Source: Thioalkalivibrio sp. ALJ7 (GTDB lineage Bacteria > Pseudomonadota > Gammaproteobacteria > Ectothiorhodospirales > Ectothiorhodospiraceae). Taken from it: a DNA stretch of 64,000 nucleotides. The notes below the pieces were generated by a model, which saw nothing but the letters and a program-made list of their open reading frames with translations, had not been told where the DNA came from and did not search any database. The number at the start of each line of letters is the position of its first letter. Positions within the stretch are counted from its first letter, which is position 1. The position numbers were made by a program, and so were the translations under genes. Shown here piece by piece: positions 1-64,000 of this stretch. The stretch lies in contig NZ_AQXQ01000004.1 in the NCBI RefSeq assembly GCF_000376865.1, forward strand, positions 1-64,000, given 5' to 3'.

Positions 1-365
<365 letters not shown>

Positions 366-366
<1 letters not shown>

Positions 367-1247
367 TGCATCGCTGCATCACGCGGTTGAGCGGAGAAGG
401 CCCTGTCCATCGTCTTTGTCGGCTGCTGGGAGTGAGCCGGGCCGGCTATTACGCGGCGCGGGCGCGGGCCGAACGTCCAAGCGTGCCCTGCGCCGCTGGC
501 GCTCACCTTGAGCGGGTGTTCGCGGCTTCCGGGCGAACCTACGGCAGCCGGCGTTTGGCAAAAGCCTTACAGGCGGATGGCACCGCCATGGGCCGTTACC
601 GGGTGCGGACGCTGATGCGCGAGCGCGGCCTGCGGCCCGTCTGGCGGCGGCGCTTTGTGACCACCACGCAACGCGACGACCGGGCCCCTGTCGCCGAAAA
701 CCATCTCAACCGCGAGTTCACCCCGGCCGGACCGAACCAGGCGTGGGCGTCCGACATCACCTATATCCCAACCGCGACCGGCTGGAGCTACCTGGCGGTC
801 ATCCTCGACCTGTACTCGCGCAAGGTCATCGGTTGGGCCCTCGATCGGCAGATGCCGGCGAGCCTGACCTGCGAGGCGCTGCGCATGGCGCTGGAGCAGC
901 GCCAACCGGAGCCGGGACTGCTGCTGCACTCCGACCAGGGTTGCCAATACACCAGCGCCGCCTGGCGGCGGCTACTGGCCCGGCACCAGATCCAGGCGAG
1001 CATGAGCCGCCGGGGTAACTGCTGGGACAATGCCGTCGTCGAGCGCTTCTTCCTGAGCCTCAAGACGGAACGCGTCTGGCAGCGCCGCTACGCGAACCAC
1101 GGCGAGGCGCGGCGGGATATCGCGGACTACATCGCTCGGTTCTACAACACCGTTCGCATCCACTCGACGCTGGGCTACCTGCCTCCCAGCGTCTACGAGC
1201 AACCAACGGCAGCCAATCCACCTAACGCGGTGTCCGAAATCACTTGA
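366..1247 (+). CDS. IS3-family transposase OrfB (rve/DDE integrase core)
   Basis: Catalytic part of the IS3 transposase, 293 aa from ATG 366, which overlaps the orfA stop by one base. It contains an HTH_21-like segment near residues 45-100 (GSRRLAKALQADG) and then the RNase H-like rve core. The acidic triad is visible: first Asp in WASDITYI, second Asp in LLLHSDQGCQY, Glu in NAVVERFFLSLK. The YNTVRIHSTLGYLPPSVYE tail is also family-typical. No frameshift or stop is present. In nature it is probably made mainly as the OrfAB fusion. The stop codon lies inside the right terminal repeat. Confidence 0.92.
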
Positions 1248-1331
1248 CCGCCACACTGAAGGCCTCACAGTCACGGTGCGAGTGTGTTCGTTCGCGAGTC
1301 CATTCAAGGTGATGGCCCTCCCGCCGTTACC

Positions 1332-1586
1332 TCAGACACAGGCAAAGCATCGCAATACACCGCTGCAAACAGGATGGTCCTCGTAGTGAACTCGACACGC
1401 GATCCCCGGCGAACCCGACACCTTCCCGCATCCCCAACACTTGCATATGGGGTGGTCGAGCCAAGCCCCGTGAGGCATGGCGCGAATCTCGGCGCCGGCC
1501 AGGCCACCAGGACCCCACATCATGACGACTGGGTACAACTCGCGAATGAAACGCTAAGCCTGATCCGCCAACTCCGTCTGTAACAC
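1332..1586 (-). pseudogene. Possible decayed ORF beside the IS3 element (unrecognised, Cys-rich)
   Basis: The 353 bp between the IS3 right end and the next gene (1256-1608) hold no convincing gene. The best frame reads right to left from about 1586 to 1332 with one in-frame stop at 1554-1556. Downstream of the stop about 74 codons remain open and encode a Cys-rich peptide with C-x-C-x-x-C, then C-x10-C and C-x-x-C spacings (for example HPICKCWGCGK), which look like a zinc ribbon. I do not recognise a family. The Cys spacing is suggestive, but the stop and short length make it either a remnant or chance. Confidence 0.2.
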
Positions 1587-1608
1587 CGCTCATTCCGTGC
1601 GAGGCGGA

Positions 1609-2058
1609 TTATTTGGCATGTTGGGCAAGCCAGCGGTCGAGGGCGTTGCCGAACGCCTGGCGGTCGCGGGAACCGAGGGCAGCGGGGCCACCCGTGTCCA
1701 CACCACTGCCGCGCAGCGTATCCATAAAGTCGCGCATGCTCAGGCGTTCGCGGATGTTGTCCGTTGTGTAGAGTTCACCGCGTGGGTTCAGGGCCTGACC
1801 GCCCTTCTCGATGACCTCCGCGGCCAGCGGGATGTCGGCCGTAATGACCAGATCGCCGACCGCAAGGCGCCGCACGATCTCGTTGTCCGCCACATCAAAC
1901 CCGGCACCCACCTGGATCGAGTCGATCAACTTCGACGGCGGCGTACGTACGGGCTGATTGGCCACCAGGGTGATCGGGACGCCCGTGCGTTTGGATGCCC
2001 GGAACAGGATTTCCTTGATCACGACGGGGCAGGCATCCGCATCGACCCATATCTTCAT
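1609..2058 (-). CDS. yaiI: YaiI/YqxD-family protein (UPF0178, DUF188)
   Basis: A 149-aa protein matching the full length of the YaiI/YqxD family. The start [18 protein letters not shown] is the family hallmark: a PIN-like fold with the acidic DADACP motif. VITADIPLA and a second Asp/Glu-containing loop are also present. The fold suggests a nuclease-like metal site, but no activity is established for the family as far as I know. ATG 2058 is supported by a good Shine-Dalgarno (GGAAGGAG, about 5 nt upstream). It stands alone, divergent from the small membrane peptide gene at 2228. Confidence 0.9.
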
Positions 2059-2227
2059 GTATCTCCTTCCGCAGGCTCGCTGGTCGTCTCACCGCAGGGT
2101 ACGCGTTTTGCCACAGCCGCCACATCCCCAACCGCCTGAACTGGCGTGCCGCACTCGCATGTGGTACCAAGAGCGCGCTAACTAAAACGCTTGCCCTGCC
2201 AGGGGCGAGCCGCGCAAGGAGCACCGC

Positions 2228-2404
2228 ATGGGCATTGAAGTCTCTGGAATCCTCGGCCTGATCTGGCTGTTAATCGTGATCTGGGCGATTGTTCGTACCG
2301 CGCAGAGTCCCGTAACGCCTCTGGTGAAGGTCCTGTGGATCCTGATCCTGCTGTTCCTGCCACTTGTGGGCCTGATCGCCTGGCTCTTGCTTGGACCACG
2401 TTAG
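2228..2404 (+). CDS. Small PLDc_N-like membrane protein
   Basis: A 58-aa ORF beginning MGIEVSGILGLIWLL. AAGGAG at 2215-2220 gives a well-spaced Shine-Dalgarno before ATG 2228. Two hydrophobic helices (about residues 7-22 and 32-56) are separated by a short polar turn (RTAQSPVTP). The second helix carries the P-L-V-G-x-x-x-W/Y-x-L-x-G pattern typical of the PLDc_N (phospholipase D-nuclease N-terminal) two-helix module, which often exists as a free-standing small membrane protein of unknown function. It converges on the FlhG-like gene 32 bp downstream. Confidence 0.75.
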   Translation: MGIEVSGILGLIWLLIVIWAIVRTAQSPVTPLVKVLWILILLFLPLVGLIAWLLLGPR

Positions 2405-2436
2405 GGAAGTCCTGCAGGCGTGCCACGTCGAGGCGG

Positions 2437-3864
2437 TCAAAGGCGGCGGAGAAACTCCGCGAGGTTGATGTCCGCACCGGCCAGTCGCCGTAGGCGTTCG
2501 GCCAACGCCTCCTGCGATCCGAACCGTTCGCAGTCGAAACCCGGGCCTCTACGCGCGGAGGCCCGCTGTGGGTCATCTCTTCCCTCAGCCTCGGCTCGCC
2601 AGCCGAAATCCGGTGGCCGCTTCACGGTTTCCTGGACCGAAGGCACTGGCACAGGGTTGGCCTGCGGTCGATGTCCGTCCTGCTTGACGCCCCGCAAACC
2701 ATCCTCCGGCAGTGCCTCCCGAAGCGCCCTCAGGGTCTCCGCGTGAAGCTCCGGCCGAGCCAACAACCCGGTCACAACGCCGGGGACATCAATTGCCGGT
2801 TGTCCGACCTGGGTCCAGTAACGGTCATGCAAGCCATTCAGGGAGGCCGCCAGGTCGGCAGGCTCGGCCTTCTCAAGCGCAGTCTCGAAAGCGCGGTGCA
2901 AACGATCCAGGGGGCACTCCGGGTCCGCGCTCGTCGCTCCCGACGAAAGCGGCTCGGTTTCCGGATTCTCTACCGCAGTCGCCACTGCTTCTTGCGCCAG
3001 CCCAGGATCGCAATCGGCCACCGGGTCGGGCTCGAACCGCACTCGCCAGAAGCGGCTGAACGACGCACTGCTCTCCTGGGGCACATCTTCCTCTAGCGCG
3101 TTGGCCAGGCGATGGAAGGGCCTGGCGGACGGATCACTCTCGGGAAAAAGCGCCACCGGATGCTGCAGCGTCACGGCCGAGCGCAGGCTCTCGTCACGCT
3201 GGATAAAACCGAGAAAATCCACCTGGGTATGCAGATACTTCTCCACCGCGTTGGCGAACCGCTGAAATACGCTCCGCGCCTCGGCAACGTCTGCCACCAT
3301 GTTGACGATGACCCGCACCTTCAGCATCTGCCGACGCAACGCCAACTTAAGCAGCGAGAACGCATCGGTGAGCGAAGTAGGCTCCGGGGTCAGCACCAGC
3401 AAGACCTGATGGCCGGCTGCCATGAAATCGAGGGTGGTATCGCCAATGCCGGCGGCAGTATCCAGCAGGAGGTCATCGAAGTCCTGCTCGATTCGCGCGA
3501 GCTCCGCCACCAGGCGCTTTTGGTGGGCCGATGACAGCTCGGCGCACTCACGAATGCCGCTGGCGCCGGGGATGATTTTCAGGCCATGCGGCCCCTCCAG
3601 CAGGATGTCCTCGATCCCGCACTCGCCCGCCAGCACCTCGGCCAGCCCCCGCTGCGGACGCAGGCCCAGCAGGATATTGACGTTGGCCAGACCGGTGTCG
3701 CCATCAAGAATGCACACCCGCCGGCCACGCCGTGCCAGCGTGATCCCAAGGTTCACGGCTACGCTGGACTTACCTACCCCACCCTTGCCACTGGCCACCG
3801 CCAGGACACGCGGACCCGTCACACCTGGGGAATGGGGATTCCCCCAGGAACTCCGATCAGACAT
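2437..3864 (-). CDS. flhG: FlhG/FleN-type MinD-family ATPase with long C-terminal extension
   Basis: ParA/MinD ATPase, 475 aa from ATG 3864, chosen for the AGGAAG Shine-Dalgarno and because family homology begins soon after; an upstream open frame exists without homology. Deviant Walker A SGKGGVGKSS is near residue 25, the second motif reads DGDTGLANVNILLGL, and switch II is LLLDTAAGIGDTT. This set is typical of FlhG, which restricts flagellar number with FlhF. The ATPase core ends near residue 260. The last 200 residues are unusual: a low-conservation Pro/Glu-rich stretch with two predicted helical patches (around PLDRLHRAFETALEK and the final LAERLRRLAGADINLAEFLRRL-like tail). No flhF or flagellar genes are in the window. 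It is divergent from an HDOD-histidine kinase. A general MinD-like role cannot be excluded. Confidence 0.75.
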   Translation of the reverse strand: MSDRSSWGNPHSPGVTGPRVLAVASGKGGVGKSSVAVNLGITLARRGRRVCILDGDTGLANVNILLGLRPQRGLAEVLAGECGIEDILLEGPHGLKIIPGASGIRECAELSSAHQKRLVAELARIEQDFDDLLLDTAAGIGDTTLDFMAAGHQVLLVLTPEPTSLTDAFSLLKLALRRQMLKVRVIVNMVADVAEARSVFQRFANAVEKYLHTQVDFLGFIQRDESLRSAVTLQHPVALFPESDPSARPFHRLANALEEDVPQESSASFSRFWRVRFEPDPVADCDPGLAQEAVATAVENPETEPLSSGATSADPECPLDRLHRAFETALEKAEPADLAASLNGLHDRYWTQVGQPAIDVPGVVTGLLARPELHAETLRALREALPEDGLRGVKQDGHRPQANPVPVPSVQETVKRPPDFGWRAEAEGRDDPQRASARRGPGFDCERFGSQEALAERLRRLAGADINLAEFLRRL

Positions 3865-4080
3865 CGCGGCTTCCTGCATCGCATTCATCGGCACTGATAC
3901 TTTAAAGAATGACGGTGAATTCACGGCCGGTCTACCCCATTCGGTAGCACAGGACAAGACCGCACAGTATAGTCGGACATCGGTGCACATTCGGCGACCG
4001 CGGCCCGCGCGAGCCGACCGCCGAATTCACGCAAGGGCAACAGGGGCGACCGACCACCTGTAACGTCACCGGGGAAGAGT

Positions 4081-6207
4081 ATGGCGAGGGTGAATACGGC
4101 AACGGACGGACTACCCAGCCTGCCCCAGGCGTTGATCCCCGTGCTGGACGCCACCCAGGCCGACGAGGCGGACTTCCAGTCCCTCGCGCGCGCTATTATG
4201 CAGGATGGGGCCATGGCCAGCCGCTTGCTTCAGGCTGCCAACTCAGCGTTCTACTATCGTGGCTCGCCCTGCCGCACCATCGATCGCGCCCTGTTCAGCC
4301 TGGGGCTGGACACCGTGCGCAGCCTCGCTCTAACGGCCGCCATCCAACAGCTGTTCGGGACCTTCGGGCCACGTCACCGCAACTATCTGCGCATCATATG
4401 GCGCCGCGCCCTGACCACCGCGAATCTCGCCCAGGTCCTCGCCACACTCACCCGCTACCCACGACCGGAAGAGGCCTACCTCGCCGGCCTGCTAATCGAT
4501 ATTGGGCGTCTACTGCGATTGGTGGAGGACGAGGGTCACTATTGGCCCCTCCTGCAGACCGCTACAAACGACCCTCATCTGGTGGAAATAGAGTGCAACA
4601 CGTATGGCCAGCACTACGGTGAACTCGGCGGGGAGTGCCTGGAGGTCTGGGGGCTAGGTCGGTTCGTCGCGGACGCCGTGCGTTATCACCTGGAACCCGC
4701 TGAGCGCGTACGGGATGCCCACCACCTGGTCAAGATCGTCAATCTGGCCCATGCGCTCGGCTGTCTCCCGGCTACGCTGTCCAGCACCGCCGAAACCACT
4801 TGCAACGAGACGGCCCTGGCCGCTGCGGACACCCTGTTCGGCCTGAACGAAGGCTTGGTGCGCGAGCTACGCGGCCGCGTGGATGAAGACGTCCGCCGCA
4901 TTGCCGGATCACTCGAGATCGACCTGGAAGCACCCGAGCCACCGCCCGAGGCGGAGGCAGAATCAGCCGATCGGGCCGCAGAACAGGCGCTCGGCCGCCG
5001 TGTGCGCGACCTCACCGAACTCGAACGGGTTAACGGCGAACTGGCGCGCGCCGCCAGTTTGCAGGAGCGCTGCCTGGCCGCCCGGCGCACCCTGTATCTC
5101 ACCCTGGGAGTCAGTCAGAGCCTGTTGTTCCTCGTCGACGACGACCAGCAATCGGTCTCCGCCTGGGTGGAAGACGACGAGACGCCGGACTTTACCCTGC
5201 CGCTGCTTCCCGGTCGCAGCCTCGTTACTGACACCCTGCTGGATCGCGAGATCCGTCGCCACGAGGAAGAGAACGCCGCAGGCCTCCCAGTGATCGATCA
5301 ACAGCTGTTTCGGCTGTGCGAGGCCCAGCTGCTTTGGAGCTTCCCCTTGCTGGCCGAGGGCCAGAAAGCCGCCGGGGTGCTCATCCTCGGCTTGAGCCGA
5401 AGCCAGGCAGACGCGCTGGAGGCTCGCAATGACTTCATCCGTTCTCTCGCCCGCGAGATCGCGCGCGCCCTGACGCAGCCCGAGTACAGCAGCGCTGGCC
5501 CGGCGGATCACACGGAGGAACGTATCCGCGAGACCGTGCACGAAGCGGGCAACCCCCTCAGCATTATCCAGAATTATCTTGGGGTGCTAAATCGGAAACT
5601 CGGGGAAGAACACGATGCCCGTCACGAACTGGGCCTCATCAAGGACGAGATTGACCGGGTGGGACGGATCCTGCTGCGCTTGCGGGACCCGGAAGCGGGG
5701 CCGGCCGACGATACGGGTCCGATGGCGCTGAACACGCTGGTCCGACAGGTCGCCGATATTGTCGACGTTTCGCTCTGCCGCACGCGCGGGATCCAGCTGC
5801 ACCTGGACCTGACACCCGCCGAACCACCGCTCTCGATACCTGCAGACCATTTGCGGCAGATCCTGACCAACCTTCTGAAAAACGCCGCCGAGGCACAAAA
5901 CTCTGGTGGCGAGATCACCATCACCACTCGCGCACCGACGACGCTCAATGGCCGCCGTGTAGTACCGTTGACCGTTAGCGACAAGGGTCCAGGCCTGCCG
6001 CCGGAGGTTCAGGCCGCGGCGTTCTCGCCGGTGACCTCCACCAAGGGTACTAGCCATTCCGGGCTCGGCCTGAGTATCGTCAAACGCCTCACCGAGGAGA
6101 TCGGTGCGGGACTCACCTTTACCAGCACCGGCGCAGGGACGCGCTTCGAGATCACCCTGCCCCATCAACAACCGGGCTCGGCGGACGCATCAGGGACGAC
6201 GCAATAA
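4081..6207 (+). CDS. HDOD domain-GAF-histidine kinase
   Basis: 708-aa cytoplasmic signalling protein without obvious transmembrane segments. Residues 10-205 are an HDOD domain (SLPQALIPVLDA start, then AYLAGLLIDIGRL). Residues 310-460 look like a GAF-type sensor. The kinase module follows: H-box ETVHEAGNPLSII near residue 486, N-box ILTNLLKNAAEA, G1 VSDKGPGLP and G2 HSGLGLSIVK. All key kinase residues (His, Asn, Gly-rich loops) are present. ATG 4081 is preceded by GGGGAAG. The next gene, 27 bp downstream, encodes a response-regulator c-di-GMP enzyme, probably in the same transcript and a natural phosphorylation partner. The opposite FlhG-like gene hints at motility control. Confidence 0.88.
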   Translation: MARVNTATDGLPSLPQALIPVLDATQADEADFQSLARAIMQDGAMASRLLQAANSAFYYRGSPCRTIDRALFSLGLDTVRSLALTAAIQQLFGTFGPRHRNYLRIIWRRALTTANLAQVLATLTRYPRPEEAYLAGLLIDIGRLLRLVEDEGHYWPLLQTATNDPHLVEIECNTYGQHYGELGGECLEVWGLGRFVADAVRYHLEPAERVRDAHHLVKIVNLAHALGCLPATLSSTAETTCNETALAAADTLFGLNEGLVRELRGRVDEDVRRIAGSLEIDLEAPEPPPEAEAESADRAAEQALGRRVRDLTELERVNGELARAASLQERCLAARRTLYLTLGVSQSLLFLVDDDQQSVSAWVEDDETPDFTLPLLPGRSLVTDTLLDREIRRHEEENAAGLPVIDQQLFRLCEAQLLWSFPLLAEGQKAAGVLILGLSRSQADALEARNDFIRSLAREIARALTQPEYSSAGPADHTEERIRETVHEAGNPLSIIQNYLGVLNRKLGEEHDARHELGLIKDEIDRVGRILLRLRDPEAGPADDTGPMALNTLVRQVADIVDVSLCRTRGIQLHLDLTPAEPPLSIPADHLRQILTNLLKNAAEAQNSGGEITITTRAPTTLNGRRVVPLTVSDKGPGLPPEVQAAAFSPVTSTKGTSHSGLGLSIVKRLTEEIGAGLTFTSTGAGTRFEITLPHQQPGSADASGTTQ

Positions 6208-6234
6208 AGATGTGCCACTAACACCGAGGCCCTG

Positions 6235-8376
6235 ATGACCGAACGTGACGTGCCGATTGACCCGCAGTCCGTCCGAATCCTGATCGCCGATGACGACCCC
6301 GGCCTGCTCGAGAGCCTGCATAACCTGCTGGCGATCGAGGGTTACCCGGTGCAAACCGCCTCCGGTGGCGGCGCCGCAATCGAAGCCCTGCGCAACCAAC
6401 ATTTTGACCTGCTGCTGTTGGACCTGGCGATGCCCGACCTTGGAGGGCTGGATGTGCTGCGGTTCATACAGGCGGCACAGCTCAAGACTCAGACGGTGGT
6501 CGTCAGCGGAAACAGCACGGTGGAAGACGTCGCCGGCGCCCTCCGAGAAGGTGCCCACGATTACCTGAAAAAGCCCTATGAACCGGCCGAATTGCTGGCA
6601 ACCGTACGCAACGCGCTCCGGCACAAGGCACTGGAAGATACCAATATCGAAATGCGGAGCCGGCTGGAAAAGTCGGAACGCCTGCACCGCATGATCGTGA
6701 ACAATTCCCCGGACATCGTGTTCGTCCTCGATTCCCTGAAGCGGTTTCGGTTTATCAATTCGCGCGTTCACGAACTCCTTGGCCACACGCGCCAGGCATT
6801 GCTGGACACCTCGATCCTCGACCTCGTCGAACCCGATGAACGCGACAAGGCCTCCTACTTCTTCGACCAGGCCTCCCAGCAGCAGGCCCACGTGCGCTCG
6901 GCGGAGATCGCTCTGAGGCCCGCGGAGCCCTCACGCACACGCCACTACTTCGAGGTCGCGGTCTGGCCGACTGCATCCAGCGAAACCTCCGAAGGCGGGG
7001 CCACCGAACCCCTGATCTACGGGACCGCTCGCGATATCACCGAGCGCAAGGAATCCGAGGCCTTCATCAATTTCCAGGCCTACCACGACCTCCTGACGCG
7101 CCTGCCGAATCGAGCCCTGTTTCGAGATCGCGTGGATGTCGCGATCTCCCACGCTCAGCGCACCGGGGCACAGCTCGCCGTCCTGTTCATCGACCTCAAT
7201 CGCTTCAAGGTCATCAACGATTCTCTCGGCCACACGGTGGGAGACCGCCTCTTGCAAGGCGTCGCGCAGCGGCTGCAGTCCTGCATCCGCAAGGGAGATA
7301 CCCTCTCGCGTTTCGGCGGCGACGAGTTCACCTTGCTGATCCCTGGACTGGCGAGCAGTGACGCCGCGATCCAGGTGGCCGACAAGATCCTCGAAAGCCT
7401 GCAGGCCCCGTTCGAAATCGGCGATCACGAGTTGTTCGTTGGCGCCAGCATCGGAATCGCGATCTACCCCGACGCGGGCGACAACCTAGAGGCACTGATC
7501 AAGAACGCCGACATTGCGATGTACCGCGAAAAGAGCACCGGCAAGACCGGGGTCCGCGTCTACAGCCCGGAGATGGGGGGGCACCCGCCGCGGCGACTGC
7601 AGCTGGAGCAGGATATGCGTCGCGCGCTGGAGCGCGACGAGTTCCATATCCTCTACCAACCCCAAGTCGACACCGAAAGCGGTCAAATGGTAGCCGTGGA
7701 GGCCCTGATCCGCTGGGATCACCCTGAGCTGGGCTTACTGGGCCCCGCCGAATTTATCCCGGTGGCGGAGGACACGCGCCTGATCGTGGATCTCGACCGC
7801 CTGACCCTGCGCACGGCCACCCGCGAGATCCAGCGTCACAACCGCGAGGCCGCGCAAGAATTGCGCCTCGCGGTCAACCTCTCCCCGGTACTGGTCGAAC
7901 GTGATGACTTCGTCGAGGACTTTCTCGGCATCCTCGGTGAAATCGGCTTCCCCCCCGATCTACTGGAAGTCGAGATCACCGAAAACCTGTTGATGAGCGA
8001 CACCATGGATACGGTGCACAAATTGAACCGCCTGGGTGCCGCGGGCGTACAGATCGCGGTAGACGACTTCGGGACCGGCTACTCGTCCCTCAGCTACCTG
8101 CAGAAACTGCCGATCCACACGCTAAAAATCGACCGCAGCTTCACCCACACCATCTGCCGAAATGACGAGGCGTGTATCGTCAATGCCATTATCTCGATGG
8201 CGCGTGGGCTGAACATGAATATCGTCGCCGAGGGGGTCGAGACGGAGGCCCACCGCGACTACCTGCGCAATCTGGAATGTCCGATGCTGCAGGGCTTCTT
8301 GTTCGGCCAGCCAGCGCCGCTGCACACACTCCTGCAGGATGACGCCCTCATCGCTCGGCCAGCGGCCTGCAAATAG
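6235..8376 (+). CDS. Response regulator with PAS, GGDEF and EAL domains (c-di-GMP turnover)
   Basis: 713 aa. Residues 13-125 form a receiver domain with acidic pocket (ADDDP), phosphoacceptor Asp63 (LLLLDLAMP) and Lys in YLKKPYEP. A PAS domain spans about 145-265. The GGDEF domain (285-440) has an intact RFGGDEF motif with an inhibitory I-site RxxD (RKGD) exactly five residues before it, so both diguanylate cyclase activity and product inhibition are plausible. The EAL domain (460-700) retains VEALIRW, EITENLL, VDDFGTGYSS, LKIDRSF and AEGVET, so phosphodiesterase activity is also expected. It probably receives phosphate from the upstream HDOD-kinase. Net direction of c-di-GMP control cannot be read from sequence. 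Confidence 0.92.
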   Translation: MTERDVPIDPQSVRILIADDDPGLLESLHNLLAIEGYPVQTASGGGAAIEALRNQHFDLLLLDLAMPDLGGLDVLRFIQAAQLKTQTVVVSGNSTVEDVAGALREGAHDYLKKPYEPAELLATVRNALRHKALEDTNIEMRSRLEKSERLHRMIVNNSPDIVFVLDSLKRFRFINSRVHELLGHTRQALLDTSILDLVEPDERDKASYFFDQASQQQAHVRSAEIALRPAEPSRTRHYFEVAVWPTASSETSEGGATEPLIYGTARDITERKESEAFINFQAYHDLLTRLPNRALFRDRVDVAISHAQRTGAQLAVLFIDLNRFKVINDSLGHTVGDRLLQGVAQRLQSCIRKGDTLSRFGGDEFTLLIPGLASSDAAIQVADKILESLQAPFEIGDHELFVGASIGIAIYPDAGDNLEALIKNADIAMYREKSTGKTGVRVYSPEMGGHPPRRLQLEQDMRRALERDEFHILYQPQVDTESGQMVAVEALIRWDHPELGLLGPAEFIPVAEDTRLIVDLDRLTLRTATREIQRHNREAAQELRLAVNLSPVLVERDDFVEDFLGILGEIGFPPDLLEVEITENLLMSDTMDTVHKLNRLGAAGVQIAVDDFGTGYSSLSYLQKLPIHTLKIDRSFTHTICRNDEACIVNAIISMARGLNMNIVAEGVETEAHRDYLRNLECPMLQGFLFGQPAPLHTLLQDDALIARPAACK

Positions 8377-8406
8377 CGAGAAACTCATCCAACCGCATCC
8401 CCGGCC

Positions 8407-8889
8407 CTATTCGGCCGCCACGGCCTCCGAAGCTGCATCCGTGTGGAAGCGGTGTCCCTGACGCAGGCAATAGCGCAGCCACTTGTACAGGAAGCGGTTG
8501 TGGCGCCAGCGACAAACCAGCCCCGGGTGGCCGCTCAGCATCTCCGGCACCTGGCCCGCCGCCATACTGCGGCAATGCAACTCCAGCACCTCCGCCTGGC
8601 GCGCATCATGGAACATGCGAACACGCATGTCCGGCTGCTGACGACGCTCTCCCTGGTGGTCGAAGTGATAGGTAAGGTGCAGCGTGGTGGTGTAGCGCGT
8701 ACGCTCCAGCACCTCAAGGTGCAGATCCAGTGCCCCCTCGACCCGCGACACCGATCGCAACGGCTGCGCCTCCAGGTTCGGGCACAAACGGCGCAGCGCG
8801 AGGTAATTTTCCTCGTACATCTCCATCAGCGCCGCAAAGCTTTCCGGCCGCGGCTCCAGGTGGGAGGGTGTCTGACGCTCCAGTAACAT
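8407..8889 (-). CDS. DUF1249 (YqiB-like) protein
   Basis: A 160-aa protein of the DUF1249 family. The matching features are NYLALRRLCP near the start, then VLERTRYTTTLHLTY, MRVRMFHDARQAEV and the C-terminal RFLYKWLRYCLRQGH. E. coli YqiB has the same order; function unknown. ATG 8889 gives a length close to the family. An in-frame ATG at 8913 would add eight residues, and neither start has a strong Shine-Dalgarno. It converges with the GGDEF-EAL gene. In enterobacteria the family sits beside nudF/cpdA, but no such neighbour is present here. Confidence 0.85.
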   Translation of the reverse strand: MLLERQTPSHLEPRPESFAALMEMYEENYLALRRLCPNLEAQPLRSVSRVEGALDLHLEVLERTRYTTTLHLTYHFDHQGERRQQPDMRVRMFHDARQAEVLELHCRSMAAGQVPEMLSGHPGLVCRWRHNRFLYKWLRYCLRQGHRFHTDAASEAVAAE

Positions 8890-8958
8890 GCCGCGCAGTC
8901 TAACAGCACCCATTTGCAGGACCGCGATTGTCCGTATCGCGGACGGGACACCCCCTAG

Positions 8959-9283
8959 GGAGACGCTGATTTAATCGCACGTCCGCGTTGGTGCCCCCTG
9001 TTTTCCGAGACAAGGCGCGTCGTGCAGCGGGTAGTGGTTCTACCCGCCCGTTTCTGATGGATTCGGGGCGCAACGCAGGATCGGGCCATATTCATTCAGA
9101 ATCGGGGGGGCACCAACCCCGCAAGCCATTGAAAGCAGGGGCTCGGCCGCCCGTTGTTATCAAAAACGGGCGCGCGCACAGCGTTGCGGTTCCCTTGTGC
9201 AGAATGACTGCACGGCAGTCACCGCGCCTTGTTCGCACGCAAAAGCGACTCGAGCGCGGACGTGCGATTAAGTCAGCGTCTCC
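8959..9283. mobile_element. 325-bp MITE-like element with CTAG target duplication
   Basis: The 448 bp between the DUF1249 gene and pgm hold this element. Its 29-bp terminal inverted repeats (8959-8987 and 9255-9283, starting GGAGACGCTGA) differ at one base. Direct CTAG copies lie immediately outside (8955-8958, 9284-9287), which fits the YTAR target of IS5-type transposases. Inside are further dyads: 8987-8998 against 9106-9117, and a hairpin at 9148-9155 / 9165-9172. No transposase is encoded; an open frame at 8988-9287 runs into the right repeat and looks fortuitous. A non-autonomous IS-derived element is the simplest reading. Confidence 0.85.
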
Positions 9284-9361
9284 CTAGACTTTTTGGTAAC
9301 TTCGAATTCGTAGACCCCCGTCCTCGCGGGCGGCCTCAGACCAACAAGGATGCGCGACCCC

Positions 9362-10999
9362 ATGGACATCAGTGTCGTCACGACCCGCTCGTTCAGTGAT
9401 CAGAAGCCCGGCACCTCCGGGCTGCGCAAACGTGTTCGGCAGTTCCGCCAGCCGCACTACCTCGAGAACTACGTGCAGAGCCTGTTTGATGCCTGCCCGG
9501 AACTCACCAATGGGGAGCTGCTTCTGGGTGGCGATGGGCGTTTCTACAATCGCGAAGCCATCCAGATCATCCTCCGTATGGCCATCGCCAATGGTGCAGA
9601 GAAGGTCGTTGTCGGCCTGGGTGGCCTGCTATCCACCCCCGCAGCATCGCATCTGATCCGAACCCGCGGGTCGAACGGCGCCTTGATCCTCTCCGCGTCG
9701 CACAATCCAGGCGGGCCAGAGGGCGACTTCGGGATCAAACTGAACACGGCCAACGGGGGACCGGCACCGCCGTCGGTGACCGATGCCGTTTTCGAGAAGA
9801 GCATGCAGATCCAGCATTATCGGATCGCCCAGGGTGCCGAGCATGTGGACATCGATCACCTCCACATGCAGACGATCGGCGACACCCAAATCGAGATCCT
9901 GGACCCGGTCGCACCCTACGCCGACTACATGGCCACGCTGTTCAATTTCGAACGTATCGGCGAGCTGCTGCGCTCGGATCACTTCGCCATGCGATTCGAT
10001 GCAATGCACGCGATCACCGGCCCGTACGCCGAGGAAATCCTGGTCAATCGGCTGGGCGCCCCTATCGACACCATCCTCCGGGCCGAACCGCTGGCGGACT
10101 TCGGCGGCCGCCACCCCGACCCGAACCTGTCGCATGCCCGGGAACTGCGCGAATCCCTGTTCGGCCGCGACGCTCCGGACTTCGGCGCCGCCTCCGACGG
10201 CGACGGTGACCGCAACATGATTCTCGGCCGCCACTTCTTCGTGACACCCTCGGACAGCCTGGCGATCATGGCTGCCAACGCCCACCACATCCCGGCTTTT
10301 GCCGATGGGCTGAAGGGGGTTGCCCGCAGCATGCCCACCAGCCAGGCCGTGGATGTCGTCGCCGAGAAACTGGGCATTCCCTGCTTCGAGACCCCCACCG
10401 GCTGGAAGTTCTTCGGCAACCTGCTGGATGACGGCCGCATCCGCCTGTGTGGAGAAGAGAGTTTCGGTACCAGCTCGGACCACGTCCGCGAGAAAGACGG
10501 GCTGTGGGCCGTGCTGTTCTGGCTCGATCTGCTGGCCGCGCGCCGCCAGTCCGTGGAAGAGATCGTGCGCGACCACTGGCGCCAGTACGGCCGCCACTAC
10601 TACACCCGACATGATTACGAAGGCGTGGAAAGCGATCGCGCCGAGCAGGTCATGGCCCGCATCCGAGAACAACTGTCGGTGCTGCCGGGGCAATCCCTGG
10701 CCGGCATGCGGGTCGCCCGCGCGGACGACTTCGCCTACCGCGACCCGGTCGACAATAGCCTGACGGAGCACCAGGGCCTGCGGGTCCTGTTCGAGGGTGG
10801 CGCCCGGATCATCTTCCGGCTATCGGGTACGGGTACCGAGGGCGCCACACTCCGCCTGTACTTCGAGCAACACGAAAGCCATCCGGATCACCTGGACGCC
10901 GATCCGCAGGAACTTCTGCGCCCGCTGATCGAGGCCGCCAGCCGGATGGGCGACATACCCGGCCGGACCGGACGCCAGGGGCCCGACGTCGTAACCTGA
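9362..10999 (+). CDS. pgm: Phosphoglucomutase (alpha-D-glucose-specific)
   Basis: 545-aa enzyme interconverting glucose 1-phosphate and glucose 6-phosphate, feeding glycogen, UDP-glucose and envelope sugars. All active-site loops are present: catalytic phosphoserine in LSASHNPGG, metal loop SDGDGDR, sugar loop GEESFGTSSDH and phosphate loop RLSGTGTEG. The N-terminus DISVVTTRSFSDQKPGTSGLRK aligns with known Pgm starts. ATG 9362 is preferred over ATG 9350 because AAGGA at 9346-9350 can serve it. The MITE lies only 79 bp upstream, so the promoter must be inside that gap or in the element itself. Confidence 0.93.
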   Translation: MDISVVTTRSFSDQKPGTSGLRKRVRQFRQPHYLENYVQSLFDACPELTNGELLLGGDGRFYNREAIQIILRMAIANGAEKVVVGLGGLLSTPAASHLIRTRGSNGALILSASHNPGGPEGDFGIKLNTANGGPAPPSVTDAVFEKSMQIQHYRIAQGAEHVDIDHLHMQTIGDTQIEILDPVAPYADYMATLFNFERIGELLRSDHFAMRFDAMHAITGPYAEEILVNRLGAPIDTILRAEPLADFGGRHPDPNLSHARELRESLFGRDAPDFGAASDGDGDRNMILGRHFFVTPSDSLAIMAANAHHIPAFADGLKGVARSMPTSQAVDVVAEKLGIPCFETPTGWKFFGNLLDDGRIRLCGEESFGTSSDHVREKDGLWAVLFWLDLLAARRQSVEEIVRDHWRQYGRHYYTRHDYEGVESDRAEQVMARIREQLSVLPGQSLAGMRVARADDFAYRDPVDNSLTEHQGLRVLFEGGARIIFRLSGTGTEGATLRLYFEQHESHPDHLDADPQELLRPLIEAASRMGDIPGRTGRQGPDVVT

Positions 11000-11020
11000 A
11001 CGGTTACGCGTACCGGCTCG

Positions 11021-12409
11021 ATGGACGTCATTGCCACCCGGCAGCGCTGGACGCACAGCTATGCCTTCGTACTCGCCGCCACGGCGTCGGCGGTGGGGCT
11101 CGGCAATATCTGGAAGTTTCCTTATATCCTTGGCCAGAATGGTGGCGGCGCGTTCCTGCTGATCTATCTCGGCTGCATCGCGCTGATCGGCATACCCGTA
11201 ATGATGGCGGAGGTCATGATCGGCCGCCGCGGGCGCCGCTCACCCGGATATGCGGCCCTGGCGGTGGCACGCGAAAGCCATGCCCACGACACCTGGACCC
11301 TCGTCGGCTGGATTGGGATTCTCGCCCTGTTCCTCATCATGACCTTCTATGTCGTGGTCGCCGGATGGGTCTTCGCCTACATACCCCAGGCCGCCAGTGG
11401 TGCCTTCGCATCGGCCAGCCCGGATGACGTCAGCGCCACCTTCCAGGCGATCACCACATCAGGCTCGGGGATGCTGTTCTGGACCACGCTGGCCATTCTC
11501 GCGACGTCTGCGGTGGTCGCCCTCGGACTGCGTCGCGGCCTGGAACGCTGGGCAGGCTGGCTCATGCCGATCCTGTTCCTGCTGCTCCTGGTTACGATGG
11601 GTAGTGCCATGATCATGGGGGATCTCTCGCAGGCCCTAGGGTTCATGTTCTACCCGGATTTCTCGGGTCTCGACGGTCACAGCATCCTGATCGCGGTGGG
11701 TCACGCGTTCTTCACCATGACCCTGGCCTCCGGCGTGCTGATGATGTTCGGGGCTTATCTACCGCAGCAGACCTCCATCGCCGGCACCGCAATCGGCGTC
11801 GCGATCGCGGATACCCTGATCGCCCTGATCGCGGGGCTTGCAATCTTTCCCATCGTGTTCGCCTATGGACTGAATCCCGCCGCGGGGCCGGGTCTGATGT
11901 TCGAGGCTCTGCCCCTGGCACTCTCGGCCATCCCGGCGGGCGTGCTGCTCGCGACCGTATTCTTCGTGGTCCTGGGTATCGGGGTATTCAGCACCATGAT
12001 TGCCAATGTGCAGGTCTTCGTGCACCTGCTAAGGGAGCGCTTCGGGATGCATCCGGCCGGGGCTGCGATGATCTCCGGACTCGCCATCTGGGGGCTCAGC
12101 CTGATCACCATTGCCTCGTTTACCGATGCCGAATGGGCACAGATCGAGCTCACCCTGCTGGGGCGGGAATTGCCCACGCTCTACCACCTGATCGAGCATG
12201 CCTCGATCAATATCCTGCTACCCATAAGCGGATTGCTGATCGCCCTGTTCGCGGGCTGGGTCATCCCCAACCAGATCGCCGCCAGCGAGATGGGACAGTG
12301 GCGAATCACCCACTCGGTATGGCGCACGCTCCTGCGGTATCTCGCGCCCGCGGCCCTGCTTGGCCTGTTTTGGCAGCTGTCGGACCTGAGCGGCCATCTG
12401 CCGCTGTGA
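11021..12409 (+). CDS. Neurotransmitter:sodium symporter (SNF/NSS) family transporter
   Basis: 462-aa inner-membrane protein with about 11-12 hydrophobic helices. The first helix carries the NSS signature ASAVGLGNIWKFPYILGQNGGGAF-type sequence, with the GLGN unwound region that binds Na+ and substrate. The length fits bacterial LeuT/MhsT relatives, which import amino acids with sodium; the substrate cannot be told from sequence. It starts 21 bp after pgm on the same strand, so co-transcription is possible but no functional link is obvious. ATG 11021 has no strong Shine-Dalgarno. Confidence 0.9.
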   Translation: MDVIATRQRWTHSYAFVLAATASAVGLGNIWKFPYILGQNGGGAFLLIYLGCIALIGIPVMMAEVMIGRRGRRSPGYAALAVARESHAHDTWTLVGWIGILALFLIMTFYVVVAGWVFAYIPQAASGAFASASPDDVSATFQAITTSGSGMLFWTTLAILATSAVVALGLRRGLERWAGWLMPILFLLLLVTMGSAMIMGDLSQALGFMFYPDFSGLDGHSILIAVGHAFFTMTLASGVLMMFGAYLPQQTSIAGTAIGVAIADTLIALIAGLAIFPIVFAYGLNPAAGPGLMFEALPLALSAIPAGVLLATVFFVVLGIGVFSTMIANVQVFVHLLRERFGMHPAGAAMISGLAIWGLSLITIASFTDAEWAQIELTLLGRELPTLYHLIEHASINILLPISGLLIALFAGWVIPNQIAASEMGQWRITHSVWRTLLRYLAPAALLGLFWQLSDLSGHLPL

Positions 12410-12458
12410 ACCGAAGCCCGCTGCACGTTGCATCCTCAGGCACCGTTAGAATACGCCC

Positions 12459-14126
12459 ATGAATGATGAATGGATCGTCACGTTCGAGATCGCCGCCACC
12501 CTGTTCGCGGGACTCGGGCTGTTCTTCGTCGGCATCCGCCTGATTAGCGAACATCTGCGCCAGTTGGCGGATCGGCGCCTGCGCACCCTGGTCGGACGGG
12601 CAACTGCAAGCGATCGTTCCGCTGCAGCGCTGGGACTGGTAGGCGGCGCCATCAGCCAGAGCATCCACGCCGTAATCTTCGTGCTGATCTCGCTAGTGAC
12701 CGCAGGCGTGCTGGATGCACGCCGTGCCCAGCCGGTCATCAACTTTGCCAATCTCGGGACCTCGCTGCTGGTGCTGATCGCCGCCCTGGACCTGAGCCTG
12801 ATGGTGTTCATCCTGGTGGGGGTGACCGGTCTGCTGTTCTACTTCGATCGCGACCAGTCTGCTCGTCTGCGCCACCTGATCCGCGCGCTGCTCGGCATTG
12901 GGCTGCTGTTTCTGGGCCTGATCTTCATCAAGGATGGGGCCAAGCCGCTGGCCGACCTCCCCTGGATGACCGAACTCATGTCCCTCTCGGCGCAATCCCT
13001 CCTGATCGCGTTCGTGACGGGGCTGGTATTCGCGGTCATCGCCCACTCCGCCTCCAGCATCACCATCGTCACCATGGCCTTGGCCGCTAGTGGCGTGATC
13101 GATCTGGAGTACGGGCTGATGGTGGTCTATGGCGCGGGCTTCGGCACGGGCATCAGCACCCTTGTGCTAGCCGCCTCGCACAAGGGGCTCGGGCGTCAGC
13201 TAGCGCTGTACCAATTCATCCTCAAGGCCATGGGGTTAGCTCTGCTGCTCCCACTGTTCTGGATCGAGTTCTACGGCGGCATCCCGCTGGTCGCGGCCTT
13301 GCTGGCCGCACTCCCGGTCGGGATTGGCTTCCAGATCGCGTTCTCCTATGTGCTCTATCAGATTGCCTGCGACATGGTCATGCACCCGTTCCACCACCGC
13401 GTCGCCGACTATCTCGAACGCAAGGCCCCACCCACCGCGGAGGAGACCCTGGGGAAACCGAAGTACCTCTACGCCGGGGCCCAGAACGACGCGGGCAGTG
13501 CCCTGATGCTGGCTGAGCAGGAGCAGCTGCGCCTGCTGCGGCACCTGCCGGAATATCTCGACGGCGTACGCGACGAGATTCCGCAGCCCCGTCACGACCG
13601 CGTTAGCCTGCAGCGCGGCGGAACCCAGGTCGCGGACGCGACGGCACAATTCCTGGACGAAATCCTGTCGGGCGCCCTCAGCGGCGCCACCCTGGACCAT
13701 GCGATCGTGTTAAAGAGCCGGAACGAACTGATCGCGTCGCTGCAGGAGACCCTCAACGACCTGGTCATCGAGGTCGAACGCGCGCGCACGGGCAAGGACT
13801 CGGCCGAGGCGCGTGCGCTGACCCATGGCCTGATCGAGACCCTCCACATGATGCTGCTGACGCTGAACGATGCGGCGCGTACCGGGGATGCCGACGACAT
13901 CGAACTGCTGCAGTCGCTGACCCATGATCGCTCGGAACTGATGGACTCGATCCGGCGCCGTCTACTGACCGGCGGCGAACTCGTCGGCAGCACGCGCGAC
14001 GCAGTGTTCGGTGCCACCAGCCTGTTCGAGCGCGGGGTCTGGCTGCTGCGCCGCTACTCCCTGCTGCTGGCCTCCCCGGAGGGCGCCCGCTACGAGGCCC
14101 CTGAAACCGCCGCCGCCAGCGCATAG
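12459..14126 (+). CDS. Na+/phosphate-symporter-like (PNaS, NptA/YjbB type) protein with PhoU-like domain
   Basis: 555 aa: about nine membrane helices in residues 8-330, then a soluble helical PhoU-like region (about 360-530). The two inverted repeat motifs of the family are recognisable but degenerate. The usual QSSSAT becomes QSIHAV in the first half and HSASSI in the second, while the paired glycine loops survive as ANLGTS and GAGFGTGIST. These changes hit residues that bind phosphate or sodium in characterised members, so the cargo or mechanism may differ. It lies 49 bp after the NSS gene, and both are sodium-linked families. Confidence 0.8.
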   Translation: MNDEWIVTFEIAATLFAGLGLFFVGIRLISEHLRQLADRRLRTLVGRATASDRSAAALGLVGGAISQSIHAVIFVLISLVTAGVLDARRAQPVINFANLGTSLLVLIAALDLSLMVFILVGVTGLLFYFDRDQSARLRHLIRALLGIGLLFLGLIFIKDGAKPLADLPWMTELMSLSAQSLLIAFVTGLVFAVIAHSASSITIVTMALAASGVIDLEYGLMVVYGAGFGTGISTLVLAASHKGLGRQLALYQFILKAMGLALLLPLFWIEFYGGIPLVAALLAALPVGIGFQIAFSYVLYQIACDMVMHPFHHRVADYLERKAPPTAEETLGKPKYLYAGAQNDAGSALMLAEQEQLRLLRHLPEYLDGVRDEIPQPRHDRVSLQRGGTQVADATAQFLDEILSGALSGATLDHAIVLKSRNELIASLQETLNDLVIEVERARTGKDSAEARALTHGLIETLHMMLLTLNDAARTGDADDIELLQSLTHDRSELMDSIRRRLLTGGELVGSTRDAVFGATSLFERGVWLLRRYSLLLASPEGARYEAPETAAASA

Positions 14127-14224
14127 GAGCCGAGTACTTTCGGCGATCGCGGCCGCGCCAGCCCCCCTTCGGCCAGAGGGCTAGCCTCCTACAGTGCGAT
14201 GGTCACCGAACCGCGAGCGCCGTG

Positions 14225-15421
14225 TCACCCGCGGGCGAACACGGTTTGCAGGCGCTCCAGCGCCTCGCGCAGGCGGGACTCGGACTGAGTGTAAGCAATG
14301 CGCACGTAATCGCGACCGCTGGTGGGGCTGAAGTCCGTGCCCGGAGTCAGGGCCACTCCCGTCTCGTCCAGGATTCGGGCACACAGGGCCTCGGAATCCA
14401 CTCCATGCGCCCGACAGTCGGTCCAGACATAGAACGCCCCCTCCGGGCGTGCCTGCACTTCCAGGCCGAGCCTCGGCAACGCACCCAGCAGCACATCCCG
14501 GCGCGCCTTTAGTTCCTGGACCTGGGACTGCAGCAGGTCCTCGGTTTCGGGGGCGAAAGCCGCGAGTGCGGCGGCCTGCGCCACAGTGCCCGGGGCCACG
14601 AAGAGGTTCTGCGCCAGACGCCGTACCGGGTCAACCCAGGCTTCCGGCACCACCATCCAGCCCAAACGCCACCCCGTCATCGCGAAGTACTTGGAAAAGG
14701 AATTGATCACCACGACATCCGGAAACCCGGCTACCGCACTGGGCTCCGGCGACTCGAACACGATCTGGGCATAGATCTCGTCCATGATCACCAGCCCCCC
14801 GCGCTCGCGAACGACTTCCACGATGGCGGCCAGGCGTTCGCGGGACAGGCAGGTGCCGGTCGGGTTGGCCGGGGAGCCGAGAAGCACGGCCCGGGTGTTC
14901 GCACCCCAGGCGGCGGCAATCGTGTCCGCAGTCGGCTGAAAGCCCACCCCTGCCGACACGGGTAGACCGACGGGGATGGCGCCACGGGCCGAAACGAACT
15001 GGCGGTTACAGGCATACCCCGGGTCCGGCAGCAGGACCTCCTCGCCCGGGTTCACCCCGGCCGCCAGGGCCAGAAGGATGGCGGCGGAGGCCCCGGCGGT
15101 AATGACAATCCGCTCCGGGTCGACCTCGGCCCCGTGACGCCGCTGATAATCGGCCGCCAGGGCCTCGCGCAGGGCCTGGGTGCCATGCGCAGGGGTGTAC
15201 CGGGTATCCCCGCCCGCCAGCGCGGCCCGGCCCGCCGCAATCACCGGTGGCGGGGTCGGGAAGTCGGGTTCGCCCACCTCCAGGTGAATGATGTCGCGTC
15301 CGGCTCGCTCGGCGGCCTGCGCCCGCGCCAGAATATCCATGACGCGAAATGGCTCGACGACCTTCGCGAATGCCGACAGCGCCGGGGGTCCGGCTGGATA
15401 CGCAGGGGGCTGCGAGGCCAT
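14225..15421 (-). CDS. PLP-dependent aminotransferase, class I/II
   Basis: 398-aa fold-type I aminotransferase. Visible motifs: substrate-binding GEPDFPTPP near residue 50, SPANPTG, DEIYAQI, and the PLP Schiff-base Lys in NSFSKYFAMTGWRLGW (about residue 243), with the C-terminal Arg in YVRIAYTQS. It belongs to the AspC/AlaA-like branch; aspartate, alanine or another amino acid could be the substrate. Only 8 bp separate it from der upstream, so it is probably the last gene of the der-bamB-yfgM-hisS transcript. The 98 bp between it and the PNaS gene contain no gene. Confidence 0.88.
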   Translation of the reverse strand: MASQPPAYPAGPPALSAFAKVVEPFRVMDILARAQAAERAGRDIIHLEVGEPDFPTPPPVIAAGRAALAGGDTRYTPAHGTQALREALAADYQRRHGAEVDPERIVITAGASAAILLALAAGVNPGEEVLLPDPGYACNRQFVSARGAIPVGLPVSAGVGFQPTADTIAAAWGANTRAVLLGSPANPTGTCLSRERLAAIVEVVRERGGLVIMDEIYAQIVFESPEPSAVAGFPDVVVINSFSKYFAMTGWRLGWMVVPEAWVDPVRRLAQNLFVAPGTVAQAAALAAFAPETEDLLQSQVQELKARRDVLLGALPRLGLEVQARPEGAFYVWTDCRAHGVDSEALCARILDETGVALTPGTDFSPTSGRDYVRIAYTQSESRLREALERLQTVFARG

Positions 15422-15429
15422 GCCGATGC

Positions 15430-16887
15430 TTAGCGGCGCACGTGCCGCATCAGGCGCTTGCGCTTGTGCTGCTGCCTCGGGGTCAGCTTGTTGCGGCGGC
15501 CGGCAAAGGGATTACGCCCGGAGCGGAATTCCATCCGCATCGGGGTCCCGACCAGCTTCAAATGCTTGCGCAGGAAGTTCTCCAGGTAGCGTTTATAGCT
15601 ACCCGGAAGGGAATCCGTCTGGTTGCCGTGGACCACGATCACTGGCGGGTTCTGCCCCCCCTGGTGAGCGTAGCGCAGCTTGATGCGGCGACCGCTCACC
15701 ATCGGCGGAGCATGCTCCGCCACCGCGGCCTCCAGCAGGCGGGTGAGTTCCGGCGTGGAGACCTTTCGAAAGGCGCTGGCGTGGGCTTCTTTCACATCAT
15801 CCAGCAAGTGCCCGACGTTGGTTCCGTGCAGCGCCGAAATCAGGCGCATGCGGGCGAAGTCCACGAAGCCCAGGCGGCGATCAAGCTCGTCCCGTATACG
15901 CTCGCGGGCATCGTCCCGCATGCCGTCCCACTTGTTCACCGCCAGGACCAGGGCACGCCCGGCCTCGATCACCATCCCCAGCAGGTGCGCATCCTGATCG
16001 GACAGCCCGGCATGGGCATCGACCACCAGGATCACCACATGGGCGGCCTCGATGGCCTGCAGCGTCTTGATCACACTGAATTTTTCGATGACCTCGTGCA
16101 CCCGGGCACGCCGCCGAACACCCGCGGTGTCGATCAGGGTGTAGTCCTGGCCGTCGCGCTCGAAGGGGACAAAGATGCTGTCGCGGGTCGTCCCGGCGAC
16201 ATCGGTCGCGACCACACGCTCGTCACCCAGGATGCGGTTGACCAGAGTCGACTTGCCCACATTGGGACGCCCCACAATGGCCACGCGGATACCCGGCCAG
16301 TCGTCCAGGGCCGCCTGCTGCGACGCCTCGTCGAGACCATCCGTTTCGGCCTCGTCGCCACTGGCCGTGCCCGCCGCCTGGGATGCCCGGCGTTCGGCCG
16401 CCACATCCTTGCGCACCGCCTGCATCAGGCCCTGCACACCGCGCCCGTGAGAGGCCGCGATGGAGGTGACCTCGCCCAGACCCAGCGCATAGAACTCGGC
16501 ACTGACGGAATCGGCATCCAGACCGTCGGTCTTGTTCACGACCAGGCGTGCCTTGACCCCTGCGGCGCGGAGCTGGTCGGCAATCACCTGGTCCTGCGGT
16601 GTCAGTCCATCGCGGGCATCCACCAGCAGCAACACGTGATCGGCTTCTTCGACCGCCCGTTGCGTCTGCTCGGCCATGGCGCGGTCCATCGCCGCACCTT
16701 CCCCGGACAGACCGCCAGTATCCACCACCAAATAGGGAAAATCGCCGACCTTGCCAATCCCGTACTGACGATCACGCGTCAGCCCGGCGACATCGGCCAC
16801 CAGGGCATCGCGCGAACGGGTCAGTTGGTTGAATAACGTCGACTTCCCCACGTTGGGGCGCCCGACAAGGGCGATAACGGGGATCAT
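15430..16887 (-). CDS. der: Ribosome assembly GTPase Der (EngA)
   Basis: 485-aa double GTPase acting in 50S subunit assembly. Two G domains are present: the first with [12 protein letters not shown] at residue 8, DTGG and NKTD; the second with [12 protein letters not shown] near residue 206, DTAG and NKWD. A C-terminal KH-like domain ends in a basic tail ([20 protein letters not shown]). Length and order are normal for gammaproteobacteria. It follows bamB by 49 bp, as in E. coli. Confidence 0.97.
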
Positions 16888-16936
16888 GAGTCGTTGCGGT
16901 CCGCGCGTGGTAGGCGCGTGTCAATCCAGGCGCTAC

Positions 16937-18127
16937 TCACTCGCTGCCCCCAATCTCGGGGTTCACCGCCGTCAGCTGACCGTTGTCGGTGATGACATAC
17001 AAAGTCCCGTTGACCAAAGTGGGGCGTGTGACCACCGCCCCGGAACTGGCCCGCAGGCGGGCGACAATGCGGCCGTCTTCGAGGTCGACCCAGTGCAGAT
17101 AGCCCTCGTAGTCTCCGACGATCGCATGCGGACCCACCACCACCGGGGCCGTTACCCCACGCAGGCGCAAGCCGTCCATCTGCCAGAGGTCACCGCCGCT
17201 GCGAGGATCCAGTCCCCAAACATGGCTCTCGGCATCGGTCACCACCAGGACATCGGAGTCCGTATCCACGTCCCCACCCTGGTACGAGGAGAAATCACGC
17301 GCCCAGAAGATCTCACCGGAGTTCAGGTCCAGTGCGGCCAGGCGACCCTGGTAGGTGGCCGCGATCGCAGCCCCGCGGTACAACGGAATATGCCCGTCCA
17401 CGTCCACCATGCGTTCGACCTCCGTGCGGCCGGTCGAGACCCCCAGGGTCGTCTCCCACAACACGTTGCCACGGTTGAGCCCGAGCATCAGCAGCCGCCC
17501 ATTGTCGAAGCCAGCCAGCACGCGGCCCGAGGTAATCTGCGGGCGCTGCCCACCACGCAGGCTCAGCGAGGGTGTGGTGCGTAGCGCGGTCCACTGGGTC
17601 GCCCCGGAGGAGGCATCCAGGGCATGGATACGCCCGTCATTGGTCCGCACCACGACAAGCCCGCCGGAAACATCCGAAACCGCGAGGACCTCGCTGGATA
17701 GCGCAGACCGCCAACGCTCACCACCATCAGCCAGATCCACCCCGATGGCGTGACCATCCAGCGTTCCGACCACTGCAATCTCTTCACCAACACCCACCCC
17801 GGCCGAGACCCGGGCATTGTCGAGACGGTTCTGCCAACGCTGGCTGCCTCCATCCGGATTCAGGCCCGAGACGCGACCGGCCGCATCACTCACCACCACC
17901 AGGTCCTCGGCGATACCCGGGTATACCTGCCACAGGAAACGCTCACCCCCGCTACCGATGGAGCGCGACCAGAGGCGCTCCGGCTGACCCTCAGCCTCGA
18001 ACTCCGGAAGGTCCGCAGGCGGCTCCGTAGTATCACGCTGCCAAAGCCCGCAGGCACTCAGGGACAGGATCAGCGCGCTGGCAATCAGCAGACGCACGGC
18101 CGGACTCGTTAGGGAAGGCACAGACAT
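16937..18127 (-). CDS. bamB: Outer-membrane assembly lipoprotein BamB
   Basis: 396-aa lipoprotein of the BAM complex that inserts beta-barrel proteins into the outer membrane. The N-terminus is a type II signal peptide with lipobox LSAC (lipidated Cys26). The rest consists of eight PQQ-like beta-propeller blades with repeated W-x-x-x patterns such as DLADGGERWRSAL, DASSGATQW, DLNSGEIFWARDF and DPRSGGDLWQ. It lies between yfgM and der as in most gammaproteobacteria. Confidence 0.95.
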   Translation of the reverse strand: MSVPSLTSPAVRLLIASALILSLSACGLWQRDTTEPPADLPEFEAEGQPERLWSRSIGSGGERFLWQVYPGIAEDLVVVSDAAGRVSGLNPDGGSQRWQNRLDNARVSAGVGVGEEIAVVGTLDGHAIGVDLADGGERWRSALSSEVLAVSDVSGGLVVVRTNDGRIHALDASSGATQWTALRTTPSLSLRGGQRPQITSGRVLAGFDNGRLLMLGLNRGNVLWETTLGVSTGRTEVERMVDVDGHIPLYRGAAIAATYQGRLAALDLNSGEIFWARDFSSYQGGDVDTDSDVLVVTDAESHVWGLDPRSGGDLWQMDGLRLRGVTAPVVVGPHAIVGDYEGYLHWVDLEDGRIVARLRASSGAVVTRPTLVNGTLYVITDNGQLTAVNPEIGGSE

Positions 18128-18142
18128 CAGGCGACGGGTCCT

Positions 18143-18757
18143 CTAGACGGAAAGTTCTTCGTATTTCAGGCGCAGATACTCCGGGCTATGCCCGGCATCG
18201 AGCGCCGCACGGTAGTGCTCGCGGGCCCGGTCGCGGTCGCCGCGGGCATGCGCCAGATCTCCTTCCAGCTCGCGCTTCAGTCCGGTGAATGCCTCGCTGC
18301 GAACGTCGGCCAGAGTCGCTTCGGCGTCGTCCAGACGCTCGGCCAGGATCATTTTGCGAGCCAGACGCAGGGTGAAGACGTCGCGGTAGCCCCGATCCGG
18401 TGCCGCATCCCGTGCCGCCTGCAGCGCATCGATTGCGCCCTCGATATCGTCCTGTGCGATGGCTGCGTCGGCTCGATAAATCCACGCCAGGGCACGGTAC
18501 GGCGTCCCCCGGCCCTGCTCGATGACCGCATCAGCAAGCTCGGCGGCGCGCTCGGTTTGCCCCGTCTGGCCGGCGACCTGCAAGGCCTGATACATCTCCG
18601 AAGCGGCCTGCGCCCGCGTTTCCTCGCGGTCACTCCACCAGTTCCAGCCGAACAGGCCGCCGATGCCCAGCACCAGGCCAGCCGCGATCGCCAGGCCGTT
18701 ATCCGCCCACCATTGTTTGATTCGTTCCGCTTTCTCTTCGTCGGAGAGGTCGCTCAT
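18143..18757 (-). CDS. yfgM: YfgM-family TPR protein (periplasmic chaperone partner of SecYEG)
   Basis: 204 aa. A short cytoplasmic start (MSDLSDEEKAERIKQWW) precedes one membrane helix (about 22-42, GLAIAAGLVLGIGGLFGW) and a periplasmic helical repeat domain of TPR type. This matches YfgM, which binds the Sec translocon with PpiD and, in E. coli, also influences the Rcs response. Its position between hisS and bamB is the standard one. Confidence 0.93.
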   Translation of the reverse strand: MSDLSDEEKAERIKQWWADNGLAIAAGLVLGIGGLFGWNWWSDREETRAQAASEMYQALQVAGQTGQTERAAELADAVIEQGRGTPYRALAWIYRADAAIAQDDIEGAIDALQAARDAAPDRGYRDVFTLRLARKMILAERLDDAEATLADVRSEAFTGLKRELEGDLAHARGDRDRAREHYRAALDAGHSPEYLRLKYEELSV

Positions 18758-18790
18758 CGTCTTCTCTATCCGTTACGTTGCGTCGTCGCG

Positions 18791-20062
18791 TTACTGCAGC
18801 GCCGTGCGTAAATGATCGGCCAGGGCTCCGCGTTCGACAGATACCTGTTCGCCGCCCTGCGATCTTAACGGCTTCACCGTCACCGTGCCCCCGGCGTGTT
18901 CGTCACTCCCGAGCACCAGGGCATACTGAGCACCCAGACGGTCGGCTCGCTTCATCTGCGACTTGAAACTACCGCCACCGCAGTGCTGGACCAGGGTCCG
19001 TCCGGGCAGTTCACCGCGCAGTGTTTCAGCCAGTTGCAGCGCTGGGCCCGTGAGCTCGTCACCACCAACAATCAGATACACATCCGGGCCAGGGGCCGCC
19101 GGGGCATCTTCGCGCGCCTCGAGCAGGGCCACCAGTCGCTCCAGACCCATCGCCATGCCAATCGCCGGAGTCCCGCGTCCGCCCAGCTGCTCGACCAGGC
19201 CATCGTAACGGCCGCCGGCACAGACCGTGCCCTGGGCGCCGAGATCATCGGTGATCCATTCGAATACCGTGTGCGTATAGTAATCCAGGCCACGCACCAG
19301 CCGTGGGTTGTGCTCGAACGGAATACCCAAAGCCGCAAGGTGGTTGCAAAGGCCGTCAAAATGGGCCCGGGAAGCATCATCGAGATCATCCATCAGGCTC
19401 GGGGCCTGGGCCACGACCTCCCGGGTTGCCGGGTGCTTGCTGTCGAGGATGCGCATCGGATTGTCGTACAACCGCCGCTGCGCCTCTTCGTCCAGGGCGT
19501 CGCGATGCTGCTCGAAATAGGCGATCAGGTGGTCGCGATAGCGCTGACGACTCTCGGGGGTCCCCAGGGTGTTCAACTCCAGGCGTACGTTGGCCAGGCC
19601 CAGCATCCGCCACAGACGGGCCGTCATCGCCAGCATCTCGGCGTCGACATCCGGCCCCTGCAGGCCAAACACCTCGACTCCCACCTGATGGAACTGGCGG
19701 TAACGTCCCTTCTGCGGACGCTCGTGGCGGAACATCGGCCCGAGGTACCACAGCCGCTGCACCTGGTTGTGGAGTAACCCGTGCTGGATACCGGCACGCA
19801 CGCAGCTGGCGGTCCCCTCGGGGCGCAAACTCAGGCTGTCGCCATTGCGATCGTCAAAGGTGTACATCTCCTTCTCGACGATATCCGTCACATCCCCGAT
19901 GGAACGCTTGAACAACTCGGTCGCCTCCACGATCGGCATGCGGATCTCGTGGTAACCGTAGCCCTCCAGGACCTCGCGCAGGGTGGCTTCCAGATGCTGC
20001 CAGACGTGAATGGACTCGGGCAGGACGTCGTGCATCCCGCGGATGGATTGGATCGATTTCAT
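18791..20062 (-). CDS. hisS: Histidyl-tRNA synthetase
   Basis: 423-aa class II aminoacyl-tRNA synthetase. Motif 2 region [16 protein letters not shown], histidine motifs [15 protein letters not shown] and [14 protein letters not shown], and a C-terminal anticodon-binding domain are all present. The N-terminus [14 protein letters not shown] is typical. The gene normally between rodZ and hisS, ispG, is missing here; only 74 bp separate hisS from rodZ. Confidence 0.97.
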
Positions 20063-20136
20063 GACTTCTTCTGATTATTTCGTGATGAACGCGCCGAAAC
20101 ACATCGGCAACGGCAACGGCAACGGCCCGCAGGCCC

Positions 20137-21336
20137 TTAGCCTTCCAGGTCGAAACGGGCGGTGCGGTCACCCCGGACATGCGGCTGGATGTCGACCGCT
20201 TCACCGTCCAGGGTGAGCGAGACGCCGCTGGCGTTTCCCAGAACCACGCGACCCGGAAGCTCCAGACGCACCTCCTCGCGATCGCCCTGGCTCAGCACAC
20301 CGGTCAGGACCACGTCGTCTGCGGCGTCGCGGATCTCCACCCAGGAGGTCTCGCTAAATTCCAATACCAGTAGCGCGCCACCGCCGTCATTGGCTGATGC
20401 CGACGGCGAAGCTTCCGCTGCGGCCAGCGGCGAGAGCGCTTCCTGCGTGTCCGCCGCTGCTCCCGCATCCTCCGACTCCGCGGCCCGCGACACCACGAGC
20501 TCGGTTAGTTCCTCGGCGGAAAACGTCGGTTCGGAAGACGCTGTCGGCGCCGCTTCGGCCTCGCCGCTGGGGGGCGGCGCAACGACGGGCTCCGGGCTGA
20601 CGGCCTCCGCGGATTCGGATGCCTCACTCGAAGACGCTGGGGCCTCAGAATCCACACCTTCCTGGGACGAGGCCTCCTCGGCCGCGCTTGCGTCCTGGGT
20701 ACTCGCGTCGTCACCGCTGGTCAGTCCATGCAACACATCCTGTGCATCTCCTAGGTTCAGCGAAGGCAGCACAGGGCTTTCCGTGCGTTCGTTCCAGGCG
20801 TACACCCCCAGACCCAGCAGCACCAGCAATAGCAACAGGGCGAGCCAATAGATGCCTCGCCCCCGGCGACGCCTAGGACCACGTGCAGAAGGCGTCGCCA
20901 CGGCACGCAATTCTGGATCCTCCAGCCCATGACGCTCAAAGGCCTGAATCCAGGGCGTTACATCCGCGCCCAATTCGCGGGCACAGGAGCGCAGATACCC
21001 GCGCACATAGGCGGGTGGCATATGGTGAAATCGGTTTGCCTCCAGGTCCTCCAGCGTGCCCCGCCCAAGATGGATGCGACTCGCAAGCGTTGCCGTATCC
21101 AGCCCAGCCACCTCGCGCGCGCGGCGCAGGCTTGCACCCGGTTCGTGATCACCTTCGGCGACATCCGACTCCGAAGGAGTTGGTCGGTCGCGGCTGGTCA
21201 GCCCATTCGCTGCAGAAAAGGACGGCTCGGGATCGGGGTCCGCCGAATCCGTCCTGAGTGGGGCCACATTCCCTGTCGAATCATCCACCTCGTCAACGCG
21301 TCCCAATCCTGGCTCCTTGTCATGCGGCTCCTTCAC
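20137..21336 (-). CDS. rodZ: Cell-shape protein RodZ
   Basis: 399-aa bitopic membrane protein that links MreB filaments to the elongation machinery. The cytoplasmic part has an Xre-like helix-turn-helix (about residues 68-140, ASLRRAREVAGLDTATLA through PPAYVRGYLRSCAREL). A basic patch RRRRGRG precedes the single membrane helix (about 182-200). A long Ser/Ala/Glu-rich linker (about 225-315) leads to the periplasmic DUF4115 domain (LEFSETSWVEIRDA). It overlaps pilF by 4 bp. The acidic low-complexity linker is longer than in E. coli. Confidence 0.94.
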   Translation of the reverse strand: MKEPHDKEPGLGRVDEVDDSTGNVAPLRTDSADPDPEPSFSAANGLTSRDRPTPSESDVAEGDHEPGASLRRAREVAGLDTATLASRIHLGRGTLEDLEANRFHHMPPAYVRGYLRSCARELGADVTPWIQAFERHGLEDPELRAVATPSARGPRRRRGRGIYWLALLLLLVLLGLGVYAWNERTESPVLPSLNLGDAQDVLHGLTSGDDASTQDASAAEEASSQEGVDSEAPASSSEASESAEAVSPEPVVAPPPSGEAEAAPTASSEPTFSAEELTELVVSRAAESEDAGAAADTQEALSPLAAAEASPSASANDGGGALLVLEFSETSWVEIRDAADDVVLTGVLSQGDREEVRLELPGRVVLGNASGVSLTLDGEAVDIQPHVRGDRTARFDLEG

Positions 21337-22103
21337 CCTTCACGCTCCAGTCGCCGTACCTCGTTGTTTTCCGCACTGTCGGGGTACTGACGATTGAGGC
21401 GTTCCGCGCAGGCATTGGCTGCGCGACGGTTGCCCAGCGCAGTTTCCGCCTGATAGCACAGCAACAGCGTCTCGGCATTCTCGACATTCTGGCTATCCAG
21501 GCGCTGCAGGAACGCACGCGTCTGCATCGGCCGGTCATCCTCGTAGGTCAGGCGCGCCAGTTCCAGCAACGCGCGCGGGTATTGCGGGTTCAGTTCCAGA
21601 GCGCGGCGCAGCTGGCGTTCCGCGGACTCGATATCACCGGCATCGGCATGGCAAACGCCCGAGTTCATGTACGCGATGTCGCGACGATCATAGTCGGGAT
21701 TGTCGATCGCCTTGGCGAACAACTCCTGAGCCTCGTCGAAGTCCTCCCGACCACACAGCAGCGCACCCAGGTTGGTCTGCGCAAACGGGTTGCCCGAATC
21801 ACGCCGCAGGGCACGCCGATAGTGATCTTCGGCCTGCGCGGACTCGCCCTTGCGCTCCATCACCGCGGCCATCCCAATGTTGGCCAGCGCATAGCCGGGA
21901 TCGTAATCCAGCGCCCGCCGCAGGTTGCGTTCCGCCTGTTCGAACTCGCCTTCACGCAGGTACCCAATACCCAGCTCGGCGTGCACCTCGGCCGCCTCCT
22001 CGCGCTCGCCGGATACCGGCCGGTCCGCCGTCGCCGCACAGCCACCCACCAGTAGCGCCAGGGCGAGCACCCCGGCGATCCGCAAACCTGTGCGTGCGGT
22101 CAT
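21333..22103 (-). CDS. pilF: Type IV pilus biogenesis lipoprotein PilF/PilW (TPR)
   Basis: 256-aa lipoprotein with a type II signal peptide (LLVGGCAA, Cys22) and about six TPR units, for example [22 protein letters not shown] and [18 protein letters not shown]. PilF/PilW is the pilotin for the outer-membrane secretin PilQ. Gene order rlmN-pilF-rodZ is conserved. Start and stop overlap neighbours by 4 bp on both sides, indicating translational coupling. Confidence 0.92.
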
Positions 22104-23233
22104 GAAACCCTCCGGTCAGTCTGCGGCAACTCGGCGTGCAGGCGGAACATCCGCATCCCACGATTCGTTCGATCCTCAACCTGCCCTACCAACTGGCCAC
22201 AGGCGGCGTCGATGTCGTCGCCCCGGGTCCGGCGAACCGTGGTGACATAACCCGCCTTCTGCAAGCGCCGCTCAAAGGCCAGCACATCGGCCTCCTGCGG
22301 ACGATCAAAAGGCGCCCCCGGGAACGGGTTGAACGGGATCAGATTGATCTTGCCAGGGATGCCCCGAAGCAGCCCCGCCAACTCATTGGCGTGTTCGGGC
22401 TGGTCATTCACCCCCGCCAGCAGAACGTACTCGAAGGTCACGCCACTGTGGGCGTCGGTCGCCTCGACGTAGCGGCGGCAACTGTCCAGTAGCTGGGCAA
22501 TCGGATACTTGCGATTGATCGGCACCAGACGATCGCGCAAGGCATCGTTCGGGGCGTGCAGGCTCACGGCCAGGGCAACATCCGTGTGTTCACTCAAGCG
22601 GTCCAGCGCCGGCACCAGACCGGAGGTCGACAGCGTCACCCGCCGGCGGCTCAGGCCGTAGGCGTTGTCGTCAGTCATCAACTGACAGGCCGGGACGACT
22701 GCATCGAAATTGGCCAGCGGCTCGCCCATGCCCATCAGGACCACGTTGCTGACCGCCCGCTTGCGACCCTCGGGGGCCGGCAGGCGCTGCATGGCCAGCC
22801 AGACCTGGCCAATGATTTCAGCGCTGGTCAGGTTGCGGTTGAAGCCTTGCTGGGCGGTGGAGCAGAAGGTGCAGTCCAGCGCGCATCCGACCTGGGAGGA
22901 GATACAAAGCGTGCCGCGTCCGCCCTCGGGGATGAAGACGGTTTCAATGGCATTGCCATCGGGGAGCCGCAGCACCCACTTGACGGTGCCATCGGAGGAG
23001 GCCTTTTCCAGGCCGATCTCGGGCACCTGGATCTCAGTCTCGCGCGCCAGACGCTCGCGCAGCTTGCGCGAGACGTCGGTCATTTGATCGAAGTCGATGA
23101 CCCCGCGCTGATGGATCCATTTGATCAGCTGGGTGGCACGAAAACGCGGCTCGCCCCACTGCGCCAGCAGCTCGACAAGCTGTTGGTGGCTGTAGCCCAG
23201 CAGATTCAGGGGAGTGGAGGATGCGCGTGCCAT
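22100..23233 (-). CDS. rlmN: Dual-specificity 23S rRNA/tRNA adenine C2-methyltransferase RlmN
   Basis: 377-aa radical-SAM enzyme that methylates A2503 of 23S rRNA and A37 of some tRNAs. The CX3CX2C cluster motif is in [15 protein letters not shown]. The C-terminal catalytic Cys is in [18 protein letters not shown]-binding GMGEPLANF is also visible. ATG 23233 is chosen by homology ([20 protein letters not shown]); the frame stays open for another 98 codons upstream, but that extension crosses the ndk terminator hairpins and has no homology. Its own Shine-Dalgarno is weak. Confidence 0.95.
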
Positions 23234-23286
23234 AACAGGGACCGATTGACTCAAGTTCCCTAGTGTACTGCGCCAAAGGGATGCCT

Positions 23287-23319
23287 GCCTACGGGGCCGC
23301 ATGCATCGGCCCCGTAGGC
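23287..23319 (-). terminator. Strong 13-bp stem hairpin between ndk and rlmN
   Basis: A perfect dyad (stem arms 23287-23299 and 23307-23319, loop CATGCAT) lies between ndk and rlmN. No T-run follows in the minus direction, so by itself it is not a classic intrinsic terminator. It could be an RNA stability element or back up the terminator at 23323-23341. Confidence 0.5.
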
Positions 23320-23322
23320 GAC

Positions 23323-23341
23323 AAAACCCGGTATTACCGGG
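23323..23341 (-). terminator. Intrinsic terminator overlapping the ndk stop codon
   Basis: On the minus strand CCCGGT-AAT-ACCGGG forms a 6-bp stem directly followed by TTTT. The hairpin contains the last ndk codons and the TAA stop, so translating ribosomes would cover it. This may couple termination to translation of the ndk end. Confidence 0.55.
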
Positions 23342-23765
23342 TGCGCGGGCAGACGCCGTCGTCGCCGAAGAAGAAGGCGATCTCGCGCTCGGCGGTTTCC
23401 GGGGCATCGGAGCCGTGCACGGCGTTCTCGTCGATGGAGACGGCGAAGTCGGCACGGATAGTGCCCGGGGCCGCTTCCTTCGGGTTGGTCGCGCCCATGA
23501 TGTCGCGGTTCTTGGCGATGGCGTCATCGCCTTCCAGGACCTGCACCAGCACCGGGCCGGAGATCATGAATTCGACCAGATCGTTGAAGAATGGGCGTTC
23601 CTTGTGCACGCCGTAGAAACCCTCGGCCTGTTCACGGCTAAGGTGCATCATGCGCGCACCGACGATCTTCAGTCCGGCCTTCTCGAAGCGGCCGATGATG
23701 TCGCCGATCGCGTTCTTGGCAACGGCGTCAGGCTTGATGATGGAAAGGGTGCGTTCAACGGCCAT
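23334..23765 (-). CDS. ndk: Nucleoside diphosphate kinase
   Basis: 143-aa enzyme moving gamma-phosphate from ATP to NDPs. Catalytic His117 is in [16 protein letters not shown], and the N-terminus [10 protein letters not shown] is typical. Length is standard for bacterial Ndk. It lies upstream of rlmN as in many gammaproteobacteria and is followed by two hairpins, so rlmN may need its own promoter or read-through. Confidence 0.97.
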
Positions 23766-23938
23766 GGGACGGCTCTCCTGCTACTTGGATTGAAGATCGG
23801 TCGCCGAGTCCGCCCTGGAAACGAGAGAACCCGCCGAACAGCGGGTTCCCAACGCAAAATCAACGCGGACACAACGTGCGGCGCGTAGTCTAGCGACCTG
23901 ACGCTCCCGCGGCAATCCGCCGCCAAAAACCTCAATTT

Positions 23939-24171
23939 CACCACGAAGCACACGAAGGCACGAAGAAGGTCAAGGTCGGTTGAACCACGGAGTTCTCGGA
24001 GGACACGGAGCCAATGGATGAAAAACATCAAAGTACTGGGCTGGGGCGTTAACCAAACCCGAAACCGGATGGTGCTTCAACGCATTTCCCTTCTCTGTGT
24101 CCTCTGTGTTCTCCGTGGTGGAAAAGGGTTTCGCCCTTGAATTTCTTCGTGCCTTCGTGAGCTTCGTGGTG
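23939..24171. repeat. Inverted-repeat element, copy A (CACCACGAAG family)
   Basis: The 437 bp between ndk and iscX contain this 233-bp element and no gene. Its ends are inverted: CACCACGAAGCACACGAAGG at the left and the near-complement CTTCGTGAGCTTCGTGGTG at the right. An inner inverted pair is of the type ACCACGGAG...CTCCGTGGT. Copy B at 32506-32762 shares the ends and inner motifs. The centre differs between copies. No ORF or transposase is present. Confidence 0.8.
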
Positions 24172-24202
24172 AATACACGCCCCGGATCACCAGGGCGCCC
24201 GG

Positions 24203-24412
24203 TCAGTCGTCGACGTCGGCTTCGTCCATCCACGCGGCCTGGATCGCTTCCAGGATGCGTTCGCCGGAGCGTTCCGGGTCGTCGTCGAATTCCGGCAGGT
24301 TCATCACCCACTGGCGCAGGTCCATGAAATTGATGTTGCGCGGGTCAACGTCCGGGTGTTCATCGGCCAGCTGCATCGCGATTTCCTGGGTGTCGGTCCA
24401 CTTCATCGCCAT
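24203..24412 (-). CDS. iscX: Fe-S assembly accessory protein IscX (YfhJ)
   Basis: 69-aa acidic protein that binds IscS and modulates cluster assembly, possibly as an iron adaptor. The core KWTDTQEIAMQLAD, NFMDLRQWVMNLPEFDDDP and ILEAIQAAWMDE match the family over full length. Last gene of the isc operon. The ATG two codons downstream (24406) has the better-spaced GAGGGG, so the true start could be there. Confidence 0.93.
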   Translation of the reverse strand: MAMKWTDTQEIAMQLADEHPDVDPRNINFMDLRQWVMNLPEFDDDPERSGERILEAIQAAWMDEADVDD

Positions 24413-24420
24413 CCCCTCGC

Positions 24421-24759
24421 TCAGTGGTTTTCGGAAACCTGATTGATGGTGTACTTGGGCAGTTCCACCACCAGGTCAGTATCGGCCACCAGCGCCTGAC
24501 AGGACAGGCGCGAATCCGGTTCCAGGCCCCAGGCCTTGTCCAGCATGTCCTCCTCGTCCTCGGTCGGCTCCTCAAGGCTGTCGAAGCCCTCGCGCACGTA
24601 GACGTGACAAGTCGTGCAGGCACAGGACTTCTCGCAGGCGTGTTCGATCTCGATGCCGTTCTTCAGCGCGAGATCGCAAATGCTGATACCCGGATCGGCC
24701 TCGATAGAGGCCCCCTCCGGGCAGATTTCCTCGTGGGGCAAAAAGATTACCTGGGGCAT
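24421..24759 (-). CDS. fdx: ISC-type [2Fe-2S] ferredoxin
   Basis: 112-aa adrenodoxin-type ferredoxin supplying electrons to Fe-S assembly. The cluster ligands are seen in ACEKSCACTTCHVYV (C-x5-C-x2-C pattern) plus the distal Cys in LSCQAL. The acidic stretch EEPTEDEEDMLDKAWGLEPDSRLSC-type region is family-typical. It sits between hscA and iscX with 2 and 8 bp gaps. Confidence 0.95.
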   Translation of the reverse strand: MPQVIFLPHEEICPEGASIEADPGISICDLALKNGIEIEHACEKSCACTTCHVYVREGFDSLEEPTEDEEDMLDKAWGLEPDSRLSCQALVADTDLVVELPKYTINQVSENH

Positions 24760-24761
24760 GT

Positions 24762-26645
24762 TCAGTTCCCTGCGTCGTATTCGCTAACGTTATGGCCGGC
24801 CAGCGCCCGCCGAATGCTGTCGTTCATGCGCCGCGCGACAAAGGCCTCGGAGGCCTTTTCGACCCGCTTGCGCGCGGCCTCAATGGCGTCGGGGTCGCTG
24901 CCCTTCTCGCGCTCCTCGCGTAGCGCGTCGCGCGCGTGTTCAATGGTGTTGCGCTCTTCCGGCTCCAGGTAGCGGTCGCCGTCGGTCGCGAGCGCGGCAT
25001 CCAGCGCCTCAAGCACGCGGTCGGCCTCCACCTGCTGCTCGCGCAGGCGGCGCGCCTCCATATCCTCGCGGGCGGAAGACGCGGAGTCGCGCAGCATCTG
25101 CTCGATCTCGGAGTCGGTCAGTCCGTAACTCGGCTTGACCTCGATATGCGCCTCGACCCCCTGGGTCTGCTCGCGCGCGGTCACATTGAGCAGGCCGTCC
25201 GCATCCACCTGGAAGGTGACCCGGATGCGCGCGGCGCCAGCCACCATCGGCGGGATACCGGACAGGGTGAATTGCGCCAGCGAGCGATTGGCATCGACCA
25301 CATCGCGTTCGCCTTGTAACACGTGCAGCGACATAGCGGTCTGGCCATCCTTGAAGGTCGTGAATTCCTGGGCCCGCGTGACCGGGATCGTGGTGTTGCG
25401 CGGGACGATGAACTCGACCAGCCCGCCCATCGTCTCCAGCCCCAGCGACAACGGGATCACGTCCAGCAGGAGCAGCTCGGTGTCCGGCTTGTTACCGGCC
25501 AGGATATCGGCCTGCTGGGCCGCACCGATCGCCACCACCCGATCCGGATCAATGCCCGCATGCGGAGCGCGGCCGAAGAAACCCTCGACGGCTTCGCGTA
25601 CAGCCGGCATACGCGTGGAGCCCCCGACCAGCACGACCTCGTCGATCGCCCCGGTCTCCAGCCCGGCATCCGCCAGCACCTGCTTGCAGGCCTCCATGGT
25701 GCGATCCAGCAGGGGCTGTGCAAGGGTCACCAGTGTCGATCGGTCCAGCGCGCCCGACCAGGTGCTGTCATCGGCGCGAACCACCTCGACCGGAGTGCTC
25801 TCCGCCTCGGTCAGGGCTTCCTTCGCCTGACGGGCGGCCATCAGCACGCGCCGCAGGCGCTGGGGATCGGTCTCGCCGGCCATCCCGGCCTGGTTTAGCA
25901 GCCAGTCGGCAATCGCGCGGTCAATGTCGTCACCCCCGAGGGCCGAGTCACCACCCGTGGCCAGCACCTCGAACACCCCGCGGCGCAGCTGCAGGATGGA
26001 GATATCGAAGGTGCCGCCACCCAGGTCGTACACCGCAATGGTGCTTTCCTCGCCCTGGTCCAGCCCGTAGGCGACCGCAGCGGCGGTGGGCTCGCTGATC
26101 AGGCGAAAGACGTTCAGGCCGGCCAGTTGCGCCGCGTCTCGCGTGGCCTGGCGCTGGGCGTCATCGAAGTAGGCCGGCACGGTGATCACCACGCCTTCCA
26201 GTTCGTCGCCCAGGGTGGCCTCGGCGCGCTGGCGCAGGGTATGCAGGATGTCGGCCGAGACCTCGACGGCGGTCTTGTCACCGGCCACGGTCTCGATCCG
26301 AGGGACGCTGGATTCGCCGGTCTTGAGCCGGAATGGCAGTTCACCGGAGAGCCGCGCGACATCATGGGCCCCGCGCCCGATCAGGCGCTTCACCGAGGCG
26401 ATCGTGTTGTGCGGATCATCCGCGGCGTGTTCGGCCGCTGCGTGCCCCACGGTCACCGCGTCCGCGGCGTAGTGCACCACCGACGGCAAGATGTGACGAC
26501 CCTCTGCGTCCGGCAGGGTATCCGCCTCCCCACTACGCACGGTGGCGACCAGCGAGTGGGTGGTACCAAGATCGATCCCGGCGGCCAGGTGGCGCTGATG
26601 CGGCGCCGATTCGGCTCCGGGTTCGGTGATCTGCAATAACGCCAT
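24762..26645 (-). CDS. hscA: Hsp70-type chaperone HscA for Fe-S transfer
   Basis: 627-aa Hsp70 that recognises the LPPVK motif of IscU and helps release its cluster. The ATPase domain shows [28 protein letters not shown] and [13 protein letters not shown]. The substrate-binding domain (about 390-500) and a helical lid follow. Length fits HscA rather than DnaK; no DnaK-type acidic C-terminal tail is present. Operon partner of hscB and fdx. Confidence 0.96.
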
Positions 26646-26661
26646 CGGGTATTCGGCTCCT

Positions 26662-27204
26662 TCACTCGGCCGCGGATTGATTACCGCGCGCCAGGCTTTG
26701 TCGGGTACGTTTCAGTTCATCCAGCAACCGGTCGAAGAAACGCAGCTCCAGCACCCGGTCCTTGGCATTTGCCATCGGGGCTTCCGGATCTTTCAGGGCG
26801 TCGGCGACCTTCGTCCGCGCCTCGGCCCGAGCCTGTTCCAGCTCAACGCCGGCGGCCTCAACGGCTGCGACATCCTGCGTGGACTCCGCCTCTTCCAGGC
26901 GCTCGCGCCACTCGATCTGGGCCTCAATGAACTCAATGTCCTGGCTGGTATCACGCTCAGGATCGAAGTCCACACCGGTACGCTCCAGCATACGGACCGC
27001 ACGCCGGTAATCGTCCGCCAGGATCGCGTAGGCTTCATTCACATCGGCGGCCACCGCCGCGGCCATGCGCCGCGCCTGATCGCCCTGGCGCACAAAGCGG
27101 TCCGGATGCAGCTCCGCCTGCAAACGGCGAAAGCGCTCATCCAGCTGCGACCGGTCGACCTCGAAGGCCACCGGCAGATCAAACTGTTCGAATGGGTCGG
27201 TCAT
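26662..27204 (-). CDS. hscB: J-domain co-chaperone HscB
   Basis: 180 aa from ATG 27204. An upstream open extension to 27273 has no homology, and GGGGA precedes the chosen ATG. The N-terminal J-domain has HPD in [11 protein letters not shown] (about residue 35). The C-terminal three-helix domain that binds IscU follows. HscB delivers IscU to HscA and stimulates its ATPase. Confidence 0.94.
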
Positions 27205-27298
27205 CACATCCCCGGTTGGCAGGCAGGCAACAAAAGAAAAGGGGTGGGACGACAACTGGAAGCCAGTCGCCATACACCACCCCGGATGCGATGCTCAG

Positions 27299-27622
27299 TC
27301 AGATGCTGAAGCTTTCACCGCAGCCGCACCGGGCTTTCTCGTTCGGATTATTGAACCTGAACCCTTCGTTCAGGCCTTCCTTGCCAAAATCCAGCTCGGT
27401 CCCGTCGAGGTACACGAGGGATTTCGGATTGACCACCATCTTCACGCCACGATCCTCGAAGACGGTATCGGTCTCCTCGACATCGTCGGCGAACTCGACC
27501 ACGTAGGCCATGCCCGAGCAGCCGGTCGTCCTGACGCCCAGCCGGACGCCCACTCCCTTGCCTCGTTTCTCGAGGAAGTTGTGGATACGCTCGGCTGCGG
27601 GTTCGGTCACTGTAATCGCCAT
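27299..27622 (-). CDS. iscA: A-type Fe-S carrier IscA
   Basis: 107 aa from ATG 27622, with the three ligand cysteines at positions identical to E. coli IscA: Cys35 (TTGCSGMAY), Cys99 and Cys101 (RCGCGESF). It carries Fe-S clusters or iron to target proteins. Overlapping upstream frame sequence is not part of the gene. Eight bp separate it from iscU. Confidence 0.96.
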
Positions 27623-27630
27623 TGGGTGCC

Positions 27631-28038
27631 TCAGGCAGACTTCTTGTCGGCTTCCGCGGCGCCGTGGCGCTCCTGGTAATTGGACACGGCGGCCTTGATC
27701 GCATCCTCGGCCAGCACCGAGCAGTGGATCTTCACCGGCGGCAGGGCCAGTTCTTCCGCGATCTGCGTATTCTTGATCTGGCTCGCCTCTTCCAGAGTCT
27801 TGCCGCGCACCCACTCGGTCAGCAGCGAGCTGGAGGCGATCGCGGAACCGCAGCCGTAGGTCTTGAACTTGGCATCCTCGATGATGCCTTCGTCGTTGAC
27901 CTTGATCTGCAGCTTCATCACGTCGCCGCAGGCCGGAGCGCCAACCATGCCGGTGCCGACCGTGTCGTCGTTCTTGTCGAAGCTGCCGACGTTGCGCGGA
28001 TTTTCGTAGTGGTCCAGAACCTTGTCACTGTAAGCCAT
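27631..28038 (-). CDS. iscU: Fe-S cluster scaffold IscU
   Basis: 135-aa scaffold on which clusters are built. Ligand cysteines Cys37 (APACGDV), Cys63 (YGCGSA) and Cys106 ([11 protein letters not shown]) are present, as is the HscA recognition motif LPPVK (residues 99-103). The C-terminal tail [11 protein letters not shown] is slightly longer than in E. coli. Confidence 0.97.
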
Positions 28039-28093
28039 GACCGTTCTCCTCTTGCGTGTGTACGCGTTACGTTCGTGTTGCCGAGTCGGAAGC

Positions 28094-29317
28094 CTAGTGG
28101 GCCGCCCACTCGACGGTGCTCAGATCGATGCCGTCCTGGTACATCTCCCACAGCGGCGAGAGTTCGCGCAGCTTGCCGACCGCAGCGCGCACAATCTTCA
28201 CCGTATGGTCGATCTCCTCCACGGTCGTGTAGCGACCGATGGAGAAACGAATGGAGCTGTGTGCCAGTTCGTCGTCGCGGCCCAGAGCGCGCAGGACATA
28301 GGACGGTTCCAGGCTCGCCGAGGTACAGGCCGAACCCGATGACACGGCGATGTCGCGCAGCGCCATGATCAGACTTTCGCCCTCGACGAAGTTGAACGAG
28401 ACGTTCAGGTTGTGCGCCACGCGCTGCTCCTGGTCACCGTTCAGGTAAACCTCTTCCATGCCATCAAGACCGGCCCACAGGCGATCCCGCAGCATGCGGA
28501 CACGCTCCAGTTCGGAACCCATCTCGGCGCCTGCGAGGCGGAAGGCCTCGCCCATACCCACAATCTGATGCGGCGCCAATGTGCCGGAACGCATGCCGCG
28601 CTCATGGCCGCCTCCGTGCATCTGTGCCTCGATCCGTACGCGCGGCTTGCGGCGTACAAACAGCGCACCAATGCCCTTCGGGCCGTAGGTCTTGTGCGCG
28701 GAGAAGCTCATCAGGTCCACCGGCAGATTGGACAGGTTGATCGCCACTTTGCCGGTCGACTGGGCCGCATCCACATGGAACACGATCCCGCGCTCGCGGC
28801 ACAGGTTGCCGATCGCCTCGATGTCCTGGATGACCCCAATCTCGTTGTTCACGTGCATCACCGAGACGACGATGGTGTCATCGCGCATCGCGTCTTCCAG
28901 CTCCTGCATGTCGACCAGACCGTTTTCCTTCACGCCCAGGTAGGTCACCTCGAAACCTTCTCGCTCCAGCTGCCGCGTGGTATCAAGCACAGCCTTGTGC
29001 TCCGTCTTCACGGTGATGATGTGCTTGCCCTTGCGCTGGTAGAAATGCGCGGCACCCTTGATCGCCAGGTTATCGGCCTCGGTCGCACCGGAGGTCCAGA
29101 TAATCTCCTTGGGATCGGCCCCTACCAGCTCGGCGACCTGGCCGCGAGCGTTCTCCGCAGCTTTCTCCGCGGCCCAGCCGAAGCTGTGGCTGCGCGAGGC
29201 CGGGTTGCCGAACAGGCCATCCTTGGTCAGACAGCCCGTCATTTTTTCCGCCACACGCTCGTCGACCGGCGTGGTCGAAGAATAGTCGAGATAGATCGGC
29301 AGTTTCAGGTTGCTCAT
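28094..29317 (-). CDS. iscS: Cysteine desulfurase IscS
   Basis: 407-aa PLP enzyme that takes sulfur from cysteine for Fe-S clusters, tRNA thiolation and other cofactors. The PLP Lys lies in [16 protein letters not shown]. The mobile catalytic loop has [17 protein letters not shown] with the persulfide Cys. The N-terminus [13 protein letters not shown] is typical. It is the first enzyme gene after iscR. Confidence 0.97.
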
Positions 29318-29323
29318 TGCGCG

Positions 29324-29836
29324 TTAGCTCCTTTCCGCAGCCGCCTTGACGGCCGCATTGCTTTGTTCGGTCGAGGTCTGCCGAGCAGCGCCGTGCATCA
29401 CGACCTCCTGCACACCATCTTTTTCCATTTGTTCCCGGTGGCGCTGCAGCACATCGCCCAACGAGCGGGTGCTGAGGAAGTCGTAGACCTGCTGGCTCAA
29501 GTCGGTCCACAAATCATGCGTCAGGCAGCGCGAGTCCTTGTTGCAGTTGGCCTTGCCACCGCAGCGCGTCATATCGACCGGCTCGTCCACGGCGACCACG
29601 ATGTCGGCCACACTGATCCCTTCCGGGTCACGGCTGAGGGCATACCCTCCGCCCGGACCACGGCTGCTGTTCACCAAGCCCTGGCGACGCAGCCTGGAAA
29701 AAAGCTGCTCCAGATAGGACAATGAGAGCTTCTGCCGGCGCGCCACCTCGGCCAGGGATACCGGGCCATCGGTAGTGTGCATCGCCACATCCAGCATGGC
29801 GGTGACGGCGTATCGGCCTTTGGTCGTCAGTTTCAT
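29324..29836 (-). CDS. iscR: Fe-S-sensing transcriptional regulator IscR
   Basis: 170-aa Rrf2-family repressor from ATG 29836 ([16 protein letters not shown]). The winged helix covers residues 1-80. The [2Fe-2S] ligands Cys92, Cys98, Cys104 and His107 fall at the same numbers as in E. coli ([19 protein letters not shown]), so cluster sensing should be intact. Holo-IscR represses its own operon; a fitting box lies 42-66 bp upstream. The C-terminal tail ([12 protein letters not shown]) is variable. Confidence 0.96.
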
Positions 29837-29877
29837 GGTTGAGTGCACTTGTCGGTCATTTGCCGGCAAGCTTAGCA

Positions 29878-29902
29878 ATACCTGACCAAAACGATCAAGT
29901 AT
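29878..29902 (-). promoter_or_regulatory. Type 1 IscR binding site of the isc operon
   Basis: The 25-bp sequence, read on the minus strand, begins ATACTTGATCG and ends TCAGGTAT. It agrees with the E. coli type 1 IscR consensus at 22 of 25 positions by my manual alignment. It lies 42-66 bp before the iscR ATG and overlaps the last 8 bp of cysE, so the isc promoter is set against the cysE end. Confidence 0.8.
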
Positions 29903-30722
29903 TCCCTTGCTGTTTACGTTCTTGTTCGTCTGGCGCGCTCCCCGGGACCTCGCACTCGTCCGGCTCCAGACCCTCCAGATCGCAAGCCTCAAGCGGTCCG
30001 GAGTCGTCTTCGCCCAGCGCCTCGCCCGGATCGATACCGGCGCGTTTGAGCGCCTGGCAGGCCCGCTCCATGCGTTCATCCAGGTCATGCACCCGCTGCA
30101 CGATACGATGGATCGCATTCGCCACCGGGTCAGGCATGTCCCGCGACAGGCCGTAGGCATCGAAGCCCATACGGTCGGCCATCTGCTGGAAACGCGGGTC
30201 TGGCTCCGGGCGCGGCCCAATCACTCGCGCCGGAATCCCGACCGCGGTGGCATCCGCCGGCACATCCTTCAACACCACCGCATTGGAACCGATGCGCGCG
30301 TGATTACCGATATGAATCGGCCCCAGCAGCTTGGCACCCGCCCCGATCACGACCTCGTTGCCGAGCGTCGGGTGGCGCTTGCCGCCCTCCCAGGTCGTCC
30401 CGCCCAGGGTGACCTGGTGGTAGATCGTGCAGTCATCGCCGACCTCGGCGGTCTCGCCGATCACCACGCCCATGCCGTGGTCGATAAAGAATCTCCGGCC
30501 GATCGTCGCGCCCGGATGGATTTCGATCCCGGTCAGCCAGCGGCTGAAATTACCCACCACCCGACCCAGCCAACGCATCCGGTGGTTCCACATCCAGTGC
30601 GCGAGGCGGTGATACCACAACGCGTGCAGGCCGGGGTATGCGGTCAGCACCTCGAAGGCGTTGCGTGCCGCCGGGTCGCGGTCAAATACGCAGCGAATGT
30701 CCTCGCGCATCCTGTCAAACAT
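29895..30722 (-). CDS. cysE: Serine O-acetyltransferase
   Basis: 275-aa enzyme making O-acetylserine, the first committed step of cysteine synthesis. The family start [21 protein letters not shown] is followed by a left-handed beta-helix with hexapeptide repeats ([35 protein letters not shown]). Catalytic His is in [16 protein letters not shown]. The length and start match the shorter EpsC/CysE class with an extra C-terminal tail of about 90 residues (helical, acidic) beyond [11 protein letters not shown]. It lies directly upstream of iscR, so cysteine supply and Fe-S assembly are neighbours. Confidence 0.93.
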
Positions 30723-30778
30723 TGTCCGGCCTCATTCCTGAGTCATCCACTAAGGTATCACGCAGCTCGTGCGCTCCC

Positions 30779-31519
30779 TCAGCGGCCCCTTTCCGTGTGC
30801 GTCAATATACCGCGCAGCATACGGACCTCACTCGAACTGAGCTCGGCACGCTGGTACAGGTGGCGCAGTCGTCGCATCAGGTTGCGGGGATTCTCCGGGT
30901 CCAGCACGTCGATCGTGGTCAGGGCCTGCTCGAAATGCGCGAACAGCCCCTCCATCTCGGCCTGCGTGGCCGGCGGGTCGCGCTCCTGGGCCGCGGCCGC
31001 AACGGTGGTGGGAACGGGCGCGCCGACGAGCGCAGCCATGCGCAGCGCATAGGTCATCACCTGTACGCTGCCCGCGAGATTGAGGGAGGAAAAATCCGGC
31101 ACCGTCGGCACCTGCACAAAGGCATTGCAGTGATCCAGCTCGGTGTTGGTCAGCCCGCTGTGTTCGCGGCCGAAGACCACCGCCACCGGGCCCTCAGCCG
31201 CATGCCCAAGCGCCTGGTTCGCTGCGACATCCGGCCCCAGCACAGGCACCGAGTGGGTGCGCAGCCGGGCACTGGTCCCCACCACCCACACACAGTCGGA
31301 CAGGGCCTCCGCAAGGTCGGCCACCACTCGCGCGTTTGCCAGCAGGTCATCGGCACCGGAGGCCAGCGCGGTTGCATCCGCATGGGGAAACTTCTCCGGC
31401 GCCACCAGGACCAGGTCGGTGACGCCCATGGCCTTCATTGCCCGCGCGGCGGACCCGATATTGCCCGGATGGGTCGTCCCCACCAGGACCACCCGCAGGC
31501 GTGCCAAACGTTCTTCCAT
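30779..31519 (-). CDS. trmJ: tRNA (cytidine/uridine-2'-O-)-methyltransferase TrmJ
   Basis: 246-aa SPOUT methyltransferase modifying position 32 of tRNA anticodon loops. Motifs VVLVGTTHPGNIGSAARAMKAMG near the start, VFGREHSGLTN and VPDFSSLNLAGSVQVM form the SAM-binding knot. ATG 31519 fits homology; the frame is open farther upstream without similarity. It is divergent from suhB (163 bp), the standard arrangement. Confidence 0.93.
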   Translation of the reverse strand: MEERLARLRVVLVGTTHPGNIGSAARAMKAMGVTDLVLVAPEKFPHADATALASGADDLLANARVVADLAEALSDCVWVVGTSARLRTHSVPVLGPDVAANQALGHAAEGPVAVVFGREHSGLTNTELDHCNAFVQVPTVPDFSSLNLAGSVQVMTYALRMAALVGAPVPTTVAAAAQERDPPATQAEMEGLFAHFEQALTTIDVLDPENPRNLMRRLRHLYQRAELSSSEVRMLRGILTHTERGR

Positions 31520-31682
31520 CGAGCCTTCGCTCCCCGAACCCCGCGCCCCGAACGGCGCGGCCGGATTGTACACGGCACGGGCCACGACTTCCCAAGAAAG
31601 AGCCGCTTGTGTATTGTTCGCGGCCTTCCCGCAGTACCAGCGCGCACCCGCGGGACACCCCGCAGAACACCAGGAGACACCC

Positions 31683-32495
31683 ATGCACCCCATGCTGAAC
31701 ACGGCGGTATCGGCGGCCCGCGAGGCCGGACGCATCACCACCCGCGCCTGGGGCCGGCCGGATCGCATGAACACCCGCGAGAAGGCCCGCAACGACTGGG
31801 TGTCGGACGTGGATCTCAACGCGGAACAGGTGATCGTGCAGACCCTGCGGCGCGCCTACCCCGACCACGCCATCATGGCCGAGGAAGGCGGCGAGCAAAG
31901 CGGCAAGGATGCCGACTTCGTCTGGATCATCGACCCGCTGGACGGCACTACCAATTACCTGCGCGAGATCCCGCAGTACGGCATCTCCATCGCCCTGCAG
32001 CACAAGGGCCGTCTGGAACAGGCGGTGGTCTACGACCCGCTGAAGGAAGAGCTGTTTACCGCCACCCGCGGCGCCGGCGCCTTCCTCAACAGCCGCCGCA
32101 TCCGCGTCTCGGAACGCAAGGACCTGAATGGCGCCCTGCTGGGCACCGGCATCCCGTTCCGCGAGGGTCAGGACCTGGAGCGCTATCTGAGCAGCCTGCG
32201 CCATCTGGTGCCGGGCACTGCGGGTGTGCGCCGCCCCGGCTCGGCCGCGCTGGATCTGGCCTGGGTCGCGTGCGGACGCTTCGATGGCTTCTGGGAGATG
32301 GGCCTGCAGCCCTGGGACATGGCCGCGGGCCTGCTCCTCGTGCAGGAGGCCGGCGGTGTGGTGAGCGACTGGCAGGGCAACCCCGACGTGATGCGCCGGG
32401 GCGATGTCGTCGCCGCCAACCCCAAGGTCCTCAAGGCCATGCTCCAACGCCTCCACAAGGCCGAAAAGGAAGCCAGTTCCCGCTCCGACGCCTGA
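31683..32495 (+). CDS. suhB: Inositol-1-monophosphatase family protein SuhB
   Basis: 270-aa Mg-dependent phosphatase fold. SuhB also works as a subunit of rRNA antitermination complexes in E. coli. Motif EEGG (about residue 68) and WIIDPLDGTTNYL give the metal ligands, and QPWDMAAGLLLVQEAGG the third site. ATG 31683 has GGAG seven nt upstream. The inverted-repeat element copy B begins 10 bp after the stop. Confidence 0.95.
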   Translation: MHPMLNTAVSAAREAGRITTRAWGRPDRMNTREKARNDWVSDVDLNAEQVIVQTLRRAYPDHAIMAEEGGEQSGKDADFVWIIDPLDGTTNYLREIPQYGISIALQHKGRLEQAVVYDPLKEELFTATRGAGAFLNSRRIRVSERKDLNGALLGTGIPFREGQDLERYLSSLRHLVPGTAGVRRPGSAALDLAWVACGRFDGFWEMGLQPWDMAAGLLLVQEAGGVVSDWQGNPDVMRRGDVVAANPKVLKAMLQRLHKAEKEASSRSDA

Positions 32496-32505
32496 AGGGC
32501 CTGTT

Positions 32506-32762
32506 CACCACGAAGCACACGAAGGCACGAAGAAGGTCAAAGGCGGATTAACCACAGAGAGCACAGAGGACACGGAGAAAGGCCCAATTCGGGTGAAGAA
32601 CGTCGGTCGCATCGGGGAAAACCCGCGCGGTTCGCCGGAGCCGCTAAACGCAGCCAACCCATCCGCCGACCTGAAAGCCTTTCAGGTTTTCTCCGTGAAC
32701 TCCGTGTCCTCTGTGGTTAATCCGCCTTTGACCTTCTTCGTGCCTTCGTGAGCTTCGTGGTG
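32506..32762. repeat. Inverted-repeat element, copy B (CACCACGAAG family)
   Basis: A 257-bp element that fills the gap between suhB and the DUF255 gene. Its arms, about 75 nt each (roughly 32506-32580 and 32688-32762), are near-perfect reverse complements. They begin CACCACGAAG and run through GGATTAACCACAGAG. It shares ends and inner motifs with copy A at 23939-24171. It would form a long hairpin in RNA after both convergent genes. There is no coding capacity. Confidence 0.85.
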
Positions 32763-32776
32763 ACAAAAAAAGCCCG

Positions 32777-34669
32777 TCAGCGAGTGCGGTGCTGTAGCCA
32801 AAGGATCAGGCGGGCGTGATGGTGCGGGTCGCTCTCGATGGCGCGTCCCGGGCGCAGGTCGTAGTCGGTGAGTGCGGCCTCCAGCGTCTCGTGGTTCTCG
32901 GCCAACTCCTCGGTCAGCGCCAGGATGAGCGTGGTGGGCGAAGGCCGATGCACGGCTGGATGGAAGCGCTGCGAGATCATGCCCGGTAGCGGGGGCTCTG
33001 GTTCCGCTCGAAAGCCGTCCGCGTCGAGGAAGCGTTCCCAGGCGTTCTCGAGCAGGGCCGCGACCACCTCGGTGCCACCCTCCCCCTGCTGCCGCTCCCA
33101 GTCGTTCAGGCCCTGGGCAACGAAGGCATAGTCGTTCAAGGTCGCCGCACCCGCCTGGTCTGCGGGCAACCCCATCAATGCCGGTAGCGCCGCCGGGTCA
33201 TCGGCCACCTCCAGCAACCAGCCCCGTACGGCCTCGCCCGCCTCACGGAAGCGTTCGTCATGGTCGGCGGCCACTGCCAGCGCCGACAGCAACAAACCGT
33301 GAGCGCCCGTCAGGACCTTCTCGTCGCGCGGCAGACCCCGCTCTTCGCGAGCCCGAATGAGTGCCTCACGACCGGCGTCGATCTGCTCCTTCACCGCGTC
33401 CTCGTCGAGGTCGAAGCGTTCGGCCAGCTCGGCCTTGCTGTCGCCACTTCGGGGCAGATACCCGAGATCAAAAACCGAGGACCCTTCCATGCCGAACCAT
33501 GCACGCACGAGCTCGGGATTCTCGTGACCCTCCAGTGCCGTCGCCAGGTCTTCCTCTGGCCAAAGGTAGGCACCGCCTTCCCGGCCCTGGTCGTCCATCG
33601 CCGATAGGCTGGAGGCAAAACCGCGGAACCCATCCGCCGAGGTATCGGCCTGCTCGCCCATGTCGTCCTCGCGCAACGCCATGTCCCGCTTAACAAAATC
33701 CAGGTTTTCGAGTCCAAGCTCGATCCAGTCCTCGCGGCCGTAGTGCTCGCCGGCCTGCAGATACAGCCAGGCTAGCTGCGCCTGATCCTCCAGCATCACC
33801 TCGAAGTGGGGCTCGTTCCAGTCAGGGGACTCGGAATAGCGGAAAAACCCACCCCCCAGCACGTCCCGCAACCCGGACCCGGACATTTCATCCAGCGTGA
33901 TCTCGAGAAACTCGGGGATCCAGTCCGGGGCCTCGCCCACCTGATCCGCTTCCAGCATGGCTCGCAGCCAGGGCGAATGCGGGAACTTGGTGGACTGGCC
34001 AAAACCACCCCCAAGGTCATCCGCCTCCCTTTCAAATCGGCTCCACAACACCTGTGGCAGACGCCCGGCGCGGCTGTCGGACATCGGCTCCTCGCCTTCG
34101 CGCAACTGGGTGGACAGCTCCTCACTCCCACGGCGTGCCAGATCCACCAGCGCGTCGTAGTCCGCATCCAGGCGCTCGGTGATGCCATCCAGGAACTCGG
34201 CAAACTGATCGCGCGGGGCATACACCACGCCGGTCAACGCATGTCCATCGGGGGTCACCACGACGTTCAGGGGCCAGCCGGCGCTGCCGGCCGTGGCCCG
34301 CTGGAATTCCAACAGGTAGCTATCCAGGGCACCATCGACTTCGCGGTCAACCTTCACCGGTATGAAGTGCTCGTTCAGACGCTCGGCAATGCCCTCATCC
34401 TTGAAACTCTCCTCCTGCATCACGTGGCAGTAGTAACAGGAGTAGTAGCCGCTGGAGATCAACAAGGGCCGCTGCTCTTCACGCGCCTTGTCGAGCAGGG
34501 CCGGGTCCCAGCCACGCCAGTTGACCGGATCATCTACGTGCAGGCGCAGATAGGGCGAGATGCTGTCCGCCATTTCCGGATTGGCCTTGGCCACACCCGG
34601 AAGAACCATCGCCCCCAGCAGCAAAGCGGTGATCAGGGAAACCCGGTACCTTCCGAAATGCGCAAACAT
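32777..34669 (-). CDS. Exported DUF255 thioredoxin-like / six-hairpin protein (YyaL-like)
   Basis: 630 aa from ATG 34669, chosen because GGGAG lies six nt upstream and the product then starts with a clear signal peptide (MFAHFGRYRVSLITALLLGA, cleavage near VAKA-NP). Residues about 28-165 form the DUF255 thioredoxin-like domain with a C-x-x-C motif in SGYYSCYYCHVMQEESF. The remainder resembles the alpha/alpha-toroid that follows DUF255 in YyaL/SPATA20-type proteins, including GGGFFRYSESPDWNEPHFEVMLEDQAQL-like family sequence. Function is unknown in bacteria; export suggests periplasmic redox work. It is divergent from the MerR gene with 164 bp between starts. Confidence 0.8.
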   Translation of the reverse strand: MFAHFGRYRVSLITALLLGAMVLPGVAKANPEMADSISPYLRLHVDDPVNWRGWDPALLDKAREEQRPLLISSGYYSCYYCHVMQEESFKDEGIAERLNEHFIPVKVDREVDGALDSYLLEFQRATAGSAGWPLNVVVTPDGHALTGVVYAPRDQFAEFLDGITERLDADYDALVDLARRGSEELSTQLREGEEPMSDSRAGRLPQVLWSRFEREADDLGGGFGQSTKFPHSPWLRAMLEADQVGEAPDWIPEFLEITLDEMSGSGLRDVLGGGFFRYSESPDWNEPHFEVMLEDQAQLAWLYLQAGEHYGREDWIELGLENLDFVKRDMALREDDMGEQADTSADGFRGFASSLSAMDDQGREGGAYLWPEEDLATALEGHENPELVRAWFGMEGSSVFDLGYLPRSGDSKAELAERFDLDEDAVKEQIDAGREALIRAREERGLPRDEKVLTGAHGLLLSALAVAADHDERFREAGEAVRGWLLEVADDPAALPALMGLPADQAGAATLNDYAFVAQGLNDWERQQGEGGTEVVAALLENAWERFLDADGFRAEPEPPLPGMISQRFHPAVHRPSPTTLILALTEELAENHETLEAALTDYDLRPGRAIESDPHHHARLILWLQHRTR

Positions 34670-34796
34670 GTCGACTCCCAGCATCATAGTGTGAAGGTTG
34701 CTACTCTTTGGTGGACGGACGTGTACCAAAGGTTCATCCCGGCCTGGACGATCGGACACATCGTCGAGACGCGGCGATGCGAAATGGAACACGGCC

Positions 34797-34827
34797 TTGT
34801 ACATCTGCTGTATAGATGTCGTACAAT
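34797..34827 (+). promoter_or_regulatory. Possible MerR-type promoter with long spacer and dyad
   Basis: TTGTAC (34797-34802) and TACAAT (34822-34827) are separated by 19 bp, the over-long spacing typical of promoters controlled by MerR proteins. A dyad ACATCT-N7-AGATGT (34801-34819) fills the spacer. The -35 match to consensus is weak. The -10 ends 6 bp before the ATG at 34834, which would imply a leaderless mRNA. Confidence 0.4.
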
Positions 34828-34833
34828 TACTTC

Positions 34834-35814
34834 ATGGCGAGCGCAACGCACATCGGACTCCAAGATCAGGAAGGGCTTTACCCGATCCGGCATGTCTGTT
34901 CGGAGACGGGTATCAATGACGTCACCCTGCGCGCCTGGGAACGCCGTTACGGGCTGATTCGCCCGATGCGGACGCCCAAGGGGCACCGGCTATACAGTAC
35001 CGGGGACATCGCCCGCATCAAACGCATCATGGAACTACTGGAAGAAGGTATTCCGGTATCCCAAGTGCACCGCGTGCTCACCGACGAGCCGAACACGGCG
35101 GATCCCGTATCCACTCGGCAGGAGCCATCTCCGGCCACTCAGCCAGACCGCCGCGAGAGCCCGGGTCCCGGGATCGCACCCCACACCATGGACCCGATCG
35201 CGGAAACGCTCTATGAGTCGGTGACCCATCTCGATATCGGCGACCTGGACCGCACCTATTCACGCCTGGTCATGCGCCACGGCTGGAACGGGGTACACGA
35301 GAGCGCCTTCCTCGAAATCTACCGGCGGCTGCGCGAGGAGTCGCGGCATAACGCCGAGGGCGAGGCCCGCCTGGCCGTCTTCGCTGCCTGGGCCACGGCG
35401 GCCTTCTCCGACCAACTGCGGGCCGCACTCCGCGCCTGCGAGGGGCCAGCCTGCCCCTGTCTGGTATTGGGTGGCGGACACCAACAGGTCGGCGGGATGC
35501 TCCTGCAGCTGGCCTGCGCGCGGCAGGATCTCCAAACCCTGCCCCTGTTCGATGTCACCAGCCCTGCCGGACTCGAAACCCTGATCCAGCGCCTGAACGC
35601 ACCGGCGTTCATCATCCACGCCTCCTCGCAGCTGATGCGCAGCCCGGAACTGCCGCGCGTGGAGGCAATCCTCCAGCAGCCGGGGCCGACCTGCTACCTC
35701 GCCGGCTCCGCCGCGCTGGAACTGTCGCAACTGGAGCATGCCCGGGAGGTTGAAGTCCTGCCCGGACCGCCACTGGAAGCCGCTGCCCGGCTTGCCCGGC
35801 AGCTCAACGCTTAG
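34834..35814 (+). CDS. MerR-family regulator with cobalamin-binding-like C-terminal domain (LitR/CarH-like)
   Basis: 326 aa. Residues 15-85 are a MerR helix-turn-helix (YPIRHVCSETGINDVTLRAWERRYGLIRPMRTPKGHRLYS-type). A Pro/Ser-rich linker, a helical segment (about 120-200) and a Rossmann-like C-terminal domain follow, with LVLGGGHQQVGGMLLQLA. The latter resembles the E/DxHxxG cobalamin-ligand motif of B12-binding MerR photoreceptors, with the first acidic residue replaced. The gene is followed 27 bp later by two photolyase genes, the usual company of LitR/CarH light-sensing repressors. ATG 34834 has no Shine-Dalgarno; an ATG at 34816 would lie inside the predicted promoter. Whether it binds B12 is uncertain. 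Confidence 0.75.
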   Translation: MASATHIGLQDQEGLYPIRHVCSETGINDVTLRAWERRYGLIRPMRTPKGHRLYSTGDIARIKRIMELLEEGIPVSQVHRVLTDEPNTADPVSTRQEPSPATQPDRRESPGPGIAPHTMDPIAETLYESVTHLDIGDLDRTYSRLVMRHGWNGVHESAFLEIYRRLREESRHNAEGEARLAVFAAWATAAFSDQLRAALRACEGPACPCLVLGGGHQQVGGMLLQLACARQDLQTLPLFDVTSPAGLETLIQRLNAPAFIIHASSQLMRSPELPRVEAILQQPGPTCYLAGSAALELSQLEHAREVEVLPGPPLEAAARLARQLNA

Positions 35815-35841
35815 CCCACCGCCGTTCGGACCACCGGCCCA

Positions 35842-37404
35842 GTGCCTCCTCCTCCCAAGGGCATCCGCCGCCTGCTGGTCATCCTTGGCGATCAGCTCGA
35901 CCCGAACCAACCCAGCCTCCGGCAACTGCACCCTGACCACGACGCCCTGTGGATGGCTGAGGTGGTGGCGGAGTCCCGGCATGTGCCTTCGCACGCAGCA
36001 CGCACCACCGCGTTCCTTTCGGCCATGCGCCATTTCGCCAGGGATCGTCACAATGCCGGCCTGAGCGTCCATTACCGTCGTCTCGGCGAACATTCGGAGG
36101 AAACCCTCGGCGCAGCCCTTAGAAAGGATCTCCCGCGGCTGCAGCCGCAACAGGTCCAGGTGCTACAGCCGGGTGAACACCGCATCCAGCGCGAGCTGGA
36201 CCAGGCCTGCAACGCCAGCTCCGTCCCCTTCGAGATCCTCGATGACCCGCACTTCCTGGTGACCCTGGAGGCCTTCTCCACCTGGGCCCGGGGGCGCAAG
36301 CAACTGCGCATGGAGTACTTCTACCGCGAACAGCGCGCACGCCTCGGCATCTTGATGAACGATGACGAACCCGCCGGCGGACAGTGGAACTTCGATGCCG
36401 ACAATCGAGGCCATTTCGGCCGTGACGGACCCGGCCTGCTGCCTGCACCCCTGGGATTTTTGCCGGACGCCCTGACCCAGGAGTGCCTGCGAGACGTCGC
36501 CCAGCATTTGCCCGAGCTTCCAGGGGAGACCGGTCACTTCGAGTGGCCTGTCACCGCCGAACAGGCCCAACAGGTCCTGGACGACTTCATCACGCACCGC
36601 CTGCCCCACTTCGGCACCTACCAGGACGCGATGTGGACCGATCAGCCTTGGCTCTATCACGCCCGCCTTTCAGCGGCGCTGAACCTGCACCTGATCCATC
36701 CGCGCACCGTGATCGACGCGGCCGAACAGGCCTGGCGCAATGGACACGCGCCTCTGGCCGCTGCCGAGGGCTTCATCCGCCAGATCCTTGGCTGGCGCGA
36801 ATACGTGCGCGGTTTGTACTTTCACTTCGGCGAGGCCTGGCACGACTGGAATGCCCTGGAGGCTGACGAGCCGCTCCCCGCCCTATACTGGGATGCCGAC
36901 ACGTCCATGCAGTGCCTGCATCAGGCCGTGGGCCAGACCCTGCAATACGGCTACGCCCATCACATCCAGCGGTTGATGGTCACCGGCTTGTTCGCACAGC
37001 TGCTGGGCGTGCGTCCCGAAGCGATCCACGCGTGGTACCTGGGCATCTACGTGGATGCCGTCGAATGGGTGGAACTCCCCAATGTGATCGGCATGTCCCA
37101 GTATGCCGATGGCGGGCGCATGGCCTCCAAGCCCTACGTGGCCAGCGGGCGCTACATCCAGCGCATGAGCAACTACTGCCGGCACTGTCCCTTTGACCCG
37201 GCCGAGGCCCTGGGGGAAAGCGCCTGCCCCTTCACCACGCTGTACTGGGACTTCCTCGCCCGTCACCAGGACCGCTTTGCCCGCCACCCGCGCACCGCGT
37301 TGCAGTGGAAACACCTGGAGAAGATGGACCCCGACCGCCTGCGGGCCATCCGCGAACGGGCCGGCACGATCCGCGACATCCTGAAACGAGGCGACCGCAT
37401 CTGA
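35842..37404 (+). CDS. Fe-S cluster-containing cryptochrome/(6-4) photolyase-like protein (PhrB/CryPro type)
   Basis: 520 aa from GTG 35842; RRLLVILGDQLDP (residues 9-21) is the family N-terminus. Cysteines 358, 446, 449 and 462 have exactly the spacing of the four [4Fe-4S] ligands reported for Agrobacterium PhrB (350, 438, 441, 454), so the cluster is expected. The FAD-binding helical domain has GFIRQILGWREYVRGLY and NVIGMSQYADGG. Members repair (6-4) photoproducts or act as light sensors. It shares one base with the downstream photolyase (TGATG), so the two are translationally coupled. Confidence 0.9.
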   Translation: MPPPPKGIRRLLVILGDQLDPNQPSLRQLHPDHDALWMAEVVAESRHVPSHAARTTAFLSAMRHFARDRHNAGLSVHYRRLGEHSEETLGAALRKDLPRLQPQQVQVLQPGEHRIQRELDQACNASSVPFEILDDPHFLVTLEAFSTWARGRKQLRMEYFYREQRARLGILMNDDEPAGGQWNFDADNRGHFGRDGPGLLPAPLGFLPDALTQECLRDVAQHLPELPGETGHFEWPVTAEQAQQVLDDFITHRLPHFGTYQDAMWTDQPWLYHARLSAALNLHLIHPRTVIDAAEQAWRNGHAPLAAAEGFIRQILGWREYVRGLYFHFGEAWHDWNALEADEPLPALYWDADTSMQCLHQAVGQTLQYGYAHHIQRLMVTGLFAQLLGVRPEAIHAWYLGIYVDAVEWVELPNVIGMSQYADGGRMASKPYVASGRYIQRMSNYCRHCPFDPAEALGESACPFTTLYWDFLARHQDRFARHPRTALQWKHLEKMDPDRLRAIRERAGTIRDILKRGDRI

Positions 37405-38810
37405 TGACCAAGAGCCCGCCCACCCTGGTCTGGCTGCGGCGCGACCTGCGCCTGGCCGACCAGCCCGCCCTGCACGCCGCGCTGGCGAACGGCGGCCCGG
37501 TCATCCCGGTCTTCATCCACGCCCCGGACGAAGAGGCCCCCTGGCAACCCGGGGCCGCCTCCAACTGGTGGCTGCACCACAGCCTGGAGGTCCTGAACGC
37601 GGCGCTGACCCGACAGGGAAGCCGCCTGGTCCTGAGAAGCGGCCCCACCCTCGAGACGCTGCGCGCCCTGGTCCACGAGACCGGGGCCACGGCCGTCTAC
37701 TGGAACCGCCTCTACGATCCCGCGCTGGTATTGCGCGACCAGGACATCAAGGCTGGCCTGCGCGCCGACGGGCTGGAGGTGCGAAGTTTCAACGGCCACT
37801 TGTTGATCGAACCCTGGGAGGTCGAGACCGGACAAGGTCGCCCGTACAGAGTCTTCTCGCCCTTCTGGAAGGCCTGCCGCCAACGCGGCATCGACCGCGA
37901 TCCGTTGCCCGCACCCGAGACACTCCCGGCACCCCGGGCCTGGCCGGACTCGCTGTCCCTTGAACAACTCGAGCTGTTGCCCACAATCGACTGGGCCGCA
38001 GGGCTGCAGGCCACCTGGTCACCCGGCGAGGCCGGCGCCCACCAACGCCTGGAACAGTTTCTCCCCGAGGCCGCTCGCGACTACGCCGAGGGTCGCGAGC
38101 GCCCGGACCACGACGGCACCTCGCGCCTGTCACCACATCTGCACTTCGGCGAGATCAGCCCGCGCCAAGTCCTGCGCGCCCTGCGCGAGGCCGGGCTGGA
38201 CCCGGAGAGCGGCGGCCCCGAGGCCTTCATACGCGAGCTCGGCTGGCGCGACTTCGCCCACCATGTGCTCTACCACTTCCCGCACACCCCGGAACAACCG
38301 CTGAACCCGCGCTTCGAGGCCTTTCCCTGGCGCGAGTCACAGCAGGATCTGGTCGCCTGGCAACAAGGCCGCACCGGCATCCCCCTGGTCGATGCCGCGA
38401 TGGGCCAGCTGTGGGAAACCGGCTGGATGCACAATCGGCTGCGCATGGTCGTGGGGTCCTTTCTCACCAAGAACCTGCGCCTGCACTGGCATCTCGGCGC
38501 AAGTTGGTTCTGGGACACCCTGGTGGACGCCGATCTGGCCGCCAACACCCTGGGCTGGCAGTGGGCCGGTGGTTGTGGCGCAGACGCCGCACCCTACTTT
38601 CGGGTATTCAACCCCCAGCGCCAGGGCGAGCAATACGATCCCGAAGGCACCTTCGTACGCCGCTACCTGCCCGTGCTCAAGGACACCGAAACGCGGTATA
38701 TTCACGCCCCGAGCGCCGGCGGCACACGCGGCTATCCCGATGCCATCGTCGACCTGAAGGCCAGCCGCCTGGCCGCACTCCAGGCCTTCGAGGCCGTTAA
38801 GAACACATGA
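37404..38810 (+). CDS. phrB: Class I deoxyribodipyrimidine photolyase
   Basis: 468-aa FAD enzyme that splits UV-induced pyrimidine dimers with light. The N-terminal antenna domain begins TLVWLRRDLRLADQPALHAA. The FAD/DNA domain has TSRLSPHLHFGEISPRQ, RELGWRDFAHHVLYHFP, GIPLVDAAMGQLWETGWMHN and ANTLGWQWAGGCGADAAPYFR. All of this is typical of CPD photolyases. Its ATG overlaps the preceding stop by one base. Confidence 0.95.
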   Translation: MTKSPPTLVWLRRDLRLADQPALHAALANGGPVIPVFIHAPDEEAPWQPGAASNWWLHHSLEVLNAALTRQGSRLVLRSGPTLETLRALVHETGATAVYWNRLYDPALVLRDQDIKAGLRADGLEVRSFNGHLLIEPWEVETGQGRPYRVFSPFWKACRQRGIDRDPLPAPETLPAPRAWPDSLSLEQLELLPTIDWAAGLQATWSPGEAGAHQRLEQFLPEAARDYAEGRERPDHDGTSRLSPHLHFGEISPRQVLRALREAGLDPESGGPEAFIRELGWRDFAHHVLYHFPHTPEQPLNPRFEAFPWRESQQDLVAWQQGRTGIPLVDAAMGQLWETGWMHNRLRMVVGSFLTKNLRLHWHLGASWFWDTLVDADLAANTLGWQWAGGCGADAAPYFRVFNPQRQGEQYDPEGTFVRRYLPVLKDTETRYIHAPSAGGTRGYPDAIVDLKASRLAALQAFEAVKNT

Positions 38811-38827
38811 TCCAACAGGGCCCAAGC

Positions 38828-39091
38828 ATGAACTTTTCCGAACAGAACCTGCAGTACCCGAAGGGTGTGAGCTACAACTTCAGCCGCTACGACAGCACCT
38901 CGCCCGTGCGCCTGAACCACGAGGGCAAGCGCTATGTCGGCCAGTTGCTGAACAACCAAGCGCCCTACCGCATCCGTCTGACCGAAGAGATTGTCGGCCC
39001 GGGTTCCTCGCGCTACACCCCGATCCGCGAGATCCAGCTGCAAAGCCTCGAAGGAGTCGAATACCTGCACAAGGGCCACCACGGCCACTAA
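38828..39091 (+). CDS. Small hypothetical protein after the photolyase genes
   Basis: 87 aa from ATG 38828, which has AGGG seven nt upstream; an ATG at 38807 would overlap phrB. I do not recognise the family. It is soluble, with a basic N-terminal half, several Tyr, and a predicted mixed alpha/beta core (YVGQLLNNQAPYRIRLTEEI), ending in a His-rich tail (HKGHHGH). Codon use matches the neighbours. It is probably co-transcribed with the photolyases (17-bp gap). Confidence 0.6.
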   Translation: MNFSEQNLQYPKGVSYNFSRYDSTSPVRLNHEGKRYVGQLLNNQAPYRIRLTEEIVGPGSSRYTPIREIQLQSLEGVEYLHKGHHGH

Positions 39092-39098
39092 CGGATCG

Positions 39099-39198
39099 GG
39101 GGCCAGCGCTGGCCCCGGCTCTGCAGTCCCGGTCCAATCGACCGGGTGCGCAGGCGATTGGCATGGTACGGCAGCCGACCAAACGTGCAGTTTGGTCG
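39099..39198 (+). terminator. Three consecutive hairpins after the photolyase operon
   Basis: A perfect 18-bp palindrome (39099-39116), a CCCGGTC/GACCGGG stem-loop (39128-39146) and a CGACCAAAC/GTTTGGTCG stem-loop (39176-39198) follow each other. None has a T-run, so intrinsic termination is uncertain. The third, 49 bp before the next ATG, could instead be an operator. Confidence 0.4.
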
Positions 39199-39246
39199 AT
39201 TCGCCCCTATTCTCGAGACATGACGTGCAAGAAAGGGACGAACACC

Positions 39247-39738
39247 ATGAAAATGCTGCTGACTAGCCTCCTGGCCTTCAGCCTGTTGCTGCCGACGGCC
39301 GCCCTCGCCGACAAGCCTTCCGACGAGCGCGCAATTGCCGGCCTGGAAAACGGGCGCATCCTCTGGGACATCACCATCGGCGATCCCGAACGCCTGATTG
39401 CTCGCCTCAGTGTGATCGAGGAAACCTACGACGACATGGTCCGCCAAGGCCTGGAACCGGAAATGATGTTCGCGTTTCGGGGTGGTGCCGCGGGACTGAT
39501 CGCTGCTTCCACCGATCACCTGGAGCTTGAGGACGTCTCTGCCGTACGCCACATCCATGAGCGACTGGAAGACCTACTAGCGCGCGACGGCGTGCACATG
39601 GAGGCCTGCAGCATCGCCACCCGGCGGTTCGATCTGACGCAGGATGATCTGCTGCCCGGCATCCAACTGGTCGGCAACACCTTCCTGTCCATCATGGGCT
39701 ACGAGAGCCAGGGCTACGCCACCATCCGGATCGACTAA
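39247..39738 (+). CDS. Exported DsrE/DsrF-like protein
   Basis: 163 aa from ATG 39247 (GGGACG upstream). A signal peptide (MKMLLTSLLAFSLLLPTAALA) is followed by a DsrE/F-like alpha/beta domain: FAFRGGAAGLIAAS, a single Cys in HMEACSIATRRF and the LVGNTFLSIMGYESQGYA ending. Cytoplasmic DsrE family members carry sulfur; exported single-Cys relatives occur in sulfur oxidisers, with unknown role. The conserved Cys could carry persulfide. Alone between hairpins and the SARP gene. Confidence 0.75.
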   Translation: MKMLLTSLLAFSLLLPTAALADKPSDERAIAGLENGRILWDITIGDPERLIARLSVIEETYDDMVRQGLEPEMMFAFRGGAAGLIAASTDHLELEDVSAVRHIHERLEDLLARDGVHMEACSIATRRFDLTQDDLLPGIQLVGNTFLSIMGYESQGYATIRID

Positions 39739-39860
39739 CTGCTGTCCCCGAATCCCGTTACAATCGAATCGGGCTGCCCAGTAACACCGAATAACGCGGC
39801 AGGCGCCATCCAGTCGCCCGCTGCAGCCGGACGAAAGCGACGCAACAGAAGGGAGGCCAC

Positions 39861-42800
39861 TTGGCGCATATGGAAATCACGACCTTCGGCACGGTCGGCG
39901 TGCGTGTGGGAGAACGTGACATACCCGCTCTGTCCGGGACCAAGCTCGGCCTGCTCCTGACCTACGTCGCGGCCGAAAGCCGGCGGCGCATCCCGCGCGA
40001 GGAGATCGCGCGGCTGTTCTGGCCCGATCTGGACGCGGACAGCGCCCGGGTCAACCTGCGCCAGGGCCTGTTCCAGCTGCGTCGCCAGCTGCCCAACAGC
40101 GATCCGCCTCTGCTCGACACGACCCCGCGCTATGTACGCTTCCAGCCCCAGACCGGATCACGCGTCGACTTTCTGACCCTGCAACGCGCACGCTCCGAGC
40201 GCCGCACCACGGAGGGCCGTGAGAGCAACGCCCCACCCCCCGATCTCGCCATCGTCTCCGATTACCGCGGGCACTTCCTGGAGGGCCTGCGGCCCCTGCA
40301 GGATCTCCCAGAACTCTGGACCTGGGCGCAAAACCAGCGCGAACAGCACTGGCAGAACCTGCTGGTCTTCATCACTCACAACCTCGCCGAGCTGGCCAAG
40401 CCCAACGAGGGCGAACCCCTGCTCGCCGAGCTCCATCGCCTGCTGGCAATGGAGCCGCACGACGAGACTCTTCACCACCTGCTAATGAAGGCCCTGGCAG
40501 TCACTGGGCATCCCAAGCGCGCCCTGGAGCATTACGCCCACCTGGAGGCCGAGTCCAGCAAGCCGCTCGGCGAACTCCTGAGCCGCACTCGCGAAGAGAT
40601 CCTGGGCGCCGAGCGGGCCGAGAACTCCAGCCAGCACGCCTCCACCGAAGACGCCGAGCCGCCCGTCCTGCGCCCCGAACGGCGCCGTGTCACCGTCGTC
40701 GCCTGCCACGTCCATCCGGACCCATCGGCCGACATCGAAGTCCAGCAACAACAGGTGAACCGCGCCCTGGAGCACATCGACTTCGTGCTCCTGAGCCATC
40801 ACGGACACGTCGTACCCGCCCCCGGCCATGGCCTCCTGGCCTATTTCGGTTACCCCGCCGGGCGCGAGGAGGCCACAGTCGACGCGGTTCACGCCGCCTG
40901 GCAGGCCCTGGAGACCGCCCCCGGCGACAGCAAGCTGCGTCTCGCCGTCGATAGCAACCTGATCGTCACCGGTGCCGATCCCGACCTCCCCGACCCGACC
41001 GGCCAGCTCACCGCCCGGGTCCATGAACTTGCCCAGCATGCGGACCCCGGCACCCTGCTTGTCAGCCATGACGCCCATGCTCGGATCTCCGGCTATTTCA
41101 CGTTCCGGCCACTGGACGATGGCTCCGGCGCCTATCACGTCACCGGGGACCCGGGCCCGCTGGATCGAGTGGATGCCCAAAGCCAGCTCGATCAGACACC
41201 CCTGACCGGTCGTGATCCCGAACTGCAGGACCTGCGCAAACACTGGGACCAGGTCCTGGAGAACGGCGAGGTTCGGTACATCCTGGTCCAGGGGGAAGCC
41301 GGGCTCGGTAAGAGCCGCCTCGCGCGCAGCCTCGACCTTCAGGTGCGGGCCCAGGCCCGCTCCCGCCACCTGCTGAAATGCCGCGAGGACCGCGCACGCC
41401 AACTCCTCGCGCCGGTACGCCAGGCCTTTGCCGCCTGGGTGGGTCGTGACCGCATGCGGGAGGCCCGTCTGCGGCGCCTCGCCGGGGCGTTGCAACAAGC
41501 GGGAACGCCCGCCAAACTCGCCGATCAGCTCGCCCGCTGGCTCGCCCACCCCGATGCCGAAGGGCCCGAGAGCCTCCTGCACGAGGGGCTGGATCGCGAC
41601 CGCATCATCGACATCCTGGTGGAGCTGATCCACCGCCGGGGGGCGCACGGCCCCACGCTCTTGATCTGCGATGACCTGCACTGGATGGATTCGGGAACCT
41701 CGGAATTCCTGCGCCGCCTGTATCAGCGTTCCCGCCACCGCCCGATCATGGCGATCCTCACGGCCCGCATGAGCTTCCGGTCCTCCTGGCGCGATTTATC
41801 TCTCAAACACGTCCGCCTGCACGCCCTGGACCACGAGGCGGCGCGCGCGCTCGTAGACCGCCTGGATGCCCACGGGCGCCTCCCCGGCACGTTACGCGAA
41901 CAGCTGATTGAGCGTGGCGAAGGGGTTCCCCTCTTTCTCGAAGAGCTGACTCGCTATGCGCTTGAGGGCGCGCGCAGCGGGCAGCTACCCGACACCCTGC
42001 CGCCGGGGCTGTCCAATCTGTTGGTCGCGCGTCTGGAACAGCTGGGAAGCGCCCGCGAGATTGCCCATTTCGCGGCCGTCATCGGACGCGACTTCGACAC
42101 CCGCATCCTGAGCCGACTGCGCGGGCAACCGGCCGATGCCATTCGCCGCCAGCTCACCCGCCTCACCGGCAAGGGCTTCATCGAACCGGCCGGCATGGTG
42201 GATGGTGTGCGCTATCGCTTTCGGCATGCGCTGTTCCTGCAGGCCGCCTATGAATCCATGCTGGTCTCGGAGCGTACCCGCCTGCACGGGCAATTGGCCG
42301 ACCTGATGCGCGAAGACTCCGAGAATGGCATGCAGTCTGCCGACTGGGGTCGCATCGCCAATCACCTGTTTCATGCCCATCGCTATCCTGAAGCCGTCGC
42401 GGCCTGGCTAGACGCGGGCGAGGACGCCTTCGCGCGAGGAATCCTCCCGGAGGCCTCGCACTACTTCGAGGACGCCCTCAACTGCCTGGATCGCCAGCAG
42501 GCCGAAGAAGGTGACCAAGGGCCCGAGCACGAAAGCACGACCCTGCGCGCGCTGGGCGGCCTGGGCGCCTCCAATCTCGCCCTCTTGGGCTACGGATCGC
42601 GCACGGTCAACAACATCTTTGAACGCGCGATGCGTCTGACCGCACCGGAGCAGGACCCGGTTCAGTATTTCCGTGTCCTGTGGGGCCTCTGGCATGGGGC
42701 GGGCTCCTGGCACGGTTTCGAAGAGGCCCATCGGCTCGCCAACGAGATGGAACGCCTCGCCGAACGATCCGGCGACCGCCTGCTGCAAATCGCCGCGCAC

Positions 42801-43688
42801 TACGTCCAGGGCAACACCCACTTCTGGACGGGCCGATTTGCCGAGGCGCTGGAGCACCAAACCCGGGCGGTCGAGCTCTACCAAGACGAAGACCATCCCG
42901 CTTTAGTCGCTCGTCACACCGAAAACCCAGCCATCAGCGCCCGTGGCTTCATGGCCTGGACCCTGCTCTACCTCGGCAATCACGCCCGCGCCTGGGCCGA
43001 GATGAACGCCGCCTGCGAGCAGGCCGACCAGCTCGGGCATCGCCCCACCGAGGCCTTCGTCCACAGTTTCCGTGCCGCGCTCGGCTTCTACGGCAACGAT
43101 CCCGACTCGGCCCTGCCCGCGGCCCGCCGAGCGCTGGCCATCGCACGCGAATACGACTATCCGTTGTGGCGTGCGGCCGGCATTACCCTGGAAAGCTGGG
43201 CCCTGACGCGCCAGGGACAAGCGACCGCGCACGAGGTGATCGAGCAGCAAGTGGATGCCATGAGCCACATCATGGATGGTGTGAACACGATCTTTCAGTT
43301 AATCCTGCTGGACGCCCTGCAGGCCGCCGACGCGCCGGCCCAACGCCGCCTTGCCGTCGCCGACGAGGCCCTCGCAAGTTGCAGAACACGGGGTGACCTG
43401 GGCTTCGAAGCGGCCATTCGCCGGTTACGCGCCAACGCCCTGCTCAGTCTTGGTCAAGGCAAGGAAGCCGAAGGCTGGGAAGAGCTCGAATGCGCCCGCC
43501 GTACCGCGCATGAGCAGGGCAACCCCAACATTGAACGCCTGGCGCTTCTGGACTATGCCCGCCTCGCGGAAGAAGAAGAGGTCCAGACCTGGGCGGAACG
43601 CGAACTCCTGCGCATCAACCATTGCATCATTCCGCGACCGCACCCTGACGAGGACGAGCCGCGCCAACGCGACCCCCGTCTCGCCTGA
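39861..43688 (+). CDS. Large SARP-type regulator: winged helix-BTAD-degenerate cyclase-AAA ATPase-TPR
   Basis: 1275 aa from TTG 39861 (GGGAGG 4 nt upstream); ATG 39870 is the alternative. Residues 4-95 form an OmpR-like DNA-binding domain (FGTVGVRVGERDIPALSGTK). A BTAD domain spans about 100-240. Residues 270-425 align with class III nucleotide cyclases but both metal positions are lost: VTVVACHVH where Asp is expected, and GHG for GDG. The AAA/AfsR-like ATPase has Walker A GEAGLGKSRL (about 480) and Walker B LLICDDLHWMD (about 601). Tetratricopeptide repeats fill 770-1250. Such STAND-like regulators are common in Actinobacteria and less so in gammaproteobacteria. It is followed by an ABC importer, a likely target. 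Confidence 0.88.
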   Translation: MAHMEITTFGTVGVRVGERDIPALSGTKLGLLLTYVAAESRRRIPREEIARLFWPDLDADSARVNLRQGLFQLRRQLPNSDPPLLDTTPRYVRFQPQTGSRVDFLTLQRARSERRTTEGRESNAPPPDLAIVSDYRGHFLEGLRPLQDLPELWTWAQNQREQHWQNLLVFITHNLAELAKPNEGEPLLAELHRLLAMEPHDETLHHLLMKALAVTGHPKRALEHYAHLEAESSKPLGELLSRTREEILGAERAENSSQHASTEDAEPPVLRPERRRVTVVACHVHPDPSADIEVQQQQVNRALEHIDFVLLSHHGHVVPAPGHGLLAYFGYPAGREEATVDAVHAAWQALETAPGDSKLRLAVDSNLIVTGADPDLPDPTGQLTARVHELAQHADPGTLLVSHDAHARISGYFTFRPLDDGSGAYHVTGDPGPLDRVDAQSQLDQTPLTGRDPELQDLRKHWDQVLENGEVRYILVQGEAGLGKSRLARSLDLQVRAQARSRHLLKCREDRARQLLAPVRQAFAAWVGRDRMREARLRRLAGALQQAGTPAKLADQLARWLAHPDAEGPESLLHEGLDRDRIIDILVELIHRRGAHGPTLLICDDLHWMDSGTSEFLRRLYQRSRHRPIMAILTARMSFRSSWRDLSLKHVRLHALDHEAARALVDRLDAHGRLPGTLREQLIERGEGVPLFLEELTRYALEGARSGQLPDTLPPGLSNLLVARLEQLGSAREIAHFAAVIGRDFDTRILSRLRGQPADAIRRQLTRLTGKGFIEPAGMVDGVRYRFRHALFLQAAYESMLVSERTRLHGQLADLMREDSENGMQSADWGRIANHLFHAHRYPEAVAAWLDAGEDAFARGILPEASHYFEDALNCLDRQQAEEGDQGPEHESTTLRALGGLGASNLALLGYGSRTVNNIFERAMRLTAPEQDPVQYFRVLWGLWHGAGSWHGFEEAHRLANEMERLAERSGDRLLQIAAHYVQGNTHFWTGRFAEALEHQTRAVELYQDEDHPALVARHTENPAISARGFMAWTLLYLGNHARAWAEMNAACEQADQLGHRPTEAFVHSFRAALGFYGNDPDSALPAARRALAIAREYDYPLWRAAGITLESWALTRQGQATAHEVIEQQVDAMSHIMDGVNTIFQLILLDALQAADAPAQRRLAVADEALASCRTRGDLGFEAAIRRLRANALLSLGQGKEAEGWEELECARRTAHEQGNPNIERLALLDYARLAEEEEVQTWAERELLRINHCIIPRPHPDEDEPRQRDPRLA

Positions 43689-43813
43689 ACCAGTTCCGGC
43701 TCCACACTCTCGGGCAATGCAACGAAAGCTTCATCCCCGCGCAACAAAACCTCGATACTGCTGTAACGATACTGCCCTAGCCTGAGCGCTCGCTCTTTCC
43801 CCAAGGCTGTGTC

Positions 43814-44896
43814 ATGCAAACGCCCAACAGCGACCCGCTGCTTGAGTGTCGGCAACTTCGCAAGACCTTCGGGTCGCATACTGCGCTTGATTCCATCGAG
43901 CTTCAGGTTCACCCCGGCGAATGCCAGGTCCTGCTCGGTCCCTCCGGTTGCGGCAAGACCACACTCCTGAATCTGATCGCGGGTTCGCTGGCGGCCGATG
44001 GCGGGACCCTTTCGATCGCGGGGACGGTCATGGATGACCCAGCTCGCGGTACTCACCAGCCGATGCAGACGCGCGGTCTGGCGATGGTCTTTCAGAATCA
44101 CAGTCTGTGGCCACACATGAATGTGGAACAGAACGTGGGCTTCGGCCTGAAACTGCGGGGGACCACATCCTCGCAGCGGCGCCAGCGGGTCATGGAGATT
44201 CTCGAACGCCTCCAGATTGCCGAGTTTGCCGACCGGGCCATCTCCACGTTATCAGGTGGCCAGCAGCAACGAGTGGCGATCGCCCGCGCGCTGGTGGTCC
44301 ATCCGCGCCTGCTGTTGATGGACGAACCTCTTTCGGCACTCGATGCCCGTCTGAAAGAAGAACTGAAGTCCGAGATCGCACTGCTCATCCGCGATACAGG
44401 ACAGACCGTCGTGTATGTCACCCACGATCAGGGTGAGGCGTTTGCACTCGGCGACCGCATCGCCCTGATGGCAGATGGCCGTATCGCACAGAACAGTACC
44501 CCCGAGGCCATCTACCAGAGCCCCAGTAGTCGCTTCGTCGCCGAGTTCATCGGCAGCGCGAACATCCTGGCATTCGAGCGTCGGGGCGACGAGATCGTCC
44601 TCGACAATGCATTGCGCCTGGCCGCCACCAACGGTCTGCCGGCCAACGGCCACCTTGTGGTTCGTCGTGAGGACATCGACCTGTCTCCCGGCAAAGCCCC
44701 CCCTCCGGATGCACGACCCAATGGGGTGCTGCCGGGTTCCGTGCGCCACTCGCGCTTTCTCGGGGACCGCCACGAGATCCTCTTGGATCTGGACCAGGGC
44801 ATGCGTCTGCGGGCATTTCACCGCTCGGCACTCGCCTGCGGCGAAACCGTCGGCATCAGCCTGGACCTCCAGCGCGCCCACGTCGTTCGCAGCTGA
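43814..44896 (+). CDS. ABC transporter ATPase, FbpC/PotA type
   Basis: 360-aa ATPase of a binding-protein-dependent importer. Walker A GPSGCGKTT, Q-loop FQNHSLWPHMNV, signature LSGGQQQR, Walker B LLLMDEPLSALD and H-loop VTHDQGEA are complete. The C-terminal TOBE region (about 240-355) is present. Its stop overlaps the binding-protein start by one base. Best read as the energy subunit for the next two genes. Confidence 0.93.
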   Translation: MQTPNSDPLLECRQLRKTFGSHTALDSIELQVHPGECQVLLGPSGCGKTTLLNLIAGSLAADGGTLSIAGTVMDDPARGTHQPMQTRGLAMVFQNHSLWPHMNVEQNVGFGLKLRGTTSSQRRQRVMEILERLQIAEFADRAISTLSGGQQQRVAIARALVVHPRLLLMDEPLSALDARLKEELKSEIALLIRDTGQTVVYVTHDQGEAFALGDRIALMADGRIAQNSTPEAIYQSPSSRFVAEFIGSANILAFERRGDEIVLDNALRLAATNGLPANGHLVVRREDIDLSPGKAPPPDARPNGVLPGSVRHSRFLGDRHEILLDLDQGMRLRAFHRSALACGETVGISLDLQRAHVVRS

Positions 44897-45939
44897 TGGA
44901 CATCCGCAGCCTCGTATTGCTCGCCGGTCTTGCGGTCGGGCTCCCGAGTCTGACCGGGTGCACGGGACCCTCCTCGAATGACGACACGCTGGTGGTCTAC
45001 TCCGCGGGACCTCGACCCCTGATCGAACTCGTCGTGGAGGAATTCGAAGCCCGGCACGACGTCCGCGTCGACCTCTTCGCCGCCACCACCGGACAGGTCA
45101 TGGCCAAACTGGAGGCGGAACGCTATCGCAACCGCGCGGACGTGGTGATTTTCGCCTCGGAACTCGCGGCCGAGGCCCTGAAGCGAGACGGACGCCTGAG
45201 ACCCTATCGACCCGCCGGGGTCGAACAAACCCACCCCGACTGGCACGACCCGGACGGCTACTTCCACGCGACGGCCGCCGCCCTAGTGGGCGTCGCCGTG
45301 CGCAAGGATCGCCCGCTGGGTGGTTCGGGATCGCTCGACTGGCCCGATCTGATGCGGGCACCTCATGCCGAGCGGACAGTCATGCCATCGCCATCGCGCT
45401 CGGGAGCAACCGGCGACTTCCTGGTGAATTTCGCCCAGGTCCAGGGAGACGAGCTGTGGCCCGCGTTCATCGACGCCCGGACGGATGGACTCGACTTCGC
45501 GGCGGCCAACAGCCAGGCCATCGGCGGGCTCGTGACCGGCGCATACGACGCGATCCTGGGCGTGGTGGACTACCTTGTCCTGCGCCAGCAGGTCCGCAAT
45601 CCCGAAGTCGAGATGCGCTACCCGACCAGTGGCGCGGCCATGGTTCGGCGGCCGATCGGGATCCTAGACGAGGCGCACGCGCCCGGACTGGCCGAGGCCT
45701 TTGTCGACTTTTACTTCTCCGAATTCGCCCAGGAGGCGGTGGCCGAACAGCACCTGATCCCGGCCCGGGAGGGTATCGCGAACAGTCCGGAACGGCAGGC
45801 GGCCTACGAAGGCATGCCTCCGATCCTGGCGCTGGACCGGAGCCAGGCACTCGCGGCTCAGAACCGACTGCTGCGCCAGTTTCAGCTCCGGGTTGAACGC
45901 GCGGAGATCCCGCGGGCGATACGGAGCCCGGCCCCATGA
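44896..45939 (+). CDS. Lipoprotein solute-binding protein, FbpA/iron(III)-type family
   Basis: 347 aa with a type II signal peptide (lipobox SLTGC, Cys22). The mature part is a periplasmic-binding-protein fold of the FbpA-like class (TLVVYSAGPRPLIELVVEEFE at the start, RADVVIFASELAAEAL, GAYDAILGVVDYLV). The tandem tyrosines that bind ferric iron in FbpA are not obvious (GAYDAIL where a Tyr-rich GAYYY-type segment is expected), so the ligand may be something other than bare Fe3+, for instance an organophosphonate or oxyanion. Gene is coupled by one-base overlap to the ATPase and 4-bp overlap to the permease. Confidence 0.85.
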   Translation: MDIRSLVLLAGLAVGLPSLTGCTGPSSNDDTLVVYSAGPRPLIELVVEEFEARHDVRVDLFAATTGQVMAKLEAERYRNRADVVIFASELAAEALKRDGRLRPYRPAGVEQTHPDWHDPDGYFHATAAALVGVAVRKDRPLGGSGSLDWPDLMRAPHAERTVMPSPSRSGATGDFLVNFAQVQGDELWPAFIDARTDGLDFAAANSQAIGGLVTGAYDAILGVVDYLVLRQQVRNPEVEMRYPTSGAAMVRRPIGILDEAHAPGLAEAFVDFYFSEFAQEAVAEQHLIPAREGIANSPERQAAYEGMPPILALDRSQALAAQNRLLRQFQLRVERAEIPRAIRSPAP

Positions 45940-47639
45940 TCACCGTGGCATCCGCGGCCACGCGCCCTTTCGTCCTGTCGTGGGCCAGCACCCGGCTCCC
46001 GGTGCTGCTGGTCGCGGCACTCTTGCTGCTGGGTGCGGGCTACCCCCTGGCGCTGTTGTTCCTGACCAGCATCTTCCCCGAAATCATGGGAGGGCGCTTC
46101 GAGGGCTTTCTCGATGCCTATCGCCGGATCGGCGAAACCGACGGCATCGGCTCCATGTTGTGGAACTCGTTTGCCTGGGCGGGCTCAACAACTGTTGTCA
46201 GCTGGATCCTCGGGGTGCCCTGCGGCTACCTGCTCGCACGGACCAATCTGCCCGGGAAACTGTGGGCTCGGCTTTCGCTGCTGGTTCCGATCATGACCCC
46301 GCCCTACATCGCGGCGCTGTCCTACATCCTGGTGATGCAGGACGGCGGGTTCTTCGACCAGCTACTGGGACCGATGCCCGAGGCGCTGCGTGCCTGGTTC
46401 TTTTCGTTCTGGGGCGTCACGCTCGTCATGGCGTTGGCCTCCTTTGGCTACGTCGCGCTGGCCACCGAGGCCGCACTGGCCTCCATACCGCGTCGCCTCG
46501 AAACCGCCGCGGCACAGTTGGGTGCCAGCTGGGGCCAGACCCTGCGCGCCATCATCATCCCGCTGATGCTGCCGGCGCTATTCAACTCCGGCCTGCTTGT
46601 GTTTCTCGAGGCGCTTTCGAATTTTGGTGTGCCCGCGGTCCTGGGCACACGCGCCAACCTGCCGCTGTTACCCGCCGAAATCTTCTACCTGGTGACCAGC
46701 TGGCCGCTCGACCTCGCGCTGGCCACGGCCCTGTCTTCCCTCTTGTGCCTGGTCGCCCTGATCGCGCTGTACGGGTCGCGCCTGCTGGCCAGCTTCATGG
46801 GCGGCGGCCGCTACGAACCCGAAACCCCGCATCAATTCCAGCTGGGGCGCGGGGCGCGCATCATCGGACTGGCCTGGTTTGCGGGGCTGTTCGTTCTGTC
46901 CACGCTGCTGCCCTACTTTGCCATGCTGGTCACCAGCATCGCAGACCAGTGGCAAGGGGCGCTCCCCAGCCTGACCCTCGACCATTACCGCGCCATCCTG
47001 ACCCCGGGTTCGCGGGGGTCGGAGGCATTGTTCACCAGCCTGTGGCTGGCCTTCGCTGCCGCGACCATCAGCATCTTTCTCGGCGCGTGGATCGCGTACG
47101 TGATCTCGCGAACCCAGGGCTGGCTGCGCCATGCGCTGGAGGGCCTGGCAACCCTGCCACGCGTCATCCCCAAGATAGTTCTGGCGGTCGGCCTGATCCT
47201 CGCCTGGAACGCGTTCTGGGTGCCCGTCTCACCCTACAACACCGTGTGGATGCTGCTGCTGGCCTACGTGGTGATCTACATCACCGATGCCCTGAACTAT
47301 GCCAACAGCCGCCTGCAGTCGATGGACCCGGCGCTTGAACATGCGGCTTCGATCCTCGGCGCCAGCCGCTGGCGCGTCTTCTTCCAGGTCGTCCTGCCTC
47401 AGCTCAAGCCTGTCCTGCTGGCCGCCTGGCTAACCACCTTCATTGTCACCATGCGCGAGCTCGTGGCCTCCATCCTGCTGCTTCCTCCGGGCCTAGACAC
47501 CTCCGCAACCTTCATTTTCAACCAGTTCGAGCAGGGCGACCTCGCCGTCGCGATGGCCATGGCCAGCATCACCATCGCCTTGAGTTCGATCGTCCTGGTC
47601 GTGTTCCAGATTCGGAGCCGCCCCCGCGCTCCCACCTGA
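45936..47639 (+). CDS. ABC transporter permease, fused FbpB-type
   Basis: 567-aa inner-membrane protein with about 12 helices, made of two fused permease halves. Each half has an EAA loop contacting the ATPase: about EAALASIPRRLETAAAQLGASW (split here as EAALASIPRRLETAAAQ) and DPALEHAASILGASRW. This double-domain layout is the FbpB norm. It completes the importer with the two preceding genes. Order ATPase-binding protein-permease is the reverse of many fbpABC operons. Confidence 0.93.
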   Translation: MITVASAATRPFVLSWASTRLPVLLVAALLLLGAGYPLALLFLTSIFPEIMGGRFEGFLDAYRRIGETDGIGSMLWNSFAWAGSTTVVSWILGVPCGYLLARTNLPGKLWARLSLLVPIMTPPYIAALSYILVMQDGGFFDQLLGPMPEALRAWFFSFWGVTLVMALASFGYVALATEAALASIPRRLETAAAQLGASWGQTLRAIIIPLMLPALFNSGLLVFLEALSNFGVPAVLGTRANLPLLPAEIFYLVTSWPLDLALATALSSLLCLVALIALYGSRLLASFMGGGRYEPETPHQFQLGRGARIIGLAWFAGLFVLSTLLPYFAMLVTSIADQWQGALPSLTLDHYRAILTPGSRGSEALFTSLWLAFAAATISIFLGAWIAYVISRTQGWLRHALEGLATLPRVIPKIVLAVGLILAWNAFWVPVSPYNTVWMLLLAYVVIYITDALNYANSRLQSMDPALEHAASILGASRWRVFFQVVLPQLKPVLLAAWLTTFIVTMRELVASILLLPPGLDTSATFIFNQFEQGDLAVAMAMASITIALSSIVLVVFQIRSRPRAPT

Positions 47640-47640
47640 T

Positions 47641-47696
47641 CACGCCGTGAGGCGTGTACCCACCACACCCGGTTCGCGGGACTCATGCCGGGTGTG
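47641..47696 (+). terminator. Two dyads between the ABC operon and the porin
   Basis: CACGCC-GTGA-GGCGTG (47641-47656) directly follows the permease stop, and CACACCCGG...CCGGGTGTG (47664-47672, 47688-47696, loop 15) ends 28 bp before the porin ATG. No T-run follows either stem. They could slow transcription or bind a regulator; the second looks more operator-like. Confidence 0.4.
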
Positions 47697-47724
47697 CATA
47701 CGCATACATTCACAGGAAAAGACC

Positions 47725-49173
47725 ATGAAACCATTCAAGACTCCCGTACTCCTGGCCGCCCTGATCAGTGGTGGCCTCCTGGCTGCTCCGGCCCATGCCG
47801 AGAGCTCCACATCGGCCCTTATCGACAAATTGATCGAGCGCGGCGTGCTCACCGAACAGGATGTCCGCGACCTCCGCGAGGCGGAAGCCCAGGAAGCCGA
47901 TGCCGTGGCCGACCAGATGAAGGCCGAGGATCGCTATCAGGGACTGGAGTACGAGCCGACCCTTCCGCTGCAGACCGTCGATGATCGCATCCAGGCACGC
48001 AAATTCCGTGTCGAAAGTCAGGACGGCAAGAACCGATTCGGGCTGCGCGGACGACTGATGGTGGACGCTGAGGCCGCTAACTGGGACGACAATCTTTCCG
48101 AAGCCGCCAATGAGGCCGATCCGATTCCCGAGTACGGAACGTTCCTGCGGCGCGCCCGACTGGGCGCCATCGGCGTCTATGACAACCTTTGGGAATGGCA
48201 ACTGGAGGTCGACTTCCGGGACAGCGAAGTCGGCTTTGCAAACGCCTACGTCGCTCGACTCTTTGACAGCGGGCGGCTTGCAGTCGGCAACTTCAAAGAG
48301 CCCTTCTCGCTGGAAAGCTCGACCAGCTCGCGGCGCCTGACCTTCATGGAACGCGCCACGCCCGTGGATGCCTATCGGCCCAGCCGGCAGATCGGCCTGA
48401 TGTACGAGACGCTGGTACCGGATTGGTATTTCGCGGCGGGCGTCTTTGGCGGGGACGGCACGGATCGCGATCGGGATGTCGAAGAAGGGTACAGCCTGGC
48501 AACCCGTGCATCGTTCGCCCCGTATATGTCCGAAGATACGTTCACCCACTTGGGTGCGTCCTTCAACCACCGGGTCAACGCGACGGACGAGGGCACGCTC
48601 GAAGATGTCCGCCTGCGCTCCCGTGAAGGCGCCCGAGCCATCGACGTCCGGCTGATTGGCCGCAATGACCTCGAGGGCGTCGACTCCTACAGCCGATATG
48701 CCCTCGAAGCCGCTTGGGGCAAAGGGCCCTTTTCTCTGCAGGGTGAGTATCTGCGAGTGGACCTGGATCTCGATCGTGAACAAGTCCTGGATGCCCATGG
48801 AAGTGACGCTACGGACAGAAGCAGCCTCACGCTGGACGGCTACTATGTCCAGGCGAGCTACTTCCTGACCGGGGAGCAACGCAATTATCGCGCCTTCAGC
48901 GGCGACTTTGGCGCCGTACGCCCGAATTCCGTCTTTGGTCACGGAGGTACGGGTGCGTGGGAAATCGCGGCTCGCTACGCCCATGCCGACTCGATGGAAC
49001 ACACCCAAGTGGGGCGCGGCAACAAGATGGACCACTACACCCTTGGTCTGAACTGGTACCCGAATCAGGACATGGTGTTCAAGCTGAACTACATGTACTT
49101 CGACTACGAGGGTCGTGGTGGCGTATCCAATGGCAACCAAGTGCTGGCCGCCCGCGCCCAGTTCGAGTTCTAG
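47725..49173 (+). CDS. OprP/OprO-type porin
   Basis: 482 aa with a signal peptide (MKPFKTPVLLAALISGGLLA, cleavage near AHA-ES), a short helical/coiled N-terminal segment (LIDKLIERGVLTEQDVRDL) often seen in trimeric porins, then a beta-barrel ending in AARAQFEF with terminal Phe. FLRRARLGAIGVYDNLWEWQLEVDF and SLESSTSSRRLTFMERA match the phosphate-selective porin family. AGGAAA precedes ATG 47725. The location after the ABC importer suggests a joint uptake pathway; the anion taken up is not proven. Confidence 0.88.
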   Translation: MKPFKTPVLLAALISGGLLAAPAHAESSTSALIDKLIERGVLTEQDVRDLREAEAQEADAVADQMKAEDRYQGLEYEPTLPLQTVDDRIQARKFRVESQDGKNRFGLRGRLMVDAEAANWDDNLSEAANEADPIPEYGTFLRRARLGAIGVYDNLWEWQLEVDFRDSEVGFANAYVARLFDSGRLAVGNFKEPFSLESSTSSRRLTFMERATPVDAYRPSRQIGLMYETLVPDWYFAAGVFGGDGTDRDRDVEEGYSLATRASFAPYMSEDTFTHLGASFNHRVNATDEGTLEDVRLRSREGARAIDVRLIGRNDLEGVDSYSRYALEAAWGKGPFSLQGEYLRVDLDLDREQVLDAHGSDATDRSSLTLDGYYVQASYFLTGEQRNYRAFSGDFGAVRPNSVFGHGGTGAWEIAARYAHADSMEHTQVGRGNKMDHYTLGLNWYPNQDMVFKLNYMYFDYEGRGGVSNGNQVLAARAQFEF

Positions 49174-49235
49174 GACGAGCGGATCGGCGAGCACAGGGAG
49201 GTGCTCGTCGCTCTACTGGCTTCACGCCAGAAACA

Positions 49236-49271
49236 CAAAAAAGAAAAGGCCCGAACCTTGCGGTTCAGGCC
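49236..49271 (-). terminator. Intrinsic terminator for tRNA-Glu (bidirectional)
   Basis: A 24-nt hairpin (49248-49271; arms GGCCTGAACC and GGTTCGGGCC on the minus strand) is followed on the minus strand by TTTTCTTTTTT. It lies 11 bp beyond the tRNA-Glu 3' end. On the plus strand a TTTT also follows, so it may serve the porin gene. Confidence 0.85.
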
Positions 49272-49282
49272 TTTTCGGGATA

Positions 49283-49358
49283 TGGCGTCCCCACGGGGAT
49301 TCGAACCCCGGTCGCCGCCGTGAAAGGGCGGTGTCCTAGGCCTCTAGACGATGGGGAC
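49283..49358 (-). tRNA. tRNA-Glu (anticodon TTC)
   Basis: 76-nt cloverleaf ending with encoded CCA. Acceptor GTCCCCA pairs with TGGGGAC; the anticodon stem-loop CCGCCCTTTCACGGCGG gives anticodon TTC; the T-arm has GGTTCGAATCC. It lies in the same strand and region as gltX, its synthetase. Confidence 0.96.
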
Positions 49359-49376
49359 GTAGAGGCAACGTCTTCG

Positions 49377-49601
49377 TTACTCGGGTGGGCCCTTGGGCCG
49401 GTCTTCTTCGCTACCCGGTGCGCGATGCAGAAGCGTCGTCACCAGACCACTGAATACCAGCAAAAACCCGATCGGTACCAGCGCGATGAGCGGTTTGGAC
49501 CAGGTCTGTTCCCCGGAAATCATCAACCCAAATCCGCCGATCAATCCGACTACTGCAATCACCAGCCCCACATAGAGGGATATAACGCCAAAACGATGCA
49601 T
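49377..49601 (-). CDS. Small two-helix membrane protein between two tRNA genes
   Basis: 74 aa from ATG 49601 (MHRFGVISLYVGLVIAVVGL). Two hydrophobic helices (about 5-28 and 37-58) and a charged C-terminal tail (RAPGSEEDRPKGPPE) are visible. I do not recognise a family. The Shine-Dalgarno is poor. Its location between tRNA-Ala and tRNA-Glu, in the same direction, means it may be cut out of the primary transcript by tRNA processing. Confidence 0.55.
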   Translation of the reverse strand: MHRFGVISLYVGLVIAVVGLIGGFGLMISGEQTWSKPLIALVPIGFLLVFSGLVTTLLHRAPGSEEDRPKGPPE

Positions 49602-49627
49602 TGGTGAACTCGCAGTACGCCTAAATT

Positions 49628-49703
49628 TGGTGGAGCCAGGCGGGATCGAACCGCCGACCTCCTGCATGCCATGCAGGCGCTCTCCCAGCTGAGCTATGGC
49701 CCC
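49628..49703 (-). tRNA. tRNA-Ala (anticodon GGC)
   Basis: 76-nt cloverleaf with encoded CCA. Acceptor GGGGCCA/TGGCTCC (one wobble pair), anticodon arm CCTGC-ATGGCAT-GCAGG with anticodon GGC, T-arm GGTTCGATCCC. It starts 42 bp after the gltX stop on the same strand, so it may be co-transcribed with gltX. Confidence 0.96.
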
Positions 49704-49745
49704 GTGTCAGGCGAGCGCGTACTGTAGCCAGCACCCCCAAATGTG

Positions 49746-51152
49746 TCAACCCGCAGCGGCCGAAATTTTCTTCAGCGCACGATCGATCCGGGCCAGTGCC
49801 CGCTCGCGCCCAATCAGCACCAGCGTATCGTCGATCGGCGGCGACACCGTACCCCCCGTCAGCGCTACACGCAGCGGCTGCGCGACCTTGCCGAGCTTGA
49901 GATCCAGGCGTTCACCGGTATGCACCACGACCTCGTGCAGGGGCTCTTTGTCCCACGCCCCCAGGGCACTGAAACCATCATGCAGCGTCTGCAGCACAGG
50001 TTCCGCCTCGGGCGTGAGCTGCTTGCGGGCAGCCTTCTCGTCGTAGTCCTCGAACTCGCGATAGAAGTACACGCTATTCTCGGCCATCTCGCGCAAAGTC
50101 CGTGCGCGTTCGCGCTGGGCGATCACCACGTCGCGCATCGCCGGACCGTTGGAAGGGTCAATCCCCAACTGCCCCAGGTGCCAGCCAAACTCCAGCGCCA
50201 CGTGGTCGGGATCCAGCGTCTTCATGTAGTGCTGGTTCAACCACAGCAGTTTGTCCGGGTTGATCGCGGAGGCGGACTGGTTCACGTCCTCGATATCGAA
50301 AAGGCGCACCAATTCGTCCAGCGAAAAGATCTCCTGGTCGCCATGGGCCCATCCAAGACGCACCAGGTAGTTCAGAAGGGCCTCCGGAAGATAGCCCTCG
50401 TCGCGGTATTGCATCACCGACACCGCGCCATGACGCTTGGACAGCTTGGCCCCGTCCGGGCCCATGATCATCGGCAGATGGCCGTAGCGCGGCGGTTCCA
50501 CACCCAGCGCCTTCAGGATGTTGATCTGGCGCGGGGTGTTGTTCAGGTGGTCGTCGCCCCGGATTACATGGGTGATCTCCATGTCCATGTCGTCGACCAC
50601 CACCGTCAGGTTATACGTCGGCGAGCCATCGGAACGGGCAATAATCAGGTCATCGAGTTCACTATTCTGGAAGGCGACCTTCCCCCGCACCATATCGTCG
50701 ACAATGGTCACGCCCTCGTCCGGGGTGCGGAAGCGGATCACCGGCTCCACACCTTCGCGTGGCTCGGTGCGTGAACGACAGCGGCCGTCATAGCGCGGCT
50801 TTTCCTTGCGCGCCTTTTGCTCCTCGCGCATCGCGTCCAGCTCTTCCTTCGAGCAGTAGCAGCGGTAGGCGTGACCCGAGGCCATCAGCTGCTCGATGAT
50901 CTCCTTGTACCGATCAAAGCGCTCGGTCTGATAGAACGGCCCGTGATCATAGGTGAGCCCCAGCCAGTTCATCCCCTCCAGGATCGCATTCACGGACTCG
51001 GCCGTACTGCGCTCCAGATCGGTGTCCTCGATGCGCAACACGAACTCGCCGCCGTGATGACGGGCATACAGCCAGGAAAACAGCGCGGTACGCGCACCAC
51101 CGATATGCAAATAGCCGGTGGGACTGGGGGCAAAACGGGTACGAAAGCTCAT
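49746..51152 (-). CDS. gltX: Glutamyl-tRNA synthetase
   Basis: 468-aa class I aminoacyl-tRNA synthetase. HIGH-like motif in [24 protein letters not shown]-like motif KLSKRHG, and the zinc-region Cys in [10 protein letters not shown] are present. Length is normal for gammaproteobacterial GltX. The charging partner tRNA-Glu lies 387 bp downstream on the same strand, and tRNA-Ala lies between. Confidence 0.97.
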
Positions 51153-51300
51153 GCGAAAGACACTCGATTACGGTGGCAGGTGAGGCGCATAGCCTAGCAG
51201 AACGCGGGTCTACGATGCCCCGGAAAATCCGGACCACACACCTATACTCAAGGAAGGGGAATGACCCCGTGGCTTGCGCAAGACGCGCAAAGGAGATGTT

Positions 51301-51750
51301 ATGCAGGACTTCCGCTTCTCTTCTCTCTCCACCGCTCTACTGATCGCCGCCGGGTTCGTGCTGGGCAGTGGCGCGTTGTCCGCCAGCGACCGTGTCGCGG
51401 CACCCGAGGACGCCAAGGTCTACTTCATCGCCCCGCAGGATGGAGACACCCTGGAGGGCCCGGTCCGCGTCAAGATGGGCCTGCGCGGCATGGGTGTCGC
51501 CCCGGCCGGCGTGGAGATGGACAATACCGGTCACCACCACCTCCTGGTGAACAAGCGCCTGGACGAGGTCGATCTGGATGCATCGCTGCCCTTCTCCGAT
51601 CACAAGCGCCACTTCGGCGGCGGTCAGACCGAAGGCGAACTGGAACTCGAACCCGGCGAATACACGCTGCAACTGCTGTTCATGGACTACCGGCACATCA
51701 GCTTCGACCCGCCCGTCGTTTCCGAGACGATCACGATCACGGTCGAATAG
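51301..51750 (+). CDS. Exported DUF4399 protein
   Basis: 149 aa from ATG 51301 with AAGGAG upstream. Signal peptide (MQDFRFSSLSTALLIAAGFVLGSGALSA-type, cleaved near LSA-SD). The DUF4399 core follows, with VYFIAPQDGDTLEGPVRVKMGLRGMGVAPAG-like sequence, NTGHHHLLVN, SDHKRHFGGGQTE and GEYTLQLLFMDYRHISF. The conserved His clusters (TGHHH, DHKRHFGGGQT) suggest metal binding in the periplasm, but the family has no established function. Confidence 0.88.
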   Translation: MQDFRFSSLSTALLIAAGFVLGSGALSASDRVAAPEDAKVYFIAPQDGDTLEGPVRVKMGLRGMGVAPAGVEMDNTGHHHLLVNKRLDEVDLDASLPFSDHKRHFGGGQTEGELELEPGEYTLQLLFMDYRHISFDPPVVSETITITVE

Positions 51751-51762
51751 AAAGATCCCACG

Positions 51763-51793
51763 AAAAAGCCCCCTCCGCAGACGGAGGGGGCTT
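51763..51793. terminator. Bidirectional terminator between convergent genes
   Basis: A 12-bp stem (AAGCCCCCTCCG / CGGAGGGGGCTT, loop CAGA; 51766-51793) is followed by AAAAAG at its left, giving a T-run on the minus strand. It lies between the DUF4399 gene and the converging cytochrome c peroxidase gene and best fits the latter. Confidence 0.85.
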
Positions 51794-51820
51794 GGTCTCA
51801 TCGACTCCGGATGCGGCTGG

Positions 51821-52825
51821 TTACGGCAGCGCCGGGATCTCGAACTGCGGCATCTCACCCGTCAGGGCGTGCATGAAGGCTTCGATATCCGCGACCTCAT
51901 CGTCCGTGAAGTCCTGCCCCAGCATTTCCTCGCCCATGATGCGAATCGCTTCTTCCAGCGTCGCGGTTTCCCCATTGTTCATGTAGGGGTAGGTCAGCGC
52001 CACGTTGCGCAGGGTCGGCGTCTTGAACGCGAAGCGATCGCTCTCCTCGCCGGTGACCAGATAGCGGCCCTCGTCCTCGGAACCCGGCACCTGGATACGA
52101 TGGAAATTGCTGTCGGTCAGCGCCGGGCCCGCGTGACAGGCGACACAACCATTGTCGGCAAACAACTTCATGCCGCGCATCTGCTGCTCGGTCATCGCGC
52201 CCTCGTCTCCGACCAGCCAGCGATCCAGCGGCGAGTTCGGGGTGTTCAGCGTGCGCTGGAAGGTCGCCAGGGCCTTGGCCACGTGGTCGGTATTGATCAC
52301 GTTGTCGCCGTCATAGTCGGGATAGGCGGCCTCGAACTTCTCCTGGTACTCGTTGAACTCCTCCAGGCGCGCGATCGCCTCCTCCAGCGGCATCGCCATC
52401 TCGATCGCGTCCTGGATCGGGCCCAGCGCCTGGCCTTCCAGATCGTCCTCGCGGCCATCCCAGAACTGCGCGGTGAAGAAGCCGGAGTTCAGCACAGTCG
52501 GGGTGTTGCGCTCGCCGACCTGGCCGTCATGGCCCACCGCGCGCGGAATACGATCCGCCCAGCCCAGCGCCGGGTTATGGCAGGTCGCGCAGGAGATCAC
52601 GCCGGAGCTGGAAATGCGCGGCTCGAAGAACAGCATCTTGCCCAGCTCGATCTTCTCCTTGGTCATCGAGTTGTCCGCCGGGATCGGCGGCAGTGCCGGC
52701 AACGGCTCGAAGACATCCCGGTACTGCGAGTAGTCGGTATCCGCCACGGCGGGCGCGGCCACGCCCAGCGCCAGGGCGGTGCAGGCCGAAAAGATGGCGC
52801 TGCGAAGATAAGAACGTCGGATCAT
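51821..52825 (-). CDS. Di-haem cytochrome c peroxidase (CcpA/MauG family)
   Basis: 334 aa from ATG 52825, with GGGAGA upstream and a signal peptide (MIRRSYLRSAIFSACTALAL, cleavage near AVA-DT). Two c-type haem motifs are seen: CATCH (79-83) and CVACH (about residue 225). The peroxidase family sequence FFEPRISSSGVISCATCHNP, GFFTAQFWDGREDDLEGQ and RNVALTYPYMNNGE is present. It reduces hydrogen peroxide in the periplasm using cytochrome electrons. A perfect FNR-type site 120 bp upstream fits oxygen-limited control. Confidence 0.92.
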   Translation of the reverse strand: MIRRSYLRSAIFSACTALALGVAAPAVADTDYSQYRDVFEPLPALPPIPADNSMTKEKIELGKMLFFEPRISSSGVISCATCHNPALGWADRIPRAVGHDGQVGERNTPTVLNSGFFTAQFWDGREDDLEGQALGPIQDAIEMAMPLEEAIARLEEFNEYQEKFEAAYPDYDGDNVINTDHVAKALATFQRTLNTPNSPLDRWLVGDEGAMTEQQMRGMKLFADNGCVACHAGPALTDSNFHRIQVPGSEDEGRYLVTGEESDRFAFKTPTLRNVALTYPYMNNGETATLEEAIRIMGEEMLGQDFTDDEVADIEAFMHALTGEMPQFEIPALP

Positions 52826-52944
52826 GGCGGGTCTCCCTGAGATTGGATCGGTGTCGGCGAAGACCGATATAGACTCGGTCCAAATCACCTGAATCCCACC
52901 CTATCGACCCGGCATTCGATCGACCAGCGAAATCAGCGCTCCCG

Positions 52945-52958
52945 TTGATCCAGATCAA
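52945..52958. promoter_or_regulatory. FNR/ANR binding site
   Basis: TTGATCCAGATCAA is a perfect TTGAT-N4-ATCAA FNR box. It is the best candidate for activating the peroxidase gene on the minus strand. A TCGAAT around 52914-52919 would sit where a -10 box is expected for a -41.5 site. It could also act on the riboswitch transcript to the right, but that is 85 bp away in the other direction. Confidence 0.7.
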
Positions 52959-53029
52959 TCACTGCGGTTGGTCGCTCATCAAACGCACCTCTTGCCAGCC
53001 TGTTTGCACCCCAGTACCCTTCGCCCCGC

Positions 53030-53235
53030 CTCCAGGTGCCCTGGCGTTCCATCGCCGGGGATAATCGGGAAGCCGGTGCGCGAACTGCCGTTCGCAATGC
53101 CGGCACTGCCCCCGCAACGGTAGGTGAAGACAACGGATCGACAACCACTGCGCCGCAATCCGGCGTGGGAAGGCGATCCGCCCGGGCACCCCCGCCCGCT
53201 TCACGAGTCCGGAGACCGGCCAGGAGGAAACCTGA
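53030..53235 (+). ncRNA. Cobalamin riboswitch
   Basis: In the 524 bp between the peroxidase gene and the porin gene, this segment shows the conserved cobalamin aptamer elements in order: GGGAAGCCGGTG (about 53068), GCACTGCCCCCGCAACGGTA (about 53103), CACTG (about 53146), GGGAAGG (about 53167) and AGTCCGGAGACCGGCC (about 53206). Exact ends are approximate. About 115 nt separate it from the porin start, enough for an expression platform. It should turn off the downstream porin and probably cytochrome c' genes when adenosyl- or other cobalamin is plentiful. Confidence 0.93.
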
Positions 53236-53349
53236 CGCTGCGGCGGGCAAGCGGTCGGGTCGGGCTCGCTGTGTCTATAGTCCCCGACCTCCCCTGGCCC
53301 ACCCAGCGTCGTTCCATCCACGGCGCACGGGGTGTGCGTCCCAGGGAGA

Positions 53350-54480
53350 ATGACCTTGAACAAACCGACCCGACGACCCGGCCGGCCGCCACTCCTGGCT
53401 CCGGCCCCGACCCTACTTGGCCTGTTGATCGCCAGTGGCGGGGCTTCCCCCCTCCAGGCACAGTTCGAGTTCGGCAGCGAAGCCGACGGCTTCGCCATCA
53501 CCCTGGACCCGCTCATCCAGGGCCGCTACGCCATCGAGCGGGGCGACGAGGGAACCACCACCGAATTCGACTTTCGCCGCGCCTGGCTGGATACGACGGG
53601 CACCCTCTTCCACAGCGATCTTAGTTTTCGCCTGCAGCCCGACTTCAGCAGCGGCGAGCTCTCGATGCGCGATGTCTGGCTCCAATACGCACTGACCGAG
53701 TCCCTCGACCTGCGCGCCGGCCAGTTCACCGTGCCCTTCGGCCTGCCGCGGGACATCGGCGGCCCCAACCGGCTCTTCACCGAATTGAGCATCGCGGGGA
53801 ATCAGTTCGAGGTCCCGGCCGGACGCGATACCGGCGTCACCCTACTGGGGGGCGACGGCGACGACCGCGCCTGGGCCATCGGCGTGTTTGACGGTCGCGG
53901 CCGCCTTGACCAGCGCGACGACCGTCCCTCCACATCCGGCCACCTGTTCAGCGCACGCGCCGCGTGGGCCCCGATCGGCGCAGTCCCACGCGACAACACC
54001 ACGCTAGGCCAGGCCGTGGAGCGCACCGTCGCCCTGGGCACCGGAGTACAGGCCGCCAACCGCAACCACCTGCGCGACTGGAGCCGCGGCCTGGCAGACA
54101 CCGTGGCCAACCAGCGCGCCGACTGGGTGACCACTACGGCCGATACCGTCGTCAAGTTCGGGCACACCTCGCTCTCACTGGCCGCTTTCCGGCGCGACGT
54201 CTCTCCGGACAGGACCGCGAGCTACCACGACCTAGGCGCCGAACTGGAACTGGCGCAATCACTGCCAATGGAGGGACTGGAGTTCGCCGCGCGGCACGCC
54301 GTATTGCGCCACGACGCAGGCGACGATCTTGGCACTGACGAGCGCTGGCAGCGTGAATGGGGTGCCGGCCTCAACTTGTATCACCGTGGCCAGCGGCACA
54401 AGACCCAACTGATGTGGCTGGACCGCGACACCGACACCTCGGACTGGGAGCTGCACCTGCAGCACCAGTTCCGCTTCTGA
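53350..54480 (+). CDS. Porin-like outer-membrane protein under B12 riboswitch control
   Basis: 376 aa from ATG 53350; a TTG at 53356 is better spaced from GGGAG and may be the real start. A signal peptide (TLLGLLIASGGASPLQA) is followed by a beta-barrel with alternating polar/hydrophobic strands, FRRAWLDTTGTLFHSDLSFRLQ, SLDLRAGQFTVPFGLPRD, and a terminal HQFRF. It resembles the phosphate-selective OprO/P class, not the TonB-dependent BtuB receptors; no TonB box or plug domain is seen. The riboswitch implies a role in corrinoid, cobalt or precursor uptake. Confidence 0.82.
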   Translation: MTLNKPTRRPGRPPLLAPAPTLLGLLIASGGASPLQAQFEFGSEADGFAITLDPLIQGRYAIERGDEGTTTEFDFRRAWLDTTGTLFHSDLSFRLQPDFSSGELSMRDVWLQYALTESLDLRAGQFTVPFGLPRDIGGPNRLFTELSIAGNQFEVPAGRDTGVTLLGGDGDDRAWAIGVFDGRGRLDQRDDRPSTSGHLFSARAAWAPIGAVPRDNTTLGQAVERTVALGTGVQAANRNHLRDWSRGLADTVANQRADWVTTTADTVVKFGHTSLSLAAFRRDVSPDRTASYHDLGAELELAQSLPMEGLEFAARHAVLRHDAGDDLGTDERWQREWGAGLNLYHRGQRHKTQLMWLDRDTDTSDWELHLQHQFRF

Positions 54481-54501
54481 GAAATGACCGGGAGAATCGA
54501 C

Positions 54502-55062
54502 ATGAACCGGATGCAACCAATCCACCACCCGTTGATAACCACCCTCTTTGCGATCCTGCTGCTGGCTGCCACCGGCAGCCCGGCCACCGCGGAGGTCACT
54601 GTCACAATGCCGGGCCCCTGGGGCGACTATGACGAGACCCTGGACAACCCGGCCACCGTGGACGCCACCGAGGCCTTCCAGCGCTTCCGCCAGCAGAGCA
54701 TGCAGGGCACCTCGGCCACCTACCGCAGCGTCGAACAGATCCTGCGCTACGACGCGCCTTTCGCCGAACGCCTGCCCGACCTGGCCGAAGAACTGGCGCA
54801 GCGGGCCGCGGACATCGACACCTGGTTCGCGCGCGAGACCCCGGCGCGGGACGGCGAACCCGGCGCCCTGCCCGGGGCCTGGGAGGATCCGGAATTCGCG
54901 GACTACAAGGCGGCCTTCGGCGAAGCCACCGCCGAGCTAAAAAGAAAGGTGGACGCGGCTGAAGACCTGGACAACCCGGAGTTTCAAGTCCGCGCCACCG
55001 AGGTGCTGAACGGCGTACGCCACCATTGCCTGGCCTGCCACGACAACTTCCGACGCCGCTGA
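54502..55062 (+). CDS. Cytochrome c'-like exported protein
   Basis: 186 aa from ATG 54502 (GGGAGA six nt upstream). A signal peptide (about residues 1-33, cleavage near ATA-EV) is followed by a four-helix-bundle-like chain with a single haem motif CLACH close to the C-terminus (VRHHCLACHDNFRRR), as in cytochrome c'. It starts 21 bp after the porin gene, so both should be under the cobalamin riboswitch. A redox or ligand-binding role in the periplasm is likely; the reason for B12 control is unclear. Confidence 0.85.
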   Translation: MNRMQPIHHPLITTLFAILLLAATGSPATAEVTVTMPGPWGDYDETLDNPATVDATEAFQRFRQQSMQGTSATYRSVEQILRYDAPFAERLPDLAEELAQRAADIDTWFARETPARDGEPGALPGAWEDPEFADYKAAFGEATAELKRKVDAAEDLDNPEFQVRATEVLNGVRHHCLACHDNFRRR

Positions 55063-55078
55063 ACCAAGCGACCGCTTC

Positions 55079-55161
55079 GGGGCCGCCGCGCGGCGGCCCC
55101 CTTCGCCTGCAAGCAGGCTCCAACGGCTTCCCGGCCGAGAAGGAGCCTGCTTGCAGGCGAA
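55079..55161. repeat. Palindrome plus REP-like inverted pair
   Basis: A perfect 22-bp palindrome (55079-55100) is followed by the inverted pair TTCGCCTGCAAGCAGGCTCC (55102-55121) and its exact complement (55142-55161). The GCCTGCTTGCAGGC core is the REP type known from Pseudomonas and relatives; a second pair is at 58957-59034. Rest of the 228-bp gap before cobB (55162-55290): nothing recognised. Confidence 0.8.
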
Positions 55162-55290
55162 CACCGGGATCAGCGCCAAACTGGCCGCGCATTCAGCAAG
55201 GCCATGGCCGCCCCCATCACAGGGTCCGCGTTTGCACACCCAGACATGCCGTACAAAAGAGTTTCACCCCTGGGCGACTTTCAGCAAAAG

Positions 55291-56586
55291 TCAGTCAGAA
55301 AGGAACAGCGCCGCAACGGCTTCGGGGTTCGAAGGAAAATACGCATGGAGATAACCCGCGGTCAGTCGACCGTCGCGATAAATCGCTTCGGAGGCCGTTC
55401 CTCCGTCACGCGCACGGATGCAATGAACGAGCGGCTCCCGATCGACCTCGGCATGCGTATGGTGGAACGTGTGGCCCCGCAGTTCGCCTTCAGGCAGCGG
55501 GGCGCTTTGCAGCCCGAGCCCCTGCAGCCGCGCCTCCAGGCACGCACGCCCTGGGATCACACCCGCCATAGATGCGCGATGTCCATCGCGGTCGGTCAGC
55601 TCGTCCAGCAGGTAAAGGAATCCGCCGCATTCGGCGAGGAGGGGCCGGCCCCCCAGTTGATGCTGCGCGAGGTCTTCTTTGAGTCCAGTATTAGCCTCCA
55701 GGGCATCCAGGTGGAGTTCCGGGTACCCCCCGGGTAGCCAAACGGCATCGACGTCCGGCAGGCGGTCGCCAGCCACCGGAGAGAAGAACTCCAGCTCGGC
55801 ACCCATCGCACGCAGCAGATCCAGGTTGCCGGGATAGGTAAACGCAAACGCGGCATCTCGAGCGATCGCGATCCGCGTGCCTTCGAGTCTGGGCTCGATC
55901 GCCGGCATCGGCTCCGGCTCGAAGGTGACCGCTGCCGGGAGTTCCGTCACCCCAGCCTCGGCAATCGCCTCGGCGGCGGCTTGCAGGCGAGCATCAAGGT
56001 CGTCGATCTCACCTGCCTGCACCAGGCCCAGATGACGATCCGGCACACTGAGTGCCTCATTGCGCGGTACGGCACCGTAGAAGTGCACGCCCTCGGGCAT
56101 ACTCTCGGCCAGCATCTGGCCATGACGAGCACTCCCCGTGCGATTGGCGATCACACCCGTTAGCGAGAGATCGGAGCGGTAGGTCGCCAACCCATGAACG
56201 ACCGCACCGAAGGTCTGGGCCATACCACTGGCATCGATCAATGCCAGCACCGGCAGGCCAAAACGAACCGCCAGATCCGCCCCTGACGGGTCGCCATCGA
56301 ATAGACCCATGGAACCCTCGACCAGGATCAGGTCGGCTTCCTGCGCGGCCGCGTAGAGCTTCGCCTTGCAGGCGGCCTCGCCCACCATCCATAGGTGTAG
56401 TGGGTCGACCGGATGCCCGGAAGCCTGCTCGAGAATCATCGGATCGAGGAAGTCGGGGCCGGTCTTGAACACCCGCACGCGTAACCCCCGGTTCCTGTGG
56501 TAGCGAGCGATAGCAGCAGTGATCGTGGTCTTGCCCTGTCCCGAGGCCGGGGCAGCAACGAACGCGGCGGGGCAGCTCACACTCAC
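55291..56586 (-). CDS. cobB: Cobyrinate a,c-diamide synthase
   Basis: 431-aa enzyme that amidates carboxylates a and c of cobyrinic acid with glutamine and ATP. The N-terminal P-loop (FVAAPASGQGKTTITAAI) and a C-terminal class I glutamine amidotransferase domain (LPGGYPELH, nucleophile Cys in LLAECGGFLYL, GHTFHHT) are complete. Its start overlaps cobO by 4 bp. It is the last gene of the minus-strand corrinoid cluster. Confidence 0.95.
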   Translation of the reverse strand: MSVSCPAAFVAAPASGQGKTTITAAIARYHRNRGLRVRVFKTGPDFLDPMILEQASGHPVDPLHLWMVGEAACKAKLYAAAQEADLILVEGSMGLFDGDPSGADLAVRFGLPVLALIDASGMAQTFGAVVHGLATYRSDLSLTGVIANRTGSARHGQMLAESMPEGVHFYGAVPRNEALSVPDRHLGLVQAGEIDDLDARLQAAAEAIAEAGVTELPAAVTFEPEPMPAIEPRLEGTRIAIARDAAFAFTYPGNLDLLRAMGAELEFFSPVAGDRLPDVDAVWLPGGYPELHLDALEANTGLKEDLAQHQLGGRPLLAECGGFLYLLDELTDRDGHRASMAGVIPGRACLEARLQGLGLQSAPLPEGELRGHTFHHTHAEVDREPLVHCIRARDGGTASEAIYRDGRLTAGYLHAYFPSNPEAVAALFLSD

Positions 56587-57197
56587 AGCTCGATCCCCTT
56601 CTGTGCCTTGATGCCCGCCTTGAAGGCGTGCTTCACCATCTGGATGTCGCTAACGGTATCCGCGGCGTCGACCAGCGCCTGCGGTGCGGCACGACCAGTG
56701 GTAATCACATGCTGCATCGGCGGGCGCGCGGCCAGCACCTCCAGGACCTCGTCCACGTCCAGGTACTGATATTTCAGCGCGATATGCAGCTCGTCCAGCA
56801 ACACCATGTCGACCGCCGCATCGGTAAGCATGTCGCGGGCATGGGCCCAGGCCTCTTTTGCTGCGGCGACATCCTTGTCGCGGTCCTGGGTCTCCCAGGT
56901 GTAGCCCTCGCCCATCACGTGGTACTGCACGTGGTCCTGACCACGGAAGAAGGCCTCCTCGCCGGTGGCAAACTGACCCTTGATGAACTGCACGATGCCG
57001 ACCTGCATGCCGTGCCCGAGCGCACGGGCCACCATGCCGAAGCCCGACGAGCTCTTACCCTTACCGTTGCCACCCAGCACCAGGAAAACGCCGCGCTCTT
57101 CCTGCGCCTCGGCAATCCGGCGATCGATCACTTCCTTCTTGCGCGCCATGCGCTGCGCGTGGCGTTCGGCCTTGGCCGCGTCGGTATCGTTGGTCAT
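56583..57197 (-). CDS. cobO: Cob(I)yrinic acid a,c-diamide adenosyltransferase (CobO/BtuR type)
   Basis: 204-aa enzyme attaching the 5'-deoxyadenosyl group to corrinoids. P-loop GGNGKGKSSSGFGMVAR near residue 42, VDMVLLDELHIALKYQYLDVDEV and the C-terminal VKHAFKAGIKAQKGIEL are typical. An unrelated PduO-type adenosyltransferase lies at the window end, so the strain encodes two types. Confidence 0.96.
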   Translation of the reverse strand: MTNDTDAAKAERHAQRMARKKEVIDRRIAEAQEERGVFLVLGGNGKGKSSSGFGMVARALGHGMQVGIVQFIKGQFATGEEAFFRGQDHVQYHVMGEGYTWETQDRDKDVAAAKEAWAHARDMLTDAAVDMVLLDELHIALKYQYLDVDEVLEVLAARPPMQHVITTGRAAPQALVDAADTVSDIQMVKHAFKAGIKAQKGIEL

Positions 57198-57254
57198 GTC
57201 GCTCTCTCCTACAGTTCGTAATGGAAAAACGCGATGCGGGTGCGGCCGGACAAG

Positions 57255-58127
57255 CTACTGGGCCGCCGCCCACTCGGTGTGCCGCGTTTGAAGCTCGGCC
57301 AGTCCATCCAGGATCACCGGTGCCGGGTGCGAGAAATACCCGCTTGGCAGATTCACCACCCTCACCGGGCTCGATGCGACCACCGCTCGGCAGCTGCGAG
57401 CGTCGGACCCAGAGAAGGTGAACACCACGTCGGCGTCATACTGGTTGATCAGATCAGCCAGTTCGTCGGTGTCCTCCGACAGCCTCAGGTGATGCGCACC
57501 TGGCTGGTTCGCAACGACGTCGAATCCCGCGCGGGTGAAGGCATCATGCAGCCAGGTCTTCGGGCCGTACACGTAGGCTTGCGCGCTGCACGAGGACATC
57601 AGGACCGCACGCTCGCGGGAGGCCCCCACGGCATCGGCCGCCTCCTTCCACGCATCGTCGAATTCGGCGGCGCGCACCGCACCGTCGTCCAGGCCCGCAG
57701 CATCCGCAATGCGTTCGAGATTTTCGCGGACGGCATCCATCCCTTCGAAGCCGCCCAGCGCGATGGCCCGGGTCCCGGCCGGCACGGTATCGGCCCAGTC
57801 ATCGCGCTCGACCCAGCTCGAGGTGAACGCCAGATCCGGTTCGACGCGGCCGATCGCCTGCGCGTCCGGGTCCAGAATGCCGCCGGTATCCTCCACGTCG
57901 AGATCATCGTAGCGGCTCGCCCCCACGATGCAGGGGGTCAGGCCCAGGTACTCCAGCGAGTGCGTAATGTACGGTGACTGGCTGACAATCCGCGGGCACT
58001 CGCCCGCTGTCGCCGTTACCGGAAACACCAACCCCGCGGTTAGGACAAGGGCCAGAAACCCGGTCCCCGGGGTCCATGGCAAGCTGCAACCGAAAGCGCG
58101 CGTGTATCGGCAGACCTGAGTGATCAT
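57255..58127 (-). CDS. BtuF-like corrinoid/metal-binding periplasmic protein
   Basis: 290 aa from ATG 58127 (GGGGGAG upstream). A signal peptide (about residues 1-42, ending near ATA-GE) leads into a helical-backbone type substrate-binding fold: PRIVSQSPYITHSLEYLG, VEPDLAFTSSWV, HHLRLSEDTDELADLI. It is closest to BtuF/FecB. No BtuC or BtuD is in the window; its neighbours are DUF2149 and ExbB-like genes. It could bind cobalamin, cobinamide, haem or free cobalt chelates. A frame open farther upstream has no homology. Confidence 0.8.
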   Translation of the reverse strand: MITQVCRYTRAFGCSLPWTPGTGFLALVLTAGLVFPVTATAGECPRIVSQSPYITHSLEYLGLTPCIVGASRYDDLDVEDTGGILDPDAQAIGRVEPDLAFTSSWVERDDWADTVPAGTRAIALGGFEGMDAVRENLERIADAAGLDDGAVRAAEFDDAWKEAADAVGASRERAVLMSSCSAQAYVYGPKTWLHDAFTRAGFDVVANQPGAHHLRLSEDTDELADLINQYDADVVFTFSGSDARSCRAVVASSPVRVVNLPSGYFSHPAPVILDGLAELQTRHTEWAAAQ

Positions 58128-58180
58128 CGGAAACTCCCCCTTGTTTGCTGCCCGCGGGCCAACTCGGCACGCAACCGCGT

Positions 58181-58471
58181 TCACTCGCCGATCAGGATCA
58201 TGCGACCGGTCTCCGGATCGCGGTACACCTGCCCCATGGATTCGTAACCGGAGCCGGTCTCGCCCGCGCCTTCCGGCGGGTCGGGGATCTCCCGGCCCGA
58301 CTCGATCTCGGCACCGCCGCTGGCCGGTTCCAGTCCGCTGCCCGAGGCGGCCATCACCACCATCAGGCCGACGGCGAACACCAGCATGATGTCGGCCAGA
58401 TTGGCCAGCGGGCCCATCGGCTCCTCGTCCGGCGCATCGAAGCGCGAGGCGCGGTAGTGCGGGACCCTCAT
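58181..58471 (-). CDS. DUF2149 membrane protein
   Basis: 96 aa with one membrane helix near the N-terminus (LANLADIMLVFAVGLMVVMAAS), then a periplasmic segment ending in DPETGRMILIGE, as in DUF2149 proteins. The helix has an Asp at its start (NLADIMLVF) like ExbD/TolR. DUF2149 genes are known next to CobN-like and ExbB/TolQ-like genes, so it may be the ExbD partner of the next-door channel. The start overlaps the exbB-like stop by 4 bp. Confidence 0.85.
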   Translation of the reverse strand: MRVPHYRASRFDAPDEEPMGPLANLADIMLVFAVGLMVVMAASGSGLEPASGGAEIESGREIPDPPEGAGETGSGYESMGQVYRDPETGRMILIGE

Positions 58472-58911
58472 GCCGCTGCCTCCAGGCGCTCCATCGCAGC
58501 GTCATACCAACGCCGCCGGAGGCGTCCGAGCAGGAAGCCGAGGATGCCCACCAGTAGCCCCAACACCGTGGTATTGAAGGCCACCGTAACCGCCTGGGCG
58601 AGGATTTCCAGTTCCCCACGCCCCATCGCGGCCAGGCCCGGGCCCAGTGGGATCAGCGTGCCCATCAGCCCGAGCATCGGGCCGATGCGTGCCAGCAGAT
58701 CCGCGCGGTCGATCCGCCGCCGGGCACGGTAGGCCAGCCGTTCAGCATCGCCGCTCAGTTCCAGGCGACGCACCCCCCCGGAGCGTTCACCCAGTGCCAG
58801 CCCCAGCTCCCAGACGGCCACCGCGACCAGCACCAGCAGACCGACGATCACCGGCTCCAGCAGCCAGCGCACTACGGTATCCATCAGTTCCATCGTGATC
58901 GAGAACGGCAT
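58468..58911 (-). CDS. MotA/TolQ/ExbB-type proton channel protein
   Basis: 147 aa with three membrane helices (about 12-35, 78-98 and 106-128). The second and third carry MLGLMGTLIPLGPGLAAM and AVTVAFNTTVLGLLVGILGF, the ExbB/TolQ channel signature. It lacks the large cytoplasmic loop of ExbB (about 240 aa) and is shorter than usual. With DUF2149 it should form a proton-driven motor, and its neighbour cobN suggests what it drives. GAGG precedes ATG 58911. Confidence 0.88.
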   Translation of the reverse strand: MPFSITMELMDTVVRWLLEPVIVGLLVLVAVAVWELGLALGERSGGVRRLELSGDAERLAYRARRRIDRADLLARIGPMLGLMGTLIPLGPGLAAMGRGELEILAQAVTVAFNTTVLGLLVGILGFLLGRLRRRWYDAAMERLEAAA

Positions 58912-58956
58912 TCGCGTTTACCTCGTTACCCTTGGTTCATTAATGACCCCGGCCCC

Positions 58957-59034
58957 GTAGAAGCCTGCTTGCAGGCGAACGCTCCTGCCCGTGTCCGACT
59001 TTGGCAGGGGCTTCGCCTGCGAGCAGGCTTCTAC
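58957..59034. repeat. REP-like inverted pair
   Basis: GTAGAAGCCTGCTTGCAGGC (from 58957, arm to 58979) and its near-complement at 59012-59034 (one mismatch) form a stem with a 32-nt loop. The core equals that of the repeat at 55102-55161. It lies between the CobN-like gene and the ExbB-like gene, in the 144-bp gap. Confidence 0.8.
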
Positions 59035-59055
59035 AGCAAACCGATCCGGCGAGCG

Positions 59056-62000
59056 TTATCGCCTCCGGCCCGCGGCGATACCGCCGAGCAGCAGCAGGAA
59101 CAGCACACCGGCGACCAGCCACGGGAGCCAGGGCATGCCCCCCGCCTCGTCGCCAGCCTCCTGCCCGCCGTCGGCCTCGGCCGATTCGGGGATCTCCTGC
59201 ATCTCTTGCGCCGCCGGGTCTTCCAGCGGCTGGATCTCGGTTACCCGGCTGGGGTCCGACTCCGGTTCGGTACGGTCGATCTGGGCCGCCCCGCGCACCG
59301 CCTCGAAGGCCTCGCGCAGTTCCGGATCGTCCAACCGCTCGGCGACCTCGTCGAGCATCGGATGGTCGGGTCGGGTGTGCCCGCTGCCCGGCAGGCCATG
59401 CTCGGCCACCAGCTCGGCAAAGCGCTCGGACAGCGCCTCCAGCACATCCGCGTCGGCATCCCAGAACCCATAGCTGGCCGCGACCAGGTGCACGGCCTGC
59501 AGGTGCGTCTTCACGTGCACGTTGTGGCCATCGGCCAGGAATTCGTCCAGGCCCAGGTCGTGGCGGTCCCGCAGGTACACGTCGTGCACCTCGTCCCAGA
59601 CCCAGGAGCGGACGATCTCGGGGTTGGTCACCTGCCAGCCCCAGAGGTTATCGACGAAGTCGCGGGCCATGGTCCGCGCCCCGGCATAGCCGTGGTCCAT
59701 CAGCGGCTCGATCCATTGTGGATTGAGGTTCTGACCCTGGAGTTCGCGCATCAGCGCACGACCCAAGGTCTCCACCCGCGGGTCGTCCGGGTCGGCGTGC
59801 TGCAGCACGCGGTTATCCGGCACCGCGCCGCGGATCGACTCCACAGCGGTGGACAGGCCGCCCTGGAAATCAAAGCCGTCGTCGTTATCCAGCAAGCCAT
59901 AGAGGTGAGAGGCACGCCCCAGGTAGGTACGCCCGACCGCGCCCAAGCGGGCCTCGAAAGCCTCGTGCGCCGACTCGCCCGACAGTTCGGCGCCATAGGC
60001 GTGGCCCATGCGACGCAGGTAGGCCGCCCCCAGCTCGGCGCGGTCCTCCCAGGCGCCGGAACGATCAGCGAGCCTGTTGACCCCGGCACCGTAGGCGCCT
60101 GGCGCGGTACCGAACACCCGCAGGGCGGCCTGTTCACCGGCGGTAGCGCCATCGAGCCCGGCTGCGCGCAAGGCCAGGGTGTCCTCCACCCACTGCGCCG
60201 CCACGTCATTGCGCGCAAGCGGCTCGTCGCCCGGATCACGGAGATCCTCGCCGAGCGGGGCCAGGGCCGTTTGCAGGGCTTCTTCCAGCTCGGGGTGCCG
60301 TTCGAGGATGGTCTCCGAGGCACCGTCCAGCGCGAGACGCGCCGCGCGGTCCAGCCAGACCAGTTGATCTTCATAGAGGTCGCGGAACAGGCCCGACGTG
60401 GTGAACAGGGCGTCACGGCGGCGATCGCGGTCGATCTCGTCGAGATCCATGCGTTCCAGGCCCTCGACGATGCCGCGACTGTTCCAGGCTGGGCGAATGC
60501 CCAGCATGTCGAGTCCGAAGCCAACCATCACGCCTTCGTCGCGCACTGTGTCCGAGGCCCACAGGATGATGGCCTCGCTGCCATCCGCCTCCGGGTCGCC
60601 GTGCTCGCGGGCATCGGCCGCCAGCTCCTGACCGATAGCCCAGGCGATCCGGGTTGGTACCAGATCTGCGGCCAGAGCATGGAAGTTGCGTCCGGTCGGC
60701 AGCACTTCCGGAGTCCGGATCGGGTCATTGCCCTGCCCGGGCGGGACAAAACGCCCTTCCAGCGCCGCCAGCAGATGTGCGCGCTCGCTGGCCGGCGAGC
60801 CGCGCAACTTCGCATCCCAGTCGTCGCCGATCTCGTCATCGCCAGCCATCGACGCAAGCATGGTGTCCACAGCCTCGTCGCTCCAGTCACGACCGAACAC
60901 GTGCAAGCCCAGCGGCATCTGGTCCTCCTGCATGTCGGTCAGGTAGTGGCCGATCTCGTGGACCAGCAGCTCCTCGTCCATCTCCGCCAGCGGGGTATCC
61001 CCGTGATCGTGATCATGGCCATGGTGGTCGTGATGATCGCCCGAATCCCCGTGATCATCGTCGCCATGAGCCGCATGAGTCTCCTGATGACCGTGTTCGT
61101 TGGCAGGTTCGTGCGCTTCATCCCCGTGTTCGCGGTGATGGTCCGCGTGGCGATTTTCGTCCGCATGGTCTTCGCCATGTCCGGAGTCGGACTCGTCGTG
61201 GTGCCCCTCGTGATGACCCTCGTGGTGATCGCCGTGGTGATCGCCGTGGTGATCGCCGTGGTGATCGCCGTGGTGATCATCATGGTGATGCCCATGATCG
61301 TGATGATGACCCCGCGCCAGCTCACGCTCGATGGTCTCGGTCAGGCCGAGGTCCTCGATGCGTTCGCGCAGGGTCTGGGCGGCACGCGAGCGCGTCGCGG
61401 CATCCGGCTGCGCGGCGGCCTCGTAGGTCTCCACCAGCTGACGCAGCTCCAGCAGGCTGTCGTACAGCTCGGTGGCCGCCAGCGGCGGGGTCAGGTGGCT
61501 GATCATCACGCCCATGGACCGGCGCTTGGCCTGGATGCCCTCGCCCACGCCGTCGACGATGTAGGGATAGATGATCGGCAGCTCGGCACCCAGGATCTCG
61601 GGGTAGTCGTCCGGGGTCATGCCGGCGCGCCGGCGCGGCAGGAACTCGCGGGTCGAATGGCGCCCGACATAGACCAGCGCATCGGCCTCAAAATGGTTGC
61701 GGATCCAGTGATAGAAGCCGACATACTGATGGGTCGGCGGGAAGGTCGTGTTGGCGTGCAGCAGGCGCTCGCTGACCTCCCAGCCGCGCGGCGGCTGCGG
61801 GCCGATGAACACGTTGCCGAACTCGATCCCCGGGAACAGCATCTCGCCGTCGCGGGTCATCGCCTCGCCGGGGGCCTCGCCCCATCCCGTAAGGCCCGGG
61901 ATGCCGGTACGCACCAGCGCCTTGCGCGAACTCTCCGTAGTCGCGTGTTCGTCCGCACCGGAGAGCGTGGCCTCCCATGCCGCCTCGAACTGGGCGAGCA

Positions 62001-63690
62001 GGTCCAGCGCGCGTTCCTGCGCAGCGTGCGGGTAGCTCTCCAGCATGTGGCGCAGGTCGCCGACCCCGCTGTCCAGCGCGGCCTGGGCAAGCTCGGCCTT
62101 GTCGGCCTTCCAGGCCGACTCCAGACGGGCCTGCAGATAGCCGATCGGGCCATCCACCAGCTCCGCCTGCACGGACTCGGGCAGGCGCTCGAAGTAGGCC
62201 TGATACTGCTCGCGATCCAGCGACGGCACCCGTCCGGCGATCGCATCCAGCGCATCCGCCTGCTCCGGCAGGTTCACCGCGCGATCCTGGATCAGGTCCA
62301 TCAGCGTGTCGGTATCCTCGGGCAGGTCATCCCCGAGGTCGTATCCCGCGGCTTCCAGCCGCTGCAGCATCTCCAACAACGACTCGGGTACATCGAGCTT
62401 GTCCGCGCCGATGTTCTGCCGCCCCGGCGGATGGTTGTAGTACACAACCGCCACGCGCTTGTCAGCGTTGTCCTTTGCGCGCAGGCGCTGCCAGGCCGCC
62501 ATGCGCTCGGCCAGGGCCTCGACCCGTTCGCCCTCGGGCTCCGACAGCCGCAGGCGCACCCCGGTGCGGGCGTCGATCTCCGGCTCACCGGCGGTGGCCA
62601 GTACCATCGGCTGGCTCATCCCCTGCAGCTCAGGCATGGCCACGTGGTAATGCACCTTGTCCCAGGGGATCCCTTCGTGGGACAACTGCCACTGCAGCGT
62701 GCTGACATCCGCCAGGCGGATCCCCTTGACCACCGGCACATCCAGCTCGCCGAAGGCCTCGGCCACAGCCTCGCGGTTGCCGCCGCCACCGACGACAAAG
62801 TCCTGCAGGCTCACGATCCCGGCCAGCTCGGCCGGGGCCGCGCGCTCGGCCAGCTGCTCCACCGCCTCGCGGCTGGCGCCACCCCAGCGCGCCAGCACGA
62901 CAAAGCACTGTAGGCCGCGCTGTTCCAGCGCCTCGCAGCTCGTATCCAGCAGGGCCCGATCGCCCGGGCGGTCGCCGGTATCCAGGTCCAGCAGTGCGAT
63001 AGCCGGGCCTTCGTCGAGTCCGAGATCCCCGGGATCGGCGCTGGAAACCCCATCCCGGTAGTAGCGGATGGTCTCGCGCGGATCCGGATCGGGTACTTCG
63101 ATTGCATGCCCGCCGGCTGCCGCCAGCCAGCGCATCAGTCCTTCCATGCTCTCCGGGGTGCGCCCCTGATAGAAGGCGCGGCCGGTCAGCCACTCCGCCT
63201 GCTCTGCAAAACGTTCCTTTTGTTCCGCCAGGTGCTCGCGCGGATCCGCCCCGGGTTCGGGGTTTTCCGCCAGTTCGGTGCGCGCATCGTCGTCCAGGCC
63301 GGCCAGCACCAACTCGCCATCGAGACGCGACAGGGCGGTCAGGCGGCGTTCGCTGTTGATCGCCAGCAGCGCCGCGCCGCCGGCGGGAGGCTGCTCGCGC
63401 AACAGGCGCTCCAGACGCCCCGCCTGGTCGCCGAACACGGCGGCCACCAGCACCGCATCGGACTCGGCCCACAGGGCCGCAACGGCGGCGTCGTCTTTGT
63501 CGGCCAGCTGCTCCGGCGTGCGCAGGACGACTTCCGCGTCGGGATGGGCCTCGAGAAAGCGATGGGCGCCGGCGGCAACCTCGGCCGCCGAGCGATCCGA
63601 CACGATGCCCGTGACCTGCGGACCGGCCCAGGCCGAACCTGCCCATAGGCAGGTGGCGAACAACAAAAGGGTGCGTTTCCAGATGAACAT
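59056..63690 (-). CDS. cobN: CobN-family protein, exported and membrane-anchored, with His-rich insert
   Basis: 1544 aa, longer than ordinary CobN (about 1270). The N-terminus is a signal peptide (MFIWKRTLLLFATCLWAGSA, cleavage near AWA-GP). The C-terminus ends with one membrane helix and a basic tail (WLVAGVLFLLLLGGIAAGRRR). CobN sequence in between includes HQYVGFYHWIRNHF, DALVYVGRHSTREFLP, IIYPYIVDGVGEGIQAKRR and GLHVFGRDW. Residues about 793-897 are a His/Asp-rich insert with HHGD repeats and HHDHHGHDHDHGD, very likely metal-binding. This layout places the catalytic part in the periplasm. Cytoplasmic CobN works with CobS/CobT, which are absent; the HmuS-like haem dechelatase of Bacteroidetes is a closer layout. 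The name is therefore by family only. Confidence 0.85.
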   Translation of the reverse strand: MFIWKRTLLLFATCLWAGSAWAGPQVTGIVSDRSAAEVAAGAHRFLEAHPDAEVVLRTPEQLADKDDAAVAALWAESDAVLVAAVFGDQAGRLERLLREQPPAGGAALLAINSERRLTALSRLDGELVLAGLDDDARTELAENPEPGADPREHLAEQKERFAEQAEWLTGRAFYQGRTPESMEGLMRWLAAAGGHAIEVPDPDPRETIRYYRDGVSSADPGDLGLDEGPAIALLDLDTGDRPGDRALLDTSCEALEQRGLQCFVVLARWGGASREAVEQLAERAAPAELAGIVSLQDFVVGGGGNREAVAEAFGELDVPVVKGIRLADVSTLQWQLSHEGIPWDKVHYHVAMPELQGMSQPMVLATAGEPEIDARTGVRLRLSEPEGERVEALAERMAAWQRLRAKDNADKRVAVVYYNHPPGRQNIGADKLDVPESLLEMLQRLEAAGYDLGDDLPEDTDTLMDLIQDRAVNLPEQADALDAIAGRVPSLDREQYQAYFERLPESVQAELVDGPIGYLQARLESAWKADKAELAQAALDSGVGDLRHMLESYPHAAQERALDLLAQFEAAWEATLSGADEHATTESSRKALVRTGIPGLTGWGEAPGEAMTRDGEMLFPGIEFGNVFIGPQPPRGWEVSERLLHANTTFPPTHQYVGFYHWIRNHFEADALVYVGRHSTREFLPRRRAGMTPDDYPEILGAELPIIYPYIVDGVGEGIQAKRRSMGVMISHLTPPLAATELYDSLLELRQLVETYEAAAQPDAATRSRAAQTLRERIEDLGLTETIERELARGHHHDHGHHHDDHHGDHHGDHHGDHHGDHHEGHHEGHHDESDSGHGEDHADENRHADHHREHGDEAHEPANEHGHQETHAAHGDDDHGDSGDHHDHHGHDHDHGDTPLAEMDEELLVHEIGHYLTDMQEDQMPLGLHVFGRDWSDEAVDTMLASMAGDDEIGDDWDAKLRGSPASERAHLLAALEGRFVPPGQGNDPIRTPEVLPTGRNFHALAADLVPTRIAWAIGQELAADAREHGDPEADGSEAIILWASDTVRDEGVMVGFGLDMLGIRPAWNSRGIVEGLERMDLDEIDRDRRRDALFTTSGLFRDLYEDQLVWLDRAARLALDGASETILERHPELEEALQTALAPLGEDLRDPGDEPLARNDVAAQWVEDTLALRAAGLDGATAGEQAALRVFGTAPGAYGAGVNRLADRSGAWEDRAELGAAYLRRMGHAYGAELSGESAHEAFEARLGAVGRTYLGRASHLYGLLDNDDGFDFQGGLSTAVESIRGAVPDNRVLQHADPDDPRVETLGRALMRELQGQNLNPQWIEPLMDHGYAGARTMARDFVDNLWGWQVTNPEIVRSWVWDEVHDVYLRDRHDLGLDEFLADGHNVHVKTHLQAVHLVAASYGFWDADADVLEALSERFAELVAEHGLPGSGHTRPDHPMLDEVAERLDDPELREAFEAVRGAAQIDRTEPESDPSRVTEIQPLEDPAAQEMQEIPESAEADGGQEAGDEAGGMPWLPWLVAGVLFLLLLGGIAAGRRR
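61221..61280 (-). repeat. 12-bp tandem repeats coding HHGD in the CobN-like protein
   Basis: Five head-to-tail copies of CGTGGTGATCGC (the last with a changed end) lie within the His-rich insert. Each reads as HHGD or the like on the minus strand. Near-identity at DNA level shows recent slippage expansion. Confidence 0.9.
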
Positions 63691-63739
63691 ACGGATGACT
63701 CCGGAGAAACTACAGACAGCTGCACAACAGGCAAGCGGC

Positions 63740-63769
63740 CGGGAAACGCTAAACCTTCAGCGCTTCCCG
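63740..63769 (-). promoter_or_regulatory. Hairpin in the leader of the CobN-like gene
   Basis: In the 123 bp between the PduO and CobN-like genes, CGGGAAGCGCT and AGCGTTTCCCG (minus strand) form an 11-bp stem with one wobble pair and an 8-nt loop. No T-run follows. It may end the pduO transcript or regulate cobN expression. I see no cobalamin aptamer here. Confidence 0.45.
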
Positions 63770-63813
63770 ACATGCCGGTTAAGAACAGACTGGATTTGGG
63801 GTACGGGCCGGAT

Positions 63814-64000
63814 TCAGCCGCGCTGATTAGCCGGCTGCCAGAGGACTTCCGCGCCGTTTTCGTGACGCGCGAGCACACGGCAGAGCACGAACAGCAGATC
63901 CGACAGGCGGTTAATGTAGGCCAGCGAATTTGGCCGCAACGCCTCATGGTGGTTAAGCGCCACCAACCGCCGCTCGGCACGGCGGCACACCGTTCGCGCG
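63814..64000 (-). CDS. PduO-type cob(I)alamin adenosyltransferase, C-terminal part
   Basis: The last 61 codons of a gene that enters from beyond the window end; only the C-terminus is visible. [13 protein letters not shown] and [20 protein letters not shown] are the highly conserved PduO helix that binds ATP and cob(I)alamin. Stop TGA is at 63816-63814. It is on the same strand as the CobN-like gene, 123 bp upstream of it, and probably begins the corrinoid cluster. Confidence 0.88.

Follow-up and report, generated by a model that had tools for sequence, protein, structure and literature searches.

A likely B12 operon with a CobN-family gene

What might a chelatase of the CobN family do if its body lies outside the inner membrane, beside an ExbB-type channel and among genes for B12? 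This question is raised by a likely operon of the soda-lake bacterium Thioalkalivibrio sp. ALJ7, located at the end of the window, the whole 64,000-nucleotide stretch of DNA analysed. Within the window, its genes lie on the minus strand. The CobN-family protein of 1544 aa (59056..63690; PF02514, 787.6 bits) is followed by a short ExbB/TolQ-type channel protein of 147 aa (58468..58911; PF01618 (MotA_ExbB), 39.7 bits), a DUF2149 protein of 96 aa with a single helix carrying Asp27 (58181..58471; PF09919, 35.6 bits), and a BtuF-like periplasmic binding protein of 290 aa (57255..58127, the likely start chosen within the ORF 57255-58619). These four ORFs are as an earlier note on this DNA had described them, with Pfam matches for the first three. 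A CobO/BtuR-type corrinoid adenosyltransferase (56583..57197; PF02572, 206.8 bits) and a CobB/CbiA-type cobyrinic acid a,c-diamide synthase (55291..56586; NCBIfam PRK01077, 416.5 bits against a cut-off of 254) place the next-step enzymes in the same gene run as cobN.

Upstream of cobN, the window holds the 3' portion of a gene for a PduO-type adenosyltransferase (63814..64000, minus strand, running to contig position 64368; PF01923, 195.8 bits). Outside the window, this is preceded by a btuB-like gene (64373-66193; assigned by eye and from BLAST matches, which are annotated as TonB-dependent receptors), itself preceded by a cobalamin riboswitch (66334-66573; RF00174, 92.1 bits). The likely operon, in the order riboswitch, btuB, pduO, cobN, exbB, DUF2149, btuF-like, cobO, and cobB, extends beyond the window, and its riboswitch, btuB-like, pduO, cobO, and cobB elements bear out the proposed link to B12 genes. 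From the riboswitch to cobB, no genes other than these were found; a btuB-like receptor is present and hmuYR is not. The operon start with its riboswitch and btuB-like gene, and the His-rich insert described below, are features beyond the earlier note.

For the BtuF-like protein, Pfam gives no match and NCBIfam only matches below the cut-off (38 bits vs 325; TroA_like, 25.9 vs 30), so the ORF stands while its label is weak. The reported lack of BtuCD holds for the operon but not for the genome, in which contig C10 carries a FecCD permease (289.5 bits) with adjoining ATPase and binding-protein genes (assigned by eye). In view of these BtuFCD-type genes, the idea that CobN replaces a missing permease was rejected. 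In many relatives, btuFCD lies in the same gene run as the exported cobN. As for AAA+ partners, the CobT family (PF06213) has no match in the ALJ7 genome, as anticipated, and no close relative of ChlI/BchI was found there (best 45.2 bits, 33% identity; positive control G106, 218.6 bits at 50%). Two other hosts of an exported CobN have a CobT-family match above the cut-off (G143, 80.5 bits; G089, 52.9 bits).

Predicted export, anchor, and fold of the CobN-family protein

The CobN-family protein begins with a signal-peptide-like sequence, MFIWKRTLLLFATCLWAGSAWA followed by GP (codons 1-22, 63625-63690), judged by eye rather than with a dedicated predictor, and ends in a hydrophobic helix of residues 1522-1540 (59071-59127) defined by a hydropathy window. 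The search for relatives found 293, of which 78 loci were kept, and alignment counts refer to 77 rows. The N-terminus is hydrophobic in nearly all rows and the C-terminal helix is present in 55/77. By sequence, the protein is thus predicted to be exported and anchored, with its body outside the inner membrane, as first suggested; no sign of a cytoplasmic location was found.

A His/Asp/Glu-rich insert, read directly at about codons 795-896 (61003..61308), has 40 His within a 121-residue stretch and may bind metal. It is modelled at pLDDT 25-34. At least 12 His occur in the insert region of 19/77 rows, the carriers being Thioalkalivibrio, Vreelandella utahensis, Halospina, Halovibrio, Aquisalimonas, an Alcanivorax MAG, and a Halomonadaceae MAG. 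The insert was rejected as a family-defining feature, being found in 0/9 class relatives and in those 19 rows overall.

The body of the structure model matches CobN, ChlH, and HmuS structures. Foldseek ranks HmuS first and VIA-align ranks CobN first, and the fold was set aside as a guide, as it does not discriminate. His678 (codon 61657..61659), the counterpart of HmuS His-538, is His in 77/77 rows. The position of HmuS His-1209 is occupied by Asp1271 (codon 59878..59880) and is Asp in 77/77 rows; the same position, read by eye, is Asp in 4/6 cytoplasmic CobN rows.

Association with ExbB and DUF2149

ExbB and DUF2149 combine a PF01618 channel with a partner helix bearing a conserved Asp, the make-up expected of a proton motor of the ExbB-ExbD/TolQ-TolR type. 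The motifs PMLGLMGTLIPLGPG and TTV.GL are strongly conserved in the ExbB-like set (58 aligned sequences), and the Asp seen in the DUF2149 helix, D27, is invariant in 56/56 aligned relatives. This helix presumably resembles the Asp helix of ExbD/TolR. The PF09919 match of the ALJ7 protein covers only 22 profile positions. As a genome-wide marker, PF09919 is insensitive: it matches 22/31 genomes and misses G274, G279, and G285, in whose loci BLAST finds DUF2149.

CobN, ExbB, and DUF2149 are adjacent in 9/9 class relatives, and the anchor helix, ExbB, and DUF2149 are all present in 53/77 rows, which argues that the motor-type neighbours are non-random. All three are absent in 22/77 rows, every one of them from Marinobacter; the remaining 2/77 lie at contig edges, so the anchor and the motor genes co-vary in 75/75 informative rows. 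The shared presence and absence lends indirect support to a putative proton flow through ExbB-DUF2149 that would be coupled to movement of the periplasmic partner. In Marinobacter the exported protein persists although both its anchor and the motor genes are absent, so the motor is not always needed. That DUF2149 is lost from entire Marinobacter genomes is judged from the weak PF09919 model together with locus BLAST.

A clade apart from HmuS and CobN

The relatives were compared with HmuS, the exported member of Bacteroidota reported to be a haem de-chelatase (PDB 9d26; PMC12583661). The likenesses are clear: both are CobN-family proteins with a signal-peptide-like N-terminus and a C-terminal helix, and in both an ExbB/TolQ-type channel (HmuU) and a DUF2149 protein (HmuV) adjoin the gene. 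The close kinship assumed earlier nevertheless failed. The exported clade is set apart in the tree with a split support of 100, and Pseudomaricurvus carries both types, L139 with the HmuS motif and L133 of the exported B12 clade. Of the site-2 residues of HmuS, His-538 is kept, but Asp stands in place of His-1209. At site 1, where the haem ligands of HmuS are Met-79 and His-254, the His-254 position (aligned through L139) holds Asp, Asn, Gly, or Tyr in 77/77 rows. HmuS has a Met-rich insertion in domain IV, whereas the insert region of the clade has 0-2 Met (77 rows) and is His-rich or lacking; partial alignments suggest that the His-rich insert precedes, and the Met-rich insert follows, the GLHVFG motif. 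The HmuS operon includes HmuT and the haem genes hmuY/HmuR under iron control, whereas the ALJ7 operon has no DUF2162-type gene, a btuB-like receptor instead, and a cobalamin riboswitch with B12 genes. Residues, insert, and gene context all speak against membership in HmuS.

The protein shares the PF02514 chelatase body with CobN of CobNST (PDB 7c6o, 9uk9, 9fpc), which works with CobS/CobT; the ALJ7 protein, by contrast, is exported by sequence, anchored, and accompanied by motor-type genes. It falls below every NCBIfam CobN cut-off (best 576.6 bits vs 1619; TIGR02257, 501.4 vs 822) and reads GRHST where the superfamily motif is HFG(T/A)HG. Like BtuS, it is an exported CobN-like protein outside CobN and ChlH that is tied to metallo-tetrapyrrole salvage, but the BtuS proteins studied, from B. 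fragilis, serve haem-iron use. Also similar in context is the plasmid cluster of Trichlorobacter (Geobacter) lovleyi (pSZ77/pGLOV01; PMC3403914), which lies in a B12 setting with DUF2149 and ExbB beside CobN and without CobS/CobT; the paper gives the role of the cluster as unknown and suggests transport. That CobN differs in sitting on another tree branch, with DUF2162, which may correspond to HmuT, and a separate ExbB-ExbD-TonB set. In the literature searched, mostly non-subscription, no description of an exported cobaltochelatase in B12 metabolism was found, only HmuS/BtuS and the pSZ77 remark.

The exported proteins, judged by their sequences, form a separate clade of class I chelatases that is neither HmuS nor standard cobaltochelatase. 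B12 control is indicated by the riboswitch, which scores above gathering upstream in ALJ7 and 7/9 class relatives and below it in the other two; it also lies upstream of cobN in 27/30 further mapped loci (2 of them sub-threshold). Among the TIGR00379 matches listed, CobB occurs in 4/7 ring-less genomes with exported CobN vs 13/238 without (Fisher 5e-4), a soft count split by bit score, with 230-318 bits taken as CobB and higher matches taken by us to be DsrN-like. Overall residue likeness was dropped as a substrate guide: across 50 discriminating columns the clade equals HmuS in 17 and CobN in 14, with no bias and no overall lean to CobN. G106, of the same family, was discarded as a case of ordinary CobN, its gene grouping with ChlH.

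Corrin-ring makers among the hosts

CbiC, the marker for the corrin ring, occurs in 7/39 hosts. All seven carry CobG-like genes (3/3 tested exceed the cut-off), which suggests the metal-free, late-cobalt route. The exported gene is the sole PF02514 gene in each of the three ring makers searched, G121, G236, and G089 (G274, G275, G277, and G278 lay outside this search). In 7/7 ring clusters of exported-CobN hosts, an ABC-2 permease and ATPase separate cbiD from cobG or cbiC; 0/26 control CbiC clusters contain such a permease (Fisher 2.3e-7, with kinship ignored and the seven ring makers partly related). In 7/11 Thioalkalivibrio loci, the whole ring block with the ABC-2 pair follows cobB. Early cobalt insertion by CbiK/CbiX may occur in these ring makers, and this counts against the late-cobalt reading. 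Known late cobalt insertion requires ATP-driven CobNST, as described in PMC7689651.

Proposed cobalt insertion in the periplasm and its alternatives

The best explanation, to which we assign a probability of about 0.43, is a proton-driven periplasmic chelatase that inserts cobalt into a metal-free corrin, fed via BtuB or an ABC exporter and followed by re-import through BtuFCD. The protein would be a class I chelatase with the CobN fold that is exported, stays anchored to the inner membrane, and draws its energy from the proton motive force. ExbB-DUF2149 would act on its C-terminal helix and so do the job of the CobS/CobT (or ChlI/ChlD) ring, which is driven by ATP and could not function in the ATP-free periplasm. 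B12 scarcity, sensed by the riboswitch, would lead to production of the exported CobN and insertion of Co(II) in the periplasm. In ALJ7, the metal-free corrin would arrive from outside through BtuB (salvage); in ring makers that follow the CobG route, the ABC-2 exporter whose genes lie within the ring cluster would supply it (synthesis). The cobalt corrin would then be imported by BtuFCD and finished by CobB, CobO/PduO, and later enzymes. Location, B12 control, and motor association are read from sequence; the direction of metal transfer, the identity of metal and corrin, the coupling to the proton gradient, and the exporter substrate are what we infer. The riboswitch, CobB and CobO, the CobG pathway, and the embedded ABC-2 exporter would favour cobalt insertion over removal. 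The CobN-type Asp at the place of HmuS His-1209 also speaks for the insertion model.

Salvage would require metal-free corrin to be available in nature, which counts against cobalt insertion, as do the 32/39 hosts without CbiC, the CobT-family matches of G143 and G089, the Marinobacter proteins that lack anchor and motor, and the restriction of the His-rich insert to 19/77 rows. The hosts without CbiC fit a role in corrinoid uptake, in which the exported CobN would bind cobalamin or its precursors from BtuB and pass them to BtuF or towards the inner membrane; ExbB-DUF2149 would drive release, and no metal would be moved. Such a helper also suits the riboswitch, btuB, and often btuFCD in one gene run, and the transport role proposed in PMC3403914 for the similar plasmid cluster. 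It leaves unexplained why three genomes with CobG have no other CobN and why an ABC-2 exporter is embedded, and the invariant catalytic-site His678 speaks against it. In other bacteria, uptake needs no more than BtuFCD, a further count against a helper, which we consider rather unlikely. Release of cobalt or another metal from corrinoids or other metallo-tetrapyrroles for uptake, as HmuS does with haem iron, draws on the shared exported layout and neighbour types and on the activity reported for that known exported member (PMC12583661). B12 shortage would, however, be an odd trigger for destroying corrinoids, the adjoining CobB and CobO build rather than break them, and His-1209 is replaced by Asp and the His-254 position never His. 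Cobalt is also very firmly held in corrins, and de-chelation is improbable.

A true HmuS ortholog, a haem de-chelatase placed by chance in a B12 operon, would account for PF02514, export, and the adjoining ExbB and DUF2149. The fully supported separate clade, the distinct L139 (HmuS-type) and L133 (B12 type) of Pseudomaricurvus, riboswitch control, and the lack of HmuS-specific residues and the Met-rich insert make it very improbable. That the protein is a normal cobaltochelatase of the cytoplasm whose N-terminus was misread is hardly credible: Pfam and plasmid annotation name such proteins CobN, but the hydrophobic N-terminus in nearly all rows, the C-terminal helix in 55, the lack of CobT or a close ChlI in the genome, and the unmet NCBIfam CobN cut-offs contradict it.

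Implications for B12 synthesis and salvage

To our knowledge, those class I chelatases that have been characterised as inserting metal depend on an AAA+ ring driven by ATP. Periplasmic cobalt insertion, if true, would mean a new way of powering metal insertion, by a proton gradient outside the cytoplasm, and would hint at the role of ExbB and DUF2149 beside HmuS. A wider and doubtful extension is that B12 synthesis in some Gammaproteobacteria leaves the cytoplasm midway, by ABC-2 export, motor-driven periplasmic CobN, and return through BtuFCD, while ring-less relatives, including ALJ7, live on the metal-free corrin of producers. The three ring-making genomes searched have no other CobN, and the exporter in the ring clusters lies where the model needs one. 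If the model is true, one step of B12 synthesis or salvage would be placed in the periplasm.

The exported CobN locus

The exported CobN-family protein of ALJ7 (genome size, 2.71 Mb) is encoded on the minus strand of the window (contig C4, 1–64,000) at 59056–63690, followed on the same strand by ExbB (58468–58911), DUF2149 (58181–58471), a BtuF-like protein (57255–58127), CobO (56583–57197), and CobB (55291–56586). A PduO-type adenosyltransferase, a BtuB-like receptor (assigned by eye), and a cobalamin riboswitch (92.1 bits) lie 5' of cobN, beyond the window. Intergenic spacing of −4 to 144 bases makes the run from riboswitch to cobB very likely a predicted single operon under B12 control. The earlier note reported no BtuCD, which holds at the cobN locus but not genome-wide: contig C10 carries a FecCD permease between BtuD- and BtuF-type genes, so the absence is only local. 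C10 also carries a BluB-like nitroreductase, a CobC-like aminotransferase, and more B12-type genes (several C10 assignments by eye).

A second cobalamin riboswitch (87.1 bits) in the window region 53017–55062 (+) precedes a Porin_O_P-type porin (53332–54480, +) and a cytochrome c'-type gene (54484–55062, +). A similar porin occurs in T. versutus (L155, 13330–14445), with a riboswitch match at G274:C15:144626–144860. A porin under predicted B12 control may be part of the same uptake system as exported CobN.

Distribution and relation to HmuS

Among 274 gammaproteobacterial genomes, 31 match at E 1e-30 or better, ten of them, ALJ7 included, with the full-length kind; in all ten, the exported gene is the sole PF02514 gene. 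A profile search found no PF02514 gene in the same-genus genome G223. By this protein, the closest named relatives are 11 Thioalkalivibrio loci at 70–86% identity over the best segment (nine at 81–86%), a list that may omit the records nearest to ALJ7. A one-genome-per-species scan yielded 293 relatives, the best 80 of which, retained as 78 loci, come from Thioalkalivibrio, Halomonas and kin, Marinobacter, Alcanivorax, Nitrospinota, Nitrospira, Myxococcota, and others.

A 638-column tree, with HmuS entered as two typed segments, supports the exported B12-type clade at 100, cytoplasmic CobN plus ChlH at 97, and HmuS plus other exported CobN at 84, and settles no branching order among the three. 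HmuS His-1209 is replaced by Asp in 77/77 clade rows, and the His-254 position by Asp, Asn, Gly, or Tyr, whereas the His-538 counterpart remains His in 77/77. At 50 discriminating columns, however, the clade agrees with HmuS at 17 and with cytoplasmic CobN at 14.

HmuS is known mainly from Bacteroidota. The gammaproteobacterium Pseudomaricurvus encodes both a clade member (L133) and a protein bearing the HmuS motif LSLDHVYEFMGG (L139, 8838–14800); the latter has an ExbB-type gene as neighbour and groups with HmuS of B. theta (support 100). In Alkalilimnicola, which has the B12 type at L114, a further exported CobN (L137, 8155–13648) is accompanied by ExbB and a full-length DUF2149 and adjoins an apparent bacterioferritin gene (by eye). 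On a Cupriavidus plasmid (L142, 5008–14093), exported-type and cytoplasmic-type CobN frames are adjacent.

Our literature search found no published description of the exported B12-type clade. The HmuS study PMC12583661 places most remaining superfamily clusters beyond reliable annotation, reports the Met-rich insert as not found outside HmuS, and gives HmuU and HmuV the role of energising HmuR; a 2026 P. gingivalis paper leaves the HmuU/HmuV effect on HmuS open (PMC13227078). Other papers describe a pSZ77 CobN that has no CobST and whose exact role they call unknown (PMC3403914), BtuS (PMC6460266), and M. barkeri BtuS (PMC10846266).

Riboswitch control

In ALJ7 and seven of its nine class relatives, the upstream region contains a cobalamin riboswitch that exceeds the gathering score; the other two show only sub-threshold hits (30.1 and 22.4 bits), immediately ahead of cobN. 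Thirty further genomes gave 27 loci with a same-direction upstream riboswitch (two below the gathering score; contig recognised from coordinates only in eight), 7.5 kb from cobN in L117. Of the three loci without one, L127 and L135 have a contig end close upstream and L121 does not. Six loci place the riboswitch 39–154 bp ahead of cobN itself (two sub-threshold), so predicted B12 control of cobN is more than a loan from btuB. Separately, a TPP riboswitch lies between a DUF2149 gene and a receptor-like gene in L044 (13347–15676), and two unrelated ORFs in L006 (7111–8196 and 16066–16473) share near-identical first ~50 residues, suggestive of a dispersed DNA repeat.

Anchor and motor

The C-terminal helix, ExbB, and DUF2149 are jointly present in 53/77 rows and all missing in 22, every one Marinobacter with the hydrophobic N-terminus retained; two rows lie at contig edges. 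The Marinobacter absence is probably one event, and shows that exported CobN can persist without motor genes nearby. The joint pattern fits a motor acting on the anchor helix, much as TonB-type motors do on theirs. A Trichlorobacter plasmid carries a DUF2162-ExbB-DUF2149-CobN set next to a separate ExbB-ExbD-TonB set, and the only DUF2149 match among 14 control genomes is in Methanosarcina acetivorans, an organism lacking an outer membrane; each observation speaks for DUF2149-ExbB working for CobN and not for an outer-membrane receptor alone.

Salvagers and ring makers

Corrin-ring makers require CbiC, which occurs in 4/31 genomes of one survey (ALJ7 among those without) and 4/12 of a second, one of these (G106) lacking exported CobN. 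Because only 7/39 distinct exported-CobN genomes have CbiC (G289 and G202 counted as one), most examined hosts look, from gene content, like salvagers. The seven ring makers (G121, G236, G089, G274, G275, G277, and G278) all have a CobG-like gene, marker of the oxygen-dependent route, inside the ring cluster (BLAST, T. versutus query), compared with 2/26 control CbiC clusters; G121, G089, and G274, the three checked, pass the CobG NCBIfam cut-off. In this route cobalt is added last, by ATP-driven CobNST (PMC7689651).

Yet the PF02514 search, covering G121, G236, and G089, found no second CobN. CobT (PF06213) was not found in ALJ7 or in any ring maker except G089 (52.9 bits); salvager G143 gave 80.5 bits. 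The 14 exported-CobN genomes searched yielded no close relative of ChlI, against 218.6 bits in the control G106.

In all seven ring clusters, genes for an ABC-2 permease and its ATPase are flanked by cbiD on one side and by cobG or cbiC on the other. The permease, which resembles E. coli YadH, exceeds the PRK15066 cut-off in both cases checked and was found in none of 26 control CbiC clusters without exported CobN (Fisher 2.3e-7, kinship uncorrected), of which three gave only generic ATPase matches (72–105 bits), 11 come from genomes with another CobN/ChlH-family match, and five lie on contigs <10 kb. CbtA, CobW, and ChlI relatives number 0/7 in ring clusters versus 7, 1, and 2 in the 26 controls. 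Among the 11 Thioalkalivibrio loci, the ring block follows cobB in seven and is missing in L064, L067, and L070, as in ALJ7; locus L078 ends after cbiD. The cobB allele (L059–L078) differs with the presence of the block: CobB identity to ALJ7 is 89–90% where the block is missing (three loci) and 76–80% where it is present (eight).

A putative periplasmic cobaltochelatase

Exported CobN might instead be a corrinoid uptake helper, the main rival explanation, which accounts for the salvagers but leaves the ring makers unexplained. The sequence evidence fits a putative periplasmic cobaltochelatase. Its corrin would arrive from outside via BtuB or from inside via the ABC-2 exporter, and a His-rich insert, present in some members, could collect Co(II). 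Proton-driven ExbB-DUF2149 would stand in for the ATP-driven ring, and the cobalt product would re-enter via BtuFCD to reach CobB, CobO, and later enzymes.
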